Source: Methanolacinia petrolearia DSM 11571 | Lineage (GTDB): Archaea > Halobacteriota > Methanomicrobia > Methanomicrobiales > Methanomicrobiaceae | NCBI RefSeq assembly: GCF_000147875.1 | Contig: NC_014507.1 | Location: forward strand, 2,728,001 to 2,792,000 | Length of the DNA stretch: 64,000 bases | Direction of reading: 5' to 3' | In this document: one piece after another, positions 1 to 64,000 of the stretch | Position numbering within the stretch: position 1 is the stretch's first letter | Layout of the letters: every line of letters begins with the position of its first letter | Program-made: the position numbers and the translations under genes | Notes under the pieces: model-generated | What the model saw: only the letters and a program-made list of their open reading frames with translations | The model's database searches: none | Told to the model about the DNA's origin: nothing

Positions 1-29
1 CACATGTTCCCCGGCCGGCAGAGATGCAT

Positions 30-377
30 TCATAAGGCTGCAATGATCCTTTCGCGATTTTTCTTGAGCTCGTACCTGATCCTGCCCACGTTCACATCCT
101 TCTGGGCGACAATTGCGATCAGTTCGTCCTCGGAAAGAGGGGAGATCAGGATCGGCCCTTCATCGAGCTCGATAATTATCTGGTTCATCTCATTTTTTCC
201 AAGCTCCCTGCCCATCGCCTCCGATGTACCAAGACCGGTGGAGGCCATCGCCCCGAGAGCATCTATATCGACGTCTCCCGAGACGGCACTCTCAATCACA
301 AAGCCGTCCCTTCCCGCAACAACGGCGGCTGACACACCGTCAAGTTTCAGAAATTCGCTGAGTATCTGTTTAAGCAT
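30..377 (-). CDS. Roadblock/LC7 (MglB-like) protein
   Basis: A 115-residue single-domain Roadblock/LC7 protein. The fold is recognised from the N-terminal helix, the strand GVSAAVVAGRDGFVIESA, the helix with ALGAMASTGLGTSEAMGREL and the paired strands MNQIIIELDEGPILISPL. In bacteria such proteins (MglB) dimerise and act on Ras-like GTPases; in archaea their partners are mostly unknown. It is the last gene of a nine-gene leftward operon, 26 bp after the hydrogenase large subunit, with a GGAGA site 9 nt before the ATG. No GTPase of the MglA type is in the window, so the partner may be the MinD ATPase or the DUF2226 and roadblock-like proteins of the same operon. The family call is firm; the role is inferred. 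Confidence 0.88.
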   Translation of the reverse strand: MLKQILSEFLKLDGVSAAVVAGRDGFVIESAVSGDVDIDALGAMASTGLGTSEAMGRELGKNEMNQIIIELDEGPILISPLSEDELIAIVAQKDVNVGRIRYELKKNRERIIAAL

Positions 378-403
378 ATATCATCTGTCTCCTTTTCAAC
401 TCA

Positions 404-1780
404 TTATCTTTCGGGTTTTCTCCTTACAAGCTCAATATCCACGGGCATCTGTCCTATTGCATGCGTGGCGCAGGAGATGCAGGGATCATACGCCCTTATA
501 ACCATCTCGATGCGGTTCGCGGCACTCTCGGAGAGAGAACCGCCGGACACCACCTTTCTCGCGACATCCTCAACACCCCTGTCCATGCCGAAGTTGTTCT
601 GGCAGGTCGCGACAATCAGGTTGCAGTCGGTGATGAAACCCTCCTCGTCAACCGAATAATCGTGGATTAACGTCCCGCGGGGCGCCTCGACAATTCCCAC
701 ACCCCGCAACTTGGAAACGCCGGAGACGGGTGTTCTTACATCTCCACCGCATATGGATGGATCCGAGAGATATTCAACCGCCTTCTCGCAGCATGACAGA
801 AATTCTATGTACCTTGCCATATTGTAGGCAAGCGTCGTCTGCGTAAACTCGCCGAAGGTGCTCCTGTACTCAGTGAGCGCCGCATCCGCCTCGGGCGTGC
901 CCATCTCTTTTACAATATTCAGCCTAGCAAGCGGCCCGACGCGATAGTAATCACCACCCTTAAGCCTTGAAAATTTGAGATATGACCAGTCCTCTGAGTA
1001 TTCCTCGATCAGGTTGAGATAATCGGCACCTGAAAAAGCTGAGACAGGGCTCCCGTCCTTTCCTACGACGTTCACTTCGCCTTTATATGCCGAAAACCTG
1101 CCGTTATCTGACATACCCATAAAGGCGGTATCAACGGCACCGAACGAAAGATCGGTCTGGTCGAGGATCGTCCTGGCAATACTCCATCCCTCCCTCGCCG
1201 TTTCAAGAGACTTTTTGCTCATCTCAAGAAGTTCCAGCCTCTTCGACTCCGCAAGGGGATGCGATACTCCGCCGGGTATGCATGTCGAGGGATGAATCGG
1301 CTTGCCGCCGATCGCCTCCGTCATCCTCTGTCCGAACTTCCGGACTTCGATCGCTTTTTTCGCGATATCTGGGGCTTTTTTGACAAGACCCAGGACGCTT
1401 CTCTCGGCTGCAGGTGCATCATGGCCGATCAGGAAGTCCGGGGCCGCAAGCATAAAGAAGTGAAGCGAGTGCGAATGAATGAACTGTCCGACCATGAGAA
1501 GTTCACGCAGTTTTTTTCCCGTTGCCGGAGGAGCAGCCCCGAAGATCTCATCGCAGGCTTTGGCTGCTGCAATGTGGTGAGCCGTCGGGCAGATACCGCA
1601 TATTCGCGGTGTTATCCTCGGCGCCTCCTCGACTGCGGCACCGATCATGAACTTTTCAAATCCCCTGAGTTCGACTACCTCAAAATGGGCGTTATCGACA
1701 TTCCCGGAATCGTCGAGATTTATCTTAACCCTCGCATGGCCCTCGATCCTCGTAACGGGGTTTATCGTGATCTCCTTCAT
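404..1780 (-). CDS. [NiFe] hydrogenase large subunit, group 3c (MvhA)-like
   Basis: 458-residue catalytic subunit that binds the Ni-Fe centre. The N-terminal ligand motif RICGIC lies at residues 59-64 and the C-terminal motif DPCISCATH at 432-440; together they give the four nickel cysteines (61, 64, 434, 437). Eighteen residues follow His440, a tail of the kind that maturation proteases remove, and such a protease is encoded at 5924-6406. NPVTRIEGHARVKI at the start and HSHSLHFFMLAAPDF resemble MvhA of F420-nonreducing hydrogenase. The start at 1780 is preferred because it follows AAAGGAG and overlaps the small-subunit stop as ATGA; an open frame continues upstream but is not homologous. No FrhB or MvhD gene is present, so the electron acceptor is not the standard one. 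Confidence 0.93.
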   Translation of the reverse strand: MKEITINPVTRIEGHARVKINLDDSGNVDNAHFEVVELRGFEKFMIGAAVEEAPRITPRICGICPTAHHIAAAKACDEIFGAAPPATGKKLRELLMVGQFIHSHSLHFFMLAAPDFLIGHDAPAAERSVLGLVKKAPDIAKKAIEVRKFGQRMTEAIGGKPIHPSTCIPGGVSHPLAESKRLELLEMSKKSLETAREGWSIARTILDQTDLSFGAVDTAFMGMSDNGRFSAYKGEVNVVGKDGSPVSAFSGADYLNLIEEYSEDWSYLKFSRLKGGDYYRVGPLARLNIVKEMGTPEADAALTEYRSTFGEFTQTTLAYNMARYIEFLSCCEKAVEYLSDPSICGGDVRTPVSGVSKLRGVGIVEAPRGTLIHDYSVDEEGFITDCNLIVATCQNNFGMDRGVEDVARKVVSGGSLSESAANRIEMVIRAYDPCISCATHAIGQMPVDIELVRRKPER

Positions 1781-2694
1781 AGGCTTCTCTCCTTTACAAG
1801 GTCGCGGATCTTGGAATTCTCCTTGTCCTCCATGATCAGGCTCCCGATGGTGAACGGGTACATCGTATGGGCAACATCGTACAGCTCCTCCTCGATCTCC
1901 TTCTCCTTGTGATCGGTGAGATCGGAGATCCTCCTGACCATCATATTGTATAGATCGCGGCACGGCTCCCTCAGTATATCCAGCGAAGGCCCGTTGCACC
2001 CGTGGCATGGCACGTTGTTCTTCGGGCATGAGGCGCCGCATCTCCCGAATGTCACCGGCCCGAGGCAGAGGTAGCCCTGGCCGAGAAGGCAGTGCTCTCT
2101 GTCGGGCACGCCTTCATAACGGCGCTTAAGCTTCCAGCCTTCAACAGATCCCATCTTCCTGTCGCATTCCGAGCACACCGACTTTCTTGAAAGATCAAGG
2201 CTGTCACCTGCAATCAGGGCAGGAATAATCTCCCTCAAAAAGTTCTCTTTCGGCGGGCAGCCGGTTATGTAATAGTCCATCATTGCAAGATCCCCCACCG
2301 CAAATGCCCTGTATGTAAACGGGGGAACACCCGAGGGGATCTTCCCGTCTTCACCGACCGTCGCACCATTACGGTAAACCTTGTTGAAGATCTCAGCGTT
2401 GCTGCTCAGCATGGACAGACCGGACACACCGCCGTAGCATGCACAGGTCCCAAGAGCCACAAGGACCTTCGATCTCTTCCTGATCATCTTCAGGCGCTCA
2501 CGGTTCTCCTCGTTCCTTACCGCACCCGTTACAAACGCAATATCTATTCCCTCGGGAGGCTCCTTAACATCCATGATTACGGGCGAATAGACGATCTCGG
2601 CCTTTTCGACGACATCGAGAAGCATCTCGTGCAGGTCTAAAACGGCAATCGTGCAGCCGGAGCACCCGGCAAGTTCCTCTATTGCTATCTTCAT
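1777..2694 (-). CDS. [NiFe] hydrogenase small subunit (MvhG-like)
   Basis: 305-residue electron-transfer subunit. Proximal-cluster cysteines are Cys11 and Cys14 (GCSGC), the GTCACYGG pair around 84-86 and CPP at 146. A second set of cysteines (174, 177, 202, 210, 219, 223, 230, 233) fits two more Fe-S clusters, as in MvhG and related cytoplasmic group 3 small subunits. There is no twin-arginine signal and no membrane anchor, so the enzyme is cytoplasmic. The ATG at 2694 follows GAGGTG by 6 nt and is better than the GTG at 2703. The gene follows the V4R-like gene by about 10 bp and overlaps the large subunit by 4 bp, so expression is coupled. Confidence 0.92.
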   Translation of the reverse strand: MKIAIEELAGCSGCTIAVLDLHEMLLDVVEKAEIVYSPVIMDVKEPPEGIDIAFVTGAVRNEENRERLKMIRKRSKVLVALGTCACYGGVSGLSMLSSNAEIFNKVYRNGATVGEDGKIPSGVPPFTYRAFAVGDLAMMDYYITGCPPKENFLREIIPALIAGDSLDLSRKSVCSECDRKMGSVEGWKLKRRYEGVPDREHCLLGQGYLCLGPVTFGRCGASCPKNNVPCHGCNGPSLDILREPCRDLYNMMVRRISDLTDHKEKEIEEELYDVAHTMYPFTIGSLIMEDKENSKIRDLVKERSL

Positions 2695-2704
2695 TCCCTG
2701 CACC

Positions 2705-3268
2705 TCACTTAAGAATCAGTTTTTTCAGGCAGGCATTAGGGCCTGTATGCTTGATCTCCAGCTTTGCACGCTTTCCGGTAATCTCCTCGATCGCCCCGAC
2801 GACATACCCGCAGAGGGTCTGGCAGAGCGGGCCGGCCTGCCCCTGCCCGTTTCTCCGCAATGTCTGGCGAACGATGCAGTCGTGAAACACGAGATAGATG
2901 AACCTCTCCCCCCCCTCTTCTATGAGGAACGTATCGCTGTCCGCCGGTTTCCATACCTCAAAAGAGTACTGCCCCTGGAGCAGGTCGGAGAGTTCATGGA
3001 GTGCATCCTCGATATCTTCTCTCTTCTGGAAATACTTCGCAACCTCATGGCCGAACTTCTTCCCGGCCCTGAAGGTCACCGCATTCGCCCCCCTTCCTGC
3101 AATCTCTTCAAGAGAGCGTATAACAAGCCCGTTGAGCTTCATAACCCCATGAAGGGTAGCCTCCAATTCCTTTACGGGAGGCACGCAGTTCAGCGGGACA
3201 TCCTCCGACTTGTAGCTTATGTCGGTGCTGAACCTTTCATGCAGTTCGTCTACATAACTTGCGGCCAT
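2705..3268 (-). CDS. V4R (4-vinyl reductase)-like domain protein in hydrogenase operon
   Basis: 187-residue protein. The central ANAVTFRAGKKFGHEVAKYF and the C-terminal block HDCIVRQTLRRNGQ, LCQTLCGYVVGAIEEITGKR and TGPNACLKKLI resemble the V4R/hydrocarbon-binding fold, a small-molecule-binding domain found in archaeal regulators and in tetrapyrrole-related proteins. It contains several cysteines (NCVPP, HDC, GPLCQTLCG, NAC) that could bind metal. The start at 3268 is chosen because it forms an ATGA overlap with the ferredoxin stop; an upstream in-frame ATG at 3295 would overlap by 28 bp. Its place between ferredoxin and small subunit suggests an accessory or sensory role in the hydrogenase complex. 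The fold call is tentative. Confidence 0.6.
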   Translation of the reverse strand: MAASYVDELHERFSTDISYKSEDVPLNCVPPVKELEATLHGVMKLNGLVIRSLEEIAGRGANAVTFRAGKKFGHEVAKYFQKREDIEDALHELSDLLQGQYSFEVWKPADSDTFLIEEGGERFIYLVFHDCIVRQTLRRNGQGQAGPLCQTLCGYVVGAIEEITGKRAKLEIKHTGPNACLKKLILK

Positions 3269-3513
3269 CAGATCACCCGGTTCAGCATCTCGCATACGCG
3301 GATATCGATATAATGCCTCTTTGCAGGATATATCCCACTGTGCTCAAGCGCCTGTGCCGGACATATCTCATGGCATGAAAGACAGCCCATGCAATCCTGC
3401 GGCCTCACCGGAACGCTACGCTCCTCCTTAAGTTCGAAGACCTTCATGGGACAGTCCTTGACGCAAAGACCGCACCCGACACAGGATGCCTCGTCAACCT
3501 TAATTTCGATCAT
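3268..3513 (-). CDS. 2[4Fe-4S] ferredoxin-like polyferredoxin subunit
   Basis: 81 residues with two full cluster motifs, CVGCGLCVKDCP at residues 11-22 and CMGCLSCHEICP near 42-53, as in bacterial-type dicluster ferredoxins. It is likely the electron-transfer partner of the hydrogenase encoded just downstream, since no FrhB, MvhB or MvhD gene is present. The C-terminal 25 residues after the second cluster are basic and aromatic and could dock to the small subunit. It overlaps the following V4R-like gene by 4 bp. Confidence 0.93.
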   Translation of the reverse strand: MIEIKVDEASCVGCGLCVKDCPMKVFELKEERSVPVRPQDCMGCLSCHEICPAQALEHSGIYPAKRHYIDIRVCEMLNRVI

Positions 3514-3547
3514 AATTTCACCAACACCAAAAACCCTAAAATTTCAA

Positions 3548-3751
3548 TTAGAACTTAATACCCCCAAGGCCGCGAATCGCATCCGCAAGCAGATCAACAT
3601 CGCTGTTGGAGAATTCCACGTTCCATTTCAGTTCCTTCACTTCACGGGACAGCATGTTGATGCGAACCTTCATCAGGATGATTACGAGGATAAAAATAAC
3701 GTTCACCACAAGCTGTCCGATTATCATCATTTCATATAACTCCATCTTCAT
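3548..3751 (-). CDS. Small single-pass membrane protein with coiled-coil tail
   Basis: 67 residues. One hydrophobic segment at about residues 7-27 (MMIIGQLVVNVIFILVIILM) is followed by a charged helical stretch and the acidic segment SNSDVDLLADAI. It overlaps the MinD gene by 4 bp (ATGA), which supports translation and coupling to it. The family is not recognised. A membrane-anchored helix next to a MinD ATPase could be a membrane receptor or activator, in the way MinE or a receptor works with MinD; this is inference from context only. Confidence 0.7.
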   Translation of the reverse strand: MKMELYEMMIIGQLVVNVIFILVIILMKVRINMLSREVKELKWNVEFSNSDVDLLADAIRGLGGIKF

Positions 3752-4545
3752 CTGACCCCCGGGAACAGGGCGCGTGCAAGGCGTTCCACGAATTTTTCTT
3801 TCTTCTTGGATTCCACCGCTTTATCGGTTTCAGTTTCTTTAATACCTGCAATATCTCTCGCCAGCTTCCGGAACGCCTTTGAAGCACCAGAGGAAGGATA
3901 TTTAAGAACAACGGGAGCCCTGGAGGCCGAGGCACGCCTGACATTGGCATCCTCGGGGATCATCGCGATGACCTTCACTCCGAGCATCTTTTCGATCTGC
4001 TCCTTTGTCATATCGTCATCCTCGGAATTTACACGGTTCAGGATCGCACCCCTGATCTTTCCCCCGATCATCTCGGTAAGCATCTTGGTCTTAAGAGCAT
4101 CCAAGATCGAGGATATATCGGGAATTACCACAAGGATAACCTCGTCGGCTACAGCGAGGGGCACGATCCCGTCGTGGTTTATCCCAGCGGGAGCATCGAT
4201 AATCAGTACATCGCACTCATCGACGATCTCGTTCATAACATCCCTCAGCCTGTCGGGATTCGCATCCTTAAATCCCTCTAGCGACAGACCGCTTGGAATG
4301 ACGTTTACTCCGAAAGGCCCCTCATAAATTGCATCGTGGACATCCGCCTTTCCTGCCAGAACCTCATGAAGCGATACCGGCATTTTCTCAAGACCCAGGA
4401 CGAGGCCCAGGTTGGCCATACCCACATCGGCATCGAGGATGTATGTCCTTTTTTTATAATACGCAAGCATCGAACCGAGATTTGACGTAACAGTGGTCTT
4501 CCCGGTTCCTCCCTTGCCCGATGCAATAGTAAAAACTATTGTCAT
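3748..4545 (-). CDS. MinD/ParA-family ATPase with membrane-targeting tail
   Basis: 265-residue P-loop ATPase of the MinD subgroup. The deviant Walker A KGGTGKTT lies at residues 11-18, the switch I region DADVGMANLG near 39-48 and the Walker B-type DVLIIDAPAGI near 111-121. The last residues, FVERLARALFPGVR, form an amphipathic basic helix like the MinD membrane-targeting sequence. MinD proteins dimerise on ATP binding and attach to the membrane to place other complexes. Here the gene lies between a membrane-anchored roadblock-like protein and the hydrogenase genes, 46 bp and 4 bp from its neighbours. The likely job is to position or regulate the hydrogenase or its partners, not division-site choice; that is inferred. 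Confidence 0.9.
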   Translation of the reverse strand: MTIVFTIASGKGGTGKTTVTSNLGSMLAYYKKRTYILDADVGMANLGLVLGLEKMPVSLHEVLAGKADVHDAIYEGPFGVNVIPSGLSLEGFKDANPDRLRDVMNEIVDECDVLIIDAPAGINHDGIVPLAVADEVILVVIPDISSILDALKTKMLTEMIGGKIRGAILNRVNSEDDDMTKEQIEKMLGVKVIAMIPEDANVRRASASRAPVVLKYPSSGASKAFRKLARDIAGIKETETDKAVESKKKEKFVERLARALFPGVR

Positions 4546-4591
4546 ATTTTCTTACCCCATCTAAACAATCCACAAACTGATTCCTGACGAA

Positions 4592-5239
4592 TCAGACAGA
4601 TTTTCTTAAAATGAACCTGATATCACGCTCTATGAATTCAAGCTCCTTTTCTGTAAGCTCATCTTCTGCCTTTACTATGCCGACAACCGTCCCCCCCTTG
4701 TAGGGAACTCCAATTAGTTTGACATTCGGCACTTCCGGTTGCTTTCCCTGCTGGTGCAGGTAGCTGTACCTGGCTGCCTCCTCCTCCGGGTCGGGATCGG
4801 TTGAACTGATTACAAGCCCGTCCGATGTCGACATTGTAAACGATTTGAGCTTATAGCGATCAAAGAGCGCAAGAAGGTTGTCGCGGATTGCATCGGCCGT
4901 ATAATATTCGGCAGGGTCTTTCCCCCTCTCCTCTTCAAGATGCCGTCTCTCCTCCTCCCTCTGTCTCCGGACAGCCTCCTCGTCAGGTTCTGTGGCAGTC
5001 TCTCCGGCTGAATACTCGTCATATGAAAGGAGCTCCTCTTCCGCCGGCTGCAGTGAGATATCCTCCTGCTCATGCCGGGCAGAAACGGATTCAGCCATTG
5101 CGGAGCCCATCTTCTCATAAAGTTTTTTGATGTAAATCTGCTGCCTGATTATGAATATCAGGATTAAAAGCAGGATTACTATCACAACAGCAGCGAACAC
5201 CAAAATATACGCTGCCGGATCAATGTCAATGCTTATCAT
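4592..5239 (-). CDS. Membrane-anchored roadblock-like protein
   Basis: 215 residues. A transmembrane helix lies at about residues 8-30 (ILVFAAVVIVILLLILIFII). A long acidic and Glu/Arg-rich linker runs to about residue 105. The C-terminal globular domain begins with IRDNLLALFDRYKLKSFTMS and has TSDGLVISST, then VKLIGVPYKGGTVVGIVKAE, which has the strand-helix pattern of a Roadblock/LC7 domain. The start at 5239 is chosen because GGAGG lies 6 nt before it; the ATG codons at 5245 and 5263 are badly placed for that site. It overlaps the DUF2226 gene by 14 bp. It would tether a roadblock dimer to the inner face of the membrane near MinD. The domain assignment is from pattern only. Confidence 0.72.
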   Translation of the reverse strand: MISIDIDPAAYILVFAAVVIVILLLILIFIIRQQIYIKKLYEKMGSAMAESVSARHEQEDISLQPAEEELLSYDEYSAGETATEPDEEAVRRQREEERRHLEEERGKDPAEYYTADAIRDNLLALFDRYKLKSFTMSTSDGLVISSTDPDPEEEAARYSYLHQQGKQPEVPNVKLIGVPYKGGTVVGIVKAEDELTEKELEFIERDIRFILRKSV

Positions 5240-5798
5240 CTTCATCCTCCCCGGATTTGTCATTTATAATGAGGTGATCGAGATTTATTCTCTTCAGGAG
5301 ATCCCTGGCACCGGAACGGAAATTGGTGACTATTGACTCAATCTCCGATTCGTCTATGAATATTTCACAGCTGTTTCCCGCATCGGCTGTCTCTTCCACT
5401 TCAGGTTCTGGTTCTCTGGCTTTTTTTTCAGCAACCCTCTCAACAGATCTCCTCTTCTCCTGTGTTCCGGGAAAAACAGTCACAGGCACCTCTTTCGTCA
5501 CAATGCACTTAGGATTGAACTCACTCGCCAGTTTAAGCTCGGAAGGATTGTAAAACGATAATTCAGCTGATAAAATACCGCCAGGGTTAGAATTGAGCTT
5601 ATTTAAAGCGTCCGCTCCGATATCGGGAGAATATTCTGCGAGGATGATGGTCCCGTTATCAAAAACAATCTCAACAACCGATTCTTCAACGGTCCCCGAA
5701 CATCTCCCCGAATATCCGGCCTCCCCCAATTCCTTAACAATCCCCGAAATTGTTCCTTCCGGAACAAAACGATCAAACCTGCCTCTTGGCAGTTGCAT
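5226..5798 (-). CDS. DUF2226-like protein, first gene of hydrogenase operon
   Basis: 190 residues. The N-terminal ~100 residues (QLPRGRFDRFVPEGTISGIV, FDNGTIILAEYSPDIGADAL) match my memory of the archaeal DUF2226 family, whose function is unknown. The C-terminal half is a charged linker followed by a helical end rich in acidic residues (SGEDEDDKH). It has no membrane segment. It is the first gene of the leftward operon, with a 125-bp promoter region upstream, and its end overlaps the membrane-anchored roadblock-like gene. DUF2226 and roadblock-like proteins often look related in strand pattern, so the two may interact. Confidence 0.7.
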   Translation of the reverse strand: MQLPRGRFDRFVPEGTISGIVKELGEAGYSGRCSGTVEESVVEIVFDNGTIILAEYSPDIGADALNKLNSNPGGILSAELSFYNPSELKLASEFNPKCIVTKEVPVTVFPGTQEKRRSVERVAEKKAREPEPEVEETADAGNSCEIFIDESEIESIVTNFRSGARDLLKRINLDHLIINDKSGEDEDDKH

Positions 5799-5816
5799 AA
5801 AAAGATCTATGAAGTT

Positions 5817-5895
5817 TCTTTTAAAAAGGAATCTTATAGTTTAGTCACTACGAACGTTCTTCGAAAATCATTGATAAATAGGGAAATAAATATAG
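5817..5895 (-). promoter_or_regulatory. Putative promoter region of the hydrogenase/MinD operon
   Basis: Two TATA-like elements read on the minus strand: CTATATTTAT near 5884-5893 and CTATAAG or TTTTTAAAAG between 5817 and 5840. The second would give a near-leaderless message, which fits the absence of a clear ribosome site before 5798. The self-complementary 8-mer GAACGTTC at 5852-5859 lies between them and could bind a regulator. Which element is used cannot be told from sequence alone. Confidence 0.35.
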
Positions 5896-5923
5896 CCCCA
5901 ATGGTACCAATAAGAAATTTTAT

Positions 5924-6406
5924 TCAATTGTCTTTCTCATCTACAACATCCATAATCAGTATCGATGCATTTCTGACGCCTTCCATGACCCCGGGATCGA
6001 TCTTATCTGAATATTCTGCAATCGTTCCCGCTTCAATACCTACCGCAATAATTTCGGTTCCGGGATTCAGTTCGCGGGCAATATCGATAACCTCGGCCAC
6101 ACCGATATCCTGAAAAGACATCCGGGAAGGTTTGTAGGGAGGGGTTTCGGCAAATATACGAATATCTCCGGGATTTTTGCAGATTCCGGTCATTGCATCG
6201 GCAATAATCACGAGATCTGCCCCTTCGATAAGGGGAAGAAGACCGATGCCGCCGGTTCCCCCTTCAATTAATTCCAGCCCGGAGCAGGACTTTTCAAGGA
6301 TATCCAGTACACGAAGGCCTGCTGAATCGTTACCCATCAGCAGGTTCCCGCAGCCGATTACGCGGATACACTTCTTCCCTGTATTCAGACACCTCTTTTC
6401 AGTCAA
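5924..6406 (-). CDS. Hydrogenase maturation endopeptidase (HycI/HyaD family)
   Basis: 160 residues. The N-terminal GCGNLLMGNDSAG at residues 18-30 is the family signature, with Asp27 as a nickel ligand; LVIIADAM holds the second conserved Asp. These proteases cut the C-terminal tail of the [NiFe] large subunit after nickel is inserted, and the large subunit at 404-1780 has such a tail. The start is a TTG with GGAGGA 8 nt upstream. The gene is 21 bp downstream of feoB, so it appears to be expressed with iron uptake genes. This makes it the likely processing enzyme for the neighbouring hydrogenase, though other hydrogenases of the cell could also be its substrate. Confidence 0.9.
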   Translation of the reverse strand: MTEKRCLNTGKKCIRVIGCGNLLMGNDSAGLRVLDILEKSCSGLELIEGGTGGIGLLPLIEGADLVIIADAMTGICKNPGDIRIFAETPPYKPSRMSFQDIGVAEVIDIARELNPGTEIIAVGIEAGTIAEYSDKIDPGVMEGVRNASILIMDVVDEKDN

Positions 6407-6427
6407 AGACAGATCCTCCCCGTTATC

Positions 6428-8290
6428 TTACAGTATATTGAATACAAAATTCAAAATTGCACCGCAGACCATTCCGAGACAAAGGGTGTAGAATGAAACC
6501 ATTGCTGCAATCTTCAGCCCCATCTCCCTGTACAGGACTGCAATCGTGGATACGCACGGGACAAAGAGAACGCTTACAACAGCAAATATATAGAGCTGGG
6601 ATGCAGCCATAACCGCCCCGAGATCGGCAGTGCCGGCAAGAACCGCAAGGGTCTCGAAGGCCATCTCCTTCCTAAAAATCCCGAATATGAGCGAGGTAGA
6701 TGCATAATCTGGAAGACCGAGCACCTGCTCCATGAAAGGTGCGAAGATTTTCTGGAATTCCGCCAGGATGCCGAAGAAGTCGAGCATCCCGAGGAATACG
6801 CTGCTTACAAGCAGGAGCGGCATTGCAATGAATAAAAACTCCTTCATGTGAAGCCACGCCCTCCTGACCGTCTGGTCTGCACGAGGTTTTCTCAGAGGAG
6901 CCATCTCAAGTATCATCCCGTACTGCTCCCCCGGAGTGAACCGTGTCAGGACGAAGCCCGTCAGTATTATCAGAAGGAAGACAAGTAGGTATATCGAAAA
7001 TGCAGCGGTTATTCCCACGAAAACCGCAACAATACCGGCAATTATCACGGTCCTTGCAGAGCACGGGACCATAGTTATCAGGAAGGAGGCGATCACCCTC
7101 TCCCTTTTTGAAAGCTGGCGGATACTCATTATCGCAGGGACATTGCACCCGAAGCCGAGGATCAGCGGAATAAGGGCCTGACCGTGCATCCCGATCCTGT
7201 GCATCGCCCTGTCGGCAAGGAAGGCGCCGCGTGTCATATAACCCGAATCCTCGAGTATTGATACAAGGATATAGAAGGTAAAGACAAACGGAAATGCAAT
7301 GCCGAGACCTGCCTCTATAGCAATAAGGAGGGAAAACACCATCTTCTCCCAGAACGGAGACAGCCCCAGCGTATACATCGGAGCGATAATCCACGTATCA
7401 AAGAATTCGACTATCAGCTCTTCGAGAAATGAACCGATAATAAACACTGCAAGAAGCGTGACGAAAAGAATTGCGATAAGTATTGGTACACCGGGAATAA
7501 CCCTTGTAAGAAGGCTGTCTATATCGAAAGACGGCCTCTTTGAGCCGTCCCCCCTCTTTTCGGTAACCTCGGATGCAATCCGTGCAGCCTCGTTGTGGCG
7601 GTTCGTCGCAATTATCTGGTGAGGGGACATCTGGTGATCCTCCTCAATCTCGGAGGCTATGGTCCCGGCGGCCTCCATGAGCTCCTTATCCTCGCCGATT
7701 CCCTGAAGAGCCAGAAATGCATCCATTCTGCTGCAGCCGGTAAGCTTTACGAGACTGCGGACCCCGGCTTCTATATGCTTTCCGTAGGGCACGTGAAGAT
7801 CTATAACGGCGGCATCCTGCATCGCTGCAGGAATTATGAGGTCTATATTTTTTCCCTCAAGTGCAACTGTAGGAATTACCCTGCAGCCGAGAATTGATGA
7901 AAGTTTCTCATAATCTATTATTTTGCCCTGTTTTTCCGCTTCATCTGCTATATTTACGACCACTATCAGCGGAATTTTGTATTCTGAAGCCTGAATGAGA
8001 AGATACAAGTTTCTCTCAAGTTTGGTTGCATCAAGAACGACTATGAGTGCGTCGATATTGTTCGTCCGAAGGTAGGATCTGACCTGCTCCTCTTCCTCGG
8101 TTTTTCCTTCTAGCGAATATATTCCGGGAAAGTCGATGAGTTCGAGCCTCTCCCTCTGGTAACAGACATTCCCGGAGAGCATATCGATGGTTGTTCCGGG
8201 AAAGTTTGATATTTCGACGCCTATTCCGGTCAACTGGTTGAATATAAGAGATTTGCCCACGTTTGGGTTTCCAATCAGCGCGAACTTCAT
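6428..8290 (-). CDS. feoB: Ferrous iron transporter FeoB
   Basis: 620-residue Fe2+ uptake protein with an N-terminal G-protein domain and a C-terminal membrane domain. The G1 loop GNPNVGKS is at residues 7-14, the G3 motif DFPG near 55-58, and an NxxD-type base motif (VVNIADEAEK) follows. The membrane part has paired Gate motifs, with GFGCNVPAIM and the later VPCVSTIAVL giving the conserved cysteines of the pore. The ATG at 8290 overlaps the stop of the DtxR-FeoA gene (ATGA); the GTG at 8296 is less likely. Length is slightly short of the bacterial norm (about 650-770) but the domains are complete. Confidence 0.95.
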   Translation of the reverse strand: MKFALIGNPNVGKSLIFNQLTGIGVEISNFPGTTIDMLSGNVCYQRERLELIDFPGIYSLEGKTEEEEQVRSYLRTNNIDALIVVLDATKLERNLYLLIQASEYKIPLIVVVNIADEAEKQGKIIDYEKLSSILGCRVIPTVALEGKNIDLIIPAAMQDAAVIDLHVPYGKHIEAGVRSLVKLTGCSRMDAFLALQGIGEDKELMEAAGTIASEIEEDHQMSPHQIIATNRHNEAARIASEVTEKRGDGSKRPSFDIDSLLTRVIPGVPILIAILFVTLLAVFIIGSFLEELIVEFFDTWIIAPMYTLGLSPFWEKMVFSLLIAIEAGLGIAFPFVFTFYILVSILEDSGYMTRGAFLADRAMHRIGMHGQALIPLILGFGCNVPAIMSIRQLSKRERVIASFLITMVPCSARTVIIAGIVAVFVGITAAFSIYLLVFLLIILTGFVLTRFTPGEQYGMILEMAPLRKPRADQTVRRAWLHMKEFLFIAMPLLLVSSVFLGMLDFFGILAEFQKIFAPFMEQVLGLPDYASTSLIFGIFRKEMAFETLAVLAGTADLGAVMAASQLYIFAVVSVLFVPCVSTIAVLYREMGLKIAAMVSFYTLCLGMVCGAILNFVFNIL

Positions 8291-8967
8291 TGACACTCTT
8301 CGCCGGGAATTTTTTTAACAATTACTCGTCCTGCAATCTCCTGGCTTATTGCAACCTCGCTGTCCTTTACCAGCACGAGGACGGATCTGCCCGGAAGTCT
8401 CCTGATGATCTTTATCTCCTCACCTGGGATCATCCCGAGATCGATGAGACGCCGCCCTCCCCCGGGTCCATGCCTCATACCTAAAACCTTCAGATAATCC
8501 CCCTCGTCAAAATCATCAAGGACATTTAAATTGCACAATTTCCCCTGAGAGTGCCGTTCTATAAATCCCATACCATGTCTTCTTCCCCTGCATCTTATGC
8601 CGCTGCCGGAGAGAAGGTTTCCGATCTTATCTATGGTATATTCGGAGGCTGAATGCTCCATCTCGCATGCCTCCTTCGAAGCGGTTTCCGCATCCATTCC
8701 CAGCATTTCAGTAAAAAAGCATTCAAGAACCCTGTGTTTTTTCAGGACGGATTCGCCTGTCGCCCTGCCCTTTTCGGTAAGGGTGACCGAACCGTCGCTG
8801 CCGATCTTCAGATCACCGCTCTCTTCAAGATCAGCGAGGTCGGCCGCGATTTGATCCTCGGATCTGTCCAGTACTCCTGATAATAAGTGGAGAGCCCCGG
8901 CTCCATGCCCCTCTGCAGAATGCATAATTATCGCTTCAAGGTAATCCTCACGCTCAGACTCTTCCAT
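8287..8967 (-). CDS. DtxR/MntR-type regulator fused to FeoA domain
   Basis: 226 residues. The first ~65 residues (EESEREDYLEAIIMHSAEGH, then HLLSGVLDRSEDQIAADLADLEESGDL and VTLTEKGRA) are the winged-helix domain of metal-dependent DtxR repressors. A dimerisation domain with metal-ligand residues follows (KKHRVLECFF, EACEMEHSAS). The last ~75 residues (LRMH-like LGMRHGPGGGRRLIDLGMIPGEEI, RSVLVLVKDSEVAIS) are the SH3-like FeoA domain. It probably binds Fe2+ or Mn2+ and represses its own operon, while the FeoA part may also serve FeoB. The start at 8967 is chosen because the domain begins there; the upstream extension to 9072 runs through the promoter. Confidence 0.87.
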   Translation of the reverse strand: MEESEREDYLEAIIMHSAEGHGAGALHLLSGVLDRSEDQIAADLADLEESGDLKIGSDGSVTLTEKGRATGESVLKKHRVLECFFTEMLGMDAETASKEACEMEHSASEYTIDKIGNLLSGSGIRCRGRRHGMGFIERHSQGKLCNLNVLDDFDEGDYLKVLGMRHGPGGGRRLIDLGMIPGEEIKIIRRLPGRSVLVLVKDSEVAISQEIAGRVIVKKIPGEECQ

Positions 8968-9016
8968 AAATCCAAAGAAGATTTGCTCTTTGATTACAAA
9001 AATATTAGGATTGTTC

Positions 9017-9034
9017 GGATTTTTATAAAAATCC
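9017..9034 (-). promoter_or_regulatory. Palindromic operator over TATA box of the feo operon
   Basis: GGATTTTTATAAAAATCC is a perfect 18-bp palindrome 50 bp upstream of the DtxR-FeoA start. Its centre (TTTATAA) is the only good TATA element for leftward transcription, so a bound dimer would block TBP. This is what an autoregulated iron repressor operator looks like. Binding by the adjacent DtxR-FeoA protein is inferred. Confidence 0.6.
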
Positions 9035-9166
9035 AAAAACCCTCCTTTCCATAATCGGACAGCAAAAATCACCGCAGAGACTTAGACCGGCTTGGGATCG
9101 AGTCTGCCAGAGACCCGGAAATCCCTCATCCAAAAAAGATAATTTCAGACAGATAGATCTTTATCC

Positions 9167-10363
9167 ATGGATTTAAGGATCTCAGCCAGGGGGTGTACCC
9201 TGTTTGCCATGCTGCAGATCCTGATATGCGTAGCAGTTATTGCTTCTTCCGGATGCCTGAGCACCGGAGAGCCGGTGAATGAAACCCCGGCCGGCGAAAC
9301 ACCTTTTTTAAACGAAAGCGTTAACGCTTCAAGTGTTAAAATAACGGAATCTGCAACCCCTGCAAACCATCTTCCTGAGATCGTCCCGGCAGAGATCTCA
9401 GGAGACCCGTATGAAGATCGGACCTTCAATGTAAAATTTGAAAAATCGGAATACGAACTGGTTCTTCCTGCCAACCTCTCGGTATATTACGGCGCAAAAA
9501 GTGCAGATAAATCGATAACCGAGGGAACGCTCTGGAAAGAGACGGAGAAGGTATCGGAATATTACAGGTCTTTTTTCGAGGGCGATGCCATTGAAGGATT
9601 CTACACGGACATCCTCAAAAAGATCAGGCACATAAAGATAGCCGAAGGGTTTTCCGACGAGGAATACCTTGAATTCCTGATGACCTTCGTCCAGCAGATC
9701 CCATATGATTCTGAAGCGGAATCACCGAGATTTCCGGTGGAAGTGGTCTACGACATGAAAGGGGACTGCGATGAAAAGAGCATGCTTCTTATCGGGTTGC
9801 TGGCCCGCGAAGGATATGATACGGCCCTCATTATATTCCCGGAATATCACCATGCAACCGCAGGAATCAGGATCATAACAAGCGGCGATACCTCCTTCAG
9901 GCAGTTTAAATCAGAGGACGGCAGAAAATACGTTTTCATAGAATCGACCGATTTAAGCTACATCGGGCAGTATCCGGGGTATTACGAGGATGCATACGCC
10001 GTCGTAATACCGATCGGCGACGGGAACAAGACCTTTGAAAGATACAACTATGTCTCGTACATCACCGAGAGCCTTACAAAGATTGCCAACAGGATACTCT
10101 TCTTCCAGTCCGAGTTAAACAGACTGTATGACGAGATAAAAAGTCTCGAATCTGACCTCAACGGGGCAAAGAGCTACGACTCAGACTCGGAATGGCAGAA
10201 AGACCATACAAGGTACATAAACCTGGTAGATGATTACTATGAATACGAAGATTTAATCAGCAGAAATATTGAGGTCTACAATTACGTCATCGAACATCCC
10301 TATGACGTCGCCGGTGTCAGGAGATATATCTACAACAGCAAAGTGAACGAGATCGAATACTAA
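9167..10363 (+). CDS. Transglutaminase-like lipoprotein
   Basis: 398 residues with a signal peptide and lipobox ending at Cys30 (VIASSGC), so it is probably lipid-anchored outside the cell. The core has a Cys-His-Asp triad of the transglutaminase-like superfamily: Cys201 in MKGDCDEKSMLL, His228/229 in FPEYHHATAGI and Asp262 in ESTDLSYIGQYPG. Archaeal members may be proteases or act on surface proteins; the substrate is unknown. The C-terminal ~100 residues form a helical, Glu/Tyr-rich coiled-coil region. No ribosome site precedes the ATG; a later ATG at 9209 would still keep most of the signal peptide. It stands alone, divergent from the feo operon. Confidence 0.78.
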   Translation: MDLRISARGCTLFAMLQILICVAVIASSGCLSTGEPVNETPAGETPFLNESVNASSVKITESATPANHLPEIVPAEISGDPYEDRTFNVKFEKSEYELVLPANLSVYYGAKSADKSITEGTLWKETEKVSEYYRSFFEGDAIEGFYTDILKKIRHIKIAEGFSDEEYLEFLMTFVQQIPYDSEAESPRFPVEVVYDMKGDCDEKSMLLIGLLAREGYDTALIIFPEYHHATAGIRIITSGDTSFRQFKSEDGRKYVFIESTDLSYIGQYPGYYEDAYAVVIPIGDGNKTFERYNYVSYITESLTKIANRILFFQSELNRLYDEIKSLESDLNGAKSYDSDSEWQKDHTRYINLVDDYYEYEDLISRNIEVYNYVIEHPYDVAGVRRYIYNSKVNEIEY

Positions 10364-10374
10364 AAAAGGTTATA

Positions 10375-11706
10375 TTATCTCTTTTTGGAGACAAAGACGA
10401 CAAGAACTGCTCCAAGTGCAGTCACTGCCGTCAGAAGTGTAAAACCGGGAGTCGAAGTTGTCGGCGTCGGTTCAGTCGTTCCCCCCGAGGAAGATGACAG
10501 ACCGATGGTAAGCTGGGCCGTCTCCCCTGCAGTCACTGTGATTTTTGACATCCCGTCATTATAGCCGCTAAGCCTGAGGGTAACGGTATGCTCCCCCGCA
10601 GTGACTCCTGTCAGTGTATACGGTGTCTGCGCACTCATATAGATATCATCAAGATAGATCGTGGCGCCCGACGGAGTCGAAGTAATATATATCGATCCTG
10701 TCGATCTCGATGGAGTTTTGCTCATTTCTGCATCGATCTCAACAGGGTTCCCGCCAGAGACAATCGAGACGCTTGTGCTGTAATCAGGATACCCGTCGAG
10801 CTGAAGCACCAACGAATGTATCCCGACCGAAACACCCGTAATCGGAAATGCCTGATTCTCCATAGTCTCTCCCTGGTACACGCCGTCGAGATAGATCTTT
10901 GCTCCTGACGGGTTTGAGGTCACAAGAATCTCCTGGGTCTGGTCTATCGACTGCAAAACCGCATATAGCGAGATCTGCTCCCCTTCAACTACATTAACGG
11001 TTTTCTTCCAGTTGTAATATCCGTTCATAGTAACCATGAACTCATGGTCTCCGCTCGAAAGGCCGGTAACCACATAAGGAGTCTTCCCGACAAGATTGCC
11101 GTTGACATAAACATATGCATCGCCCGGACTCGACTCGACGGAGACGGAACCGGGTGAAACAAGCGTCAGGTAAACGTTCTTTGTAGATCCTGCAGTTACA
11201 TAAACCGTTGTCTCGGATGTCTCGTAACCGTCCATCTCCGCATCGATCGAGTACGATCCGGCCCTAAGACCGCTCAGGGTTATAGGTGATAATCCCTGGT
11301 ACTGATCGTTTAAGTGGATTCTTGCACCGGAAGGACTCGTTGATACATATATTGATCCATATTCGGACTCAGTATCTGTCGGCTTCGGATTAAGTGTCAC
11401 ATATACGTTCGTCGTTTCACCCGCAGAAGGTGTTGCAGGAAGCGAAGTGGAGGCGGTATAATATCCGTCCATCCGGACCGAGACAGTTTCATAAGGTGTT
11501 GCCGTGGTATAGACACCTACCGACAGAACCCCGGAATGAATCTGGCCTTTATATTCCCCGTCAAAATAGACGCTTGCACCGTCCACATTGCAGTGGATAT
11601 CGTACCATCCGACATCTCCCCCCACGGCAGATACGGACTGGCAAAAGGAAAAAGCGATGATTAGGGCAAACATCGCCTTTATACAGACTTTCACACGACC
11701 ATTCAT
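10375..11706 (-). CDS. Secreted PEGA-repeat protein with PGF-CTERM-like tail
   Basis: 443 residues. A signal peptide (about 1-27) is followed by five PEGA repeats, each with a core such as STSPSGARIHLNDQYQG or TSNPSGAKIYLDGVYQG, near residues 35, 120, 190, 260 and 340. A Thr-rich linker leads to TPGFTLLTAVTALGAVLVVF and a basic end, the pattern of PGF-CTERM surface anchors that archaeosortase A processes. PEGA repeats are common in methanogen cell-surface proteins; what they bind is not known. It converges on the transglutaminase-like gene, with only 11 bp between the two stops. Confidence 0.85.
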   Translation of the reverse strand: MNGRVKVCIKAMFALIIAFSFCQSVSAVGGDVGWYDIHCNVDGASVYFDGEYKGQIHSGVLSVGVYTTATPYETVSVRMDGYYTASTSLPATPSAGETTNVYVTLNPKPTDTESEYGSIYVSTSPSGARIHLNDQYQGLSPITLSGLRAGSYSIDAEMDGYETSETTVYVTAGSTKNVYLTLVSPGSVSVESSPGDAYVYVNGNLVGKTPYVVTGLSSGDHEFMVTMNGYYNWKKTVNVVEGEQISLYAVLQSIDQTQEILVTSNPSGAKIYLDGVYQGETMENQAFPITGVSVGIHSLVLQLDGYPDYSTSVSIVSGGNPVEIDAEMSKTPSRSTGSIYITSTPSGATIYLDDIYMSAQTPYTLTGVTAGEHTVTLRLSGYNDGMSKITVTAGETAQLTIGLSSSSGGTTEPTPTTSTPGFTLLTAVTALGAVLVVFVSKKR

Positions 11707-11824
11707 AGAGAATGGTTGCCTTTAATTCGTTTAATTCTTTTCAGGTTTTGAACCCGGCATGATGTGAGATTATGGGCAAATCATTTCTATATTACAGAAC
11801 ATATATTTCAAAACAAGAATATAG

Positions 11825-13597
11825 GTGATTGCAACGCCTGCTCCGGTATTAGGAAATAATGAAAAACTGCTCTTCGAAATTCCAAATATAGAGATAAGAA
11901 ATATAGAGTTCAGGCTCTATCTCACAAACAGGAGGCTCTTTCTTTCAGAGGATAATACAAATAAATCGACACCGATAGAGATCCCGCTTCCCGTAATCAG
12001 TTCTATAAGAACAGGTCAGACCGTATCCGATGAACCGACCCTGATTCTCTCAGTAAAAACACCGGACGGTTCACAAAAAAAGATGACCATAACTTTTTCG
12101 CAGGACTTCTCCGGAATGCGGAATATGGAGAGAGATTACCTGAAAAAAGAACTTGAAGGGATGATCTCCGAATATGTACCGGCAACACTCCCTGAAACTC
12201 CCCAGCCCGAATATCCCGATTACCAGCAGGGGGGAAGCATGTATTCCCAAATGCCACCTGAAAGACCGCCTACGCATGGTGCGACGGTCCCGGGCGGAGT
12301 TCTCCTCCAGGCTCATAACGTCATCGTCAAATCACAGGAATTCACGATAGAACTTACATCAAAAGAGATCTCCCTGACCGATCCCAACCACCCCAACAAA
12401 CCGTCATCAATATCGCTGAAATCCGTCAGGAACGTCGAGATAACAAAGAATGTCCAGAATGAGCCGGTAATCGTTCTGAATGTCGGATCTCCCAACGGCG
12501 ACATAAGGACAATGAGACTCGCATTCTCCCACTGGCATAACGGAAACAGGTGGCAGGAAAGAGACACGTGGGCTGGGGCTATCAACGATATAATCTCAAC
12601 AGGAGGAAGTGTATCCCATATTCCCGGTCTTGGTTCCCGGGCACCAGGGCCTCAATTCCCACCAGAAAACCAGAGATTTTCAGCTAAACCCCCGGGTGGC
12701 AGCGCATTCTGCCCGCGGTGCGGCGGGCAGGTCCCTCCCGGAGCTAAATTCTGCCTTTCGTGCGGTGCACCTGTCGGTAGCGGCTCTGAAAGCGAAACCG
12801 GTTATGAAACAGGATCCAAACAGGACTTTGAAGGAGGGATCATCGATGCAGACTACGGTGATGACGACGACTTTTTCTCCGCACAGCCTGCAGCAAGGCA
12901 ACCGGGAAGGACAAAAAAGGCGCGTCCTCCCAGACGCAAAAAGCCTTCCAGGAAAAAGAGCAGCAAAAAAGCCTCACGCGGCGACCCCTTAGGACTCGGG
13001 GAGAGAAGTTCATATTCACCGGACGATTCGATTCTCGGGAGACTTATAGGATTTATCAGGGCTCCGACTGAAACGTTCAGGATGACGAAAGACCAGGACC
13101 CGCTCGAAGCCCTCCCCGTTCTTGTCCTGTCGCTTGCGGTATTCGGATTTCTGACGGGCATAATATTCCAGCTATACGCTGGATCACTCGACAGCACAGC
13201 ATATCCGGAAATAACTGCGCTTGAAGACTCCGGGGCCATGATCTTCTTTGTCATCGAGATTATAATCGTCGGAATAATATATGCAGTTTTAAACGGATTC
13301 CTGCTTCATCTCGGGCTCCTTATAACCGGCAATGCAGAGGATATCCGGGATGACCTGAGAATTTCAGCCTATTCGATGTGTCCCTTTGCCATTGCAGGTA
13401 TTATCCCTCTTTTCGGGCTTTTGATAGCTCCGTTATGGGCATTCTTCCTCCAGTTCACAGGAGCGAGGGAGACATACAATCTTGATGGGAGAAGTGCTGC
13501 AATAGCAGCAATGGTTCCGGTCCTGGTCATAATAATGCTGTTCTTATTTTTTACAGGGCAGGGAGAGACAGGATTTACTTTCTTCGGGGGTGCGTAG
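11825..13597 (+). CDS. PH-like / zinc-ribbon / Yip1-type membrane protein
   Basis: 590 residues. Two tandem PH-like domains lie at about 5-120 and 155-265; both have the pattern of a strand, a run of small strands, and RLFLSED or EISLTD-type turns. A zinc ribbon follows (CPRCGGQVPPGAKFCLSCG near 298-316). A basic linker rich in Lys/Arg/Pro comes next, then a C-terminal Yip1-like domain with about five membrane helices (from ~430). The GTG start at 11825 lacks a clear ribosome site; TATA-like CTATATTA about 30 bp upstream suggests a leaderless message. The protein looks like a membrane receptor with cytoplasmic lipid- or protein-binding modules. Function unknown. A related architecture is encoded at 15712-17352. 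Confidence 0.72.
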   Translation: MIATPAPVLGNNEKLLFEIPNIEIRNIEFRLYLTNRRLFLSEDNTNKSTPIEIPLPVISSIRTGQTVSDEPTLILSVKTPDGSQKKMTITFSQDFSGMRNMERDYLKKELEGMISEYVPATLPETPQPEYPDYQQGGSMYSQMPPERPPTHGATVPGGVLLQAHNVIVKSQEFTIELTSKEISLTDPNHPNKPSSISLKSVRNVEITKNVQNEPVIVLNVGSPNGDIRTMRLAFSHWHNGNRWQERDTWAGAINDIISTGGSVSHIPGLGSRAPGPQFPPENQRFSAKPPGGSAFCPRCGGQVPPGAKFCLSCGAPVGSGSESETGYETGSKQDFEGGIIDADYGDDDDFFSAQPAARQPGRTKKARPPRRKKPSRKKSSKKASRGDPLGLGERSSYSPDDSILGRLIGFIRAPTETFRMTKDQDPLEALPVLVLSLAVFGFLTGIIFQLYAGSLDSTAYPEITALEDSGAMIFFVIEIIIVGIIYAVLNGFLLHLGLLITGNAEDIRDDLRISAYSMCPFAIAGIIPLFGLLIAPLWAFFLQFTGARETYNLDGRSAAIAAMVPVLVIIMLFLFFTGQGETGFTFFGGA

Positions 13598-13618
13598 ATC
13601 TCCGAAAGGTCTGTTTAT

Positions 13619-14905
13619 TTGGGAATAATCCTGATAATTGCGATCTTTTTAACCCTGATTACACATGCATCGGCGTTGACAACGACATTTACGTATAAAC
13701 AGGGAGACAAGGGTGATTACCTCAAGGTCTATTTCTACGGAGAGGTCGGTTCCGGAACTGTCACTTTATGGGAATGGGATTTTAATTCCGACGGGATCAT
13801 AGACAATACTTCGCAAAATCCGGTTTATTCCTTCCCGGTAGCAGATACATATACAGTAAAGCTAACCACTACCTTCGATACAGGGGTAACCGAATCAAGG
13901 ACGCTGAATATTATTATGAAAGAGCCTGATCTTGAGGCAAGTTTTGCTACATCCGTATCCAGCGGAGAAGCCCCGCTGCAGGTGAATTTTACCGATCTCA
14001 CTTTAGGGGTACATGACTCGCGCTGGGATTTCGGCGATAAATCGCCGAAGATAGCATTACAGAATCCGAATCATAACTTTACCGAACCCGGCACTTACTG
14101 GGTCCTACTTACGGTAACTGGCATCAACGGCAACACCGACGAGTACACAAAAGAGATTGTTGTGAATTATCCCTCCCCTGTTGCACTTTTTACAGCTGAT
14201 CAAAAATCAGGAAAACCACCGTTAAGTGTTCAGTTCGCCGACAGTTCGACTATATCCTATGGGAAGATCACGAACTGGAACTGGGACTTCGGAGACGGAA
14301 CATCATCTGAAGAACAAAACCCGTTGCATGAATATTCGCAGCCGGGCAATTATACGGTCACTCTAAAGGTGACATCTGATTATTCCAGGACAAATACCTC
14401 CACGAGGACAAATTTTATTATAGCTACAAGCGGCATTACGGCATCTTTTAAAGCAGAGGAGACAAGCGGCGAGATTCCGTTTATCGCGAAATTCACAAGC
14501 AGAATTCCTGCAAATATAGAGGTAAAATCATATCACTGGGACTTTGAAGACGGAACATCGACTGTGGCAAATCCGGTACACACATTCAGGAAGCCGGGAA
14601 TCTACAACGTCTCCCTTACTGTAACTGACATCGACGGGGAGTCCTTTACGGTGACAAAAGAAGACTATATCACGGTTGAAAGAAAAGCAGCAGGAAATGA
14701 GGTTTGGGTAAATAATACTGAAAATACGAATAACAATAAAAACGAAACGACCGGATTAAATATCCTGGCAGATTCAGGAAATGTAACCAAAATGCTGGAT
14801 AATCCGGGAACCGAATTCATAAGGAATGAATCAATGCGATTCCAAAATTTCTTCGGAGAATGGCTTCGCCTGATTATGGAAATTTTAGGTCTGAATAAAA
14901 ATTAA
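13619..14905 (+). CDS. PKD-repeat surface protein
   Basis: 428 residues. A short hydrophobic signal segment (about 1-19) is followed by four PKD domains, each with the WDFGDG-type motif: WEWDFNSDG, RWDFGDKSP, NWDFGDGTSS and HWDFEDGTST. They span about 25-350. The C-terminal part is Asn/Thr-rich and ends in an amphipathic helix; no sorting tail is seen. The start is uncertain: there is no ATG between the upstream TAG (13595-13597) and residue 1, so a TTG at 13619 with AAAGGT upstream is used. The frame is the same as that of the preceding gene. PKD domains are extracellular adhesion or spacer modules in methanogens. Confidence 0.75.
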   Translation: MGIILIIAIFLTLITHASALTTTFTYKQGDKGDYLKVYFYGEVGSGTVTLWEWDFNSDGIIDNTSQNPVYSFPVADTYTVKLTTTFDTGVTESRTLNIIMKEPDLEASFATSVSSGEAPLQVNFTDLTLGVHDSRWDFGDKSPKIALQNPNHNFTEPGTYWVLLTVTGINGNTDEYTKEIVVNYPSPVALFTADQKSGKPPLSVQFADSSTISYGKITNWNWDFGDGTSSEEQNPLHEYSQPGNYTVTLKVTSDYSRTNTSTRTNFIIATSGITASFKAEETSGEIPFIAKFTSRIPANIEVKSYHWDFEDGTSTVANPVHTFRKPGIYNVSLTVTDIDGESFTVTKEDYITVERKAAGNEVWVNNTENTNNNKNETTGLNILADSGNVTKMLDNPGTEFIRNESMRFQNFFGEWLRLIMEILGLNKN

Positions 14906-14945
14906 AATCCCCCTCTTAGGAGGAAGATAGAATTTTCAAAAATAA

Positions 14946-15692
14946 TTATTTTGATTTGCCCTGCTTTTCTACAGATTTTATTGCGGCTTCAATCTCTGCC
15001 TGGTCGCCAAGATAATAATGGCGTATAGGTCTGAGGTTTTCATCAAGTTCATAGACAAGGGGAACTGCAGTTGGTATATTCAGCTTGGGAATCTCATCGT
15101 CCGCGATATTATCGAGATGCTTGACTAGTGCACGAAGGCTGTTTCCGTGTGCCGCTATAAGGACTCTTTTACCGGATTTAATCGCAGGAGCAATCTCTTC
15201 GTTCCAGTAAGGAAGAAATCTCGCAACAGTATCCTTCAGGCATTCCGTAAGGGGATATTCCTCTGGCCTGAGATCTCCGTACCTGGGATCTTTTTTTGGG
15301 TTTCTCTCATCCTCCTCGTCGAGAGCAGGCGGAGGGATATCATAACTTCTCCGCCAGATAAAAACCTGTTCGTCCCCGTATTTTGCCGCGGTCTCCGATT
15401 TATTAAGCCCCTGCAGGGCCCCGTAATGACGCTCGTTGAGCCTCCATGATCGCGAAACGGGAATCCACATCAGGTCCATCTCGTCAAGAGTTATCCATAA
15501 TGTCCGGATCGCCCTTTTGAGAACCGAGGTATACGCAACATCGAACGTATACCCCCCGGCCCTAAGCAGTTTTCCGGCATTATGGGCCTCATCAAGCCCT
15601 TTTTCCGACAGATCGACATCGGTCCATCCGGTGAAACGGTTTTCCCTGTTCCATGTGCTCTCGCCATGACGGAGCAGTATTAGTATATACAT
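14946..15692 (-). CDS. gpmA: 2,3-bisphosphoglycerate-dependent phosphoglycerate mutase
   Basis: 248 residues, the usual length of bacterial dPGM. It interconverts 3- and 2-phosphoglycerate in glycolysis and gluconeogenesis. The phosphoacceptor His9 is in [23 protein letters not shown] and the second catalytic His in [15 protein letters not shown] are intact, as are [10 protein letters not shown] and the [12 protein letters not shown] loop. The ATG at 15692 is preferred over the TTG at 15701. Most archaea use the cofactor-independent enzyme, so this gene may have come from bacteria. It follows the PH/zinc-ribbon gene by 19 bp on the same strand and may be cotranscribed with it. Confidence 0.92.
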
Positions 15693-15711
15693 CTTTTCCA
15701 ACCGCCCCGGA

Positions 15712-17352
15712 CTACGGATAAGTCAGTACTGCAGTACCGCTACCCGACGTCTGTGCACTATCAACTTCCACGCCTTTATCATTGTACAAATAAATTGAAA
15801 GCGTACCGCCGGCTCCACTATCAAGTATGCTGGCCGATATCGATACAGTTCCACTGAATGATCCGAGTTCTTTATCCGGCAGAGTTCCGTAAATCACGCT
15901 CTCCCCCGATTCATCCGTTATTGTAGTAGTTCCGCCGTTAACGGTATAGGTGCCGGACCATTCTCCTGGATAAAATACGCTGAAGTACCAGTTCCCGTAC
16001 GTCTCAGATGTATTTGTAGTGCCGGTGCTGACGCCTGCAAGCTGACTTGTGCCTGAAGATGAGGAAGACTGAGAGTTTCCTCCGCCTGACACCCCGCTGC
16101 TGCCGCCGTTGCCGCTGAACATTCCGCTGGAAAATGCAAAACCGGCAACCGCTATTACAGCGATAACTGCAACGGCAATTATGATGATCTTCGGCTCGGG
16201 CATCCTGCTCTCCTTATAGCCGTAGGGATCATTATAACCTCTGCCCTTTTGTGCCCTTTTCATTGCCTTCTGCCGTTCTTTCTCGGCTCTGGCCTGTTCT
16301 TTCATACGGGCCTTATCCGCCTTCGCCTGCTCCTTCATCATGGATTTCTGTCCCTTCGGGGACATCGCGCCTCCCTGTCCGTACCCGTAGGCACGATCAT
16401 CTGCAAGGGATATTCCACCGTCGCGGGGAGGATATCCGGGCTGCTGCCCATATCCGCTGTGACCGGATGTAGGTGGCGGAGGAGGACTTACAAATCCCCT
16501 GTCTCCAAAATTCTGCTGCTGCGGTGCAGGTGGAGGTGAAAACTGCTGGCGATCTGCCTGTTGTCTCTGGGGAGGAGCCCCGGAGAAAGACTGCTGATGC
16601 ATTGCCTGCTGCTCAACTTTTCCCCCGCAGGAGGGGCAGAATGCTGACCCGGAAGGAACTTTCGCACCGCAAAAACGGCAGAAGATCGGTTTTTCATCAC
16701 CTGAAGACGGCCCCTGGCGATAAGAAGACTGCGGAGAGGCCGGAGGCTGGGAAAAACCCTGCTGCATCTGGTGCCTTTCTTCTGGCGGAATTCCCTGACG
16801 CGCCTGGCTGCGGAAATCCTGCTGTCCATAATAGCTGTCTTCAGCAGGAGGCTGGGAAAATTCAGGGGAGGGAGGAGCATACGGATTCTCTGAACCCATG
16901 CTGAACAGATCGGCGTCCCGGTTATGCGCCGGCGGCGCAGAAGGCTCTGTTTTAGGGGGCATACCTCCTGAGAACTGGTTTTGCCCGCCTGCCGAATTCC
17001 GGGGAACCATACCGCGGGACATGGATTTCAAATCTTCAACCCAGTCGTCCCTTTCTGCGTACCTGTAGTCACCTGCCTGAATAAATTTGAGGATGAGGTC
17101 GCCTACCTCGCCCGAGGGTTTTTCTATTGAAAATTTTATGGCAGGTGTTCCCGATTCATCGGAGGAGGGCTGGTAATCTTTGACAAGATTCAGGGGAAAA
17201 ACGAGCTCCTTTCTCTCCTGTATTGAATCGGTTTTTTTTACGAAAATTATTCTTTTGCTGGTTAAAAATGCGTCAAAAGGGACATTTTTAACATTTACTC
17301 CGGGAGATATTTTGACGAGTTCTTCTCCCGGCCTGAGATTCGGTCTGTACAT
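15712..17352 (-). CDS. PH-like / zinc-ribbon single-pass membrane protein
   Basis: 546 residues. An N-terminal PH-like domain (about 5-115; [15 protein letters not shown]) resembles those of the protein at 11825-13597. A Pro/Gln-rich linker surrounds a zinc ribbon ([20 protein letters not shown] near 225-245). A second Gln/Pro/Gly-rich linker and a Lys/Arg/Ala-rich charged helix ([19 protein letters not shown]) precede a transmembrane segment near 392-412. The C-terminal part is Ser/Gly-rich and then a beta domain of about 100 residues ([16 protein letters not shown]), probably outside the cell. Function is unknown. The shared PH-zinc-ribbon plan in two nearby genes suggests a paralogous family with different membrane ends. 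Confidence 0.7.
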
Positions 17353-17546
17353 ATTATGAATTTATAATTGTATCCCGTCATTCATTAATCTAATTCAAAA
17401 AGAGAGTTTTGATCCATAAGGGGTATCCATAACAACGGATGATTTTCCCGGATGGTCTCCGGGGGAACAACAAATAAATATTAGTTTTTAGCAATAACCT
17501 CCTGTTTATTTATAACCGGGCGGGGGGATCGGGGTGTTTTATACCT

Positions 17547-19289
17547 ATGGCAGGAAAAGGGTATTCATGGAACTCTTCATCATTCGTTTCGGGCCTTAAT
17601 GACAAGAAAGACTTCCTTATTGCAGCATCGCTTTTAACGGCATTCATCTTAATTGCGGTCTTCTATTCTTTCGGTTATACAACCGTAACCCCTCACCTTA
17701 TGGACGTCCCGATAATTCTCTGCGCCTTTTTTTATCCGAAGCGGGGAGTTGCAGCCGCCGTTATTCTCTCGGCAGGATACGTCCTGATGGCTGCACTGCT
17801 GACAGGGTTCTCCGGGATCGAGATAATATATGCCATGGGAAGAGCGGTTATTTTCATAATGATAGGCACCGTGGTTTCATTCATCTCCGAAGGATTCAAA
17901 AACGAAAAAAAGAGATATTCGGATCTTTTCAACAATCTCTCGGACACCACCTATATCACCAGCTGTACAGCGGACGGCGAGATAGGAGAGATAATAGAAT
18001 GCAATGAAACCACATTTAAAAACACGGGATATAAAAAAGAAGAACTTATCGGAAAACCTGTCTCTACCCTGATCAGCGGCACCGTTCCTTCCCTCAGGAA
18101 TACCGGAAATGAAACTGACGATACAAAAAAGATCAATGCCGAGGGGATCTTTGTCATTGAAACAGGACACAAAAGAAAAAACAGGCCTTCGTGTCCCGTA
18201 GAGATGAAAATAAGAAGTTCATTCTTTGACAAAAAACCCGTTTTCATAATAACGGCCAGGGATATATCCCTGAGAAAGGAGACGGAGAATAAACTGACGG
18301 CACAGGCAAAATTTCTCGAATCGCTTATCGAGACCATTCCGATACCTTTTATGTACAAAGATCACGATCTCAGGCATACGATGTGCAATACCCCCCTCCT
18401 GAACAGCCTGTATCTTAAGAAGGAGGATTTCATCGGTAAAACAGTCTATGATGTCCTGCCGGCTGAATGCGCAGATGAGATCAACAAAATGGATCTCGAA
18501 ACTATTTCATCCCACCAGCCTGTCTCAAAGACATTCACTATTCCGCTGGAGAACGGGAAAGAATATGTGACTCTCGTCAACACAATGGCAGTCTTCTCCG
18601 AAGAAGAATTTTCAGGAATAATTACAATCTCACAGGACATCTCGAACCTGAAGAAGGTAAAAGAGGACCTCAGGCGATCACTTGAAGAGAAGACGATCCT
18701 GCTGCAGGAGGTCCACCACAGGGTGAAGAACAACCTTGCAATTATAATAGGATTCCTTTCGATGCAAAAGACGCTTATGGACGATGAGGAGTGTATAGAG
18801 GCGATTGCAGACGCTGAAAACAGGATTTATTCACTCGCTGCCGTGCATGAATCAATATACCTCTCGGAAAATATATCAGAGATCGATGCCGGAGATCATT
18901 TTAAAAACCTGATCGGGAGTATTCTTACAACGTGCGCCGAAGATTCGACAATCAGATATTCAATCGATACAGGCGGCTGCAAAATGGATATCAGACAGGC
19001 AATTCCTGCAAGCCTCATAGTTAATGAGATAATCACCAACTCTGTAAAATATGCATTCAGGAACCGTAAATCAGGGAATATATCACTTAAACTGCACAAG
19101 GATGAAAATGGCCGATTCAATATGGTGATCTCGGACAATGGTATCGGTCTTCCGGAAGACTTCGATCAATCAAAATCGCATACTCTCGGGATCAAGGTAA
19201 TAAACAATATCGTCAGGCTCCAGCTAAAAGGAGATGTCAGTCTCATATCAGGATCTTCCGGGACATCGTGGAATATAATCTGGAAATAA
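17547..19289 (+). CDS. Membrane PAS sensor histidine kinase, HisKA_2 type
   Basis: 580 residues. Four or five membrane helices occupy about 18-115 (MASE-like sensor). Two PAS domains follow, near 125-250 and 255-375; the first has GEIIECNETTFKNTGYKKEE. The phosphoacceptor region LLQEVHHRVKNNLAIIIGFL is the HisKA_2 signature near residue 385. The ATPase domain has IVNEIITNSVKYAF (N box), DNGIGLPED (G1) and GSSGTSWNIIW at the end. It is a complete kinase, unlike other sensors in this window. A GGGGTG site lies 10 nt before the ATG. Candidate partners are the receiver-PAS proteins at 52478 and 58709, but neither is linked. Confidence 0.9.
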   Translation: MAGKGYSWNSSSFVSGLNDKKDFLIAASLLTAFILIAVFYSFGYTTVTPHLMDVPIILCAFFYPKRGVAAAVILSAGYVLMAALLTGFSGIEIIYAMGRAVIFIMIGTVVSFISEGFKNEKKRYSDLFNNLSDTTYITSCTADGEIGEIIECNETTFKNTGYKKEELIGKPVSTLISGTVPSLRNTGNETDDTKKINAEGIFVIETGHKRKNRPSCPVEMKIRSSFFDKKPVFIITARDISLRKETENKLTAQAKFLESLIETIPIPFMYKDHDLRHTMCNTPLLNSLYLKKEDFIGKTVYDVLPAECADEINKMDLETISSHQPVSKTFTIPLENGKEYVTLVNTMAVFSEEEFSGIITISQDISNLKKVKEDLRRSLEEKTILLQEVHHRVKNNLAIIIGFLSMQKTLMDDEECIEAIADAENRIYSLAAVHESIYLSENISEIDAGDHFKNLIGSILTTCAEDSTIRYSIDTGGCKMDIRQAIPASLIVNEIITNSVKYAFRNRKSGNISLKLHKDENGRFNMVISDNGIGLPEDFDQSKSHTLGIKVINNIVRLQLKGDVSLISGSSGTSWNIIWK

Positions 19290-19302
19290 AAATTAGGATT
19301 TT

Positions 19303-20232
19303 TTATCTGCGCAGTCTTGCTGAAACCAGGCAGAATACTCCGAAAATTGCAGAAAACGCACAAACAGTTGTAAATCCAGGTGTTGCCGGAGTTGCCGCCG
19401 TCGTTGAAGCAGGTGTCTGGTAATCGGTCTGGACGGTCGTTGCAGGCGTTGTCACTGCGGTCACCATGCTGGTCGGTTCCTCCGTCAGGCCTTCGGTTTC
19501 AAGGGTTTCCACTTCATTCAGAATAATCGTGCTTCTCTGGGTGATATAGATTGTAAAGTCTGAGACAGCCTGCGGTCCGGCCATAATCACATCAGATGAA
19601 CTGCATTGCGATGATTCACCTTCACCTGAAACAAAGGTAATCAGCGGGATGTACTGCAGAGTCGCGTTATCCCACCCGAATACATGGGTGGTCCCGGGGT
19701 ACATATCCGCCGATTCGACTTCCAAACCGTCCCTTTTAACTGTAACCGATGCACCCGAGGCCTCACAGATGGTTCCTTCACATAGCTCGCAATCGGATTC
19801 GGCTATATAGGAAATTTCATAATTCTTATAGAACGGAGATACCAGCCTTGTCGGGTCACCGTAACAGGCAATAATCGGTTTGGTCGTCAGACCTGTAGAG
19901 CCTATCTTTCCGATGGTAATCCATTCCCCTCCGGGTCCGCCCATTATAGTGACTTCAACCGAGTCACCCTGACTTAAGTCTTTGAAAACCGAAGGGTTTG
20001 AGGTAGTTCCGGTTACAAAATTATTTTTAAGGCTGCTCTTTCCATAAGTTATCCATTCGCCACCCTCGTATACGGAGGCTACATTGACTATAATCCTGTC
20101 ATATGAGGGTTCGAGTTTCGAGATCGAGCCCATATACTTTTCCTCAAGAAGCACTGCGGAAGCTGGTGAACAGATAACAACCGCAAATACGACAATAAGG
20201 GCTGCTATCAGGGTCATTCTTATATTCTTCAT
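19303..20232 (-). CDS. Secreted surface protein with PGF-CTERM-like tail
   Basis: 309 residues. The signal peptide is at 1-26 (TLIAALIVVFAVVICSPASA). The ectodomain is rich in strands and has four cysteines (ESDCELCEGTICEAS, then SSQCSSS), which may form disulfides. A Thr-rich stretch leads to TPGFTTVCAFSAIFGVFCLV and a short basic end, the sorting-tail pattern. The start at 20232 follows GGAGGA; an open frame extends upstream to 20292 but lacks a signal. The family is not recognised. It converges on the sensor kinase with 13 bp between stops. Confidence 0.75.
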   Translation of the reverse strand: MKNIRMTLIAALIVVFAVVICSPASAVLLEEKYMGSISKLEPSYDRIIVNVASVYEGGEWITYGKSSLKNNFVTGTTSNPSVFKDLSQGDSVEVTIMGGPGGEWITIGKIGSTGLTTKPIIACYGDPTRLVSPFYKNYEISYIAESDCELCEGTICEASGASVTVKRDGLEVESADMYPGTTHVFGWDNATLQYIPLITFVSGEGESSQCSSSDVIMAGPQAVSDFTIYITQRSTIILNEVETLETEGLTEEPTSMVTAVTTPATTVQTDYQTPASTTAATPATPGFTTVCAFSAIFGVFCLVSARLRR

Positions 20233-20349
20233 TTTATCAAATCCTCCTTTGGTCGTGAGAGTCCGAAACAATCCGGACAAAAACCATGTCAATTACTATG
20301 GGGTAACTGATAAAAAAACCTGTGGTAAATAAAGGAAAAAAAAGAGGAA

Positions 20350-20976
20350 TCAGATAAGGCCTGTGAGCCCCAGGATTCCGCCGATGAATGATGCAATAAC
20401 AACCGCAAAGAGGATCATTCCGATCAAAACCAGAACTATCGGAATTAAAACAACAAAAACCGCTTTCCCGGTTGAAAATTCCTGTAATTCACGAATTCCG
20501 AGAACTAAAAGAACAAGCGTCCAGATCCCGGCGATAATGTTGACATAGGGGATCCAGCCCAGGATAAAGTATGGCGTATGTGCATACATTACGGTTTTAA
20601 TCGTCTGAACATAGCCATTGCCCCCGTCAAACATAAGTACAAAGCAGTGAAGCATCAGACCGCAGACAAATATCGAGAAGAGACCGATGACGAAAGCGGT
20701 ATAGATCACAAAAACATCGAAAGAGATCAGGAACGAACTGAACGAGGAGAAGTCAGATACCCACTGCATTCCGGGAACCTAGCTGAGGGCGTCGATCGTT
20801 GAACTCATGAAGTTCATATCCATTACAACAGCGACAATTCCGTACAGGATTGTGAAGATCACAAACAGTACAATGTAGTACTGGTAAGCTGCACCAAGGC
20901 TTTCACCTTTGTGAGCCTGAAAGGTTTCGACAGGTTTTACAAGGAAACCTTTTAGTTTTTCACTAAAGGATGACAT
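20350..20976 (-). pseudogene. Yip1-family membrane protein gene interrupted by in-frame TAG
   Basis: The frame from 20976 to 20350 is homologous along its length to the intact Yip1-type protein at 21627-22217. The first part (FSEKLKGFLVKPVETF, YQYYIVLFVIFTILYGIVA) matches its N terminus. The second part (TPYFILGWIPYVNIIAGIW, GIRELQEFSTGKAV) matches its C terminus. Codon 66 (20779-20781) is TAG, and the same frame resumes with an ATG at 20769, four codons later. The stop lies in the variable loop between helices. Possible readings are a recent nonsense mutation, two separate peptides made by reinitiation (140 residues from 20769), or a sequence error. A leaderless promoter is present, so the gene is probably transcribed. 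Confidence 0.72.
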
Positions 20977-20993
20977 AAAGAGAAAATAACATA

Positions 20994-21003
20994 CGTTATA
21001 TAA
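20994..21003 (-). promoter_or_regulatory. TATA box of leaderless Yip1-type gene
   Basis: On the minus strand CTATTTATATAA lies about 20-27 bp before the ATG at 20976. No ribosome site is present between them. The spacing places the transcription start at or next to the ATG, so the message is probably leaderless. Confidence 0.55.
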
Positions 21004-21215
21004 ATAGTTTCCTGTGAATCCGAAATCTGCACAACCATCCGGACGTATTCTGCAGAGAAAGTAATAAAAAACAGTAAAATTATAACAGGACATCCTGTAA
21101 ATATTTTTAACTCGCCCTGTTATGGATATAGAATCGATATTTTTGCCGAAGGAGACAAAATCCATATATTCTCCAACTGATTATAGGAATTTGTAAATTT
21201 AATTTTGGAGGAATT

Positions 21216-21509
21216 ATGAGCGTAATTAAACGATTTGGCGTCTTATCCGTAGCAAAGATCTTTGCAGCCATAAGCCTTGTCATCGGCCTGATTGCAGGAA
21301 TATTGCTTCTTCTGTTCGGAGGACTTATAACACTCTTTATGGGGCCGTATGCGCCCCAGGTGGCAGTTGGCGTAGGGCTTGGTGTTGTGGCAGTCATTAT
21401 CCTGGCGATTGGCGGTGCCATCGGTGGTTTAATATACGGTGCAGTAGTAGCATTCATTTACAATCTCGCTGCAGGCTGGTTCGGCGGAGTCGAGATTGAC
21501 CTGGAGTAA
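21216..21509 (+). CDS. Small conserved multi-pass membrane protein
   Basis: 97 residues with three hydrophobic segments (about 14-42, 47-70, 72-90) and a conserved-looking C-terminal end, FIYNLAAGWFGGVEIDLE. Similar short proteins with an N-terminal KFGVLSVAKI motif and a GWxGGxE end occur in archaea and bacteria, but I know of no function. The ATG follows TTTGGAGGAATT, a strong ribosome site. It lies alone between two leftward Yip1-type genes. Confidence 0.75.
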   Translation: MSVIKRFGVLSVAKIFAAISLVIGLIAGILLLLFGGLITLFMGPYAPQVAVGVGLGVVAVIILAIGGAIGGLIYGAVVAFIYNLAAGWFGGVEIDLE

Positions 21510-21626
21510 TTCCGGGATCCATAAAAACCCTTTTTATTGTGATAACATTTCTTTTAAGTTGATATTCATCCGAAGTTACAGAAATCAGCCAGATAAGAGG
21601 TTTTTTTCAAAAAAAGAGAGAATTGG

Positions 21627-22217
21627 TTAATAGTAACCTGCCGTCGTAACAGCCGCCACAAGGAAGAAACCGATGAGCAGTATGACAAGAACCATTATGA
21701 TGATTATCGGCAGTATAATCGCTAGTACCGCTCTTGCAGTCGACATCTCCTGGATCTCTCTTATAGCAAGAATTTCGAGTATAAATGCCCATATGCCCGC
21801 AATTATACCTATAATCGGAATCCATCCGAGAAGCATGCTCGGAGTTGAGGCATAGATCATCGCTGCAGTGGTCTTTGTGAATCCCTGCTTTCCGCCAAGA
21901 ATTACAACGAAGATATGGACGATTATACTCTGTATGAACAGGGCGACTATGCCGATGATGAAAAAGAAGATTATGATACCGACTATCATCCCCAGACCCA
22001 TACCAAGACCCATCCCTGCACCACCAAATCCGGGAATGGCGGCCATGTTAGATCCCATACCCAGACCGGCGATGAGGCCGTAAAGCACAGAGAAGATCAG
22101 GAGAAGAACAAGATAATACTTGAATGCTTCGCCGAATTCCTCGGGCTTATATTTGTTAAAACTCTCAACAGGATTTAAAATGAATCCTTTGACCCTTTCG
22201 ACAAAATCCAGTGCCAT
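21627..22217 (-). CDS. Yip1-family membrane protein
   Basis: 196 residues, five membrane helices. The N-terminal amphipathic motif DFVERVKGFILNPVESF is typical of archaeal Yip1-domain proteins; the C-terminal core has STPSMLLGWIPIIGIIAGIW, then IREIQEMSTARAVLA. Eukaryotic Yip1 proteins bind Rab GTPases in vesicle traffic. The role in archaea is unknown. A Gly/Met-rich loop (about 60-90) replaces the short linker of the neighbouring interrupted paralogue. TATTTAAATA about 25 bp upstream of the ATG, and no ribosome site, suggest a leaderless transcript. Confidence 0.8.
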   Translation of the reverse strand: MALDFVERVKGFILNPVESFNKYKPEEFGEAFKYYLVLLLIFSVLYGLIAGLGMGSNMAAIPGFGGAGMGLGMGLGMIVGIIIFFFIIGIVALFIQSIIVHIFVVILGGKQGFTKTTAAMIYASTPSMLLGWIPIIGIIAGIWAFILEILAIREIQEMSTARAVLAIILPIIIIMVLVILLIGFFLVAAVTTAGYY

Positions 22218-22222
22218 GATAT

Positions 22223-22252
22223 CTAATATCCCGGCAAGTATTTAAATATTAG
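22223..22252 (-). promoter_or_regulatory. TATA region with flanking inverted repeat
   Basis: Minus-strand TATTTAAATA (22239-22248) is the TATA element for the Yip1-type gene. It is flanked by CTAATAT and ATATTAG (22223-22229 and 22246-22252), 7-bp arms 16 bp apart, which span the TATA and the expected transcription start. It could be an operator; AT-rich chance pairing cannot be excluded. Confidence 0.35.
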
Positions 22253-22325
22253 ACCCGGCAACGGTTTTTCTCCGGATGTTATGCAATTTATCATGTAAAA
22301 AAAGGTTTTCCACCCGGATAAAGGA

Positions 22326-22634
22326 TTACTTCTTCAGCGCCTTCTCAAAACCCTCGGCAATATCTTCTATGGTTTTATCGATCTTCTCTTCAGCTTTTTT
22401 CACTTTTTTTGCAAGATGCTCTCTTCCTTTCTCCGTAGTGATCAGCGCCTTTCCGACACCGAAGAGATCAGTGAGATTTTTAGATATGGACGATTTGAGT
22501 TCTGCAACTTTTTCATCGAAATCCTCGACATTTCCATTGTCCTCATCTGTGCCCTGCCCCGGAGCCGCATCCTCCGTGATCTCCTCGTCATCAAGCCATC
22601 TTCCCTTTTCAAAGTGTCCTTTCTTTTCGGCCAT
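22326..22634 (-). CDS. Small charged coiled-coil protein
   Basis: 102 residues. The N terminus is AEKKGHFEKGRWLDDEE, followed by an acidic disordered stretch and a helical coiled-coil region (VAELKSSISKNLTDLFGVGKAL, KKVKKAEEKIDKTIEDIAEGFEKALKK). The N-terminal FxxGRW motif recurs in small methanogen proteins I have seen, but no function is known to me. The start at 22634 has AGGAG 10 nt upstream; the ATG at 22643 is too close to that site. Confidence 0.7.
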   Translation of the reverse strand: MAEKKGHFEKGRWLDDEEITEDAAPGQGTDEDNGNVEDFDEKVAELKSSISKNLTDLFGVGKALITTEKGREHLAKKVKKAEEKIDKTIEDIAEGFEKALKK

Positions 22635-22712
22635 AACTCTCATACTCCTCTGTAATCTGTGTATATTATCCTGAACTTTACAGGAATAAATACCTTAAGT
22701 GCGGATGATCGG

Positions 22713-23507
22713 TCAGGGAAGAACGAGATCGCTATTATTTTCAAGAATATAAAGAAACGAGCGTATCATATAGCACAACTCAGGAATTTCAATAATGTGT
22801 CCGATAATATTCCCGTTCTCTTCTTCAACAACCATGCTTATTCTCCTGTCGAAAATGTAAAAACAACTGGCCGCCTTATGATTCCTGAACCCTCCATTTT
22901 TCATGTAATCGTCTTTAATATAATCATTCATATTCTTCAGGAATTCAATGATCCTGTGACTGTTTTTATGAACATCAAGTTTCATCCCGGAAAAGGCTTC
23001 CAGATTAAAAGTATGAATCTCGATATTAACCCTTTTTCTGACCTTCTGGAGGTCTTCAAGAACGCGTTTTACGGACTTGGGATCTTCGGACATTATTATG
23101 ATCTCCTTTTCTGCATTCTGGATCAGTGTCTTTAACCTGTTCTGGACCCCTACCTCGCTCCTGATAGTCCACATCTTTGCCGGCGGCAGCGATTCGTACT
23201 GGATTTCGGACAGGTAATCCCCGGCTTCGGAAATTTTGCGATCCATCTCGGTTTTCAGTGGATTTAATACTTCAAAAGGCTTTTCCGCACAATAACTTGC
23301 AGGCGTCCCTTCCCCGACGAAGATATACCCCTTATCCGCAAGCGATCTCAATATAGAATATATCCTCCCGTGCGGTACTCCCGATATGCTGCTGACTTCT
23401 CTTGCCGTTGCATTCCCGAGTCCGATAAGAGCAATATAGGCTCTTGCCTCGTATTCGGTAAATCCTATGCCGGCAAGGGTTTCGACAATCTCCTTCTTGA
23501 TCTCCAT
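22713..23507 (-). CDS. TrmB-family transcriptional regulator
   Basis: 264 residues. The N-terminal winged helix (about 1-70) has GFTEYEARAYIALIGLGNATAREVSSISGVP and RIYSILRSLADKGYI, which is the TrmB DNA-binding domain. A coiled-coil dimerisation helix and a phospholipase D-like effector domain (EIIIMSEDP, RRISMVVEEENGN) follow. TrmB proteins respond to sugars or other small molecules. It is divergent from a two-gene set with an RND exporter, with a 7-5-7 inverted repeat just before its ATG, so it likely controls itself and the exporter. Confidence 0.9.
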   Translation of the reverse strand: MEIKKEIVETLAGIGFTEYEARAYIALIGLGNATAREVSSISGVPHGRIYSILRSLADKGYIFVGEGTPASYCAEKPFEVLNPLKTEMDRKISEAGDYLSEIQYESLPPAKMWTIRSEVGVQNRLKTLIQNAEKEIIIMSEDPKSVKRVLEDLQKVRKRVNIEIHTFNLEAFSGMKLDVHKNSHRIIEFLKNMNDYIKDDYMKNGGFRNHKAASCFYIFDRRISMVVEEENGNIIGHIIEIPELCYMIRSFLYILENNSDLVLP

Positions 23508-23509
23508 AA

Positions 23510-23528
23510 TGCAACTCCAAAAGTTGCA
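23510..23528. promoter_or_regulatory. Inverted-repeat operator between trmB-type gene and exporter set
   Basis: TGCAACT (23510-23516) and AGTTGCA (23522-23528) are perfect 7-bp arms with a 5-bp spacer. The repeat ends 2 bp before the regulator ATG and lies downstream of its TATA-like TTATTAATAA (about 23532-23541), overlapping the expected transcription start. For the rightward genes it lies upstream of the TATA region. This fits repression of the regulator and control of the exporter genes. Confidence 0.65.
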
Positions 23529-23585
23529 CTTGATTATTAATAACTTTAACCCATATTAGTACTGAGCAGCATTAAGGTGGCAAAA

Positions 23586-23999
23586 ATGCCGGAAACAATT
23601 ATTAACAAATCCAATTGCCCAAATCTCGAAACTTCGGCTGTCTGGGAGGAGGCCGGATTCATCCCCCCGGCCTTCTGCCGGACAGTAATCGAATTCCTCC
23701 ACAGACTTTATAATGATGATATCGAAAATATCTATGACATCGATATCGCCAGAGATCAGATCTGTGATACTGGTGAAAAAACCACCTCAGGCTGCTCGGA
23801 ATATATTTTTACCGACAGGGAGAGAATGTATCACTTTGCAGATGAGATGAATATACCTGCCGGAGAGATGAATGACACGGAGATTGCAGATGAAATTATT
23901 TGCAGGCTTATAGATGAATACACTGGGGATAAATTTGCCTTTACAGACAGATCAGGGATTATGGAAGTCCTTTATAAAATTTCCACATGCATCGCGTAA
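23586..23999 (+). CDS. Uncharacterised acidic protein upstream of RND exporter
   Basis: 137 residues, acidic, soluble, with no membrane segment. It has several cysteines (SNCPN, PAFCRT, DQICDT, SGCSEY, IICRL, STCIA) and aromatic acidic stretches (FLHRLYNDDIENIYDIDIARD). The family is not recognised. The ATG at 23586 follows AAGGTGG by 5 nt and is favoured over the GTG at 23577. It is followed after 38 bp by the exporter gene and is probably cotranscribed with it under the divergent TrmB regulator. A ligand-sensing role is possible but not shown. Confidence 0.7.
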   Translation: MPETIINKSNCPNLETSAVWEEAGFIPPAFCRTVIEFLHRLYNDDIENIYDIDIARDQICDTGEKTTSGCSEYIFTDRERMYHFADEMNIPAGEMNDTEIADEIICRLIDEYTGDKFAFTDRSGIMEVLYKISTCIA

Positions 24000-24037
24000 A
24001 ATTCTGAAAAATACCTGTAAAACGGAGTGTAGAAGTT

Positions 24038-26326
24038 TTGAAATCGCCTTTTGAGATAATTGCCAATGTCATTAACAGGCATACTTTAATTGTTGCCGGT
24101 CTCGTCGTGGGGGTAATGCTTTTTGCACTATACGGTGCCTCGATGACGACAATGAAGACCGGTACCGACACTTACCTTTATACTGACGAGCCGGTCGGCT
24201 CGCTCCTGATTCACTACGAGGAAGAGTTCGGATCAGACTCGGTCATATTGATAATTGAAGGAAGCGACGTCACATCTCCGGCAGTAGTGAATTACCTGGA
24301 AGAACTTGAAGCAGACATTGCCGATGAACGGTATATCGCAAGTGTAACCGGTCTGCCAGATCTAATAAAAAGCGTAAATAACGGGGTGATCCCCCAGTCC
24401 CAGGCAGAAATAGATGCCTGCATCAGTTTATTACCCGAGGAATATTCTGAAATGGTTCTGCCTTCCGGGACGATGACACTCATGTCCGTACCTCTTGAAA
24501 CAGGCTACCCGGAGGATGCAGAAGAGAGCATCGTAAATACGATAAATTCAATTATTGAATCGTCAAATCCTCCCCCCGGAATTTCCGTATCGGCATCGGG
24601 CTCTCCGGCATTCAGTGTCGAGATGAAAGAGGACATGCAGAAGAACATGGGCACGCTCATTGGTCTTGCAATGCTCCTCATGATTGTTGCAATGGCACTG
24701 CTTTTCGGCCATGTAAGGTACAGGATGCTCCCCGTACTGATTGTATTCTGCGGGATAATATTGACATTCGGCGTTATGGGGCTGGCAGGGATAGCCCTGA
24801 CTTCAATAGTGATTGCCGCTTTCCCGGTACTTATCGGAATTGGAATAGATTACGCGATTCAGTTCCAGTCCAGGTTTGACGAAGAGCGGAGACGCTCTTC
24901 TATTACCGATGCGGTAAAGACAACTATTACAAGTTCGGGGCCTGCAATCCTCCTCGCGATGATTGCAACAGCCCTCGGATTCGCAGCTCTTTCTCTTCTT
25001 GCACCATCTCCGATGGTCTCCGATTTCGGAACTATCTGTATCGTAGGAATTGCCTGCTGTTACCTTTGCGCAATGATCATAGTACCGACTTTTGCAAAAC
25101 TGGTAAATTACACACCGAAGAATACGGGAAGCTCCTCCGATAATTCCGAATCCTGCGTCCTTGAATGGAAAGAGTGCAATGAAGCCGGCAAGGCTCATAA
25201 AAGTAGTAAAAATGTTTCATTCATGGAGAGGTACGATGAACTGCTGGGAAGGCTTGCGGAAAAGATTGCCAGACACCCGGGACCGATACTGATTATCTTC
25301 CTGATGGTCGCAATCGTCGGGTTCCAGCTCGATTCCAAGGTAATCATCGATACGGACGAAGATTCGATGGTGGACCAGAATATGCCCGCACTTATAACGA
25401 TGAACAAGGTTACAAGCGTTATGGGCTCCACGAGTACAATTACTGCATATGTGAAGGCGGATTCCATACTTGACTATAACACGCTCAAATGGATGGATGA
25501 TTTCGGGGAATATGCCGTTTCGAAGCATGACGATCTGACCGGCGCGACAAGCATTGCAACCTACATAAAATCCTACAACAACGGGGTAATCCCCTCCGAT
25601 AAAAAGACACTGGAAGATGTCTGGGAGAGCATCCCAGAGAGCACTAAAGAGAGCTATGTCAGCGGAAAAACCGAAGCCGTCATAGAATTCTCGATGGAGG
25701 ATATCTCAATTCCCGCAACCCAGGAGCTCATTGCCGATATGGAGGCTGATCTCAACTGGTATACGATGCACCCGGGGATGGATGTGACATTTACGGGCCA
25801 GATGTATATGTTCAGCGACCTGATCAACGGCATCAAAGATACCAAAAACCCGATGACTTATCTCGGTTTTGTCCTGATATTCATATTCCTGCTGCTTGTT
25901 TACAGGAAATATACAGCAATATCTCCTCTTGTGCCCATCGTGATGATCGTCGGATGGAACGGTCTGATAATGTACTCTCTCGGCCTCACATATTCCCTGC
26001 TTACGGCGACACTGGGGGCAATGACAATTGGTGTGGCCTCCGAATACACAATCCTGATTATGGAGAGGTTCGAGGAGGAAAGAGAGAAGGGTGTGGGAAC
26101 TTATGTAGCAATTCAGACCGCAATCCAGAAGATTGGAACTGCAATCTCAGTCTCAGGCCTTACAACGGTTTTCGGGTTTTCTGCCCTTCTGCTGGCGACA
26201 TCCCCGATTATCCAGAACTTCGGAACCGTTACAGTTATCACTGTAGGCTTCTCACTCGTTGGAGCAATAGTGGTAATGCCCGCCGTAATTACCATATTAG
26301 AAAGATTCAGGCCTAAAGAGGCCTGA
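24038..26326 (+). CDS. RND/MMPL superfamily exporter
   Basis: 762 residues with the duplicated layout of archaeal RND exporters: a first helix (about 17-35), an external loop, a five-helix block (about 205-345), then a second helix (about 410-430), a second loop and a final block (about 610-755). GIGIDYAIQFQSRFDEERRR and GVASEYTILIMERFEEEREK are the paired conserved motifs, with the Asp and Glu that carry protons. A TTG start with GGAG upstream is used. Substrates of archaeal members are unknown; lipids and hydrophobic compounds are typical for MMPL. It follows the small gene at 23586 and a paralogue is at 31009-33252. Confidence 0.9.
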   Translation: MKSPFEIIANVINRHTLIVAGLVVGVMLFALYGASMTTMKTGTDTYLYTDEPVGSLLIHYEEEFGSDSVILIIEGSDVTSPAVVNYLEELEADIADERYIASVTGLPDLIKSVNNGVIPQSQAEIDACISLLPEEYSEMVLPSGTMTLMSVPLETGYPEDAEESIVNTINSIIESSNPPPGISVSASGSPAFSVEMKEDMQKNMGTLIGLAMLLMIVAMALLFGHVRYRMLPVLIVFCGIILTFGVMGLAGIALTSIVIAAFPVLIGIGIDYAIQFQSRFDEERRRSSITDAVKTTITSSGPAILLAMIATALGFAALSLLAPSPMVSDFGTICIVGIACCYLCAMIIVPTFAKLVNYTPKNTGSSSDNSESCVLEWKECNEAGKAHKSSKNVSFMERYDELLGRLAEKIARHPGPILIIFLMVAIVGFQLDSKVIIDTDEDSMVDQNMPALITMNKVTSVMGSTSTITAYVKADSILDYNTLKWMDDFGEYAVSKHDDLTGATSIATYIKSYNNGVIPSDKKTLEDVWESIPESTKESYVSGKTEAVIEFSMEDISIPATQELIADMEADLNWYTMHPGMDVTFTGQMYMFSDLINGIKDTKNPMTYLGFVLIFIFLLLVYRKYTAISPLVPIVMIVGWNGLIMYSLGLTYSLLTATLGAMTIGVASEYTILIMERFEEEREKGVGTYVAIQTAIQKIGTAISVSGLTTVFGFSALLLATSPIIQNFGTVTVITVGFSLVGAIVVMPAVITILERFRPKEA

Positions 26327-26491
26327 TGCTCCTATTAAATTAAATCTGTCATCCAAATCCCAAAAACTCCATAATAACAATACTTTTTCAAGATCGCTGC
26401 CCGGCTGTTTTGCCGAAACATTATTTTACGGAAACTTATTATAGAACGCTGAAAAATAAACGATCCTTCAAAGGCTAGGGGGCGCTTCAGG

Positions 26492-28173
26492 ATGACACTC
26501 AGGAGAAAACTGCTAACTGCAGCCATAATAATTACATTTTTCACAATTCTGTCTGTTTCAATTATTACACAGTTCATATTCCTCGATCAGGTCAGGAACT
26601 TCAGGGGCTTGCAGGAATTATAAACGAACGGATCAGAAGTGAGGAGATTGCCGCAGCCGGTTGGTCGAACCGCGACGACACTTATGAATTCGTCCAGGAT
26701 GGAAATGAAGATTTTATCCGCTCGTCGCTTGGAAATCAAACATTTTTTTCGGGAAAAGTAAATATAATGCTCTTCCTGAATGAAAGCGGAGACGTCGTTT
26801 ACGGGCATGCCTTTGATCCGGACGACGATACTGTGACCGGGATTCCCGAAGACTTCAAAAAGAACCTGATCGACCACGGCATTCTCTACAACGACACATC
26901 AGACTTTGAATCATCGGCAGGCATTCTTGTTCTGAACGAATCCGTCATGCTCGTCTCAGCATATCCAATCCATACCGGCACCGGTGAAGGCCCGGCAAAG
27001 GGAGTCCTGATACGGGGCACATACATTGATCCGGAAGAAATGGCAGATGAAACAGGATCAAATGCCGTTTCGCTTACCATCGGAGGGACATCCGGTCACA
27101 CTGAGGGTAACGGTTATTCTCCCGTGGATGAGGGAATTGTATTCCACATCAAAGAAGGGAGTTTTCCTAGGAATCCAGGCAGAATTCATGCCGCCACAAC
27201 AACAGATGATCTTTACGGCGACCCTGTAGTGCTGGAAAGCGAGACGGAAAGGATCATGTATACACAGGGATTCACGGCCCTCGTCTATATTTTCTTTGCA
27301 ATAATCGTTATCACAATCATCTCTGCTGCATTTTACCTGATTGTCATCCGCAAATCCGTTTTCATGCAGCTTGAAAGACTCGGCAGGGATGCCGGTGAAA
27401 TTGCGGAGAACAAAGACCCCGGAAGTAGAATCGACTTTAAAGGCAACCCCGAATTCATGCAGCTCGCCGAATCCATCAATAAAATGCTGTGTTCGCTGGA
27501 GGATGCAACATGCGGGAAGATGGAGAGCGAAATGAAATACGGGGATCTCTTCGATTCGAGCCTTGACGATATAGTATTAACGGATCTCGAAGGCATGATC
27601 CTGGATGCAAATCCTGCATTTTTGAATATGAGCGGAATCGCCGAGGTCTTAAAAGAGAATTCGGATCGGTCTGTCTGCTTATTCGGTGTAATTGAAAAAG
27701 AATGCAATCCGGATGCCGTCGAAAAAATGCTGGATCTATGGGAAAAGGTAAATAAACCCTTTAAATTCGAGACAGGGATTCTGAATCTTAAAACGGGCAG
27801 TCTGCCTGTAGAAATAACATCCTGGCCGCTGAGTGATGAGAAAGGAATCATAAAGGGCCTGTGGTGGCTGGTCAGGGACATTAGTGAAAAGAGGGCAATC
27901 GAAGAGATCAGGAGCAATGCCATCTCCCGTATCGAGGACAATATCGAAAAGATGGCAATTCTCAATGACGAGATCAGAAATCCGCTTGCCATAATCGTGG
28001 GACTTGCAGAGATTAAGTGCGGGGCAGCATCGGAAGAGATCATCAGGCAGGTGGAAAAGATCGACCAGATAATCAATCTTTTAGACCGCGGATGGCTGAG
28101 TTCGAAGAAGGTCCACGAATTCCTGAAGAAGCAATATCTCCAGGACAAAGAGCTGAAAAAATCCCAAAAATAA
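26492..28173 (+). pseudogene. CHASE4-HAMP-PAS sensor, frameshifted near 26600
   Basis: The gene begins at the ATG at 26492 (TLRRKLLTAAIIITFF, then a first membrane helix and FIFLDQVRNF). It then shifts frame: homology resumes one frame away with IINERIRSEE and WSNRDDTYEFVQDGNEDF, which are CHASE4 motifs. The first frame stops at a TAA at 26621-26623. The region between helix 1 and NER is about nine residues shorter than I expect, so a small deletion is likelier than a one-base error. The rest is intact: CHASE4, helix near 27280-27350, HAMP, PAS, and a HisKA-like end LNDEIRNPLAIIVGL that lacks the His and the ATPase domain. The downstream frame is open from the ATG at 26767 (468 residues). Confidence 0.7.
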
Positions 28174-28185
28174 ATTTTTTAAGTC

Positions 28186-28201
28186 CCGGATCCGGTTTTT
28201 T
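28186..28201 (+). terminator. Hairpin and U-tract after the CHASE4 sensor
   Basis: CCGGATCCGG (28186-28195), fully self-complementary, is followed directly by six T residues. It lies just after the TAA of the sensor gene and looks like an intrinsic-type terminator. A 10-bp palindrome cannot close a hairpin over its centre fully, so only a 3-bp stem with a 4-base loop is expected; archaeal U-tracts may act without a stem. Confidence 0.4.
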
Positions 28202-28233
28202 CATAAGAATTATTTTGCATGTATTACGGTTTG

Positions 28234-28240
28234 CTATATA
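28234..28240 (+). promoter_or_regulatory. Putative promoter of the chemoreceptor-cheW operon
   Basis: GCTATATACG is the best TATA element in the 249-bp gap before the chemoreceptor gene. Transcription would begin near 28263, giving a leader of about 160 nt with a predicted long-range stem (28290-28364). Confidence 0.4.
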
Positions 28241-28289
28241 CGTTACTATTTTATTCTGAAACTGATGATAGAAAAAAACCCAACAAGGG

Positions 28290-28364
28290 TTGCCAAAGAA
28301 AACAGAACTGAAAGGTTGCCTCCATATGCCTGGGGGGGATGTATATCTGCCGAATCTTTGGTAA
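28290..28364 (+). ncRNA. Candidate structured 5' leader of chemoreceptor mRNA
   Basis: TTGCCAAAG (28290-28298) can pair with CTTTGGTAA (28356-28364) in a 9-bp stem with one G-U pair. It encloses 57 nt that contain a C-rich and a G-rich run (GCCTCC and TGGGGGGG) able to pair internally. It lies in the leader, about 60 nt before the ribosome site. It does not match a riboswitch class I know. It may be a cis-regulatory RNA, or a chance fold. Confidence 0.3.
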
Positions 28365-28421
28365 ATTTGAAATAAAGGCAGAAAAGGGCATCGACGCAGC
28401 CAGACATGGAGGAATAAAATA

Positions 28422-30446
28422 ATGTCAATCGAAGCATTTGAAAAAACAATTGAGAATGCCGTAGATAAAGGCATCTATGAAAAAATGGATCTATCGGGTC
28501 TTGAACCCGAATTCAGGCGATTGGGCGGGATGGTAAACAGTCTTCTCGAAAAGCTGGAAGAGTCGGGAGATGCTCTTTCAGCAGCCGGAGAACAGATGGC
28601 GGATTTTGCTTCAGGAAAATTTACCGTAAGTGATGGGGTAAGATCAAAATGTCCGTCTCCTGTTATTGAAAATGCGGATAATCTTGCAATGACCCTGAAC
28701 GCCTTCTGTTCGGCCGGGCGAAAAAAATGCGAAATACTCTCCGACGCAGATTTTTCGGCCAGAATTGAATCTTCGGAGTTCAAAGGGGGTTTTGCTGAAT
28801 TTACAGACGCTTTCAACAGGATACCGGAGAATTTCAGTGAGTCGTTCGGGCTTACACTGGATTACCTTGGAATGATTGCAGAAGGAAAGGTCCCGGATAA
28901 GATAGACAAAGGTCTAAACGGGGGATTCAGTGTTCTCAGGGATCACTTCAACGACTGCATCAACGGCCTTAACGGACTAAAAGAGGCTGAAAAAATTCTG
29001 AAGATGATGTCGGTCAACGATTACACCGATTCGTTCCATGGTGAATACAAGGGAGTCTATGGAGATATCGGAAAGGAGATCAACATTGTCCAGACGAGAC
29101 TGAAGACTGTCATAGACGTCTGTGTAAGGACAAGCAACGGGGATCTTTCAAAACTGGGCGAACTTGAACCGATCGGCAGGAGAAGCGAACATGACGAGCT
29201 TCTCCCCGCAATCATACTCATGATGAAGTCCGTCCAGAAGATTATCGACGAAATCGCCCTACTCAGCGAACACGTTGTCAACGGCAGTCTTGCCGAACGG
29301 ATCGATGTGAACGATCATAAGGGTGCATACAAAGATGTGGTGACAGGTGTCAACGAGGTCCTGAACGCTATCGTGACTCCGCTTAACGAGGCCATCCGGG
29401 TTTCAGACAGCCTTGCAACTGGTGATTTTTCAGAGAGATTCGACAACAGGATCAATACAAGAGGCGACCTCCAGAGATTCAGGGACGCAATCAACAATGT
29501 AGGAGTTTCAGTCTCCAGGGCCATCGATTCTGCAAACGACATCTCCAACCAGGTTGTAATAAGCTCAAACGAGGTCTCGAAAGGTGCCGACGAAGTCGCA
29601 AAGGCCTCTGAAGGAGTAGCAAACACCAGCCAGATCACAGCCAACCTTACAAAAGAACTGCTTGGAAAGATCGAGGAGATCAATCACCAGATTGCAGACC
29701 TTTCGGCATCTAACGAGGAGATCGCCAGCACTTCGCAAGAGGTCTTCAATGCAGCGAACGATGTCGTCGAGACAGGAAAGGAAGCACAGAATCTCGGAAA
29801 CGACGCCAACAAGAAGATGACGAATGTCGAAGTCATTGCCAAAGAGAGCGTCGTCGAGATCGAGGACCTTAAGGATAAGATCAAAGAAGTCTCAAACGTA
29901 GTCAAGGTCATAAACGATATCACCAGCCAGATCAACCTTCTTGCACTGAACGCGGCAATCGAAGCGGCCCGTGCAGGCGAACACGGACGTGGATTCGCGG
30001 TTGTTGCAGGCGAGGTTAAGAACCTTGCCGGGGAGGCCAGGACTGCGGCAGATTCCATAGGAAACGTCGTTTCGACGGTCCTGACCAGCAGCGAAAAGAC
30101 TGCAGTTGCAATCAAATCCGCGAACGAGGAGATAATCGAAGGTGTGGGGAGCGTGAACAATGCGATCGAAGCACTGAACACGATCATCAGGAATGCAAGC
30201 CAGGTTTCACATGACATAGGGGAGATCACCAAGGCTATCGAAGACCAGGCGAACATTGCAAACAACGTTGTCCGGATGGCAGATCAGGGCACTGTCATGA
30301 CGAATAAAGTGCAGAAAGAGGCTGAAGAACTCGCAGCTCTGGCAGAGGAGGCAAGTGCGTCGACAGAAGAGATCGGAAGCGCCATTCACGAGGTAAATGC
30401 GCTCTCCAATCAGCTCAAAGAAGAGATGAGCCATTTCAGGACATAA
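28422..30446 (+). CDS. Soluble methyl-accepting chemotaxis protein with HAMP-like repeats
   Basis: 674 residues with no membrane helix, so it is cytoplasmic. The N-terminal half contains repeated HAMP-like units, with phrases such as YLGMIAEGKVPDKIDK, VRTSNGDLSKLGELE and SLATGDFSERFDNR. The C-terminal half is a coiled-coil signalling domain. Its hairpin tip NLLALNAAIEAARAGEHGRG is the CheA/CheW-binding motif of chemoreceptors, followed by FAVVAGEVKNLAGEAR. A GGAGG site lies 9 nt before the ATG. It is followed by cheW. No cheA, cheY, cheB or cheR lies in the window, so the rest of the pathway is elsewhere or absent. Confidence 0.92.
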   Translation: MSIEAFEKTIENAVDKGIYEKMDLSGLEPEFRRLGGMVNSLLEKLEESGDALSAAGEQMADFASGKFTVSDGVRSKCPSPVIENADNLAMTLNAFCSAGRKKCEILSDADFSARIESSEFKGGFAEFTDAFNRIPENFSESFGLTLDYLGMIAEGKVPDKIDKGLNGGFSVLRDHFNDCINGLNGLKEAEKILKMMSVNDYTDSFHGEYKGVYGDIGKEINIVQTRLKTVIDVCVRTSNGDLSKLGELEPIGRRSEHDELLPAIILMMKSVQKIIDEIALLSEHVVNGSLAERIDVNDHKGAYKDVVTGVNEVLNAIVTPLNEAIRVSDSLATGDFSERFDNRINTRGDLQRFRDAINNVGVSVSRAIDSANDISNQVVISSNEVSKGADEVAKASEGVANTSQITANLTKELLGKIEEINHQIADLSASNEEIASTSQEVFNAANDVVETGKEAQNLGNDANKKMTNVEVIAKESVVEIEDLKDKIKEVSNVVKVINDITSQINLLALNAAIEAARAGEHGRGFAVVAGEVKNLAGEARTAADSIGNVVSTVLTSSEKTAVAIKSANEEIIEGVGSVNNAIEALNTIIRNASQVSHDIGEITKAIEDQANIANNVVRMADQGTVMTNKVQKEAEELAALAEEASASTEEIGSAIHEVNALSNQLKEEMSHFRT

Positions 30447-30468
30447 ACAAGCAGGAGATATGGTAAAT

Positions 30469-30951
30469 ATGGCAATAATCGATGTAGTCCAGTTCGAGAT
30501 CGGTGGAACAATGTACGCACTCGACATACAGCTTGCAAGGGAGATCGTGGAGATGATCCCGATAACTCCCATTCCACGGGCACCGCCCCACATTGCCGGG
30601 ATCATCAACCTGAGGGGCGAGATCACAAATATCCTGAACCTTAATTACCTCATGGGTCTTCAAATGAAAGACAACAAGGAAAACCAGAAGATCATCGTAC
30701 TTGTTCCGGAAGCTGCCGGCGGCTCGAATGTCGGCATGATCGTAGACGATGTCAGGAGTGTTCTCCAGATATCCGATGACAATATAGACCAGATGGATGC
30801 CTCGATGTCAAAGGAAACCTATGTCAAAGGCATTATCAAACTTGGAAACAATGAGAGCGAAAAGAAGGACCTCGTCATCTGGATCGATATTGCCAAAATC
30901 CTGTCCGACACACTGGGTACGGGCAGTTCCGGCGTGAATAGTCCCGGTTAA
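30469..30951 (+). CDS. cheW: Chemotaxis coupling protein CheW
   Basis: 160 residues. VVQFEIGGTMYALDIQLARE, PIPRAPPHIAGIINLRGEI and VGMIVDDVRSVLQI are the typical CheW motifs; CheW couples receptors to the CheA kinase. The ATG at 30469 is preferred over 30460, as the GGAGAT site is too close to the latter. The gene follows the chemoreceptor by 22 bp and is clearly its partner. Confidence 0.93.
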   Translation: MAIIDVVQFEIGGTMYALDIQLAREIVEMIPITPIPRAPPHIAGIINLRGEITNILNLNYLMGLQMKDNKENQKIIVLVPEAAGGSNVGMIVDDVRSVLQISDDNIDQMDASMSKETYVKGIIKLGNNESEKKDLVIWIDIAKILSDTLGTGSSGVNSPG

Positions 30952-31008
30952 TCCTTCAATGGGAACAATCCCTTTTTCCACTTTTTAACAGAGATCTGTG
31001 TATTGAGA

Positions 31009-33252
31009 TCAGACAACAATTTTCTTTCTCTCAAAACGGCCTTCTGCCTTTGCAAGAAGCACGAGGACTGCGGGCATTATCACTATCGCTCCAATAAGGG
31101 AGAATCCGACCGCTATTACCGTTGAAAGTCCGAACGAAGATACAATAGGGAATGAGGACAACATCAGCGCTGAAAACCCGCTCGCAGTCACCAGACCGGA
31201 TACAGTTACGGCAGAACCTATCTTCTTCACAGCCATCTCGATAGACCCTGTCCGGTCCCCGGATTTGTCATACTCTTCGGTATAACGCTCCATGATCAGG
31301 ATGGTATATTCGGACGCAACACCGATCGTCATCGAGCCGAGACAGGCGCTTATCGGATTGTATTCCATACCGAGAATCAGCATCGCGACGGTATTCCAGC
31401 CGACTATGCAGATGATCGGCACAATTGGCGTTGCAGCAACCACCCGCCTGTATGCGATCAGAAGAAACAGCAGGATCAGGATAAAACCTGTGAATGTCAT
31501 CCTGTCCTTGCTGTCCGCGATCATCGTTACAAGGTTGGTGTAGAGATCGAAGTCCCCGGTCGGAAAAAGGGCGATGGAAGGCGGAGGATCGAGCCACAAT
31601 ACGTCTGTCTCCACGGAATCCTTTAACTCACCCTGTTCATTCATAGTAAGGCTTATCGTCGAGAAAGAGACAATCCCCTCATCAGGTTCCTGGAGATACG
31701 GGGAGATCTTGTCATCCGGGATCGAGGCCAGTATCTCATCGAGATCCTCCTGGTTGTCCGGGATCTCCCCGTTGTTATATTCACTGATCACCGTAGCTAT
31801 GCTGTCGACGGATGTTACCTCCTGGTGAGCGGAGACAACGAAGTCCCCGAACCGTCCAATCCACTGCACCACTTCAACGGAAGACAAATCATCTCCCTTG
31901 ATATAGAACGGCATAGGCGTGACAGAACCTGCGACCGCTTCAACCTTGTCGAGCGAGAGCTGTGCCGGGAGATCTGCAGGAGCCATATCCTTTGTGCTTG
32001 TATCGATAGGGATCGTCGGATCGAGCGCTATGCCTGCATAGGCAATGGAGATCGATATGATCAGTATCGGAATGAACACCCGGATTATTCTTCTCGCCGC
32101 CTTTCCGAGGGCAAGATCGTAGCTGCGCATAAGGTTCTGCCCCGCCCCCTTTTCTTCAGTCTTGGGGACATAACCCGTAAGCGTGGCAATGGCAGGAAAG
32201 CCGAAGAGCGATGTCAGGTAGCTGCAGGAGACCCCGATAATTGCAACCAGCCCGAAGGTTCTTATCATCGGGATAGGCGTCAGAAGCATTGCAATGAATC
32301 CCATGGTCGTCGCGAGCATGGCAAGAAGAACAGCCGGTCCGGTATTAGATACGGTCTCCGAAAGTGCAGCCTGAACGGACAGGTCTTTGCGCCGCTCCTC
32401 GTCGAAACGGGCATGGAACTGGACCGCATAATCTATTCCGAGACCCAGGAGGATCGGAAGAGCGGCGATAGCACCGTTGTTCATGGGAATGCCGAATAAC
32501 CCCATCATTCCGAAGGTATAGACAAGACTGAACATCAGGAGAACAATCGGGAGGTACCAGTACCGCATATTGGAGAAGAGAATTGCAAGAACTATAAACA
32601 TCAGGATAAATGCACCGGCAACGAGCACCACGCCCGACATAACCATCTCGGTCTGCATCTCCACATTATACGGGGTGTTGCCGGTAATCTCTATGCTCAC
32701 GCCCGGAGGAAGGACGGCGCTGTCGACAATCGAGGTTACGCCCGGAAGAACGGTAGACGATACGTCTGTCGAAACACCTTCCTCAAGCATCACATATGCA
32801 AGAGCGGTTTCACTATCCGGGACCAGTTCGTTAACGGTATCTTCCGGGAGCATCGCAAGGTATTCGTCTATCAGCTCCTGGTCTCCCGGCAGAACACCCC
32901 CGTTCATCTCCTTCAAAACATCGGCGACCGATGTGGCGGACGAGATATAATTGAGTCTTTCGATCTGCTCCTCCATCACGAGGAGATCCTGCATCAACTC
33001 GTAATCCGTCGGGTTTGAGGTCTGGATAAGCAGAATGTAGGTATCGGAAACAAAATTGCTGTTGTATTGATCATAGATTATTCCTTTGGGGGTGGACTTG
33101 TCAAGGTACTGGTCCGACATCGACTGGGACTGGAGACCTGTCATGAAACACATGGCTAAAACGAAGATCACCAGCATTACGGCGACAATCGTTCTCGGGT
33201 GACGGTAGATTCCCCCTCCGATCTTCCCGTAAGCCGAGTTCAGCCTTCCCGT
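31009..33252 (-). CDS. RND/MMPL superfamily exporter, apparent ACG start
   Basis: Same two-block RND layout as the protein at 24038-26326, with GLGIDYAVQFHARFDEERRK and GVASEYTILIMERYTEEYDK as the conserved motifs. The first ATG (33177) lies within the first membrane helix, where it would remove about half of the helix and the N-terminal basic segment. Homologous sequence continues upstream in frame (GRLNSAYGKIGGGIYRHPRT), but there is no ATG, GTG or TTG before the coding signal fades. An ACG at 33250-33252 lies exactly 7 nt after GGAGG (33260-33264), which is the ideal distance. I take this as the start (747 residues). A frame error at the run of seven T on the coding strand (33253-33259) is the alternative. 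It is divergent from the COG1361 genes. Confidence 0.75.
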   Translation of the reverse strand, partial: TGRLNSAYGKIGGGIYRHPRTIVAVMLVIFVLAMCFMTGLQSQSMSDQYLDKSTPKGIIYDQYNSNFVSDTYILLIQTSNPTDYELMQDLLVMEEQIERLNYISSATSVADVLKEMNGGVLPGDQELIDEYLAMLPEDTVNELVPDSETALAYVMLEEGVSTDVSSTVLPGVTSIVDSAVLPPGVSIEITGNTPYNVEMQTEMVMSGVVLVAGAFILMFIVLAILFSNMRYWYLPIVLLMFSLVYTFGMMGLFGIPMNNGAIAALPILLGLGIDYAVQFHARFDEERRKDLSVQAALSETVSNTGPAVLLAMLATTMGFIAMLLTPIPMIRTFGLVAIIGVSCSYLTSLFGFPAIATLTGYVPKTEEKGAGQNLMRSYDLALGKAARRIIRVFIPILIISISIAYAGIALDPTIPIDTSTKDMAPADLPAQLSLDKVEAVAGSVTPMPFYIKGDDLSSVEVVQWIGRFGDFVVSAHQEVTSVDSIATVISEYNNGEIPDNQEDLDEILASIPDDKISPYLQEPDEGIVSFSTISLTMNEQGELKDSVETDVLWLDPPPSIALFPTGDFDLYTNLVTMIADSKDRMTFTGFILILLFLLIAYRRVVAATPIVPIICIVGWNTVAMLILGMEYNPISACLGSMTIGVASEYTILIMERYTEEYDKSGDRTGSIEMAVKKIGSAVTVSGLVTASGFSALMLSSFPIVSSFGLSTVIAVGFSLIGAIVIMPAVLVLLAKAEGRFERKKIVV

Positions 33253-33420
33253 AAAAAAACCTCCATGTATAATGCCCCGGATATTGGTTTTGATTCTGCC
33301 TTATGCAGAATTATCTCCATCCGGGGCATCGCTGAATAATGATTCTTGTTAGTACTATAAATGAATGTGGTTTTAAATACCCGGCACTTTACGGCCGTAA
33401 ACCATGGTTCTTTAAAATTG

Positions 33421-33428
33421 TTTATATG
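33421..33428 (+). promoter_or_regulatory. TATA box of COG1361 surface protein genes
   Basis: GTTTATATGCC lies about 40 bp upstream of the ATG at 33464. It would place the transcription start near 33450, giving a leader of about 15 nt. It faces away from the exporter gene. Confidence 0.45.
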
Positions 33429-33463
33429 CCATACCGACATAATTTCCAATCGGGATAGATATC

Positions 33464-34753
33464 ATGAAAACGGGAAAAGGTCTGATTTTTTTATTGCTTA
33501 TTCTTGCAACGTGCATTGCAGCACCGGCTGCTGCAGGCGATAAATATTATACGAACGGTCCGGACATCTCCGCCGCGATTGAAGGGACAAACGAACTATC
33601 ACCAGGTACAGATACTACAATAGTAATTTACGTCGAAAACCGCGGCCTGATCGACCTGAAACTGGTAGAGACTACGGATATAACACCAGACTATCTCCCG
33701 ACGACGGCAAAGGGGTTGACGGCAACTCTTAAAAGCGGCATTTCTCCGGTAACAGTAAAATCAGATCCGCAGATTGTGGGCGACATCCCTGAGGGCTATT
33801 ACAAACCGACGCAGTTCTCGATCAATATTCCCCAGGACGCAAAAGAAGGGGATTACGAACTGATGCTCCAGGTAGATTACGAATACATGTACAAAACAGA
33901 TCAGACGGGAACGGATGCAATCTCATACAGGTTCAAAAAGGTCTCAAAAGATATTCCCGTCCTGATAAAGATCAAACCGTCGGTCCAGCTTGAGATCTCA
34001 GACGTCGATACATCCGGCCTTTATGCAGGCGGCGAAGGCTACATCTCGATGAATATCACAAACAGCGGCTCGGACACCGGGAAAGAGACTGCAATATATA
34101 TCAATCCTGTAGGGAAGAACCCGGTGACTCCGATTGAAAACAGCATATATGTCGGCGAATTCAAACCGGGCGATGAGATTAATGCACGCTTCAAGGTTTC
34201 TGTCTCCAGTGATGCAGACCCTTCGCAGACATATCCAATCGAGGTCTACGCGGGCTATAAGAATTACGAGGAAATGAGCTCCCAGACTGCAACGACATCC
34301 ATAGGTGTCGGATTCACCGGAAAGATCAGCTTCGAATCCGTTGGTGAGCCTTCAGTCGCATATGCGGGAGAAAACTCCCTGATATATGTTACATACAAGA
34401 ACACCGGGGATGCAACCGCATACCAGGCAGAAGGAAGAATCAGCGTAGTGGACCCATTCTCAAGCGATGACGACAATGTATATCTCGGAGATCTTGCGCC
34501 CGGAGAATCGGCACAGGGAATCTATAAGGTGAAGGTCTCTTCCGACGCCACGATCAAGCAGTATGCACTCGACTCCGAGATCAGGTATAATGATGCGGAA
34601 AACAACAACTACGTTTCAGACACTGTAAAAGTTATCGTGGATGTCCAAAATGACAGCAATACGACAATAATCATTGCCGGGATTATCATCGCCTTAGTAA
34701 TCATTGCCGCAGCCGGATTCATGATAAGCCACAGAAAAAAGAACAGTGAGTAA
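33464..34753 (+). CDS. COG1361-like surface protein (CARDB-type domains)
   Basis: 429 residues. A signal peptide (about 1-24, ending PAAAG) precedes three beta-sandwich units that begin like DISAAIEGTNELSPGTDTTI and repeat the phrases YVENRG, NITNSGSDTGKETA and TYKNTGDATAYQAEG. A transmembrane helix (IIIAGIIIALVIIAAAGFMI) anchors it at the C terminus, with a short basic tail inside. COG1361 proteins are found next to RND exporters in many methanogens and could act as their external partners. The RND gene at 31009-33252 is just across a divergent promoter. Confidence 0.85.
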   Translation: MKTGKGLIFLLLILATCIAAPAAAGDKYYTNGPDISAAIEGTNELSPGTDTTIVIYVENRGLIDLKLVETTDITPDYLPTTAKGLTATLKSGISPVTVKSDPQIVGDIPEGYYKPTQFSINIPQDAKEGDYELMLQVDYEYMYKTDQTGTDAISYRFKKVSKDIPVLIKIKPSVQLEISDVDTSGLYAGGEGYISMNITNSGSDTGKETAIYINPVGKNPVTPIENSIYVGEFKPGDEINARFKVSVSSDADPSQTYPIEVYAGYKNYEEMSSQTATTSIGVGFTGKISFESVGEPSVAYAGENSLIYVTYKNTGDATAYQAEGRISVVDPFSSDDDNVYLGDLAPGESAQGIYKVKVSSDATIKQYALDSEIRYNDAENNNYVSDTVKVIVDVQNDSNTTIIIAGIIIALVIIAAAGFMISHRKKNSE

Positions 34754-34771
34754 CCGGATAAGGGTATTCCA

Positions 34772-36118
34772 ATGAATTGCATGGCTTCAGAAAATAAAAA
34801 CCGGAATACTGCGGCAATGGGAAAGCCGGCCGTCTTTTTAATCTCCGTAATACTCCTGATGCTTTTCGCAACAGGACCTGTTGCTGCAGGCGAGAAGTTC
34901 GTGTGGAGTGAGCCCTTCCTCTCCGCGACGATTACAGGCTCAAACGAGTTCTACCCGGGAAATAACTACGAGATCGAGATCGTCATTGAAAACATGGCCG
35001 AGGACACGAACGAGATCCTGACCCTTTACCCGAATTTAGTGCCTGTACCTCCCTCGGCTGCTCTCGGAACCGAGGTGACACTTCTCCCGGGAGATTCATC
35101 GGCAGTGATCAAAAGCGGAAGTTACATGGTCGGGGATATACTCAAAGGTGAGTCCGCAACAGTCAGTTATATTGTGTATATCCCGGAGGATGCGAAGGCA
35201 GGAAACTATAATCTCTCGCTTGTGACAGATTCGGACTATCTCTCGTACGGTTATCTCATAACGGAATCCGAGATAAGATACGACTATGGAGAATCTGTAC
35301 AGGTGATAAACATCCCCGTAAAGATCAAAGGAAAGATAATTCCCGGGATCATTTCGGTCGACTACGAGAATCTTGACTCTGGGAAGCAGGGATATATCGG
35401 TTTGACATTCAAAAACGACGGTTATGCATACGGCAAAAATGCCGAGGCTATACTCACGTTTCCCGTGGGCAGCCCCGTAACTCTTGAAGAAGGAAGTGTT
35501 TTTATCGGAAACATCTCCCCCGGGGAGACAAAGAACGCACGCTTCAAGGCACAGGTGAACGAAAGCGTTAATTCCGGTGAATATCCTGCAGATTTCATAA
35601 TATCGTATACCGACGAGTACGGGAACCAGGCTGAATCTGACGATGTGACAGTGGGTATAAGCACGGGGGCCGGACCGAAGTTCGAGGTCGTGACTGAAGA
35701 TATCACCATATCACCGGGAGAGACCAGGAAAATCAGTGTCACCTACAAAAACACCGGAGATGCAACCGCATACGATGCAAGTTCCAGAATAACGGCAAAT
35801 GATCCTTTTACAGCCGTATCCGACTCTGCAATGCTCGGCGAGATTGCACCCGGGGAGACCGTGACGGCCGAATATACCATCTCTCTCGACAGGACTGCAA
35901 TAATCAAACCCTACGGCCTGAACACCGAGATAAAATATTACGACAAACTCGACAATCTTTGCCTTTCCGACGAGCTGAAGGTGGAGATTACGGCAGAGGA
36001 CAGGTTCGATATCGTATCCGCAATCACGAACCCTGTCGTTGTTGCGATACTGATGGCAGCAGTTCTCCTGGGGATCTATTATATCTACAGGAAAGAAAGC
36101 AGAGAACACGAGGATTAA
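34772..36118 (+). CDS. COG1361-like surface protein, paralogue
   Basis: 448 residues, similar to the preceding protein over its full length: signal helix (about 18-40, ending PVAAGEK), three CARDB-type units and a C-terminal helix (NPVVVAILMAAVLLGIYYIY) with a charged tail. The motif TYKNTGDATAYDAS is nearly identical in both proteins, which points to tandem duplication. The gene follows by 18 bp in the same operon. The N-terminal ATG leaves a 17-residue polar stretch before the signal helix; a later ATG at residue 4 or 16 may be used. Confidence 0.83.
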   Translation: MNCMASENKNRNTAAMGKPAVFLISVILLMLFATGPVAAGEKFVWSEPFLSATITGSNEFYPGNNYEIEIVIENMAEDTNEILTLYPNLVPVPPSAALGTEVTLLPGDSSAVIKSGSYMVGDILKGESATVSYIVYIPEDAKAGNYNLSLVTDSDYLSYGYLITESEIRYDYGESVQVINIPVKIKGKIIPGIISVDYENLDSGKQGYIGLTFKNDGYAYGKNAEAILTFPVGSPVTLEEGSVFIGNISPGETKNARFKAQVNESVNSGEYPADFIISYTDEYGNQAESDDVTVGISTGAGPKFEVVTEDITISPGETRKISVTYKNTGDATAYDASSRITANDPFTAVSDSAMLGEIAPGETVTAEYTISLDRTAIIKPYGLNTEIKYYDKLDNLCLSDELKVEITAEDRFDIVSAITNPVVVAILMAAVLLGIYYIYRKESREHED

Positions 36119-36331
36119 CCGATTATCCCCAAAAAATAACTATTTTATTTCCAAACTTTTCAGCAGACAAGCCGCCGGGTTCATTGATTTAGAACTGCGC
36201 TACAGACTCCTGCCATTTCCAATTCAGTAAAAAAAACACACTTGAAAATTTTATTTGAGTGACAGGATCACGTTTTCCGGCTGAATCCTGTTCCCGGTGA
36301 TTGAACCACGAATTGCCAACATACCCCTGTA

Positions 36332-36346
36332 AAATTCCGGGAATTT
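36332..36346. promoter_or_regulatory. Palindrome upstream of moxR promoter
   Basis: AAATTCCGGGAATTT is a perfect 7-1-7 palindrome 20 bp upstream of the TATA box. This is where archaeal activators often bind. The regulator is unknown. Confidence 0.45.
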
Positions 36347-36366
36347 AACCGAAAGCATCAGGATCA

Positions 36367-36375
36367 TTTATATAA
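36367..36375 (+). promoter_or_regulatory. TATA box of moxR operon
   Basis: TTTATATAA is a textbook archaeal TATA box. Transcription should start near 36398, giving a leader of about 38 nt that ends in the ribosome site AGGAGGT, 4 nt before the ATG of the MoxR gene. Confidence 0.65.
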
Positions 36376-36436
36376 GAATCCAAAAAATAGTGAAAGGACC
36401 TCACAAGAGCATTATTTTTGATTTCAGGAGGTAAAA

Positions 36437-37423
36437 ATGGATTCAGAAATTGAAGAACTAAACAGAAAAGCATCAAAATATTCAGAACAACTCAACAATA
36501 TCAAGAATGAAGTAAAAAAGACAATTGTAGGCCAGGATGAAGTCATCGAAAGGCTCCTTATCGCCCTTTCCGCCGGCGGGCATGTCCTCCTCGAGGGAGT
36601 GCCGGGGATTGCGAAAACCCTGACCATCAAGACTCTTTCCGAGTGCATAGATACTGATTTCTCACGTATTCAGTTTACACCCGACCTCCTGCCTTCCGAC
36701 ATTGTCGGAACCAGAATCTACAACCACCAGAACGGAGAGTTCAGTACGGTTAAAGGGCCGATATTTGCCAATTTTATTCTCGCAGACGAGATCAACCGTG
36801 CACCCCCGAAGGTCCAGTCGGCACTCCTCGAAGCCATGCAGGAGTACCAGGTTACAATACAGGGCAGCACGTTTCCGCTGACAAATCCCTTCTTCGTACT
36901 TGCAACCGAAAACCCGATCGAATCCGAAGGAACATATCCCCTCCCCGAGGCTCAGGTCGACAGGTTCATGCTTAAGGTTATGATGACCTATCCCGAACTT
37001 GAAGACGAAGTCACCGTTTTAGACAGGTTCACCGGGGGATATACGGTAAGACCTGAAAAAGTAATCTCCGCCGACAAAATAATCGAAATCCGGAGATTCG
37101 TAAAGGAGATCTACGCAGAATCCGAGATAAAAAAATACTGTGCATCGCTGGTCGACGCTACCCGCAATCCCGGGAAGTACGGTATCGATGCCGCGAATTA
37201 CATCTCGTGCGGGGCATCGCCGAGGGCCTCGATCTATCTCGTCCTCGGGGCGAAGGCACATGCCCTTCTTATGGGAAGGGGCTACGTCACACCGCAGGAT
37301 GTTAAATTCATAGCGCCCGATGTGCTCAGGCACAGGATCCTCCTTACATATGAAGCGGAAGCCGAAGGCGTCACTTCGGATGACCTGATAGAGAAGATAC
37401 TGCAGTCGGTTACTGTTCCCTGA
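36437..37423 (+). CDS. MoxR-family AAA+ ATPase
   Basis: 328 residues. Walker A is GVPGIAKTLT near residue 54-63 and Walker B ILADEINRAPPKVQSALLEA near 113-132; ATENPIESEGTYPLPEAQVDRF holds sensor 1 and the arginine region. MoxR ATPases work with VWA-domain proteins as chaperones for metal insertion or complex assembly. It opens a four-gene operon with DUF58, VWA and a Ser-rich membrane protein, the usual MoxR partners. Confidence 0.95.
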   Translation: MDSEIEELNRKASKYSEQLNNIKNEVKKTIVGQDEVIERLLIALSAGGHVLLEGVPGIAKTLTIKTLSECIDTDFSRIQFTPDLLPSDIVGTRIYNHQNGEFSTVKGPIFANFILADEINRAPPKVQSALLEAMQEYQVTIQGSTFPLTNPFFVLATENPIESEGTYPLPEAQVDRFMLKVMMTYPELEDEVTVLDRFTGGYTVRPEKVISADKIIEIRRFVKEIYAESEIKKYCASLVDATRNPGKYGIDAANYISCGASPRASIYLVLGAKAHALLMGRGYVTPQDVKFIAPDVLRHRILLTYEAEAEGVTSDDLIEKILQSVTVP

Positions 37424-37453
37424 GGCCGCCCGGGCATCATGGAGGAATCAGGG

Positions 37454-38389
37454 ATGAAAATGAATCTCTTAAAAAGTGACGAAAAGTCCCCGGAAGAAAT
37501 ACCGCCCCGGAGAGGAGACTGCAGGGATCTCATAAAGAAGATCTCCGATGTCGAGATCTATACTAAGATCTACGTCGAAGGGCTACTGGCGGGACAGCAT
37601 ATGTCCGTATTCAAGGGGCAGGGCATCGAATTCACCGACATAAGAGAGTATGTACCGGGAGACGACATCAGGGCCATTGACTGGAATGTAACGGCAAGGC
37701 TCAACCACCCGTACGTAAAGGAGTTCACGGAAGAGAGGGACCAGACCTTCTATATTGCCGCGGACTACTCCGGCTCGGGAAAATTCGGGATGGAAATACC
37801 CAAATTCGAGAGGATGATAGAGATCTGCGCCTCGATCGGATTCGCGGCACTGAAGAATAACGACAGGGTAGGACTCTGCATATTCACGGATAGGGTAGAG
37901 AAGTTCATACCCGCAAGACGCGGGAGAAAGCACCTGATAAGATTGCTGAACACGATGATCTCGTTTACCCCGAAATCCAGGGCAACGGATATCGCCCCGA
38001 CCGTTACATTCCTGTCTAAGGCCGTCAAAAGAAGAAGCTCGATAATTATTGTCTCGGATTTTTACACCGAAGGCTTCCAGAAACCGCTGAAGATCCTGAA
38101 CAACCGCCATGAGGTAATCGCAGTAAGACTGACAGACCCGAGGGAGTCCGAACTCCCGGATGTCGGCCTTATAGAGCTAGAAGATCCTGAGACAGGCGAA
38201 CAGATCCTCGTCGACACTTCGGATGAAAAGATCAGGTCCGAATACAGACGATGTGTTGCAGAAGAAGAGGAGAAGATATCGTCCTCTTTCAGAAAGTGCA
38301 GGATCGGCTGCGCAGATATAAAGACCTCGGACAGGTACGATATCGTCCTCAGGAAATTCTTCTCGGATGATATCAGAAGGAAAGCCTGA
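37454..38389 (+). CDS. DUF58 (VWA-like) protein
   Basis: 311 residues. The DUF58 core is seen in GQGIEFTDIREYVPGDDIRA followed by IDWNVTARLNHPYVKEFTEE, and a VWA-like fold continues (FYIAADYSGSGKF, with the MIDAS-like DxSxS). The ATG at 37454 lies 8 nt after GGAGG; the ATG at 37439 overlaps that site and is less likely. It is cytoplasmic, without membrane helices, and is the partner of the MoxR ATPase. Only 2 bp separate it from the next gene. Confidence 0.92.
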   Translation: MKMNLLKSDEKSPEEIPPRRGDCRDLIKKISDVEIYTKIYVEGLLAGQHMSVFKGQGIEFTDIREYVPGDDIRAIDWNVTARLNHPYVKEFTEERDQTFYIAADYSGSGKFGMEIPKFERMIEICASIGFAALKNNDRVGLCIFTDRVEKFIPARRGRKHLIRLLNTMISFTPKSRATDIAPTVTFLSKAVKRRSSIIIVSDFYTEGFQKPLKILNNRHEVIAVRLTDPRESELPDVGLIELEDPETGEQILVDTSDEKIRSEYRRCVAEEEEKISSSFRKCRIGCADIKTSDRYDIVLRKFFSDDIRRKA

Positions 38390-38391
38390 AC

Positions 38392-39342
38392 ATGACAGGA
38401 TTCTACAGCCCCGAATGGCTCCTGGGACTTCTAATTCTTCCGGTCTGCTGGTATTATATCCGGAATTCCGCAAAGAAGAGAAAACAGGAGGCGATGGTAT
38501 TCTCAAGGGTCAGTTTCCTGAAGAGCGCCCTTGGCGACGTCTCGAAATCCAAAAGGCCGAAGATACTGGTGATACTGATCCTTGCAGCAGTCGGTTTCAT
38601 TTTCATCGGCCTTGCAGACCCGCATATTCCACTCGAACAGACAAAAGAGGGAGTAAATGTTGTTCTGGTTATCGACGATTCAGGGAGTATGCAGGCGACC
38701 GACTACTCTCCCAACAGGCTTGAGGCGACGAAAAGTGCGGCTGAAGAGCTCATAAACGATCTTGATCCCAAGGACTATGTAGGAATAGTCGTCTTCGAAT
38801 CGGGAGCCTCGACTGCAAGCTACCTGTCCCCTGACAAGGACAGTGTAATCGAGAATCTCGAGAATATAATGGAAAAGGACGGTGCAACCGCCATCGGTGA
38901 CGGTCTCTCACTCGGGATAAATATGGCCGATTCGATCCCGAACAGGAAGAAGGTCGTAATCCTGCTCTCGGACGGTGTGAACAATGCAGGAGTGATATCT
39001 CCGGATGAAGCCATCCAGTTCGCCAAAGACAGCGATATACAGGTATTCACCATTGGTATGGGTTCGGAACAGCCCGTCGTTATGGGATACGACTGGTTCG
39101 GAAACCCGCAGTATGCAGAACTCGATGAGGCGACCCTGAAGGAGATCGCGGACGAAACAGGCGGCAAATATTTCAAATCGGTCGACGACCAGACACTTAA
39201 CGAGATCTACTCCAATATCAATTCGGAGATAAAGCGTGAGAAAGAGGACACCAGCATAGCATACCTCTTCTTCATAGGCACACTGGTTCTGCTGCTCGCA
39301 GAGATCTACATAAGATACGGGAGGGGGCGGATCATACAGTGA
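38392..39342 (+). CDS. VWA-domain membrane protein (BatA-like)
   Basis: 316 residues. Two N-terminal helices (about 8-25 and 55-75) and one C-terminal helix (about 290-310) flank a VWA domain. The MIDAS motif DDSGSMQ is near residue 97, with the conserved Thr in KDGATAIGDGLSLG and the Asp in LLSDGVNNAG. It matches the BatA/BatB proteins of MoxR operons. The domain is likely on the outer face. Overlap with the next gene is 4 bp (GTGA). Confidence 0.92.
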   Translation: MTGFYSPEWLLGLLILPVCWYYIRNSAKKRKQEAMVFSRVSFLKSALGDVSKSKRPKILVILILAAVGFIFIGLADPHIPLEQTKEGVNVVLVIDDSGSMQATDYSPNRLEATKSAAEELINDLDPKDYVGIVVFESGASTASYLSPDKDSVIENLENIMEKDGATAIGDGLSLGINMADSIPNRKKVVILLSDGVNNAGVISPDEAIQFAKDSDIQVFTIGMGSEQPVVMGYDWFGNPQYAELDEATLKEIADETGGKYFKSVDDQTLNEIYSNINSEIKREKEDTSIAYLFFIGTLVLLLAEIYIRYGRGRIIQ

Positions 39343-40919
39343 AAGCAAAAATTCTCCTTTTTTTGCTAATCGCCTCCATGCTGATCGTCGCCCCGGTTCT
39401 CGCGGACGATATCACGTTCACGATAGAACAGAGGGACTACTATTTCAATACAGGAGAGACCGCCGAAATTCCGATAGAATACCTGAATAATCTCGGGAAT
39501 TCCGTCTCCGGCCAGATGATCTACACTACCGCCGAAGGAGTAAACTCGGGGGGATTCACGTACTCCAGTTCAAGTACTCACAGCACCTCGCTCACGATTC
39601 CTTCAGGTACAGGAAACTTCTATCTTACCGGGCTTACATCCGATTCCGAAAAAGTAATCGATCTCGATATTTCATTTCAGTATTCGGACGGAGGAAGTTC
39701 GAAGACAGTGACCCTCGGAACAATTACGGTTCACTTCACCTCAGATTCCACAGGGATGAACAGCCAGAATCCCCAAACCAGCCAGGAAAGTGCCACATCT
39801 TCGTCATCTTCATCTTCGCAGTCTTCGACATCCCAGCAGTACAGCACTACGATAAGCCAGATGATCGGAGGCTCCTCAACACAGCAGGCATCATCGTCCC
39901 AGCAGGCACTGCAGAACAACCAGCAGAACTACAACTCCGACGCACTTAAAAGTCAGATGGAGGCAAGATCCAATGAGATTGCGGAGCAGAAGGAGGCCCT
40001 CTCCGATGTTATGGAAAACGACGACCTGCTTAGCAGCGTGGAGGAAAAACTTTCAGACGAAGGTTTTGAACCTGTGGACGATTCCGAATCGATCAGCCCC
40101 GAAAGCAGTACGGACGGCACATTCACGAAAGAGTACAGCAGCCCGGACGGAAGTTCGGTCACTCTCTCAGGAAATATCGAAAACGGCGAGGTCACGTCAG
40201 CGGAAGCGTCATTTGATCCGACAGAGCAGGAGAGCCTGATTCCCCAGAGCCTCCTGGAGAACACAACGTACCAGGGATACCTCAAATCCCTTACTGATGA
40301 TGGCTTTGCCTCAACTTCGGCTTCCATAAATTATACCAAAAGCGAAGCGCTGTTTAACCAGACCTTTGCATCTGCTTCAGGTGTGGATAATGGTGAAAAC
40401 AACCCGTTCATAAACGCAACACTGACAAATGACCTGGAGAACATTACCTCGGTTCAGCTCACCCGTGATGCGAATTATTCATGGCTGATTCCTGTATTCA
40501 TTATAATACTGGCCGTAGTTCTCTGCGCAGCCGGCTGGTTCGTCTATAACAGGTACTTCCGGAAAAACGAGGTTGAAGAGATCCTGCCTCCGGTTTCAAG
40601 AAAGCCTGCATTCAACTACAGGGAGTATGCAGAAAAGCTGCTCCGGGAGGCTGAAGGTGCCTTCGAAGAAGGAAACTATGTCATCGCATACGGTTTTGCC
40701 GGACAGGCCCTGAGAGTTTATCTTTCAAACCGCTATTACAAAGGGACGGAGATGACGAATGAGGAGATCTTTACAAAGATTGCATTGAGCAACGAAACAA
40801 GATGGGCGGTAAAAACAATCCTCGATAACTGCGCAATGGTGGAGTTTGCAAAAGGAGCACCGGACACGGACAGATTTGAAGAGATCGTGTCATATATCAG
40901 GAAGATGATCGCAGAATGA
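39339..40919 (+). CDS. Ser-rich membrane protein with DUF4129-like tail
   Basis: 526 residues. A signal peptide (1-22) precedes a beta domain (about 25-130). A Ser/Gln/Thr-rich region (about 140-205; ATSSSSSSSQSSTSQQ) is likely disordered or glycosylated. A mixed domain then leads to a transmembrane helix (about 383-403). The cytoplasmic tail, FNYREYAEKLLREAEGAFEE and GFAGQALRVYLSNRYYKG, is a helical region like the C-terminal DUF4129 part of proteins in MoxR operons. It starts at a GTG that overlaps the VWA stop. No known enzyme motif is present. The role with MoxR is inferred from position. Confidence 0.8.
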   Translation: MKAKILLFLLIASMLIVAPVLADDITFTIEQRDYYFNTGETAEIPIEYLNNLGNSVSGQMIYTTAEGVNSGGFTYSSSSTHSTSLTIPSGTGNFYLTGLTSDSEKVIDLDISFQYSDGGSSKTVTLGTITVHFTSDSTGMNSQNPQTSQESATSSSSSSSQSSTSQQYSTTISQMIGGSSTQQASSSQQALQNNQQNYNSDALKSQMEARSNEIAEQKEALSDVMENDDLLSSVEEKLSDEGFEPVDDSESISPESSTDGTFTKEYSSPDGSSVTLSGNIENGEVTSAEASFDPTEQESLIPQSLLENTTYQGYLKSLTDDGFASTSASINYTKSEALFNQTFASASGVDNGENNPFINATLTNDLENITSVQLTRDANYSWLIPVFIIILAVVLCAAGWFVYNRYFRKNEVEEILPPVSRKPAFNYREYAEKLLREAEGAFEEGNYVIAYGFAGQALRVYLSNRYYKGTEMTNEEIFTKIALSNETRWAVKTILDNCAMVEFAKGAPDTDRFEEIVSYIRKMIAE

Positions 40920-41530
40920 GTTTCCATGCTTTGAAATCCACGGATTTTAATCTAAATCAGAAATAACCTTCTGATAAATTAATACTCTTACTTTATCTCA
41001 GAAGGGAGGGGGGAAGATTTCCCCACTGAAATCCTCTCTCTCGTCGCTATAGGTCAGAGTCGGGATGGAAAAGCATCCTCTTCGATCATCGGTTCACTCA
41101 TTAAAGACTGTTTTTCCGGCCGGGGCTGCCCCGGAGGGGCTTATGCCCTCAGACAGATCCTTTTCTTTTAATCGAACGCTGATGTATAATCGGAATTCTT
41201 TTTCAATCAAAAAAAATCATTCAAAACAGGCTTTTAAAAAGGAAGGATAAGCTGGCGGATCACTCCACCGTTCGCCTCCCGAATGAAAATATATCCTGAT
41301 TGTTAATAAGCCCTTTCAACGATATAACGGACTGGCATGGAGATCAGTTGAAAATAACTTTTATGTGATGTGGTGTGAAAACTCTGCAACTACAAAAGAC
41401 CCCGTTGTCGGTGCATGAATAAAAAAGCACCCATTTTCTTTTCCTGCGCTCCCGTTCACAGTGTGTAAAAACCTCAATAAAGGAAATAACGTCATTTTTG
41501 GATTAACTGTTTGGGTAAAAAAAGAAAAAA
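40920..41530. other. 612-bp gap between converging genes
   Basis: No protein gene is convincing on either strand. The gap lies between the 3' ends of two convergent genes, so no promoter for those genes is needed here. It holds an inverted repeat, ATCAGAA-N6-TTCTGAT (40956-40975), four hairpins (41010-41148, see the RNA entry), and next to the pyrophosphatase stop a run that is U-rich on the minus strand (41517-41530), likely its terminator. Confidence 0.6.
41002..41170 (+). ncRNA. Candidate structured non-coding RNA gene
   Basis: Four hairpins lie in 140 nt: GGGGAA-GAT-TTCCCC (41010-41024), GGATG-GAAAAG-CATCC (41063-41078), CCGGGG-CTG-CCCCGG (41120-41134) and GGGC-TTAT-GCCC (41137-41148). 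A TATA-like TAAATTAATA (about 40975-40984) would start a transcript near 41002-41010, and a T-rich run CCTTTTCTTTT (41159-41169) could end it. An inverted repeat covers the region just upstream of the TATA. No known RNA family (RNase P, SRP, snoRNA) is recognised. The strand is inferred from this order. Confidence 0.35.
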
Positions 41531-43567
41531 TTAGAGTGCAAGGAAGAGCGGTGCAAATACAACAGCCACAATGCTCATGAGCTTGAGCAGGATGTTGATT
41601 GCAGGGCCTGATGTGTCCTTGAACGGGTCGCCGACCGTATCTCCGGTGACTCCGGCCTTGTGTGCGTCAGATCCTTTTCCGCCGTAGTTTCCAAGTTCAA
41701 TGTACTTCTTTGCATTGTCCCATGCACCGCCGGCGTTTGCCATTGTGATAGCGAGCATGAAACCGGATACCAGCGAACCTGCAAGAAGTCCGCCGAGTGC
41801 CCCTTTGCCGAGAACCAGACCAACGACGATAGGTGCTGCGATTGCAAGAACACCCGGAGCAATCATTTCCTTTAATGCAGAGTGTGTTGAGATTGCAATG
41901 CAGGATGTGTAATCGGGATCTGCTTCTCCTTCCATCAGGCCTTTGATCTCCTTAAACTGCCTCCTGACCTCGACAACGATTCCCATGGCTGCCTTTCCGA
42001 CGGCCATCATCGTCATTGAAGAGAAGAGGAACGGGAGCATCGCACCTATCAGGAGACCGATGAATACGTTGGAGTTCATTACATCGATGTACTCGAGTCC
42101 TACCGCAATACCATATGACGAGAAGAGTGCAAGTGCTGTAAGTGCAGCCGATCCGATTGCAAAACCCTTTCCGATTGCAGCTGTCGTGTTTCCTACTGCA
42201 TCAAGGGTATCGGTGATCTCGCGGACCTCCTTCTTCTGGTGGGACATCTCCGCAATACCGCCGGCATTGTCTGCAACAGGGCCGTATGCATCGACTGCCA
42301 GTGAGATACCGAGAGTTGCAAGCATACCTACCGCGGAGATTGCAATACCGTAGAGGCCTGCAAGCTGGAATGCGATATAGATTGCGACCCCGATGAGGAG
42401 AACTGACCAGATCGTCGACTCCATTCCCTTTGCAAATCCAGTGATGATGTTCGTCGCCGCACCAGTCTCACAGGATGCCGCGATCGAGAGAGTGGGCTTT
42501 CTTTCGTACGAGGTATAATACTCCGTGACCTGCCCGATAAGGAAACCGGCTACGAGACCGGCGACGGTTGCGAGGAAGACTCCAAAGCCGTATTCGCCGA
42601 GAAGCATGTTTGTAACAAAGTACGATGCAACGACAACAAGCACGAGAGCCACAATGAGGCCTCTGTTGAATGCCATGTGGATTGCCGAGGATTCGGTCTT
42701 CTTAGTGCGCACGAAGAATGTTCCGATGATCGATGCGACGATTCCGAGTGCCGCTATAACAAGCGGAACAAGGATTGCATTGATGATATCGACACCGGGG
42801 AATGTAATCGCTGCTGTCGATGCTGCAAGGAGCATTGTTGCAAGGATCGAACCTACATATGACTCGTAAAGGTCGGCACCCATTCCTGCGATATCACCGA
42901 CATTGTCTCCGACGTTGTCTGCGATTGTTGCCGGGTTCCTGGGGTCGTCCTCGGGGATTCCTGCCTCTACCTTTCCTACAAGGTCGGCACCGACGTCTGC
43001 GGCCTTTGTGAATATACCGCCGCCGACACGGGCGAAGAGTGCGATCGATGATGCACCGAGAGAGAATCCTGCGAGAGTGTTGACGATTACAGTCATATCA
43101 GAACCTGCAAATACGTTTGCAAGAGCGATGAAACATACCGAGAGACCGAAGAGACCGAGACCTACGACGCTCATCCCCATTACGGTTCCTGAGGCAAAGG
43201 AGACCCTGAACGCAGGTCCGATGCCGTTAGTTGCAGCGTGTGTGGTTCTTCCGTTCGCTGATGTGGCTGTAAACATTCCGATGTATCCTGCTGTTGCGGA
43301 AAGCACTGCACCGGCGACAAAACACCCGGCAGTGAGCGCTCCGTTCGGGAGCAGGACTGCAATTACAATTGCAAACACCACGACAAATACAGCTATTGCA
43401 CGGTACTGGCGGTTAAGGTAAACCATCGCACCGGTGTGGATTGCCGCGGTGATCTTTTTTACGACCTCGTTGCCTTCACCTTCTCTTCTGACACTCAAAA
43501 ACGAGTATCCTGCAAAGAGAAGAGCGATTAAGGCACATACAGGTGCAAGATAGATCAACATATCCAT
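41531..43567 (-). CDS. hppA: Membrane-bound K+-dependent pyrophosphatase
   Basis: 678 residues, about 16 membrane helices. It hydrolyses pyrophosphate to pump H+ or Na+. Substrate-site motifs are present: [39 protein letters not shown] and a later DNAGGIAEM and [15 protein letters not shown]. The helix motif [14 protein letters not shown] has Ala where K+-independent enzymes have Lys, so this is the K+-dependent type. Whether H+ or Na+ is moved cannot be read safely here. The gene stands alone, divergent from the iron ABC operon across 287 bp. Confidence 0.96.
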
Positions 43568-43587
43568 AATACTACCAACTATCCCCT

Positions 43588-43610
43588 GGAATATTCTGGT
43601 GAGATATTCC
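43588..43610. promoter_or_regulatory. Inverted repeat in the hppA leader
   Basis: GGAATAT (43588-43594) and ATATTCC (43604-43610) are perfect 7-bp arms 9 bp apart, 20 bp upstream of the hppA start. It could be an operator or an RNA hairpin in the leader. Confidence 0.35.
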
Positions 43611-43686
43611 CGAGTATCATTTCCTATTAATTTTGGTTTTTATAATAAAAATAATCCGTTTTTTATCGACCAACCGTTACGGGCCG

Positions 43687-43702
43687 TTCGTCATTTGACG
43701 AA
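43687..43702. promoter_or_regulatory. Palindromic site between hppA and iron ABC operon
   Basis: TTCGTCA and TGACGAA are perfect 7-bp arms with a 2-bp spacer. It lies 40 bp upstream of a leftward TATA-like element for hppA (TTTATTATAAA, near 43640-43650) and about 150 bp upstream of the ABC operon start. It may control either side. Confidence 0.45.
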
Positions 43703-43854
43703 TATATGATCATCTCAATAATTATAAAAAGACCAGATCAGGAGTGGGCACGTGTAAACTAAATTAATTAAACTGTGTTGATTTGTTAAAGCTAATTCTA
43801 ATATACAGTAATAACCAAAATTTACGAATACACAAAAAATGGTGATTGAACTTG

Positions 43855-44937
43855 GTGCTGAAAAATAAAAAGGTGCTATTCTCTCTGGTTTTGCTGATCT
43901 TTGTGCTTGCAGCGGCTTTTGCTGCAGGATGTACATCATCCACATCGCCGGCAGGAGATCAAAACCAGACCCGAACGATTACGGATATGGCAGGAAGGAC
44001 CGTCGAGGTTCCGGTTGAAATCAACAGTGTTCTCTGTACATCGCCACCGTCTACAGAGCTGATCTACCTGATTGCTCCCGACCAACTGGCAGGATGGAAT
44101 TCAAAACTTTCAGATGTAAACAAGCAGTACATTCCGGAAAAATACCAGACCCTCCCTGTTATCGGAGGATGGTTCGGGACACAGACCGGAAATTATGAGA
44201 CTTTCATCGAGATGGACCCCGACGTAGTCATGGAGGGATTCAATATTGAAGGAAATGTCTCGGATACGATCGTTGAAAGGCAGGAAAAGATGGGAGACAT
44301 TCCTGTCGTAGGTCTTGAAGACACGACCAATGCAGCCGGGTACTCCGATGCCATCAGGTTTGTCGGGAATCTTTTCGGAGAAGAGGAGAGGGCTGACAAC
44401 CTGATCACTTTCTACGAGGATATTCTCAATAAAGTCGATGCCAGAGTTTCAGGGCTCAAAGATTCGGAAAAACCGACAGTATACTATGCCGAAGGACCCG
44501 AAGGGCTCCAGACGGACCCCGAGGGATCCCAGCACTCGCAGCTGATATCGCTCTGCGGCGGAATCAACATCGCAGACTGCCAGATCACACCGGGCTACGG
44601 GAGGACTACGGTCTCGATGGAGCAGATAATAGAATGGGACCCTGAGATAATTCTTGCAGGCGACCCTGCATTCTATAAATCCGTCTACACCGATCCCAAC
44701 TGGCAGGAGATCCAGGCCGTAAAGAACGGAAAGGTCTATCTTATCCCGACAACCGCGTTCTGCTGGTTCGACAGGCCGCCGGGAGTAAACAGGATAATCG
44801 GAATCGCCTGGACTGCAAAGGTTCTCCACCCCGAATTGTTCGAGGACTTCGACATGAGGGAGATGGCGCAGTACTTCCACGAGAACTTCATACACCAGGC
44901 ACTGACCGAAGAACAGATGGATGAACTCGGCCTTTAG
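43855..44937 (+). CDS. ABC transporter substrate-binding lipoprotein (iron/corrinoid type)
   Basis: 360 residues, FecB/BtuF family (type III solute-binding protein). The lipobox is AAAFAAGCTSS with Cys near residue 26. The first lobe begins with TITDMAGRTVEVPVEINSV, a family signature, and EMDPDVVMEGF and EWDPEIILAG match the second lobe. It likely binds a chelated metal such as an Fe(III) complex, heme or a cobamide; sequence alone does not tell which. The GTG at 43855 follows GGTGAT by 8 nt and is preferred over the TTG at 43846. Permease and ATPase genes follow. Confidence 0.9.
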   Translation: MLKNKKVLFSLVLLIFVLAAAFAAGCTSSTSPAGDQNQTRTITDMAGRTVEVPVEINSVLCTSPPSTELIYLIAPDQLAGWNSKLSDVNKQYIPEKYQTLPVIGGWFGTQTGNYETFIEMDPDVVMEGFNIEGNVSDTIVERQEKMGDIPVVGLEDTTNAAGYSDAIRFVGNLFGEEERADNLITFYEDILNKVDARVSGLKDSEKPTVYYAEGPEGLQTDPEGSQHSQLISLCGGINIADCQITPGYGRTTVSMEQIIEWDPEIILAGDPAFYKSVYTDPNWQEIQAVKNGKVYLIPTTAFCWFDRPPGVNRIIGIAWTAKVLHPELFEDFDMREMAQYFHENFIHQALTEEQMDELGL

Positions 44938-44964
44938 GCCTCTTTTTTTAACGGGAACTGACGG

Positions 44965-46122
44965 ATGAATGAAGAGAGAACCCTCGATCATTGCGGAGCC
45001 GTGACCGGAAAGGTCCACGAAACAATAAACCAGCTGATTACCGGCCTCCGTAAAAGGGAGACACTTGTAAGGTATCTTATATATCTCTCCGTTCCGGTAT
45101 TCCTCGTAATCTCACTATTCATAGGCCGGTACCAGATGGACCCCTTCCAGACCATTCAGGTCCTCGTCCTTGGAGTCTCAGATCAGGTCCTCTCCTTCAT
45201 TCACAATGCCGGACATGCCGTCCTGCCTTCACTGTTTACCGGGGAGTTCACACCCCAGAGCTATGAATTGAAAGGCGAGACAGTCCTCTTCAACATCAGG
45301 CTTCCGAGGATACTCGGGGCAGCTCTTGTGGGCGCCGCCCTCGCGGTTGCAGGCGCGGCATTCCAGGGCCTGTTTAAAAATCCCCTTGTATCACCGGATA
45401 TTCTCGGTGTCTCATCCGGAGCGGGATTCGGTGCCGCTCTGGCAATTCTGCTTATCGGAAATGCGCTGGCAATCCAGGCATCCGCATTCGCATTCGGAAT
45501 TGTTGCGGTTGCCTCGACATGTCTTATAGGAAAGATCTACAAAGGTTCGGGTACCCTCGTCCTGGTGCTCGCAGGAATAATCACGGGTGCATTCTTCTCG
45601 GCACTGCTTTCGCTTGTAAAATACATGGCTGACCCGTACGACACCCTGCCGGCGATAATATTCTGGCTTATGGGAAGTCTCGGGAGCGTATCGATGGACG
45701 ACCTCGTCCTTGTATCCCCGGCGATAATTGCCGGGATTGTGGTTATCTACCTGCTCAGGTGGAGGATCAACGTAATGTCCCTCGGAGAGGAGGAGGCGCT
45801 TGCACTCGGTGTCGACACGAAGAAGACTATGAGGATCATCATCATCTGCGCAACGCTGATGACTGCCTCTGCGGTCTGCATAAGCGGTGTCGTAGGCTGG
45901 ATCGGTCTCGTAATTCCTCACCTGGGGAGGATGCTCACAGGGCCTGACTTCAAGACCCTTGTCCCTGTTTCGGCATTCCTCGGTGCAACCTACCTGATCC
46001 TGATCGACGACCTTGCACGAACCGTTGCGACGGTCGAGATCCCGCTCGGTGTTCTGACGGCACTGATAGGGGCTCCGTTCTTCGCGTATCTGCTGTCGAA
46101 AAAGTCGGTGGGATGGGTATGA
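44965..46122 (+). CDS. FecCD-family ABC permease
   Basis: 385 residues with about ten membrane helices. The typical segments are VSSGAGFGAALA, LVLAGIITGAFFSALLSLVKY and VVGWIGLVIPHLGRMLTGPD, which holds the ATPase-coupling region. The N-terminal ~35 residues are a cytoplasmic extension. The inserted loop between helices 1 and 2 (SFIHNAGHAVLPSLFTGEF) is long. It is 27 bp after the binding protein gene and overlaps the ATPase gene by 4 bp. Confidence 0.95.
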   Translation: MNEERTLDHCGAVTGKVHETINQLITGLRKRETLVRYLIYLSVPVFLVISLFIGRYQMDPFQTIQVLVLGVSDQVLSFIHNAGHAVLPSLFTGEFTPQSYELKGETVLFNIRLPRILGAALVGAALAVAGAAFQGLFKNPLVSPDILGVSSGAGFGAALAILLIGNALAIQASAFAFGIVAVASTCLIGKIYKGSGTLVLVLAGIITGAFFSALLSLVKYMADPYDTLPAIIFWLMGSLGSVSMDDLVLVSPAIIAGIVVIYLLRWRINVMSLGEEEALALGVDTKKTMRIIIICATLMTASAVCISGVVGWIGLVIPHLGRMLTGPDFKTLVPVSAFLGATYLILIDDLARTVATVEIPLGVLTALIGAPFFAYLLSKKSVGWV

Positions 46123-46892
46123 TCCTCGATATCGAGAAACTCACATTCTCATACGACAAAAAGAACTACCAGTTTCGCGGCATCTCCTTTTCCATAGACA
46201 GGGGCGAGGTCTTCTCGATTCTCGGGAGAAACGGTACGGGAAAATCGACTCTTATCAAATGCATACTCAATGTACTTGTACCTGAAGCAGGCAGAATAAC
46301 AATCGAGGGACGGGACGTCAGGGGATGGAAGAGGCAGGAGCTTGCATCGAATGTCGCATACGTACCCCAGTCGAAGAACATCGTATTTCCGTTCACGGTA
46401 TTCGACTATGTCCTGATGGGGAGGACTCCCCATATCCCGTCGTTCTCCATACCGAAGGAGAGCGATGTAGAGATAACCGAAGAATGCCTGAAGAAGCTCG
46501 GGATATCGCAGCTGAAAGAGAAACCCGTATCCGAGATCAGCGGCGGCGAACACCAGATGGCAGCGATCGCAAGGGCGGTAGCCCAGGAGCCCTCGATAAT
46601 CATCATGGACGAACCGACCTCGCACCTCGACCTGGGCAACCAGCAGAAGGTCCTCCGCATGACCGAAAAACTCGGTTCCGAAGGGATTTCAGTCCTCATG
46701 ACCAGCCATTTCCCGGACCACGGCTTTATAGTCTCCGACAAGGTGGCAATAATGGAGAACGGGAACCTTATCGCAACAGGCTCCCCGGAGGACGTAATCA
46801 CGAACGAAAACCTGAAGACCGCATACGGGATCGACGTCACTGTCAGTTATGTCCCCGAGGCCGGAAGAAAGGTCTGCATTCCCGCAAAATAG
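46119..46892 (+). CDS. ABC transporter ATPase (FecE/BtuD type)
   Basis: 257 residues. Walker A is GRNGTGKST, the signature ISGGEHQM, Walker B IIIMDEPTSHLD and the H-loop TSHFPD. The start at 46119 makes an ATGA overlap with the permease stop and has GGTGG upstream; the ATG at 46113 is also possible. It powers the importer formed with the two upstream genes. Confidence 0.95.
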   Translation: MILDIEKLTFSYDKKNYQFRGISFSIDRGEVFSILGRNGTGKSTLIKCILNVLVPEAGRITIEGRDVRGWKRQELASNVAYVPQSKNIVFPFTVFDYVLMGRTPHIPSFSIPKESDVEITEECLKKLGISQLKEKPVSEISGGEHQMAAIARAVAQEPSIIIMDEPTSHLDLGNQQKVLRMTEKLGSEGISVLMTSHFPDHGFIVSDKVAIMENGNLIATGSPEDVITNENLKTAYGIDVTVSYVPEAGRKVCIPAK

Positions 46893-46906
46893 AGTTTTGA
46901 GTTTCT

Positions 46907-48154
46907 TTATTCTGAATCTTCACCAACGGACAATTCTGAAAAAATCATGGTCGTGTTTCCTTCGGAATTCATGAGCTTCAAATTCCCGCCGGCAATCGAA
47001 TATTCTGCTGTAGTCTCAAGAAGAGACAGGTAGCGTGATTCGAGATCCATCTTTCCCTCACAGTACATCTCCGTCATCCCGATCATTCCGAAGGTAAGCG
47101 ATCGGTTTCCGTCAGTTTCGTAATCAGAAAAATAGGTGTTGCAGCCGGCATTTCCGCCTGCCTTCCCGTCTTCAAGCTTCAACGTTATTTCCATATCAAC
47201 AGGCATGAAGACCGTCGCATTATCCCTATCGTAATATGACGCCAGGTGCCATTCGATGCCCTCAGGGGATCTCCTTTCGAACATGAGGGATTCAGCCCCT
47301 AAAAAGTTCAGGAGGTAAAGTTTATCCTCGTTTACATATGCACCGCCAATAAGTTCAAGATCATCAATATACCTGTATTCGGTCTCAAGCCCCTCCCCGG
47401 CCGGGCATATATTCCCTTCCGTTTCGATCTCGCCTATGGTAAGCCTCCCTTTTTCAAGTGAATAACCCGCAGAGTAATTTTTGCACCCGGAATACCCGGA
47501 GAGTTCCCCGTCTTCACCGAAAGTAAGGGTTACGGTTACGTTTCCGGAATAACCGCTTTTGGGATTCCTGTCAATATCGGGGTAAAGATACCATGTGTAC
47601 CCGACAACATCTCCGGGATCCGCCATGCGGCCGGGACTAAGCCTGTCCGGCTCTTTTCCCGAATCAACGAATACCAGCATCTCATTGTAATCGGAATCAG
47701 CGAACACGAGTTTTCCGTCGAGAATATATGCCCTGCTTACGTTGTTAAGCTGTTCGAGGAAATGCTTTTCGACCCCCATTACATCGAATTCCATCATATC
47801 TTTATCACGGCGTATGCACTCCTTATCCGTATGGAAAAGTGATACTACCGAGATGTTTCCTTCATCAAGGAAGTATGCAGAAGAATATCCGTTGCATCCG
47901 GCAGATCCTCCCAAAAGTCCCGGATTTATACATTCGAGATCCACTTCCACGCCGTCCGGAACATAGACCCGTCCCTCCTCTTCTGTCACGTAATATTCGA
48001 GATTCCAGACTGCTGACTGGAGATCGGACTGGTTTGCCGGAACCCACTCGGCGTTGCCCGGAGAGCTCCCGGTACACCCGGAGACAAATACAAACGCAAG
48101 GCCGATCAACAGGACCAAAAACCCTGCCGGCTTTAACTTAAAATTTACATTCAA
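46907..48154 (-). CDS. Lipoprotein with three META/HslJ-like domains
   Basis: 415 residues. The lipobox is VFVSGC with Cys near residue 27. Three repeats of about 120 residues follow, each a META/HslJ-like fold with the motifs GGSAGCNGYSSAY, GELSGYSGCKNYSAGY and AGGNAGCNTYFSDY. Each repeat ends with a Trp/Tyr-rich strand block (VWNLEYYV, YTWYLYPD, EWHLASYYD begin the units). META domains are linked to envelope stress and drug tolerance in bacteria. The gene ends 14 bp from the convergent ABC ATPase gene. Confidence 0.82.
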   Translation of the reverse strand: MNVNFKLKPAGFLVLLIGLAFVFVSGCTGSSPGNAEWVPANQSDLQSAVWNLEYYVTEEEGRVYVPDGVEVDLECINPGLLGGSAGCNGYSSAYFLDEGNISVVSLFHTDKECIRRDKDMMEFDVMGVEKHFLEQLNNVSRAYILDGKLVFADSDYNEMLVFVDSGKEPDRLSPGRMADPGDVVGYTWYLYPDIDRNPKSGYSGNVTVTLTFGEDGELSGYSGCKNYSAGYSLEKGRLTIGEIETEGNICPAGEGLETEYRYIDDLELIGGAYVNEDKLYLLNFLGAESLMFERRSPEGIEWHLASYYDRDNATVFMPVDMEITLKLEDGKAGGNAGCNTYFSDYETDGNRSLTFGMIGMTEMYCEGKMDLESRYLSLLETTAEYSIAGGNLKLMNSEGNTTMIFSELSVGEDSE

Positions 48155-48272
48155 ATCACTTTGTGATTTACATGAAACCTTCGTTTCATAAACTTTTTTG
48201 AGAATTATTCCAACCCCCTTTATATTTAGACAGGGGCCGGAATGTATTAAAATATCCCGATCCGGTCCGCTT

Positions 48273-48917
48273 TTAATCCGTCTTTTTATCAGGAGAATGA
48301 ATCCTCTTCATCAGGACACTAATCAGATACATTACTACCGGAATCAGGAGGAAGAGATACGTCGAATTTGATGCCGAAACCAGATTTGCATAGATTATGA
48401 TAATTATACTTACAAGAGGAACCATCATCCCGCGTGCAATCCCGGATACATAGGTTTCCCTCGATACATCCTCAGAAATAAGCCTGCCCTTCCCGGCTAT
48501 ATAGATCCACGAAGTTGTGGTCAGAAGACCTATCATGCAGAGGTTTCCTGCATAAAAGGATACAGCAAGCGGGTACTCTGCATATGTCCCTACGAGATCC
48601 GTTGTAAACGGCACAAGAGCAACAAAGAAGAGTGTCAGAACATTGAGCCATATGAAGACCTTGTCGACGTGTGTGATGTGATTGACCTGTCTGTGGTGAG
48701 CCATCCAGAAAGATATCAGCACGAAAAATGCGATCGCGTAATGAAGGATCTGTGGGAATGTGATGGCGAGAGAGTCTATGAACCGCCCGTCGGCACCAAC
48801 GGGCGGGAGTTCATCCACATCGATGGTAAGCACTGCAAGCGTAAGTGCAATAGCGTATATTCCATCCGTTAAAGCCTCAATCCTGTTCTTACCAAGAACT
48901 CTTGTCCTTTCACTCAT
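48273..48917 (-). CDS. TMEM175-family potassium channel-like protein
   Basis: 214 residues with six membrane helices. RIEALTDGIYAIALTLAVL at the start corresponds to the FSDG-type pore helix of the TMEM175/DUF1211 family, and FWMAHHRQVNHITHVDKVF follows in the second helix region, where bacterial and archaeal homologues have the same His pair. The ATG has GGTGAGG just upstream. It lies 4 bp after the exonuclease-like gene on the same strand. Confidence 0.85.
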   Translation of the reverse strand: MSERTRVLGKNRIEALTDGIYAIALTLAVLTIDVDELPPVGADGRFIDSLAITFPQILHYAIAFFVLISFWMAHHRQVNHITHVDKVFIWLNVLTLFFVALVPFTTDLVGTYAEYPLAVSFYAGNLCMIGLLTTTSWIYIAGKGRLISEDVSRETYVSGIARGMMVPLVSIIIIIYANLVSASNSTYLFLLIPVVMYLISVLMKRIHSPDKKTD

Positions 48918-48921
48918 TACC

Positions 48922-49641
48922 TCACCTTATATCCCCGCATTTTTTCATATGATCAATCGTCTTTTCGGTAAAGTCCCTGGTATCGTGGAAATATTCGCGG
49001 CACAGAAGGAATATTCTGGCGGCATCGCCGAGAGCCCTGTGGTTCTTGAACAGGTGCCTCTTTCGTCCCGGTATCTGGTACCTGAAATTCGACGAAACAA
49101 TCTCATTTCCTTCAACTTTAAAACTATGCGCCACCGAAAGTTTGTCCAGCGAAGGGAGGGTTCTGATCACCGGACACTCTTTTTTAACTATCCTCTGGAG
49201 ATCGTTGAGTTCATATCCCGAGAGATCATATGCGGCATGTTTGAAGATAGACTTCTCCATCGAATCGGAAAAAAACCAGAACGACGATATTTCGAACTCA
49301 CGTTCAAGATATGCCATATAATCCTTAACCGATCTGTGCACCTCATTGAATGCGCCGATACTCCTCCTAATCTCACCGGTCCCGGCCCTGTACCTTCTGT
49401 CATATTTAATATCGTAAAGATCTTTTCCCTGGTTTACCACGACCACTGAGAAACCTGTTTTCACACCGTTTCCGTCGACAACGTTCTTTCTGACTACGAG
49501 ATCAATATCGGAAAAAAACTTCTTCTGCCTGTAGTATACACTGTCGGCGCCGGGATCGTAAAGGACCACTCCAATCTCGGTCGGGATATTTATCTGCCTC
49601 CCTTTGATCCCATAGACCTGACCGGCCTCAAAGTCAAGCAT
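48922..49641 (-). CDS. Predicted DEDDh-family 3'-5' exonuclease
   Basis: 239 residues. Motifs fit the DnaQ-like fold: Asp3-x-Glu5 followed by PTEIGVVLYDPG (ExoI), WFFSDSMEKSIFKHA with Asp126 (ExoII) and HRALGDAARI with His201 and Asp206 (ExoIII). SLDKLSVAHSF before the third motif also fits. The insert at 85-120 (Tyr/Arg-rich) is unusual. The substrate, DNA or RNA, cannot be told. It is upstream of the TMEM175-like gene by 4 bp, though the two need not work together. The call rests on motif spacing only. Confidence 0.55.
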   Translation of the reverse strand: MLDFEAGQVYGIKGRQINIPTEIGVVLYDPGADSVYYRQKKFFSDIDLVVRKNVVDGNGVKTGFSVVVVNQGKDLYDIKYDRRYRAGTGEIRRSIGAFNEVHRSVKDYMAYLEREFEISSFWFFSDSMEKSIFKHAAYDLSGYELNDLQRIVKKECPVIRTLPSLDKLSVAHSFKVEGNEIVSSNFRYQIPGRKRHLFKNHRALGDAARIFLLCREYFHDTRDFTEKTIDHMKKCGDIR

Positions 49642-49703
49642 TGCCGAGCAGGCCAGACGAACACCTCATAAATATTTATTGCAGGAAAATGAAAAAAAAT
49701 CTC

Positions 49704-50504
49704 CTATAGGCCCTCAAGAATATCCTGGTAATTTTCTATACTCTGCTGGTAACTTCCGACAATCTTGGATGCAACAAGGGCATATGCAAGAGGATCCAGC
49801 TCTACTGCTTTATTATAAGCCTCAACAGCCTTCATATTCGACTGGTACGCATTGAAGTTGTATTTATTGACCCTCTCGGAAGGATCCTTGCCGAGATCGG
49901 AGTAGAGGTCCTTAAGCTGCCCCTGTTCGTACATCGACTTGAAAAGGTAGGCATCCCCAAGACCGATCCATGACTTCGAACTATTAGGTTCCAGGACGGT
50001 CATCTTCAGGTAACAGTCTATCGCCTCGTCATACCGCTGGAGCTTTATCAGAACCTGGCCCCGGCTATAGAGAGTATCCACAGAAGGGTCCTCGATATAC
50101 ATTTGAGTATAATATTCCTCGAGTTTGCCGTAGGCATCCACCGCTTCGCTCGTATTGCCGGCTTTGATAGTCAGAGAAGCAAGATTCTGCCAGTCCTCCT
50201 TCGTGGCCTCTTCAGGTATATCATATACTATATACCTCTGGAGTTCCAGCGCCTCATCCTGATTGCCCGTCTCGGTTAGGATCTTTGCCTTGACAGCGAG
50301 TGCGTCCCTGTTGTCGGGTTCATCCTCAAGGACCCATTCGCACATTGACATTGCAAGATCATACTTTTTGGAATCATGAAAACTCTCGGCGAGACCTACA
50401 CCGATATCGGTTTTAAGGTCGGATTTCCCGGAAATAAAGCCGAACGACAAAAACACCAGAATGACAATTACAGCAATGACCAGAAATATTTGCCATAACT
50501 TCAT
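49704..50504 (-). CDS. Membrane-anchored TPR protein
   Basis: 266 residues. An N-terminal helix (about 3-24, WQIFLVIAVIVILVFLSFGF) anchors the protein. About five TPR-like units follow, for example YDLAMSMCEWVLEDEPDN, AGNTSEAVDAYGKLEEYY, YDEAIDCYLKMTVLEPNS and KAVEAYNKAVELDPLA. TPRs serve protein interaction. It is divergent from the archaellin-like gene by 90 bp and may relate to it. Function unknown. Confidence 0.85.
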   Translation of the reverse strand: MKLWQIFLVIAVIVILVFLSFGFISGKSDLKTDIGVGLAESFHDSKKYDLAMSMCEWVLEDEPDNRDALAVKAKILTETGNQDEALELQRYIVYDIPEEATKEDWQNLASLTIKAGNTSEAVDAYGKLEEYYTQMYIEDPSVDTLYSRGQVLIKLQRYDEAIDCYLKMTVLEPNSSKSWIGLGDAYLFKSMYEQGQLKDLYSDLGKDPSERVNKYNFNAYQSNMKAVEAYNKAVELDPLAYALVASKIVGSYQQSIENYQDILEGL

Positions 50505-50594
50505 AAGAATAATTTACAATGGGTATTCTTATTCTGTTCGATATTCATACATTCAAACAGGAAGATAAAAAAAGAACAAAAATTATCCTTTATT

Positions 50595-51236
50595 ATGAGG
50601 CGATGCCGCACCACGGAAGGCCTTACCGGCCTTGAGATTATTATTATCATAGCAGTTCTTCTCATCTTCATGTACATCGCAGCATCGGCGATCACCGGCG
50701 CTTACGGAACGGCAGAGAAGAAGGAAGGCGGCATGGTCGTCAATGCGGTCACCCCCGAGTCTGAGATCCTTTTTATCGACGGGGAGACGGACGGCATCCA
50801 GGACACCGGAGGTGCTGTTATGAGCGTAAACCTGATCTGCGAAGATTCCGACCCGTCATCGATGGGAAGCTGCCTGATCCCCATACGGCTTCTTGTCGGG
50901 AGCACCGGAAGCATCGATATAACGACGGTGAAGGTATTATTTAATCATAATTCTGTTACTGAGACACTTCCGTTTACAGCAGCCGGCACCATAAGCAAAC
51001 CTGCATGGACCGTAGCCGACAGGAGCAGCATTATACCTCTTCTGGATGCGGACGAGGACCTCTCCCTTGAAGCGAACGAGATTTTTACGCTCCTGATCTA
51101 CCCGGAAAATCCCGTTCCTGCGGAAGATTTCTTTACAATAACAATATCGGCGGAGAAGATGACTCCGCTTGTACAGGAGTTCAGGGTTCCGCCGTCGATC
51201 AGGTCCCATAGGATTGTTGAATTATTTCGGGAATGA
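50595..51236 (+). CDS. Archaellin/type IV pilin-like protein
   Basis: 213 residues. The N terminus is a short basic leader then TTEGLTGLEIIIIIAVLLIF. This is the class III signal and hydrophobic helix of archaellins (compare the GFTGLE pattern); cleavage by the FlaK/PibD peptidase is expected after Gly9. The C-terminal part is an acidic beta domain (LICEDSDPSSMGSCLIPIRL) with two cysteines. The archaellin accessory genes fla/arl are absent nearby, so it may be a stand-alone minor filament subunit. The ATG lacks a good ribosome site. The gene after it follows within 4 bp. Confidence 0.8.
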   Translation: MRRCRTTEGLTGLEIIIIIAVLLIFMYIAASAITGAYGTAEKKEGGMVVNAVTPESEILFIDGETDGIQDTGGAVMSVNLICEDSDPSSMGSCLIPIRLLVGSTGSIDITTVKVLFNHNSVTETLPFTAAGTISKPAWTVADRSSIIPLLDADEDLSLEANEIFTLLIYPENPVPAEDFFTITISAEKMTPLVQEFRVPPSIRSHRIVELFRE

Positions 51237-51239
51237 ATT

Positions 51240-51626
51240 ATGAAGATTGTATTCGGGAAAGAGGAAAAGATCGGACTGATGCTTTTGCTCGCAGTAATCG
51301 CCGTATCCGGCATGATCTTCCTCATCCTGGATGATGCGGGAAAAGAGAGCTTCGCATCCGCATACAGCCCTTCCTCGGAGATCGGTGATCTCGTATCATA
51401 CGACGGTGAGGCGGACGAGATAATTTATACGAATACAGGCGGGCACTTAATCGTTAAGTCAGGAAATATAACGATTTTTATCAGGAACGGTGCAGGCCTG
51501 GACCCGGAGCCCGGAATGCGAATTCACACAGTGGGCACGATTGATATTTATAACGGGGAGCGGGAGATTTATGTCTCCGAACCGGCAGATGCCGGATTCA
51601 TCAACAAAACCTCCGGGATTGAATAG
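51240..51626 (+). CDS. Membrane-anchored OB-fold-like small protein
   Basis: 128 residues. One helix (about 12-30, GLMLLLAVIAVSGMIFLIL) anchors the protein. The rest forms a small beta barrel pattern: IGDLVSYDGEADEIIYTN, HLIVKSGNITIFIR, MRIHTVGTIDIYNGEREI. This looks like an OB-fold of the tRNA-anticodon or bacterial ecto-OB type. The gene is 3 bp after the archaellin-like gene and likely cotranscribed. Function unknown. Confidence 0.65.
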   Translation: MKIVFGKEEKIGLMLLLAVIAVSGMIFLILDDAGKESFASAYSPSSEIGDLVSYDGEADEIIYTNTGGHLIVKSGNITIFIRNGAGLDPEPGMRIHTVGTIDIYNGEREIYVSEPADAGFINKTSGIE

Positions 51627-51637
51627 ATTAAAGAAAT

Positions 51638-52402
51638 TCAGCTGAAGAGATCGTCGTCGTCACGCGTGAGTACAGACTGTCTCTTCGGATTTTCCTCGGT
51701 CTTTGCCTTCTCTTCAGGGGCTGCTTCGGCAGGCTCCGGTTCTTCTTCAGAAGATTCCTCATCACTCCACCTTTTCGGAACAAGCTCCTTCTCGGGCATC
51801 TCGGGAAGGGTATCTCCTTCCGGAAAGAGTCCGCCGTCCGCCGGACTGTCCTTTCCTCTCTGGTCGGTATACCCGAAGCCCGTATAGAACGGATCTTTGT
51901 CCAGTCTGGAACCCTTTTTCCTTTCTTTTTCCTGTTCGGGCTCCTTGGCAAATGAACGTTCGGGAGACTCAAAAAGCTCATCCATCTCATCGGAATCGAA
52001 TGACGAGCTTTTTTCAACCTTTTTCACCGGCCGTGAATATTCATCTCCTCTTTTCCCGGATGAAACCCTGCCGGCAGATACCATCTTTTCACGTTTTTTC
52101 TGGGTGGCTGATCCGAATCCCGTATCGAATATATCGGAGTCTCCGCCGATAACAGAGCTTTTCTGTGAAACTTTCTCGTCTCTCGGTTTTGCCGACCCGA
52201 AACCGGTGTAGAACGGATCGTTGGATTCTTTTGTTTTGGATCTCTCCTGCCGGGATTCTACCTTCTCTTCCTTCTTCACGACCTGACCAAAATCGTGCTC
52301 TTCCCTTTCCTTTCTGGGAAATTCGCCGCCCGTTATTTTTTTGCGGTGCCCTTCGACACCGTCACCATCGAAATCTCCTGAGATTATTTTTTCATGCGGC
52401 AT
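51638..52402 (-). CDS. Disordered acidic protein with three TGFG motifs
   Basis: 254 residues, strongly charged, Glu/Lys/Ser/Pro-rich, with no predicted globular domain. A short motif occurs three times: DPFYTGFGSA near residue 62, DIFDTGFGSA near 90 and DPFYTGFGYT near 170. The protein ends with an acidic patch and Phe (RDDDDLFS). The N terminus (HEKIISGDFDGDGVEG) also has a DGDG stretch that could bind calcium, though it lacks a full EF-loop. Repeated short motifs in a disordered chain suggest a scaffold that binds several copies of one partner. The family is not recognised. Confidence 0.75.
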   Translation of the reverse strand: MPHEKIISGDFDGDGVEGHRKKITGGEFPRKEREEHDFGQVVKKEEKVESRQERSKTKESNDPFYTGFGSAKPRDEKVSQKSSVIGGDSDIFDTGFGSATQKKREKMVSAGRVSSGKRGDEYSRPVKKVEKSSSFDSDEMDELFESPERSFAKEPEQEKERKKGSRLDKDPFYTGFGYTDQRGKDSPADGGLFPEGDTLPEMPEKELVPKRWSDEESSEEEPEPAEAAPEEKAKTEENPKRQSVLTRDDDDLFS

Positions 52403-52477
52403 ATGGAACAGAGTATGGTTTTTATCATCTATAAATTCTCGCGAAGATACTAAAAATGAAATATAAAGGCCCGATTG

Positions 52478-53644
52478 CTACTTTTTACAAAATCTTTCCG
52501 TGATCTCGTTGCCCACGGAGACTATTCCGCAGAGTTCCCCCGTCCTGTCGAATATGCCGCTGTTGGTCCAGCTTATAAGAACTGTACGACCGTCTTTTGT
52601 TATATTTTCATTTTCGTTGTTTGTGAACGAACCCGGGTCCCTGGCGATCTGGGCAATCAGCCCGCCCAGATCCTTTCCACTATTATCCCTGGCGGATACT
52701 ATGGTTCCGACAAGGTTTCTGCCCAGCACCTCGGATTTTTCATACCCGAAAAATTTCTCCGCAAAAGAATTGAAATATGTCAGAATCCCGTCAGGAGTCC
52801 ATTTAATAATTATTGAACTGGCATTCTCGATGATCTGGGATAATTCGTCCTCGCCGGGACCGCTGCCGGATTCCATAATATTTTTTTCGCCGGGGATTTC
52901 TCCGGCCTTAACAAACAGCGCCATATCCCCCCTGAATGCTATTCTCCTGATTTTAAAACGCAGTCTTAAAGTGGTTCCGTCAGATCTCACGATCCCGGAG
53001 TCGACGTATTTTTCATCTTCCGGCTGAAGAGAGGCGATAAGCATCAGACGATGTTCATCATCGCCAATTCCTATGTCGGTCAGCATAAGATCATTTTCCC
53101 CGGCCTCTTTCAAACCCAGAAGAGAGAAGAATGTCTTGTTTGCAATAACAGACGAGTCAGAGGATTTACCTGTGATGAAAGCCGGCTCCTTCAGCTCTTC
53201 GAGCAGAATCCTGTAGGTCTCATCCTCATTTTCGATGAAATTCTCCGCCTTTCTCCCCGCGACCGCATGAACTACTTTATGTATCAGTTCTGCGAACTGA
53301 ACACCGGGATCGCCTCCTTTCTGGACATAAAAATCGACACCGCTTTTAACCGCTTCAATAAATACCTCTTCCCTTCCCCTTCCCGTGAATATAATAAATG
53401 GTATATTGCCGTAGTCTCTCCTTACTGCAATAAGCAATTCCAGACCGTCCATATCGGGCATCTGGTAATCAGAAATAATTGCATCAAATTTTCCCTCCTT
53501 TAAAAGCTCAAGTGCAGTGAAGCCTGATTCCGCAACCGTGACATTGCAGATACCACTCCTTTCAAGATAGATCTTTCCTATATCCAGAAGAGAAGGCTCA
53601 TCATCCACATAGAGGACTAAGAGAGGAGGAGACATTAAACTCAT
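52478..53644 (-). CDS. Receiver-PAS-PAS protein without kinase domain
   Basis: 388 residues. The receiver domain has the acid pair Asp14/Asp15, phosphoacceptor Asp59 in IISDYQMPDMDG and the Lys of FYVQKGGD. A degenerate PAS follows (about 145-260, with SSVIANKTFFSLLGLKEA). A second PAS is near 275-388 (IIIKWTPDGILTYFNSFAEK, GRNLVGTIVSARD). There is no HisKA or ATPase. Such proteins relay signals by protein contact or act as phosphate sinks in methanogens. No linked kinase gene. The start may be the ATG at 53644 or 53635. Confidence 0.87.
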   Translation of the reverse strand: MSLMSPPLLVLYVDDEPSLLDIGKIYLERSGICNVTVAESGFTALELLKEGKFDAIISDYQMPDMDGLELLIAVRRDYGNIPFIIFTGRGREEVFIEAVKSGVDFYVQKGGDPGVQFAELIHKVVHAVAGRKAENFIENEDETYRILLEELKEPAFITGKSSDSSVIANKTFFSLLGLKEAGENDLMLTDIGIGDDEHRLMLIASLQPEDEKYVDSGIVRSDGTTLRLRFKIRRIAFRGDMALFVKAGEIPGEKNIMESGSGPGEDELSQIIENASSIIIKWTPDGILTYFNSFAEKFFGYEKSEVLGRNLVGTIVSARDNSGKDLGGLIAQIARDPGSFTNNENENITKDGRTVLISWTNSGIFDRTGELCGIVSVGNEITERFCKK

Positions 53645-53747
53645 ATTTATTGAAACCGCTATAAATTTTTTTCATTTTTATTCAAAATATGGAAATAGTT
53701 TTGATTTTTTTATCTGAAAATTGCCCGGCCGGAGGCTAAAAAAAGTT

Positions 53748-55277
53748 TTATCCGCCTGAGATCACAGGTTCGAAGGCCCATGCAGGCATCTCGACCCCAA
53801 AGCCCAAAACCCACATGAATACTGTGAACATGAATATTACAAGCAGAATAATTCCTATGATGTTAAGCACCCAGCCTGCCTTTATCATGTCTTTTATATT
53901 GATATACCCTGACCCGTAGGCAACGGCATTCGGGGGCGTTGCAACAGGAAGCATGAATGCCATCGAGCAGGCGAAAGTTGCCGTCAGCATGAGAATATAC
54001 GGGTGCACCTCCATACTTACGGCTGTAATTGCCATTATGGGCATCATAACCCCGGCAATCGCAGTATTTGAAGTGACTTCCGTCAGCAGTGATACAAGGA
54101 TCGCGACTATCAGCACTGCAATGACGATATGTATGGTGTGTATAAAGCCGAGACGCTCGATAATCTCATTGGCCAGCCCGCTTGCTATGAACGCCTTTGA
54201 AAGACAGATACCCCCGCCGAAGAGTATCAGAATTCCCCAGGGAATTTTCTTTGCCCATTCCCAGTTCATCGTATAGATCCCTTCCGACCTGCTGACAGGA
54301 AGAAGGAAGAGCAGTATGGCACCTGCTATGGCAATTGTCGAATCGTCGACACCGGGAAGAAAAGTGTTGATTCCCGGAATTACGATATCGCCGATATTCT
54401 TCTGCGACCTTAGAATCCATGCGACAGCCGTTCCCGCGAATACCAGCAGGGTCCACTTTTCGCCTTTGCTCATGGCCCCGAGTGCCGAGATCTTCTCCTC
54501 GATTATGTCTTTTCCGGCCGAGATCTTTCCGGGAAGGTCCCTGTATGCCCCGTATGTCAGCCATAGCCATCCGATAGGTAAGAATACACAGGAAAGCGGC
54601 AGGGCGAAGAGCATCCATGTAGAGAAATCAATCGGAGGCGCAGCGGGGAAGATCGCCTGCATCTGAGCTATAAAGAACCCGTTGGGAGGGGTCCCGATAA
54701 TTGTTGCCATCCCGCCGATTGTCGCGGCGTAGGCAATCGATATTACGATGCACTCGGAAAAATTTCTCTGTTTCGGGTCCATCTCTTCAAGCTTTGTCTC
54801 GATATTCGGGAGTATGGTTGCAATTATCGCAATTGCAATCGGGATCATCATCATGGCGGTCGCGGTATTGGAGATCCACATTGACAAAAATGCAGTTGCA
54901 ATCATAAACCCGAGGATGAGCCTCCGCGGAGAAGAACCGGTTTTTCTGATTATATGAAGTGCTATTCGTTCATGCAGACCCCAGCGCTGCATGGACATTG
55001 CTATTATAAAACCGCCCATAAACAGAAAGATGACTTTGTCCCCGTAAGCGCTGCAGGCTTCGGCGGGAGTGAGAACTCCAAGCAGGGGAAAAAGCACGAT
55101 GGGAATAAGTGCGGTCGCCTGAATCGGTATCGCCTCGGTTACCCACCATACGATCATAAGTGCTGTAACCGCTGCAGCATATTTTGCCTCAACGGGAAAT
55201 GCCGAAGGGTCGACAGGATATAATACGATGATAATAAAAGCTAGTATCCCGATAATCCGGCCCAGGGTCTTTTTCAT
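53748..55277 (-). CDS. DASS-family sodium/dicarboxylate symporter (SLC13 type)
   Basis: 509 residues with 11-12 membrane helices. The first SNT-type motif is in SMWISNTATAMMMIPIAIAI and the second in TEVTSNTAIAGVMMPIMAIT, which form the Na+ and substrate sites of the family. GTPPNGFFIAQ and MLPVATPPNAVAYGSGYI are the paired loops. The substrate may be a dicarboxylate or sulfate. It is a single gene with its own upstream region. Confidence 0.93.
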   Translation of the reverse strand: MKKTLGRIIGILAFIIIVLYPVDPSAFPVEAKYAAAVTALMIVWWVTEAIPIQATALIPIVLFPLLGVLTPAEACSAYGDKVIFLFMGGFIIAMSMQRWGLHERIALHIIRKTGSSPRRLILGFMIATAFLSMWISNTATAMMMIPIAIAIIATILPNIETKLEEMDPKQRNFSECIVISIAYAATIGGMATIIGTPPNGFFIAQMQAIFPAAPPIDFSTWMLFALPLSCVFLPIGWLWLTYGAYRDLPGKISAGKDIIEEKISALGAMSKGEKWTLLVFAGTAVAWILRSQKNIGDIVIPGINTFLPGVDDSTIAIAGAILLFLLPVSRSEGIYTMNWEWAKKIPWGILILFGGGICLSKAFIASGLANEIIERLGFIHTIHIVIAVLIVAILVSLLTEVTSNTAIAGVMMPIMAITAVSMEVHPYILMLTATFACSMAFMLPVATPPNAVAYGSGYINIKDMIKAGWVLNIIGIILLVIFMFTVFMWVLGFGVEMPAWAFEPVISGG

Positions 55278-55638
55278 ACTTTAGATCATTGAGTTTAAAA
55301 TTATAAATAAAGTCCTTTTTACATTAAAGCAAAATTCAGGACTTATTTTTAATTTAAAGAATAATTGTCAATAATTTCAATGCGATTGCCGGATAATGCC
55401 CCAATAATTTACAATAAACCTGAATAATCCATGCGATATGGGATTTAACCGAATATATCAGTTATTCCTGATCATTACCGGACCAGATGACATATTGATG
55501 AAAACAATTTCCTTTTTAAAAGTGAAATCCCTAAAATCCGGCCCTGGCATATAACGGATGCCACCATAACATAAATGCCGTATAGGCAACCAATAATAAT
55601 CGGTAAAAACCGGATTGAATTCCGGCGGTAGATAGCTA
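55278..55638. other. Intergenic region between DASS and methyltransferase genes
   Basis: 361 bp, AT-rich, between two divergent starts. It holds a small hairpin, CGGT-AAAA-ACCG (55601-55612), and GGCAT/ATGCC arms around 55550. GGCGGT, 9 nt before 55639, is the ribosome site of the methyltransferase gene. I see no convincing gene and no clear TATA. Confidence 0.5.
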
Positions 55639-56382
55639 ATGAATTTTCAGGATCTTGTAACGATATCACAGGGGCCCCTGGGCATTATGAACCCTTTTTC
55701 GCAGGAAAAGGCCCTGCTGGCAGGAGAGATGGCACGCCTTTCCGAAGGCATGACCGTCATCGACTTCGGATGCGGCAACGGAACACTCCTCGGCATATGG
55801 GGGCATTCGTTCGGAGTCTGCGGGACAGGAATTGAGATCAGGGAGGAGGCCTGCTCCAATGCGGGAGAACTCCTTGCAAAGCTCGATCTTTCGGAAAATA
55901 TCCATGTTTTTCTTGCCGACGCCTCCTTATACGATCCTGAAGATGAAACCTATAACGTTGCGGTATCGTTCGGGGCATCCCAGATCTGGGGCGGGATACC
56001 GGATGCAATCTCTTCGATGAAGAGTTTCCTGAAACCTGACGGGATTATGATCATCGGTGAAAGGTACTGGAAGAAAGACTCGGTTGCAGCTGAATTTTCA
56101 AGAGAATGGCCTGAGATCATGACTGAATACGAGATCCTCCAGTCCGCCAGGGAGAACGGATACGACATCACGAGGGTCATACGATCCAGTGAAGACGAGT
56201 GGGACGATTACGAGTCTTCTATATGGGAGAACTGCCTCGACTGGATGGCTGAAAATCCGGACCATCCTGAAAAAGACGAGGTTTACAATTATTTCCTGAG
56301 AATCCAGGAGGAATACCTCGCATATGGAAGAGAATACATCGGCTGGGCGGCATACATCCTGGTGCCCTCTCTTTCACCATAA
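55639..56382 (+). CDS. Class I SAM-dependent methyltransferase
   Basis: 247 residues. Motif I is VIDFGCGNGTLLGIWG near residue 40, followed by GTGIEIREEA with the acidic end of strand 2. HVFLADASLY and VAVSFGASQIWGG give motifs II and III. The C-terminal region is acidic and aromatic (EDEWDDYESSIWENCLDW). The substrate is unknown. It is 12 bp upstream of the ACT-metallo-beta-lactamase gene and may act in the same pathway. Confidence 0.88.
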   Translation: MNFQDLVTISQGPLGIMNPFSQEKALLAGEMARLSEGMTVIDFGCGNGTLLGIWGHSFGVCGTGIEIREEACSNAGELLAKLDLSENIHVFLADASLYDPEDETYNVAVSFGASQIWGGIPDAISSMKSFLKPDGIMIIGERYWKKDSVAAEFSREWPEIMTEYEILQSARENGYDITRVIRSSEDEWDDYESSIWENCLDWMAENPDHPEKDEVYNYFLRIQEEYLAYGREYIGWAAYILVPSLSP

Positions 56383-56393
56383 GGAGAATTGAT

Positions 56394-57911
56394 ATGAACA
56401 GGTTTTCTTTTGTTGCGCACATTCCCGATACACGTCAGTCTTTACAGACGGCATCGCAGATTATCTTCGAAAACAAAGGCAATATCAACAGGATTCACTA
56501 CGACAGGCAGATCGATCCGCATACTGCCTTCATAGAGGTGACCTGCACATGCGAAGACTACCAGGCAATAAGAGAAAAGATGATCTCAGGCGGATTCCTG
56601 AGAACATCAATCCGGAGCCTCCCTTTCCTCAAGTTCAAGGTGAAAGTCCCGCATAAAAGTGGCTCCCTGCTTGAATTTCTTAAGATTACCTCCGGGTCCG
56701 AAGCCGGAATTACATCGATTGACTTCGACGATACAGGTAGCATGCCTGACATCGTTTCCGTCAGCCTGATACTGAATGATACCGGGAAAGCCGAGGAATT
56801 GATGAACGTCCTGAGAGAGGCATATCCCATCGAAATCCTGGAATATGATATTACCGGGGAATCGCTCGACAGGACAATATTCTATGTCAGGTTCGCCCAG
56901 CAGATCAGGAAATATCTCGAGGATGACAAGGACGAGGAGCTCCTCATGGACTTCCTGAAGGATATCAACCATACGGTCCAGGAGCTTACACATCTCGGAA
57001 ACGATCCCGAGGAGGTCTTCGATAATTATTTGAGATGCGGTGAATACCTGCAGTCCACGACAGGAAACGGATTCTATGCCGATGTCCAGGAGATAAGACT
57101 GTCGGATTCCCTGACGCTCTTCTGCTTCCAGCTTCCCGGCGGAGGAAGCATATTCCTTTTTGAAAACCCCGACGAGATTGTGATGATAGATACCGGCTAT
57201 GGGATATATGCAAAGGATGCACGGAAGCTGTTCGAGTATTACGGCCTTGATATCGACGGGAAGCTGAAATATATCGTCACGACGCACGGAGATGCCGACC
57301 ACTGCGGTGCGGGAGGGACATACGAAGTTCCGGCGTACATGCACCCGGTGACACTCGAAATCATCAGGAGAGGAAACCGTGCATGGGGATCGAAGAGCGA
57401 GAATTCGATCCTCGAACGGGTCTACACAACGATGATAGCCCTCTTTTCAAGATGGAACCCCCCTAGGGAGGAAAACATCAGGCTGTTTCCCGGATCTTCC
57501 GATGAGTTCAGGTCCATATTTCCAATTATAGGTAGGATGAACATCGCCGGGGTGGACTTCGAAGTTCTCATAAGCGAAGGCGGACACCAGTCGGGCCAGC
57601 TCATCCTCTTCAGCCCGGATAAGGGACTGCTGTTCACCGCCGACAGCCTGATGAACTTCCACAGCTTTTCAAAAGACAGAAGAACCTACAACTCCATCGC
57701 AGACTTCCTTGTTACGTCGGTTAACGTAGACAGCGATCTTGCAAGAAACGAGAGGAAGGCGCTTTTAGAGATGGCATCTGAATTCGAGAAGGAAACAGGT
57801 ATGAAATGCCTTGTCTGCGGCGGCCACGGCACTATCTCCGTTTTAAATGAGGAAGGAAAGCTCGAAACATACGAGGAGCCCGAGCACTACACGCATAACC
57901 TCGTCCAGTGA
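56394..57911 (+). CDS. ACT-ACT-metallo-beta-lactamase fold protein
   Basis: 505 residues. Two ACT-like units are at the start: SFVAHIPDTRQSLQTASQII (1-75) and KVKVPHKSGSLLEFLKITSG (80-160), each followed by an ED-type strand. A helical linker (about 165-220) leads to the metallo-beta-lactamase domain. THGDADHCG holds the HxDxDH metal motif, SEGGHQSGQLIL a further His, LLFTADSL the bridging Asp and CGGHGTI the last His. ACT domains usually sense amino acids, so the enzyme may be ligand-controlled. The substrate is unknown. It follows the methyltransferase gene by 12 bp. Confidence 0.82.
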   Translation: MNRFSFVAHIPDTRQSLQTASQIIFENKGNINRIHYDRQIDPHTAFIEVTCTCEDYQAIREKMISGGFLRTSIRSLPFLKFKVKVPHKSGSLLEFLKITSGSEAGITSIDFDDTGSMPDIVSVSLILNDTGKAEELMNVLREAYPIEILEYDITGESLDRTIFYVRFAQQIRKYLEDDKDEELLMDFLKDINHTVQELTHLGNDPEEVFDNYLRCGEYLQSTTGNGFYADVQEIRLSDSLTLFCFQLPGGGSIFLFENPDEIVMIDTGYGIYAKDARKLFEYYGLDIDGKLKYIVTTHGDADHCGAGGTYEVPAYMHPVTLEIIRRGNRAWGSKSENSILERVYTTMIALFSRWNPPREENIRLFPGSSDEFRSIFPIIGRMNIAGVDFEVLISEGGHQSGQLILFSPDKGLLFTADSLMNFHSFSKDRRTYNSIADFLVTSVNVDSDLARNERKALLEMASEFEKETGMKCLVCGGHGTISVLNEEGKLETYEEPEHYTHNLVQ

Positions 57912-57916
57912 TAACA

Positions 57917-57951
57917 GGGTACTCTAAATTGGTTTTTGGATTTTAGTACCC
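57917..57951 (+). terminator. Long hairpin after the metallo-beta-lactamase gene
   Basis: GGGTACT (57917-57923) pairs with AGTACCC (57945-57951), with an inner AAAT/ATTT stem and a T-rich loop. It begins 6 bp after the stop codon. No T run follows, so it may stop RNA decay more than end transcription. Confidence 0.4.
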
Positions 57952-57974
57952 CTCACAATAGTATCCCTCACAAT
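57946..57974. repeat. Short tandem direct repeat
   Basis: GTACCCCTCACAAT (57946-57959) and GTATCCCTCACAAT (57961-57974) are 14-bp direct repeats with one mismatch and a 15-bp period. They lie between convergent genes, partly within the hairpin of the preceding gene. Confidence 0.7.
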
Positions 57975-58061
57975 TCGCGGAGAGATCTGCGCAAGTATCG
58001 CCTCTGGAATGTGATCTTCCGCTTTAGATATTTTTCAAAAAATATAACAAAAATACCCGGA

Positions 58062-58598
58062 TTATTCCCCGATATAATCGGATATTTTCGTAAGAACATA
58101 TGTATACACCCACTCCTGGAGAGACTGCTCGTCGAGAGGGGATGATTTTAGTGCAGCTGCATAGCAAAGAGCCAGTGCGTTGTCGAGGTTGTATTCCTCA
58201 GGTACCTTTATTTCATCCTGTGGAAGTACCAAGGCAAGATACTCCTCATCTTCGGGTGCGAAGTCACATTCAATAATCTCGGCATCCCCGATACTTCCGA
58301 CACCACCGGCGGCCCTGCCTTCCCAAGTATAACTTGAGCTCATGCTCTTCTGCATCGGTGCAAGCCTAATCGAGCTGTTCCTGACAATAATAACGGCTTT
58401 TGACAATACGGCCGGACTTCCCCCTTTTTTAAGAAGCGATAGGGATTTGTCTGCGTTTTTTACTGCTTTTGAATAGATGGCATTCTTATAGGCCCCAAGC
58501 ATCGAAGCGATTGCATGCCCGGTCCGTTCATCAATTCCGCTGACGGATTTACCGATCCTTTCGACATACTCCTGCAGATATTCCTCAGCTTTAGTCAT
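58062..58598 (-). CDS. Uncharacterised alpha-helical protein
   Basis: 178 residues, soluble. The N-terminal half is helical (KAEEYLQEYVERIGKS, AYKNAIYSKAVKNADKSL). A middle strand region with VIIVRNSSIRLAPMQKSMSS leads to an acidic part (DAEIIECDFAPEDEEYLALV) and a C-terminal helical end. The family is not recognised. The ATG at 58598 follows GGGTG by 6 nt and is better than the GTG at 58607. It is converging on the metallo-beta-lactamase gene and follows a receiver-domain gene in the opposite order, with 110 bp between. Confidence 0.7.
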   Translation of the reverse strand: MTKAEEYLQEYVERIGKSVSGIDERTGHAIASMLGAYKNAIYSKAVKNADKSLSLLKKGGSPAVLSKAVIIVRNSSIRLAPMQKSMSSSYTWEGRAAGGVGSIGDAEIIECDFAPEDEEYLALVLPQDEIKVPEEYNLDNALALCYAAALKSSPLDEQSLQEWVYTYVLTKISDYIGE

Positions 58599-58708
58599 TA
58601 TATTCACCCTTTGAATTATCGTTTGATTTGAAATTTAATAATTCCTCTTCAAAACAGATGTTCCTGCCAGGCGGTTTGCCTTCGGAATAAAATTATGCAT
58701 GAACCAGT

Positions 58709-59587
58709 TCAGTAGTTTTTCATTATCTTCTCGATTTCAAGAGCATGTTCCGAAATCTCTTTGGCGACTCCGTTTTTTCCATTGCATAGAGTAAGAATTG
58801 AGGATATATGCCCGGTAATTTTGTTTATGCCGTCCAGGATCTCCCTGCTTCCATTATTATCGATAAAACTGATTAATATTGAATAATTTCCACCGGAACC
58901 GATAAACCTGAGAAGATAACTGGCCCCGCTTTCTGCAAACCCGGATCTCAAGACTACACTCCTCCTTCCTTCCGCAATAGAGCGGGAGACAGTTTCAGCC
59001 AGTCCGGGGATATAGTCATCAAGGTCTGCTTTGTTCTTCCAGAGCTCCCTCCCCGGTACTCCGAGGATAGCACAGGCCTTTTCGTTGATGGCCGCGATTG
59101 TACACCTCTCCTTATCAGGTTCATAGCTGGCTACACAGATGCCGAAATCGAGGCTGTTTAGGATCTCCCACTGGGTTCTTTTGCTCTCCTTAAGCTCCCT
59201 CTCCGCGATCTCCGCACGATGCTTGTTCAGGACTGTCTCGATTGTCGTATAAAGCTCCTTGGGGCGTACAGGTTTTGTCAGGTAACCGTAAGGATTTGTT
59301 CCTATAGCCCTTCTCATGGTTTCCTCATTTGTATATGAAGTAAGATATATGACAGGAATATCCGATGTTTGTGCAATTTTTTCGGCCGCATCTATACCGT
59401 CGATCTCACCGTCGAGATTGATGTCCATTAAAACCAGATCCGGTTTCAGTTCCCCTGCAATCCTTATGGCATCCTCCGGTGATGTCGACAGCCCGACAAC
59501 ATCATAGCCGAAGGAAGAGAGCGTCCTTTCGATGCTCATTGCTACTATGACCTCATCTTCTACAATCAGAACTTTTGAACCTGGCAT
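58709..59587 (-). CDS. Receiver-PAS-like protein without kinase domain
   Basis: 292 residues. The receiver domain has acid pair Glu10/Asp11, phosphoacceptor Asp55 (LVLMDINLDGEIDG), and the Lys near 107 (YGYLTKPVRP). The long LDGEIDGIDAAEKI loop is typical of archaeal and PAS-linked receivers. A coiled-coil linker precedes a PAS-like domain (ILNSLDFGICVASYE, CTIAAINEKACAILG). A helical end (SSILTLCNGK) closes the protein, without ATPase motifs. The ATG at 59587 has GAGGAG 7 nt upstream. It may receive phosphate from the HisKA_2 kinase at 17547, which is not linked. Confidence 0.87.
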   Translation of the reverse strand: MPGSKVLIVEDEVIVAMSIERTLSSFGYDVVGLSTSPEDAIRIAGELKPDLVLMDINLDGEIDGIDAAEKIAQTSDIPVIYLTSYTNEETMRRAIGTNPYGYLTKPVRPKELYTTIETVLNKHRAEIAERELKESKRTQWEILNSLDFGICVASYEPDKERCTIAAINEKACAILGVPGRELWKNKADLDDYIPGLAETVSRSIAEGRRSVVLRSGFAESGASYLLRFIGSGGNYSILISFIDNNGSREILDGINKITGHISSILTLCNGKNGVAKEISEHALEIEKIMKNY

Positions 59588-59591
59588 GTTC

Positions 59592-59858
59592 CTACTCCTC
59601 AATTATCCTAAAAGCTGTCTTGGGGATTAAAATCTCAAACCGGGCCCCTTCACCTGCTTTTCCTGCTGTTTCACGTGTACCTATACATTCACGCCATCCT
59701 GCAAATCCTTTTGATCCGCAGGATTTCAGGGCCGGATTCGGGGACCTGCTAATGATATAATCAGGAGGAATAAAAAAAGAAATAGCAGCCACTATCAACA
59801 GAATCGCCACCAGCACTGCAACGTGGATCCTGTAGTCTTTATTAGCCCTGTGTGACAT
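59592..59858 (-). CDS. Small membrane protein with possible start at 59858
   Basis: 88 residues from the ATG at 59858. One helix lies near 14-32 (VAVLVAILLIVAAISFFIPP). The rest is basic and Gly/Arg-rich (LKSCGSKGFAGWRECIGTRE, with two cysteines) and ends ARFEILIPKTAFRIIEE. That ending resembles the C-terminal ATPase region of histidine kinases (ARFEI-type end), so it may be a remnant: GFAGWRECIGTRETAGKAGEGARFEI looks like the last strand block. Its stop lies 5 bp before the receiver-PAS start. Treat as a small gene or kinase remnant. Confidence 0.4.
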   Translation of the reverse strand: MSHRANKDYRIHVAVLVAILLIVAAISFFIPPDYIISRSPNPALKSCGSKGFAGWRECIGTRETAGKAGEGARFEILIPKTAFRIIEE

Positions 59859-60014
59859 GCAAAAGGCCCTCAAAAGTATAAGAATATCCAAAGCCGCCAG
59901 ATGTTTTCTTATACCGATGATAGAATGAAGGAAACTATTTGATATATTCCTTTTGATTGTTCGCATATGAGATAATTCGAAAATTAAAAGGCAAATCGAA
60001 GCATCTGGATCATT

Positions 60015-60419
60015 ATGCAGGAGTCAAAAGAGCCTTCGATAGAGATCGCATCTGTTGGTATCGGCGATATCGGAATTGAGAGCACCACACTCAATGTAAC
60101 ACTTTCGGTTCACAATCCCATGCCCATCGGGGGTACCCTGAAATCAGTTAAGTTCAGCGTCTTTTTACTGAAAGAAAATAATGAATCCTTTTTGGGAGAC
60201 GGTGAAAAAGATAACGTCAGGATCGAAGGAGGTGGGGTAACCCGGGCGGAGATCCCCGTAAAGCTGAAAAACGCTGCAGTTATTTCAGCCGCAGGCGGAC
60301 TGATAGGGGGGGATCTTGATATTGTTGTCAGGGGTACCGCCGCAGTCGACCTGAAGATCGCCGCACCGGAGATCCCCTTTGAAAAAAAAGTTAAGATTAA
60401 CGGTTTTCTGAAAGGATAA
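60015..60419 (+). CDS. LEA14-like (WHy domain) protein
   Basis: 134 residues that form a single WHy/LEA type 2 beta domain: IEIASVGIGDIGIESTTLNV, NPMPIGGTLKSVKFSVFLL, and VVRGTAAVDLKIAAPEIPFE. The domain occurs in desiccation proteins and in archaeal cell-surface proteins; no signal peptide is present here. The ATG has no clear ribosome site, so a leaderless message is possible. It is convergent with the AarF/UbiB gene, 48 bp apart. Confidence 0.82.
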   Translation: MQESKEPSIEIASVGIGDIGIESTTLNVTLSVHNPMPIGGTLKSVKFSVFLLKENNESFLGDGEKDNVRIEGGGVTRAEIPVKLKNAAVISAAGGLIGGDLDIVVRGTAAVDLKIAAPEIPFEKKVKINGFLKG

Positions 60420-60466
60420 AAAAGATCTTTTAGAATATCCCCTTTCCGTTGCCGGGTATTTTTCCC

Positions 60467-62113
60467 TCACTTCTTCTTATCCCGGTACAGGACTTTTATG
60501 AGCGTTGCAAGGCCCAGGACGAAGGCGATCAGGTAGATTATAACCGTAAGAGCTATGAGATAATCGGAATATTCAAAGTCTGCGGAGAACATCACAATCG
60601 AGGCTCCGATGACGAGTGCCGAGGATACGAGTCCCATAAGGATCTTGTCGGACGCTCTCTCTATCGTGCTGCTCAGGTTCTCGACATCCTTTGCAACTAT
60701 ATCAACCTGAATATTTCCCTTTGCCATCCTGTCGAGTGTCCTGTTGATAATCTTCGGAAGCTTCATTATGCTCTCTGCACTCTCCAAAAGAGTGTGGGAG
60801 GTCTTTTGGAAGCTTGACCTTGAAAGATACCTTGCCTCCAGGATCTCCCTCAGGTAAGGCCTGGCCTCGCCATAGAAGTTGAACTTCGGATTCAGCTCCG
60901 TTCCTATTGAAAGCACCATTACGATTACCTTCAGCAACGACATCAGGGTTCCCGGGATCTGAATCTTGTATACGTTCATGATCCTCGGAATCGATTCGAG
61001 AGCAGAACCTGCATCAACACTTTCAAGCTCCATGCCCTCGACATCGAAGAGGGCATAATAGAGCTGGTCCTTTATATCGTCCTCATTATCCTCGGTGATA
61101 TTAACGCCGAGCTTCTGAAAGGTCTCGACTATCAGGTTGACATCGGTATCTACGATCGCCAGAAGGAGTTTAATAAACAGGTCACGCCTCTCAGGCCTGA
61201 TTATCGCAATAGCCCCCAGATCAAGGAATGCTAGCTCGCCCGAGGGGGTTACCTTCAGGTTTCCGGGGTGCGGATCGAGATGGAAGAATCCGTCCTCGAA
61301 GATCATCTTAAGGTATGCCGTGAAACCGAGAGAGGCAAAATCCGTCGGGTCATAGCCCATAAACCTGATCCCGTCCACATCGTCGACCCTTATACCGTCG
61401 ATGAACTCCATCATCAGGCATTCGGGGCCGGAATATTTCCAGAAGATCTTAGGAAACTTTATTCTTTCCCTGCCGGCAAAATTACGCCGGAATATATCGG
61501 CGTTTTTCCCTTCGGATACAAAATTCAGCTCCTTTTTGATCATCTTCGAGAAATCGTCGACCATTGCGGAGAGGTTGTAGGCCCTGACTGCAGGATTGAC
61601 CCTTTCATACCTCTTGGCCATACTTTCGATTATCAGGGTGTCGGTCTCTATTGTCTCTTTTATATTGGGGCGCTGCACCTTTACAGCGACAATTGTCCCG
61701 TCCTTGAGAATGCCGCGATGCACCTGGCCGATCGAAGCCGCGGCAAGAGGGGTCTCATCAAAAAATTCAAATGTCTCTTCAATCGGTCCGCAGTACCTCT
61801 CAATTGTCGGCCGGAGCTCTTCAAACGGAACGGGGCCGACATGGTCGTGAAGCTTCTTGAACTCCCTTACAAGCTCCGGAGGAAGGGATTCGGTTCTCGA
61901 TGCAATCATCTGACCGAATTTTACAAATGTTGGACCAAGCTCCTCGAGAGCGAGACGCATCCTCTCGTATACCGACCTTTCATCCGGCTTTGTCTTCTTA
62001 TCAAAGAATTTTCGCTTTGTGGCATCGGGATCGATCTCATCCAAAAATATTCCGAAGCCATATTTGATCCCGACGTCGACAATCTGGCCGTACCTTCTAA
62101 GACGGGTAACCAT
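60467..62113 (-). CDS. AarF/UbiB (ABC1)-family atypical kinase
   Basis: 548 residues. The family KxGQ motif is in LGPTFVKFGQMIASRTESLP, the Ala-rich loop is AAASIGQVHRG, the conserved Lys is in VAVKVQRP, and the metal site motifs are FHLDPHPGNL and LDLGAIA. Two C-terminal helices (ILMGLVSSALVIGASIVMF, then DYLIALTVIIYLIAFVLG) anchor it in the membrane. Bacterial and mitochondrial relatives serve quinone biosynthesis. Methanogens of this type are not known to use quinones, so its lipid partner is unclear. It is leftward and starts at an ATG with TTAATTC repeats upstream. Confidence 0.93.
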   Translation of the reverse strand: MVTRLRRYGQIVDVGIKYGFGIFLDEIDPDATKRKFFDKKTKPDERSVYERMRLALEELGPTFVKFGQMIASRTESLPPELVREFKKLHDHVGPVPFEELRPTIERYCGPIEETFEFFDETPLAAASIGQVHRGILKDGTIVAVKVQRPNIKETIETDTLIIESMAKRYERVNPAVRAYNLSAMVDDFSKMIKKELNFVSEGKNADIFRRNFAGRERIKFPKIFWKYSGPECLMMEFIDGIRVDDVDGIRFMGYDPTDFASLGFTAYLKMIFEDGFFHLDPHPGNLKVTPSGELAFLDLGAIAIIRPERRDLFIKLLLAIVDTDVNLIVETFQKLGVNITEDNEDDIKDQLYYALFDVEGMELESVDAGSALESIPRIMNVYKIQIPGTLMSLLKVIVMVLSIGTELNPKFNFYGEARPYLREILEARYLSRSSFQKTSHTLLESAESIMKLPKIINRTLDRMAKGNIQVDIVAKDVENLSSTIERASDKILMGLVSSALVIGASIVMFSADFEYSDYLIALTVIIYLIAFVLGLATLIKVLYRDKKK

Positions 62114-62209
62114 GAATGAATTAACGAATTAATAATACAAAAATTATACGTAAATGATATGGTATTTTCAGAAAAAATAAGCTTATTTTTTATTTTTCAG
62201 GGAATATTT

Positions 62210-63232
62210 TTATCTGCGCCGGAAACTTCTGCCGGCCGTACCGATTAAGAGCGCCGAAAATATCGAAACGACGGCAAGAACCGGTGAAACGGGTGATTGT
62301 GTCGCTGTCGCGGCAGTGGTTGTCTCCACCGTCATCTTGGTCCCCGTAGGTCCGGCCGATTCCTGTGAAGTCGGCTTCGCGGTGATTTGCGGTGTTTCGA
62401 CAGGTTCGTAAAGGGTGATGTATTTCTGAAGTGCATTTCCTTCAGATACCGCTTCTATCGTAAAGATATATGTTCCCGGCTCCATTCCTTCTGTGTCGAT
62501 ATCTACGCTCCAAAGGTTATACGGCATGCCGTATTCGACAGTGCTCTTTCCTGCCATCTCCGTGGTATATGCAGTCCCCCCTGACTGCTTGGATGAAGGT
62601 ATATCCCCGGAAACAGGTGAAAATGTATACACCAGCTGCTCTCCCTGAGCGATATTTGTCGTTCCTTCAAGTTCGATTATCGATCCAGCCTGCCAGGCTT
62701 CAGTTTCATCTGCCCTTAACCAGGGCTCTTCGAGGAAGAAGGTCGTTACCGTATATGTATCGTCGATATTCTGCGAATCCAGCAGATTCATAAGGGCATA
62801 AGCCGCTGCCGAACCCTGCAGTTTCCCCTGCCCTTCGATCACGAAGCTGCCTCCTGCTGTCGAAACCGCGCTTGTCTGGCCCGATGAAGGCCATCCTTCC
62901 CTGACCGTTACATCGAATACACCGTTGTACATCGGGTGCTGTATAATCACAAAGTACTGTCCTGAAGACAGGGAGCCTGTCAACCCGCTGCCTATCTCGT
63001 AGGTATATGAACCGTCGGATTCCGTATTTACATTCTCTGAAGACCAGTAGTTCTGACCGAATATCCAGGCCGTAAGGCCCGTCGATTGTGAACCCGGCGC
63101 TTCACCCCTTATATATACCGGGTCACCGGAGGCGTAGAATTTCATATCGTCGCCCGACGCCGCAAGGGCAAATCCCGGAACCGCCAATAGCAATATTATA
63201 ATTCCTGCCGGAAGAATGGCTGAAGCTCTCAT
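62210..63232 (-). CDS. Secreted surface protein, DUF3821-like
   Basis: 340 residues. The signal peptide is at 1-24 (ILPAGIIILLLAVPGFALA). The ectodomain contains PVYIRGEAPGSQSTGLTAWI, a tandem of beta units and the phrase TTNIAQGEQLVYTFSP, which is typical of the DUF3821 surface proteins of methanogens. A Thr/Ala-rich stretch leads to SPVSPVLAVVSIFSALLIG and a basic end. This is a sorting-type tail, though the PGF core is replaced by SPVSP. Function unknown. Confidence 0.72.
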   Translation of the reverse strand: MRASAILPAGIIILLLAVPGFALAASGDDMKFYASGDPVYIRGEAPGSQSTGLTAWIFGQNYWSSENVNTESDGSYTYEIGSGLTGSLSSGQYFVIIQHPMYNGVFDVTVREGWPSSGQTSAVSTAGGSFVIEGQGKLQGSAAAYALMNLLDSQNIDDTYTVTTFFLEEPWLRADETEAWQAGSIIELEGTTNIAQGEQLVYTFSPVSGDIPSSKQSGGTAYTTEMAGKSTVEYGMPYNLWSVDIDTEGMEPGTYIFTIEAVSEGNALQKYITLYEPVETPQITAKPTSQESAGPTGTKMTVETTTAATATQSPVSPVLAVVSIFSALLIGTAGRSFRRR

Positions 63233-63304
63233 ATATTTTCTATCCTATTCTAACTGAGTTCATACCTGATAAAAGATTTATGTGCATTACCTGAAAGCAC
63301 TATT

Positions 63305-64000
63305 TCATGAAATGTTTTGAGACGCGGACGATACTATTGCAGTAATCTCCCCTTCCGGGCTTTTTATTATAGAATTATGCCATAATACGGGTATTTCCCC
63401 GCCACCGGATGTAACAATGACGCCTTCCTCGCTCTGCGGGGGGCTGATCTCCCCCGCAATAATTCTCGAATACTGTTTTCTCAGGTGATCCCTTCTCCCG
63501 GCAGGAATGACTGTTTCAAACCAGTTTTTTCCGATTATCTGGTCTTCAGTGACCCCAAGCATCCTGCACCCGTAGCGGTTGATACGGGTCAGGCGGCCCT
63601 GCCTGTCAACTACGGCAATCATGACACCAGCGAGATCAAGATAGCTCTGTGCCTGGTCCCTCTGTGCAATAATCTCCTCTTCGGCCCTTTTTTCTTCTGT
63701 AATATCCTCAAGTAGGGTCAGGATATACTCCAGTCTGTTGTCCATCCCGAAGATCGGAACTTTGCGGGATTTGATTATCCTCTCGTTCTTGCCCGAAATC
63801 TTCAGCCTCAGTTCTGACATTGATACGGGTGCACCCGTGGATGCAACCTCCCTATCCCCCGAAATAAGGTACTCCACGAACTTGTCGGGAAAGAGCTCCC
63901 ACCCCATCTTTCCTGTGGCAGAAGCACTATTTATACCGAAGAACTCCTCAGTTTCCCTGTTGAAGAAGATATAAGTGCCTTTCTTTACCTCTTTTACAAG
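63305..64000 (-). CDS. PAS sensor protein, incomplete at right edge
   Basis: At least 231 residues; the gene continues beyond the window. Two PAS domains are visible. The first has GTYIFFNRETEEFFGINSAS and runs on with WELFPDKFVEYLISGDREVA. The second has GVMIAVVDRQGRLTRINRYG and RMLGVTEDQIIGKNWFETVI. A DITEEKRAEEEI linker joins them. The protein ends shortly after the second PAS without a kinase, a common form in methanogens. What lies upstream cannot be seen. Confidence 0.85.
   Translation of the reverse strand, partial: LVKEVKKGTYIFFNRETEEFFGINSASATGKMGWELFPDKFVEYLISGDREVASTGAPVSMSELRLKISGKNERIIKSRKVPIFGMDNRLEYILTLLEDITEEKRAEEEIIAQRDQAQSYLDLAGVMIAVVDRQGRLTRINRYGCRMLGVTEDQIIGKNWFETVIPAGRRDHLRKQYSRIIAGEISPPQSEEGVIVTSGGGEIPVLWHNSIIKSPEGEITAIVSSASQNIS

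Follow-up and report, generated by a model that had tools for sequence, protein, structure and literature searches.

A [NiFe] hydrogenase gene cluster linked to roadblock and MinD genes and, in some relatives, to type IV pilus-like genes in archaea

Several described systems share parts with the locus analysed here, a ten-gene run at one end of a 64,000-nucleotide stretch of the Methanolacinia petrolearia chromosome (the whole stretch is called the window). By sequence, the close characterised methanogen relatives of its hydrogenase, HydLS, are MvhAG/VhuAG of the HdrABC-MvhAGD complex, whereas the neighbours of HydLS are V4R-fold, roadblock and MinD proteins. Makarova 2016 (PMC4858521) connects archaeal pili with roadblock proteins and ATPases of MinD type, and the loci of some relatives resemble its clade 2 (PilB3-like) pili in holding T2SSE, two T2SSF, an A24 peptidase, MinD and roadblock genes; the clade 2 assignment of these loci is ours and not that of PMC4858521. 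Unlike those pilus systems, the locus here contains a hydrogenase/V4R/ferredoxin cassette, and the word "hydrogenase" is absent from the main text of PMC4858521. The Haloferax proteins MinD2 and MinD4, which position archaella and chemosensory arrays, are likewise archaeal MinD-family ATPases that affect the placement of surface machinery, but the abstract of that report (PMC11588486) does not speak of a hydrogenase or roadblock operon. The MglA/MglB polarity switch of Myxococcus and Thermus also contains roadblock proteins, and the fold of rbTM described below matches MglB, although MinD is the only nucleotide switch of our cluster. Finally, the regulatory hydrogenases HupUV/HoxBC use a hydrogenase as a signalling input, which is the logic proposed here. 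HupUV-type large subunits lack a C-terminal extension and their partner is a histidine kinase; in contrast, HydL has such an extension, and among the cluster genes we recognised no kinase. Searches of the open-licence PMC literature turned up no account of a cluster that joins hydrogenase, roadblock, MinD and pilus genes.

All genes of the run lie on the minus strand. The preliminary description had listed nine of them, each of which is open with unchanged coordinates, and had missed a tenth, rbB (231 aa; -662 to 33), which lies beyond the left edge of the window and has only its 3' end inside it (1 to 33). Going upstream, rbB is preceded by rbA (30 to 377), encoding a stand-alone roadblock/LC7 protein of 115 aa (PF03259, 2.2e-16); by hydL (404 to 1783) and hydS (1777 to 2694), encoding a [NiFe] hydrogenase large subunit of 459 aa and an MvhG-type small subunit of 305 aa; by v4r (2705 to 3268), for a protein matching the V4R/TRAPP fold; and by fdx (3268 to 3513), for an 81-aa 2x[4Fe-4S] ferredoxin matched by Fer4 families. 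The v4r reading frame extends to 3295, and its start was taken at codon 10, a methionine invariant in 19 sequences, which gives 187 aa. Then come tm (3548 to 3751), an open reading frame of 67 aa with a single hydrophobic segment; minD (3748 to 4545), for a MinD/FleN-type ATPase with a predicted amphipathic C-terminal tail; rbTM (4592 to 5263), for a 223-aa protein with a predicted N-terminal hydrophobic helix and a C-terminal roadblock-fold domain; and duf (5226 to 5798), the first gene of the run, for a 190-aa protein without a Pfam match.

The computed spacings are -4 bp for rbB/rbA, 26 for rbA/hydL, -7 for hydL/hydS, 10 for hydS/v4r, -1 for v4r/fdx, 34 for fdx/tm, -4 for tm/minD, 46 for minD/rbTM and -20 for rbTM/duf, the last from a possible alternative rbTM start at 5245, and they agree with the earlier figures, 46 bp for the largest gap and about 34 bp between the MinD set and ferredoxin. 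Pfam and NCBIfam also confirmed the earlier family calls for the hydrogenase, ferredoxin, MinD and rbA, and the tiny membrane protein was borne out by one strongly hydrophobic stretch in tm. The assignment of duf to DUF2226 failed, as the Pfam search gave no match at E 0.1; DUF2226 was matched instead by an rbB homologue in locus L175, and the N-terminus of rbB resembles DUF2226 proteins by eye. A gap of 125 bp separates duf from a gene upstream of it on the same strand (5924 to 6406) encoding a HycI/HupD-type hydrogenase maturation protease (PF01750, 2e-11; TIGR00072 over its cut-off), which is a probable functional partner of the cluster. In genome G056 (locus L095), where hydL lies 1 Mb away, the protease gene stays beside duf-rbTM-minD. 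In relatives, duf homologues adjoin rbTM-minD and rbB sits after rbA too, and a protein of tm-like size follows MinD in the Methanocella loci L126, L127 and L129 and also follows the second MinD of the genome.

HydL carries both CxxC pairs (RICGICP and DPCISCATH) and a C-terminal extension, AIGQMPVDIELVRRKPER. With its catalytic cysteines, this extension and the nearby maturation protease gene, it looks like a working enzyme rather than a sensor of the HupUV type. When we built a tree of the large subunits, the roadblock-linked HydL sequences formed a clade (UFBoot 93) and the Hdr-linked MvhA sequences another (UFBoot 94), with HydL outside the latter; HydL also scored 408 bits against a VhuA equivalog cut-off of 800. 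The top PDB match of HydS was MvhG of 5odc (243 bits), and that of HydL was 7t2r (425 bits); HydL matched MvhA of 5odc at 409 bits. We recognised MvhD or Hdr genes neither in the cluster nor in the flanks inspected, no polyferredoxin gene nearby, and no subunit binding F420 or NAD within the cluster. Methanocella carries both lineages, the roadblock-linked one and the Hdr-linked Mvh, and the latter copy adjoins HdrABC/MvhD in the two regions inspected by eye, in agreement with PMC3146512. Based on the tree, the hydrogenase appears to form a lineage of its own, apart from Hdr-linked Mvh. In the window genome, hydL is the sole large subunit close to MvhA.

The earlier V4R-like call for v4r stood by fold, and no family, including PF02830 (V4R), was above its cut-off. 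Searching with a predicted model of moderate confidence (pLDDT 69), we obtained fold matches to TRAPPC3, to the phenol sensors MopR/PoxR and to the V4R protein MJ1460; 20 PDB chains matched at E 0.001 or better, namely TRAPP, MopR/PoxR/DmpR and two designed proteins. By fold similarity alone, the modelled protein is thus placed in the V4R/TRAPP/H-NOX fold superfamily. The Pfam search gave a sub-threshold match to ATC_hydrolase (18 bits, cut-off 28.1), a family placed together with V4R by Galperin 2018 (PMC5847659). According to that paper, signalling proteins of methanogens include an output domain that is V4R/HNOB-like. Across 232 genomes (1e-10), v4r was found in 76 of the 77 with hydL and in none of the 155 others, at a single place per genome except where contig breaks split the gene, in two genomes. 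Of seven distant v4r loci, two lacked the hydrogenase.

Robl_LC7 was detected by Pfam in rbA and at the C-terminus of rbB. In rbTM, which had been called a membrane-anchored roadblock protein, no family was above its cut-off, and the roadblock part held by fold: in the AF2 model, residues 131-220 reached pLDDT >90 and the C-terminal domain matched MglB and roadblock domains in Foldseek. MinD matched TIGR01969 (archaeal MinD) at 324 bits against a cut-off of 202, with 1hyq as its top PDB match. Its C-terminal tail, KFVERLARALF, has a hydrophobic moment of 0.84, a value that 56 of 5000 shuffled tails attained (uncorrected), and rbTM, like tm, has one strongly hydrophobic stretch by hydropathy. 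Recruitment to the membrane through this predicted amphipathic tail and the two hydrophobic neighbours is plausible. An MglA-MglB reading of the roadblock proteins was weakened. RbA scored 23 bits against the NCBIfam MglB cut-off of 200, and a genome search for Arf-type GTPases with PF00025 gave no match while its control was positive in 13 of 14 genomes. Since the genome has no PF00025 match, an MglB-like action on an Arf-type GTPase is unlikely.

We then compared gene order in relatives. At 1e-75, 156 of 232 genomes gave a MinD match; with paralogues so common, co-occurrence judged by MinD alone is uninformative, and adjacency was used instead. Within Methanomicrobiales, the gene immediately after hydL is rbA in 75 of 77 hydL genomes, and the two misses are contig ends, which makes 75 of 75 where the DNA continues. 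MinD lies within 8 kb of hydL on the same strand in 55 of the 77, upstream in 36 (families f1 and f4) and downstream in 19 (f5 and f2); it is distant or on another contig in 18, and in four there is none among the matches listed. All matched genomes of the Methanocella family, four in number, have the order fdx-v4r-hydS-hydL-rbA-rbB followed by two further genes and minD, and a rearranged cluster occurs in two further families. In family f9, the order V4R-hydS-fdx-hydL with a roadblock gene nearby was seen in 3/3 loci fetched, and one of them, L175, additionally holds an rbTM-like gene, MinD and a DUF2226/rbB-like gene. For f9 and f10, an eRF1 search yielded no taxon. The f9 MinD matches 1hyq strongly (353 bits); since 1hyq presumably comes from Archaeoglobus fulgidus, this match suggests that f9 is Archaeoglobaceae. 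Across the phylum, many genomes lacking a V4R match have weak rbA relatives, as do many in f9, so a nearby roadblock gene is weaker evidence there.

The linkage of the hydrogenase to roadblock and MinD genes is thus well supported, holding across genera, families and a second taxonomic order, and the "never together" outcome envisaged in the preliminary description did not occur. Given linkage across families and in different gene orders, we reject the chance abutment of two operons, the alternative named there. The membrane-recruited redox complex suggested there fared less evenly, since the association is conserved and recruitment is plausible, but genomes without the hydrogenase also keep roadblock and MinD genes, so that the module does not serve this enzyme alone. 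In 73 genomes rbA occurs without a hydL match (1e-60).

In some relatives the pilus-type ATPase, T2SSF and prepilin peptidase genes lie in the same locus as the operon. In the Methanogenium, f5 and f2 loci, the block has an A24 prepilin peptidase gene on one side and, on the other, the gene for a T2SSE ATPase whose end domains are of PilB3 type; two T2SSF genes follow this ATPase gene in the loci checked. Family f10 has hydL directly upstream of the T2SSE ATPase gene in both loci, with gaps of 55 bp and 107 bp, the latter measured from the L177 ATPase start that matches L176, 37 codons inside the longest ORF. In hydrogenase-free f6 loci with rbA, the rbA-rbB pair, MinD and the pilus ATPase occur together in 11 of 11 examined. 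At L143, an in-frame fdx::hydL deletion scar is present while rbA-rbB and the pilus genes are intact. The same roadblock/MinD genes are thus linked to pilus-type genes with or without the hydrogenase in some relatives. Elsewhere the pilus genes are not adjacent to hydL, as in the clade of the window genome, Methanoculleus and Methanocella. The window genome has the ATPase and peptidase at a separate locus by homology, with T2SSF-like genes there by eye, and the block is absent from this syntenic pilus locus here and in four other genomes; the block fdx-v4r-hydS-hydL-rbA-rbB therefore moved as a unit. Of 20 named loci with sufficient flanking sequence, 5 had the pilus ATPase near hydL; among 12 hydL regions chosen by us from other genomes of the order, 7 did.

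Based on these observations, we give about an even chance to the reading that an H2/redox input feeds a MinD/roadblock switch at the membrane, and that a type IV pilus-like machine is served by this switch as well. The ten genes would form one functional unit of two halves. In the input half, HydL-HydS, the ferredoxin and the V4R/TRAPP-fold protein would report or relay the H2/redox state. The switch half, made of rbA, rbB, the putatively membrane-anchored rbTM, MinD with its putative membrane-binding tail and two small or uncharacterised partners, would assemble at the membrane and control the placement or activity of a PilB3-type pilus-like machine; in the window species it would act in trans, since the pilus genes stand elsewhere in the chromosome. 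We infer physical contact between the parts, a flow of electrons or of a redox signal from the hydrogenase to the V4R/roadblock proteins, placement of the complex by MinD, and the pilus as output. If the hydrogenase were an optional input, one would expect the switch to be retained where the enzyme is missing, as in the f6 loci and L143. We advance more tentatively, as possible rather than probable, an unrecognised H2/redox-responsive surface switch in which a dedicated [NiFe] hydrogenase lineage, read as the Hdr-linked Mvh in genome papers, would relay the H2 state by way of ferredoxin and the V4R/TRAPP-fold protein to roadblock/MinD proteins; these would set the assembly or placement of the pilus-like machine, or of that machine and the hydrogenase together. 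As part of this surface-switch reading, and with the same reserve, the candidate would extend over four or more lineages within a single archaeal phylum, and many Methanomicrobiales would have kept the switch while lacking the input. The pilus-embedded gene set hints, from gene positions, at hydrogen-controlled cell-surface machinery. If true, H2 metabolism in archaea would be tied directly, at the level of genes, to control of the cell surface or of polarity, and methanogens would have a candidate means of sensing or chasing H2.

Here, we need to consider that HydLS may be a working H2-uptake hydrogenase that feeds Hdr, with MvhD elsewhere, or another acceptor, and that MinD and roadblock proteins bring it to the membrane or pole, the pilus link reflecting several cargoes. 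The retained catalytic motifs and protease, the MinD tail with its hydrophobic partners and the closeness of HydS to MvhG of the Hdr complex would all suit such an enzyme, and hydL being the only close MvhA relative in the window genome leaves room for an Hdr-feeding role. Anderson 2009 (PMC2686161) assigned the Methanoculleus marisnigri genes to an F420-non-reducing hydrogenase and puts the D-subunit gene beside Hdr in three Methanomicrobiales. However, the clade is separate from Hdr-linked Mvh, both occur in Methanocella, the cluster has no recognised MvhD or Hdr gene, the V4R-fold partner is nearly constant, the roadblock/MinD genes outlast the hydrogenase, and the f10 operon with a pilus-type ATPase is left unexplained. 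We consider this explanation doubtful; the asymmetry is better matched by a hydrogenase that feeds a pilus/positioning switch.

Co-transcription for one condition, such as low H2, with no contact between the hydrogenase and the surface or positioning proteins, is improbable. Operons are commonly grouped by condition, and in some lineages each of the three gene sets (pilus, MinD, hydrogenase) stands apart, but the unbroken hydL-rbA adjacency in the order, the movement of the six-gene block as a unit and the return of the association in several families with other gene orders argue against it. An electron conduit, in which the hydrogenase trades electrons with a pilus-linked or surface partner for extracellular electron transfer, would suit hydrogenase genes inside or beside pilus-type genes with a dicluster ferredoxin, yet it is very improbable, as the cluster proteins included no recognisable multihaem cytochrome or exported redox protein, the flanking genes of the relatives' loci being assessed by eye only.

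By genome position, the M. marisnigri F420-non-reducing hydrogenase, as given in PMC2686161, appears to belong to the separate lineage tied to roadblock, MinD and pilus genes, and one of the two Methanocella paludicola Mvh sets, as given in PMC3146512, also appears to be of the separate lineage. If the lineage is separate, the H2 source of heterodisulfide reductase in such Methanomicrobiales is therefore open again. The species of genome G110, with its natural fdx::hydL deletion, offers a ready comparison.

The genome of the window (G000) is a single contig of 2,843,290 bp, and the window corresponds to G000:C1:2728001-2792000. The nine minus-strand genes were located at 30-5798, as the preliminary description had placed them, and the computed intergenic gaps within the run are at most 46 bp. 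All nine members of the proposed set are present, but the run continues beyond the window edge and gains rbB (-662 to 33, minus strand; negative coordinates lie left of the edge), which encodes a 231-aa protein with a C-terminal roadblock domain by Pfam and overlaps rbA by 4 bp. The order of transcription is duf (190-aa protein), rbTM (membrane-anchored roadblock protein), minD, tm (67-aa protein with a hydrophobic segment), fdx (ferredoxin), v4r (V4R-like protein), hydS and hydL ([NiFe] hydrogenase small and large subunits), rbA and rbB. Upstream of the operon are a HycI-type maturation protease gene and then FeoB/FeoA-like genes (the Feo names were given by eye). The latter, FeoB and a regulator/FeoA-like gene, occupy 6428-9072 of the window directly upstream of the protease and the operon, and homologues also lie ahead of the cluster in locus L007 as well as in L079, L080, and L081, which represent two further genera; an iron link is possible.

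The assignments of the hydrogenase subunits, ferredoxin, MinD, and the roadblock protein RbA were borne out by Pfam/NCBIfam, which also assigned families to RbB and the maturation protease. The V4R-like protein and the membrane roadblock protein RbTM gave no Pfam/NCBIfam family above cut-off, but these two calls were partly upheld at the level of the fold when AlphaFold2 models were compared using Foldseek. The V4R-like model (pLDDT 69) matched TRAPPC3 (E-value of 6e-5), the sensors MopR, PoxR, and DmpR (from 2e-4), and the V4R protein MJ1460 (1.4e-3), and the C-terminal domain of RbTM matched MglB and roadblock domains (best E-value of 8e-4). Since the E-values are modest and the target-normalised TM-scores are mostly 0.4-0.6, both assignments are fold-level only: the models suggest that the former protein belongs to the V4R/TRAPP/H-NOX fold group, and that the C-terminal domain of RbTM resembles the MglB/roadblock fold. 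Four cysteines of the V4R-like protein (Cys37, Cys140, Cys158, and Cys189) are invariant in 19 sequences; an excerpt of Galperin et al. (2018, PMC5847659) describes MetOD1 as a methanogen output domain that resembles HNOB, V4R, and ATC hydrolase and contains three conserved cysteines. The MinD tail, KFVERLARALF, shows a hydrophobic moment of 0.84, a value reached by 56 of 5000 shuffles.

We then examined the conservation of the cluster in the order Methanomicrobiales. hydL was found in 77 of 232 genomes (E≤1e-60) and v4r in 76 (1e-10), every one of which also has hydL; the sole hydL genome without a v4r match is G003, where hydL is cut by the end of a 3.6-kb contig. The claim that roadblock and MinD genes accompany the hydrogenase in relatives held well. 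In 75 of the 77 genomes, rbA comes after hydL at a distance of at most 309 bp on the same strand; in the other two the contig begins inside hydL or stops 43 bp past it. In 55 of the 77, MinD is encoded on the hydL strand no more than 8 kb away, upstream in 36 (7/20 in family f1 and 29/36 in f4) and downstream in 19 (12/12 in f5 and 7/9 in f2); otherwise it is far away on the same contig (6 genomes), on another contig (12), or absent from the listed rows (4). The gap between tm and fdx stays short beyond the window, being 38 bp in L007, 79 bp in L080, and, measured from match ends, about 35-70 bp in L078, L079, and L081. The hydrogenase and the roadblock/MinD genes are very probably linked, in the sense of gene linkage and not of contact. 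In one Methanoculleus (L025, 6886-8058), a 390-aa TnpB-like gene, recognized by eye, splits the operon between MinD and ferredoxin, and in L095 (genome G056, 6148-8911) the maturation protease adjoins duf-rbTM-minD although hydL is 1 Mb distant.

The roadblock genes are more widespread than the hydrogenase. rbA was found in 148 of 232 genomes of the order (E≤1e-25), and 73 of these have no hydL match at the cut-off, including G083 (L139), in which hydL is cut by the contig end. In all 11 hydrogenase-free loci examined in family f6, rbA-rbB, MinD, and the pilus ATPase share one locus, with the prepilin peptidase also in view in 10; a twelfth f6 region (L093), taken for its MinD, has no rbA. In L143 (G110), a single frame runs from the first about 20 ferredoxin residues into the HydL C-terminus with intact rbA-rbB and pilus genes; barring an assembly error, this fusion is a natural loss of the hydrogenase. 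L140 (G115) is without hydrogenase and MinD, and keeps rbB-rbA-rbTM-duf. Accordingly, no hydrogenase was seen without rbA in Methanomicrobiales where the DNA permits the check, and rbA often occurs without hydrogenase, a one-sided dependence. Elsewhere in the genome of the window (L077, 7669-9246; C1 about 1,773,669-1,775,246), a second MinD also has a 67-aa hydrophobic protein after it, and ahead of it lie a roadblock-like gene in divergent orientation and a gene resembling a response regulator (by eye); MinD, a tiny membrane protein, and a roadblock protein may form a general archaeal unit.

In some relatives, the roadblock genes lie between an A24 prepilin peptidase and a long T2SSE ATPase that carries end domains of the PilB3 type, and two T2SSF genes come next after this ATPase (Pfam was run on L094). 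Among 32 named loci, 20 extend 5 kb or more downstream of hydL, and the pilus ATPase is within 4.2 kb of hydL in five of these 20 (L009, L012, L022, L037, and L038). It is also present in seven of 12 chosen hydL regions of the order (L082, L084, L086, and L088-L091; L082 and L009 represent one contig, counted in both samples) and missing from the other five, the window's own among them. All 20 genomes tested contain an ATPase homologue (E≤1e-60), with best matches of 66-100% identity within the order and 50-52% in Methanocella. In the genome of the window and four others, the peptidase, a gene of the 204-aa type, and the ATPase sit side by side, and nothing between them matches the block, so that fdx-v4r-hydS-hydL-rbA-rbB left or entered this site as a unit. 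This block is joined to duf-rbTM-minD in the window's clade and in Methanoculleus. leuS and PIN-domain genes flank the pilus locus in L022, L088, L131, L143, and L167-L169; these and the other flanking-gene names in relatives (hisI, HdrABC, and MvhD) were assigned by eye. Two genera (L009/L082 and L086) carry a second, diverged rbA-rbB pair, divergently oriented between the hydrogenase genes and the prepilin peptidase.

Across the phylum, v4r was found in 46 of 392 sampled genomes, 11 of them outside Methanomicrobiales. In the Methanocella family, fdx-v4r-hydS-hydL-rbA-rbB is followed by two more genes and then minD in 4/4 matching genomes; homology revealed a tm-like gene in two of them, and one was recognised as an ORF in a third. 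We also read the loci of the seven v4r genomes outside both groups, and hydS, fdx, and hydL adjoin v4r in five, three of family f9 and two of f10. No hydS, fdx, or hydL lies beside v4r in the f24 and f18 loci, the two weakest v4r matches. One f9 locus (L175) reads V4R-V4R-hydS-fdx-hydL, then genes including an rbTM-like gene, MinD, rbA, and DUF2226 on one strand. The other two (L173 and L174) have a divergent rbA nearby, and many f9 genomes that gave no v4r match contain weak rbA relatives too. Both f10 loci (L176 and L177) read fdx-V4R-hydS-hydL-T2SSE ATPase followed by a gene truncated at the end of the contig, which is T2SSF-like by eye and gave no Pfam match for the L177 copy. hydL and the ATPase gene are adjacent on one strand in both; the gap is 55 bp in L176 and 107 bp in L177, the latter counted from the matching start, and MinD is divergent in L177. 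The genome of one of these loci contains a second cluster (L180, G427:C130, 476-2806), in which a 165-aa P-loop GTPase-like protein (by eye) lies between two roadblock-like genes; the cluster also has a third such gene, and a MinD gene lies 3 kb further along. This cluster might represent a form of the roadblock/MinD switch that includes an MglA.

Makarova et al. (2016, PMC4858521) predict that clade 2 archaeal pili are served by FleN/MinD ATPases and mention roadblock proteins at a variety of pilus loci, and an excerpt of PMC11588486 reports that Haloferax MinD2 and MinD4 affect the placement of archaella and chemosensory arrays. We consider that the hydrogenase has about an even chance of delivering an H2/redox input to a switch of roadblock and MinD proteins, for which a pilus-like machine would be the best-attested partner. 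Among accounts that cover the near-obligate V4R protein, the pilus loci, the one-sided dependence, and the lack of any recognised acceptor subunit, this reading is the simplest. A catalytic hydrogenase put in place by MinD, for which the presence of all catalytic motifs in HydL speaks, seems rather unlikely.

The lineage of the hydrogenase was examined by a maximum likelihood tree of 36 large subunits (456 columns, LG+G4, ultrafast bootstrap), including four outside sequences of known structure (5odc, 9sw2, 7t2r, and 5xf9). The roadblock-linked HydL proteins, 19 from Methanomicrobiales and four from Methanocella, form a clade with moderate support of 93, and the 19 alone are held together by only 51. 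The second Methanocella copies group with MvhA of 5odc and 9sw2 (94), and this group in turn joins 7t2r and 5xf9 (88). Both lineages are present in 4/4 Methanocella-family genomes, and the second copy adjoins HdrABC/MvhD in the two regions read. Since hydL of G052, probably the Methanoculleus marisnigri genome, sits at about the place expected by gene number for Memar_1007-1008, the hydrogenase taken as Mvh (the F420-non-reducing type) in the relevant part of PMC2686161 probably belongs, judged from this position, to the roadblock-linked lineage.
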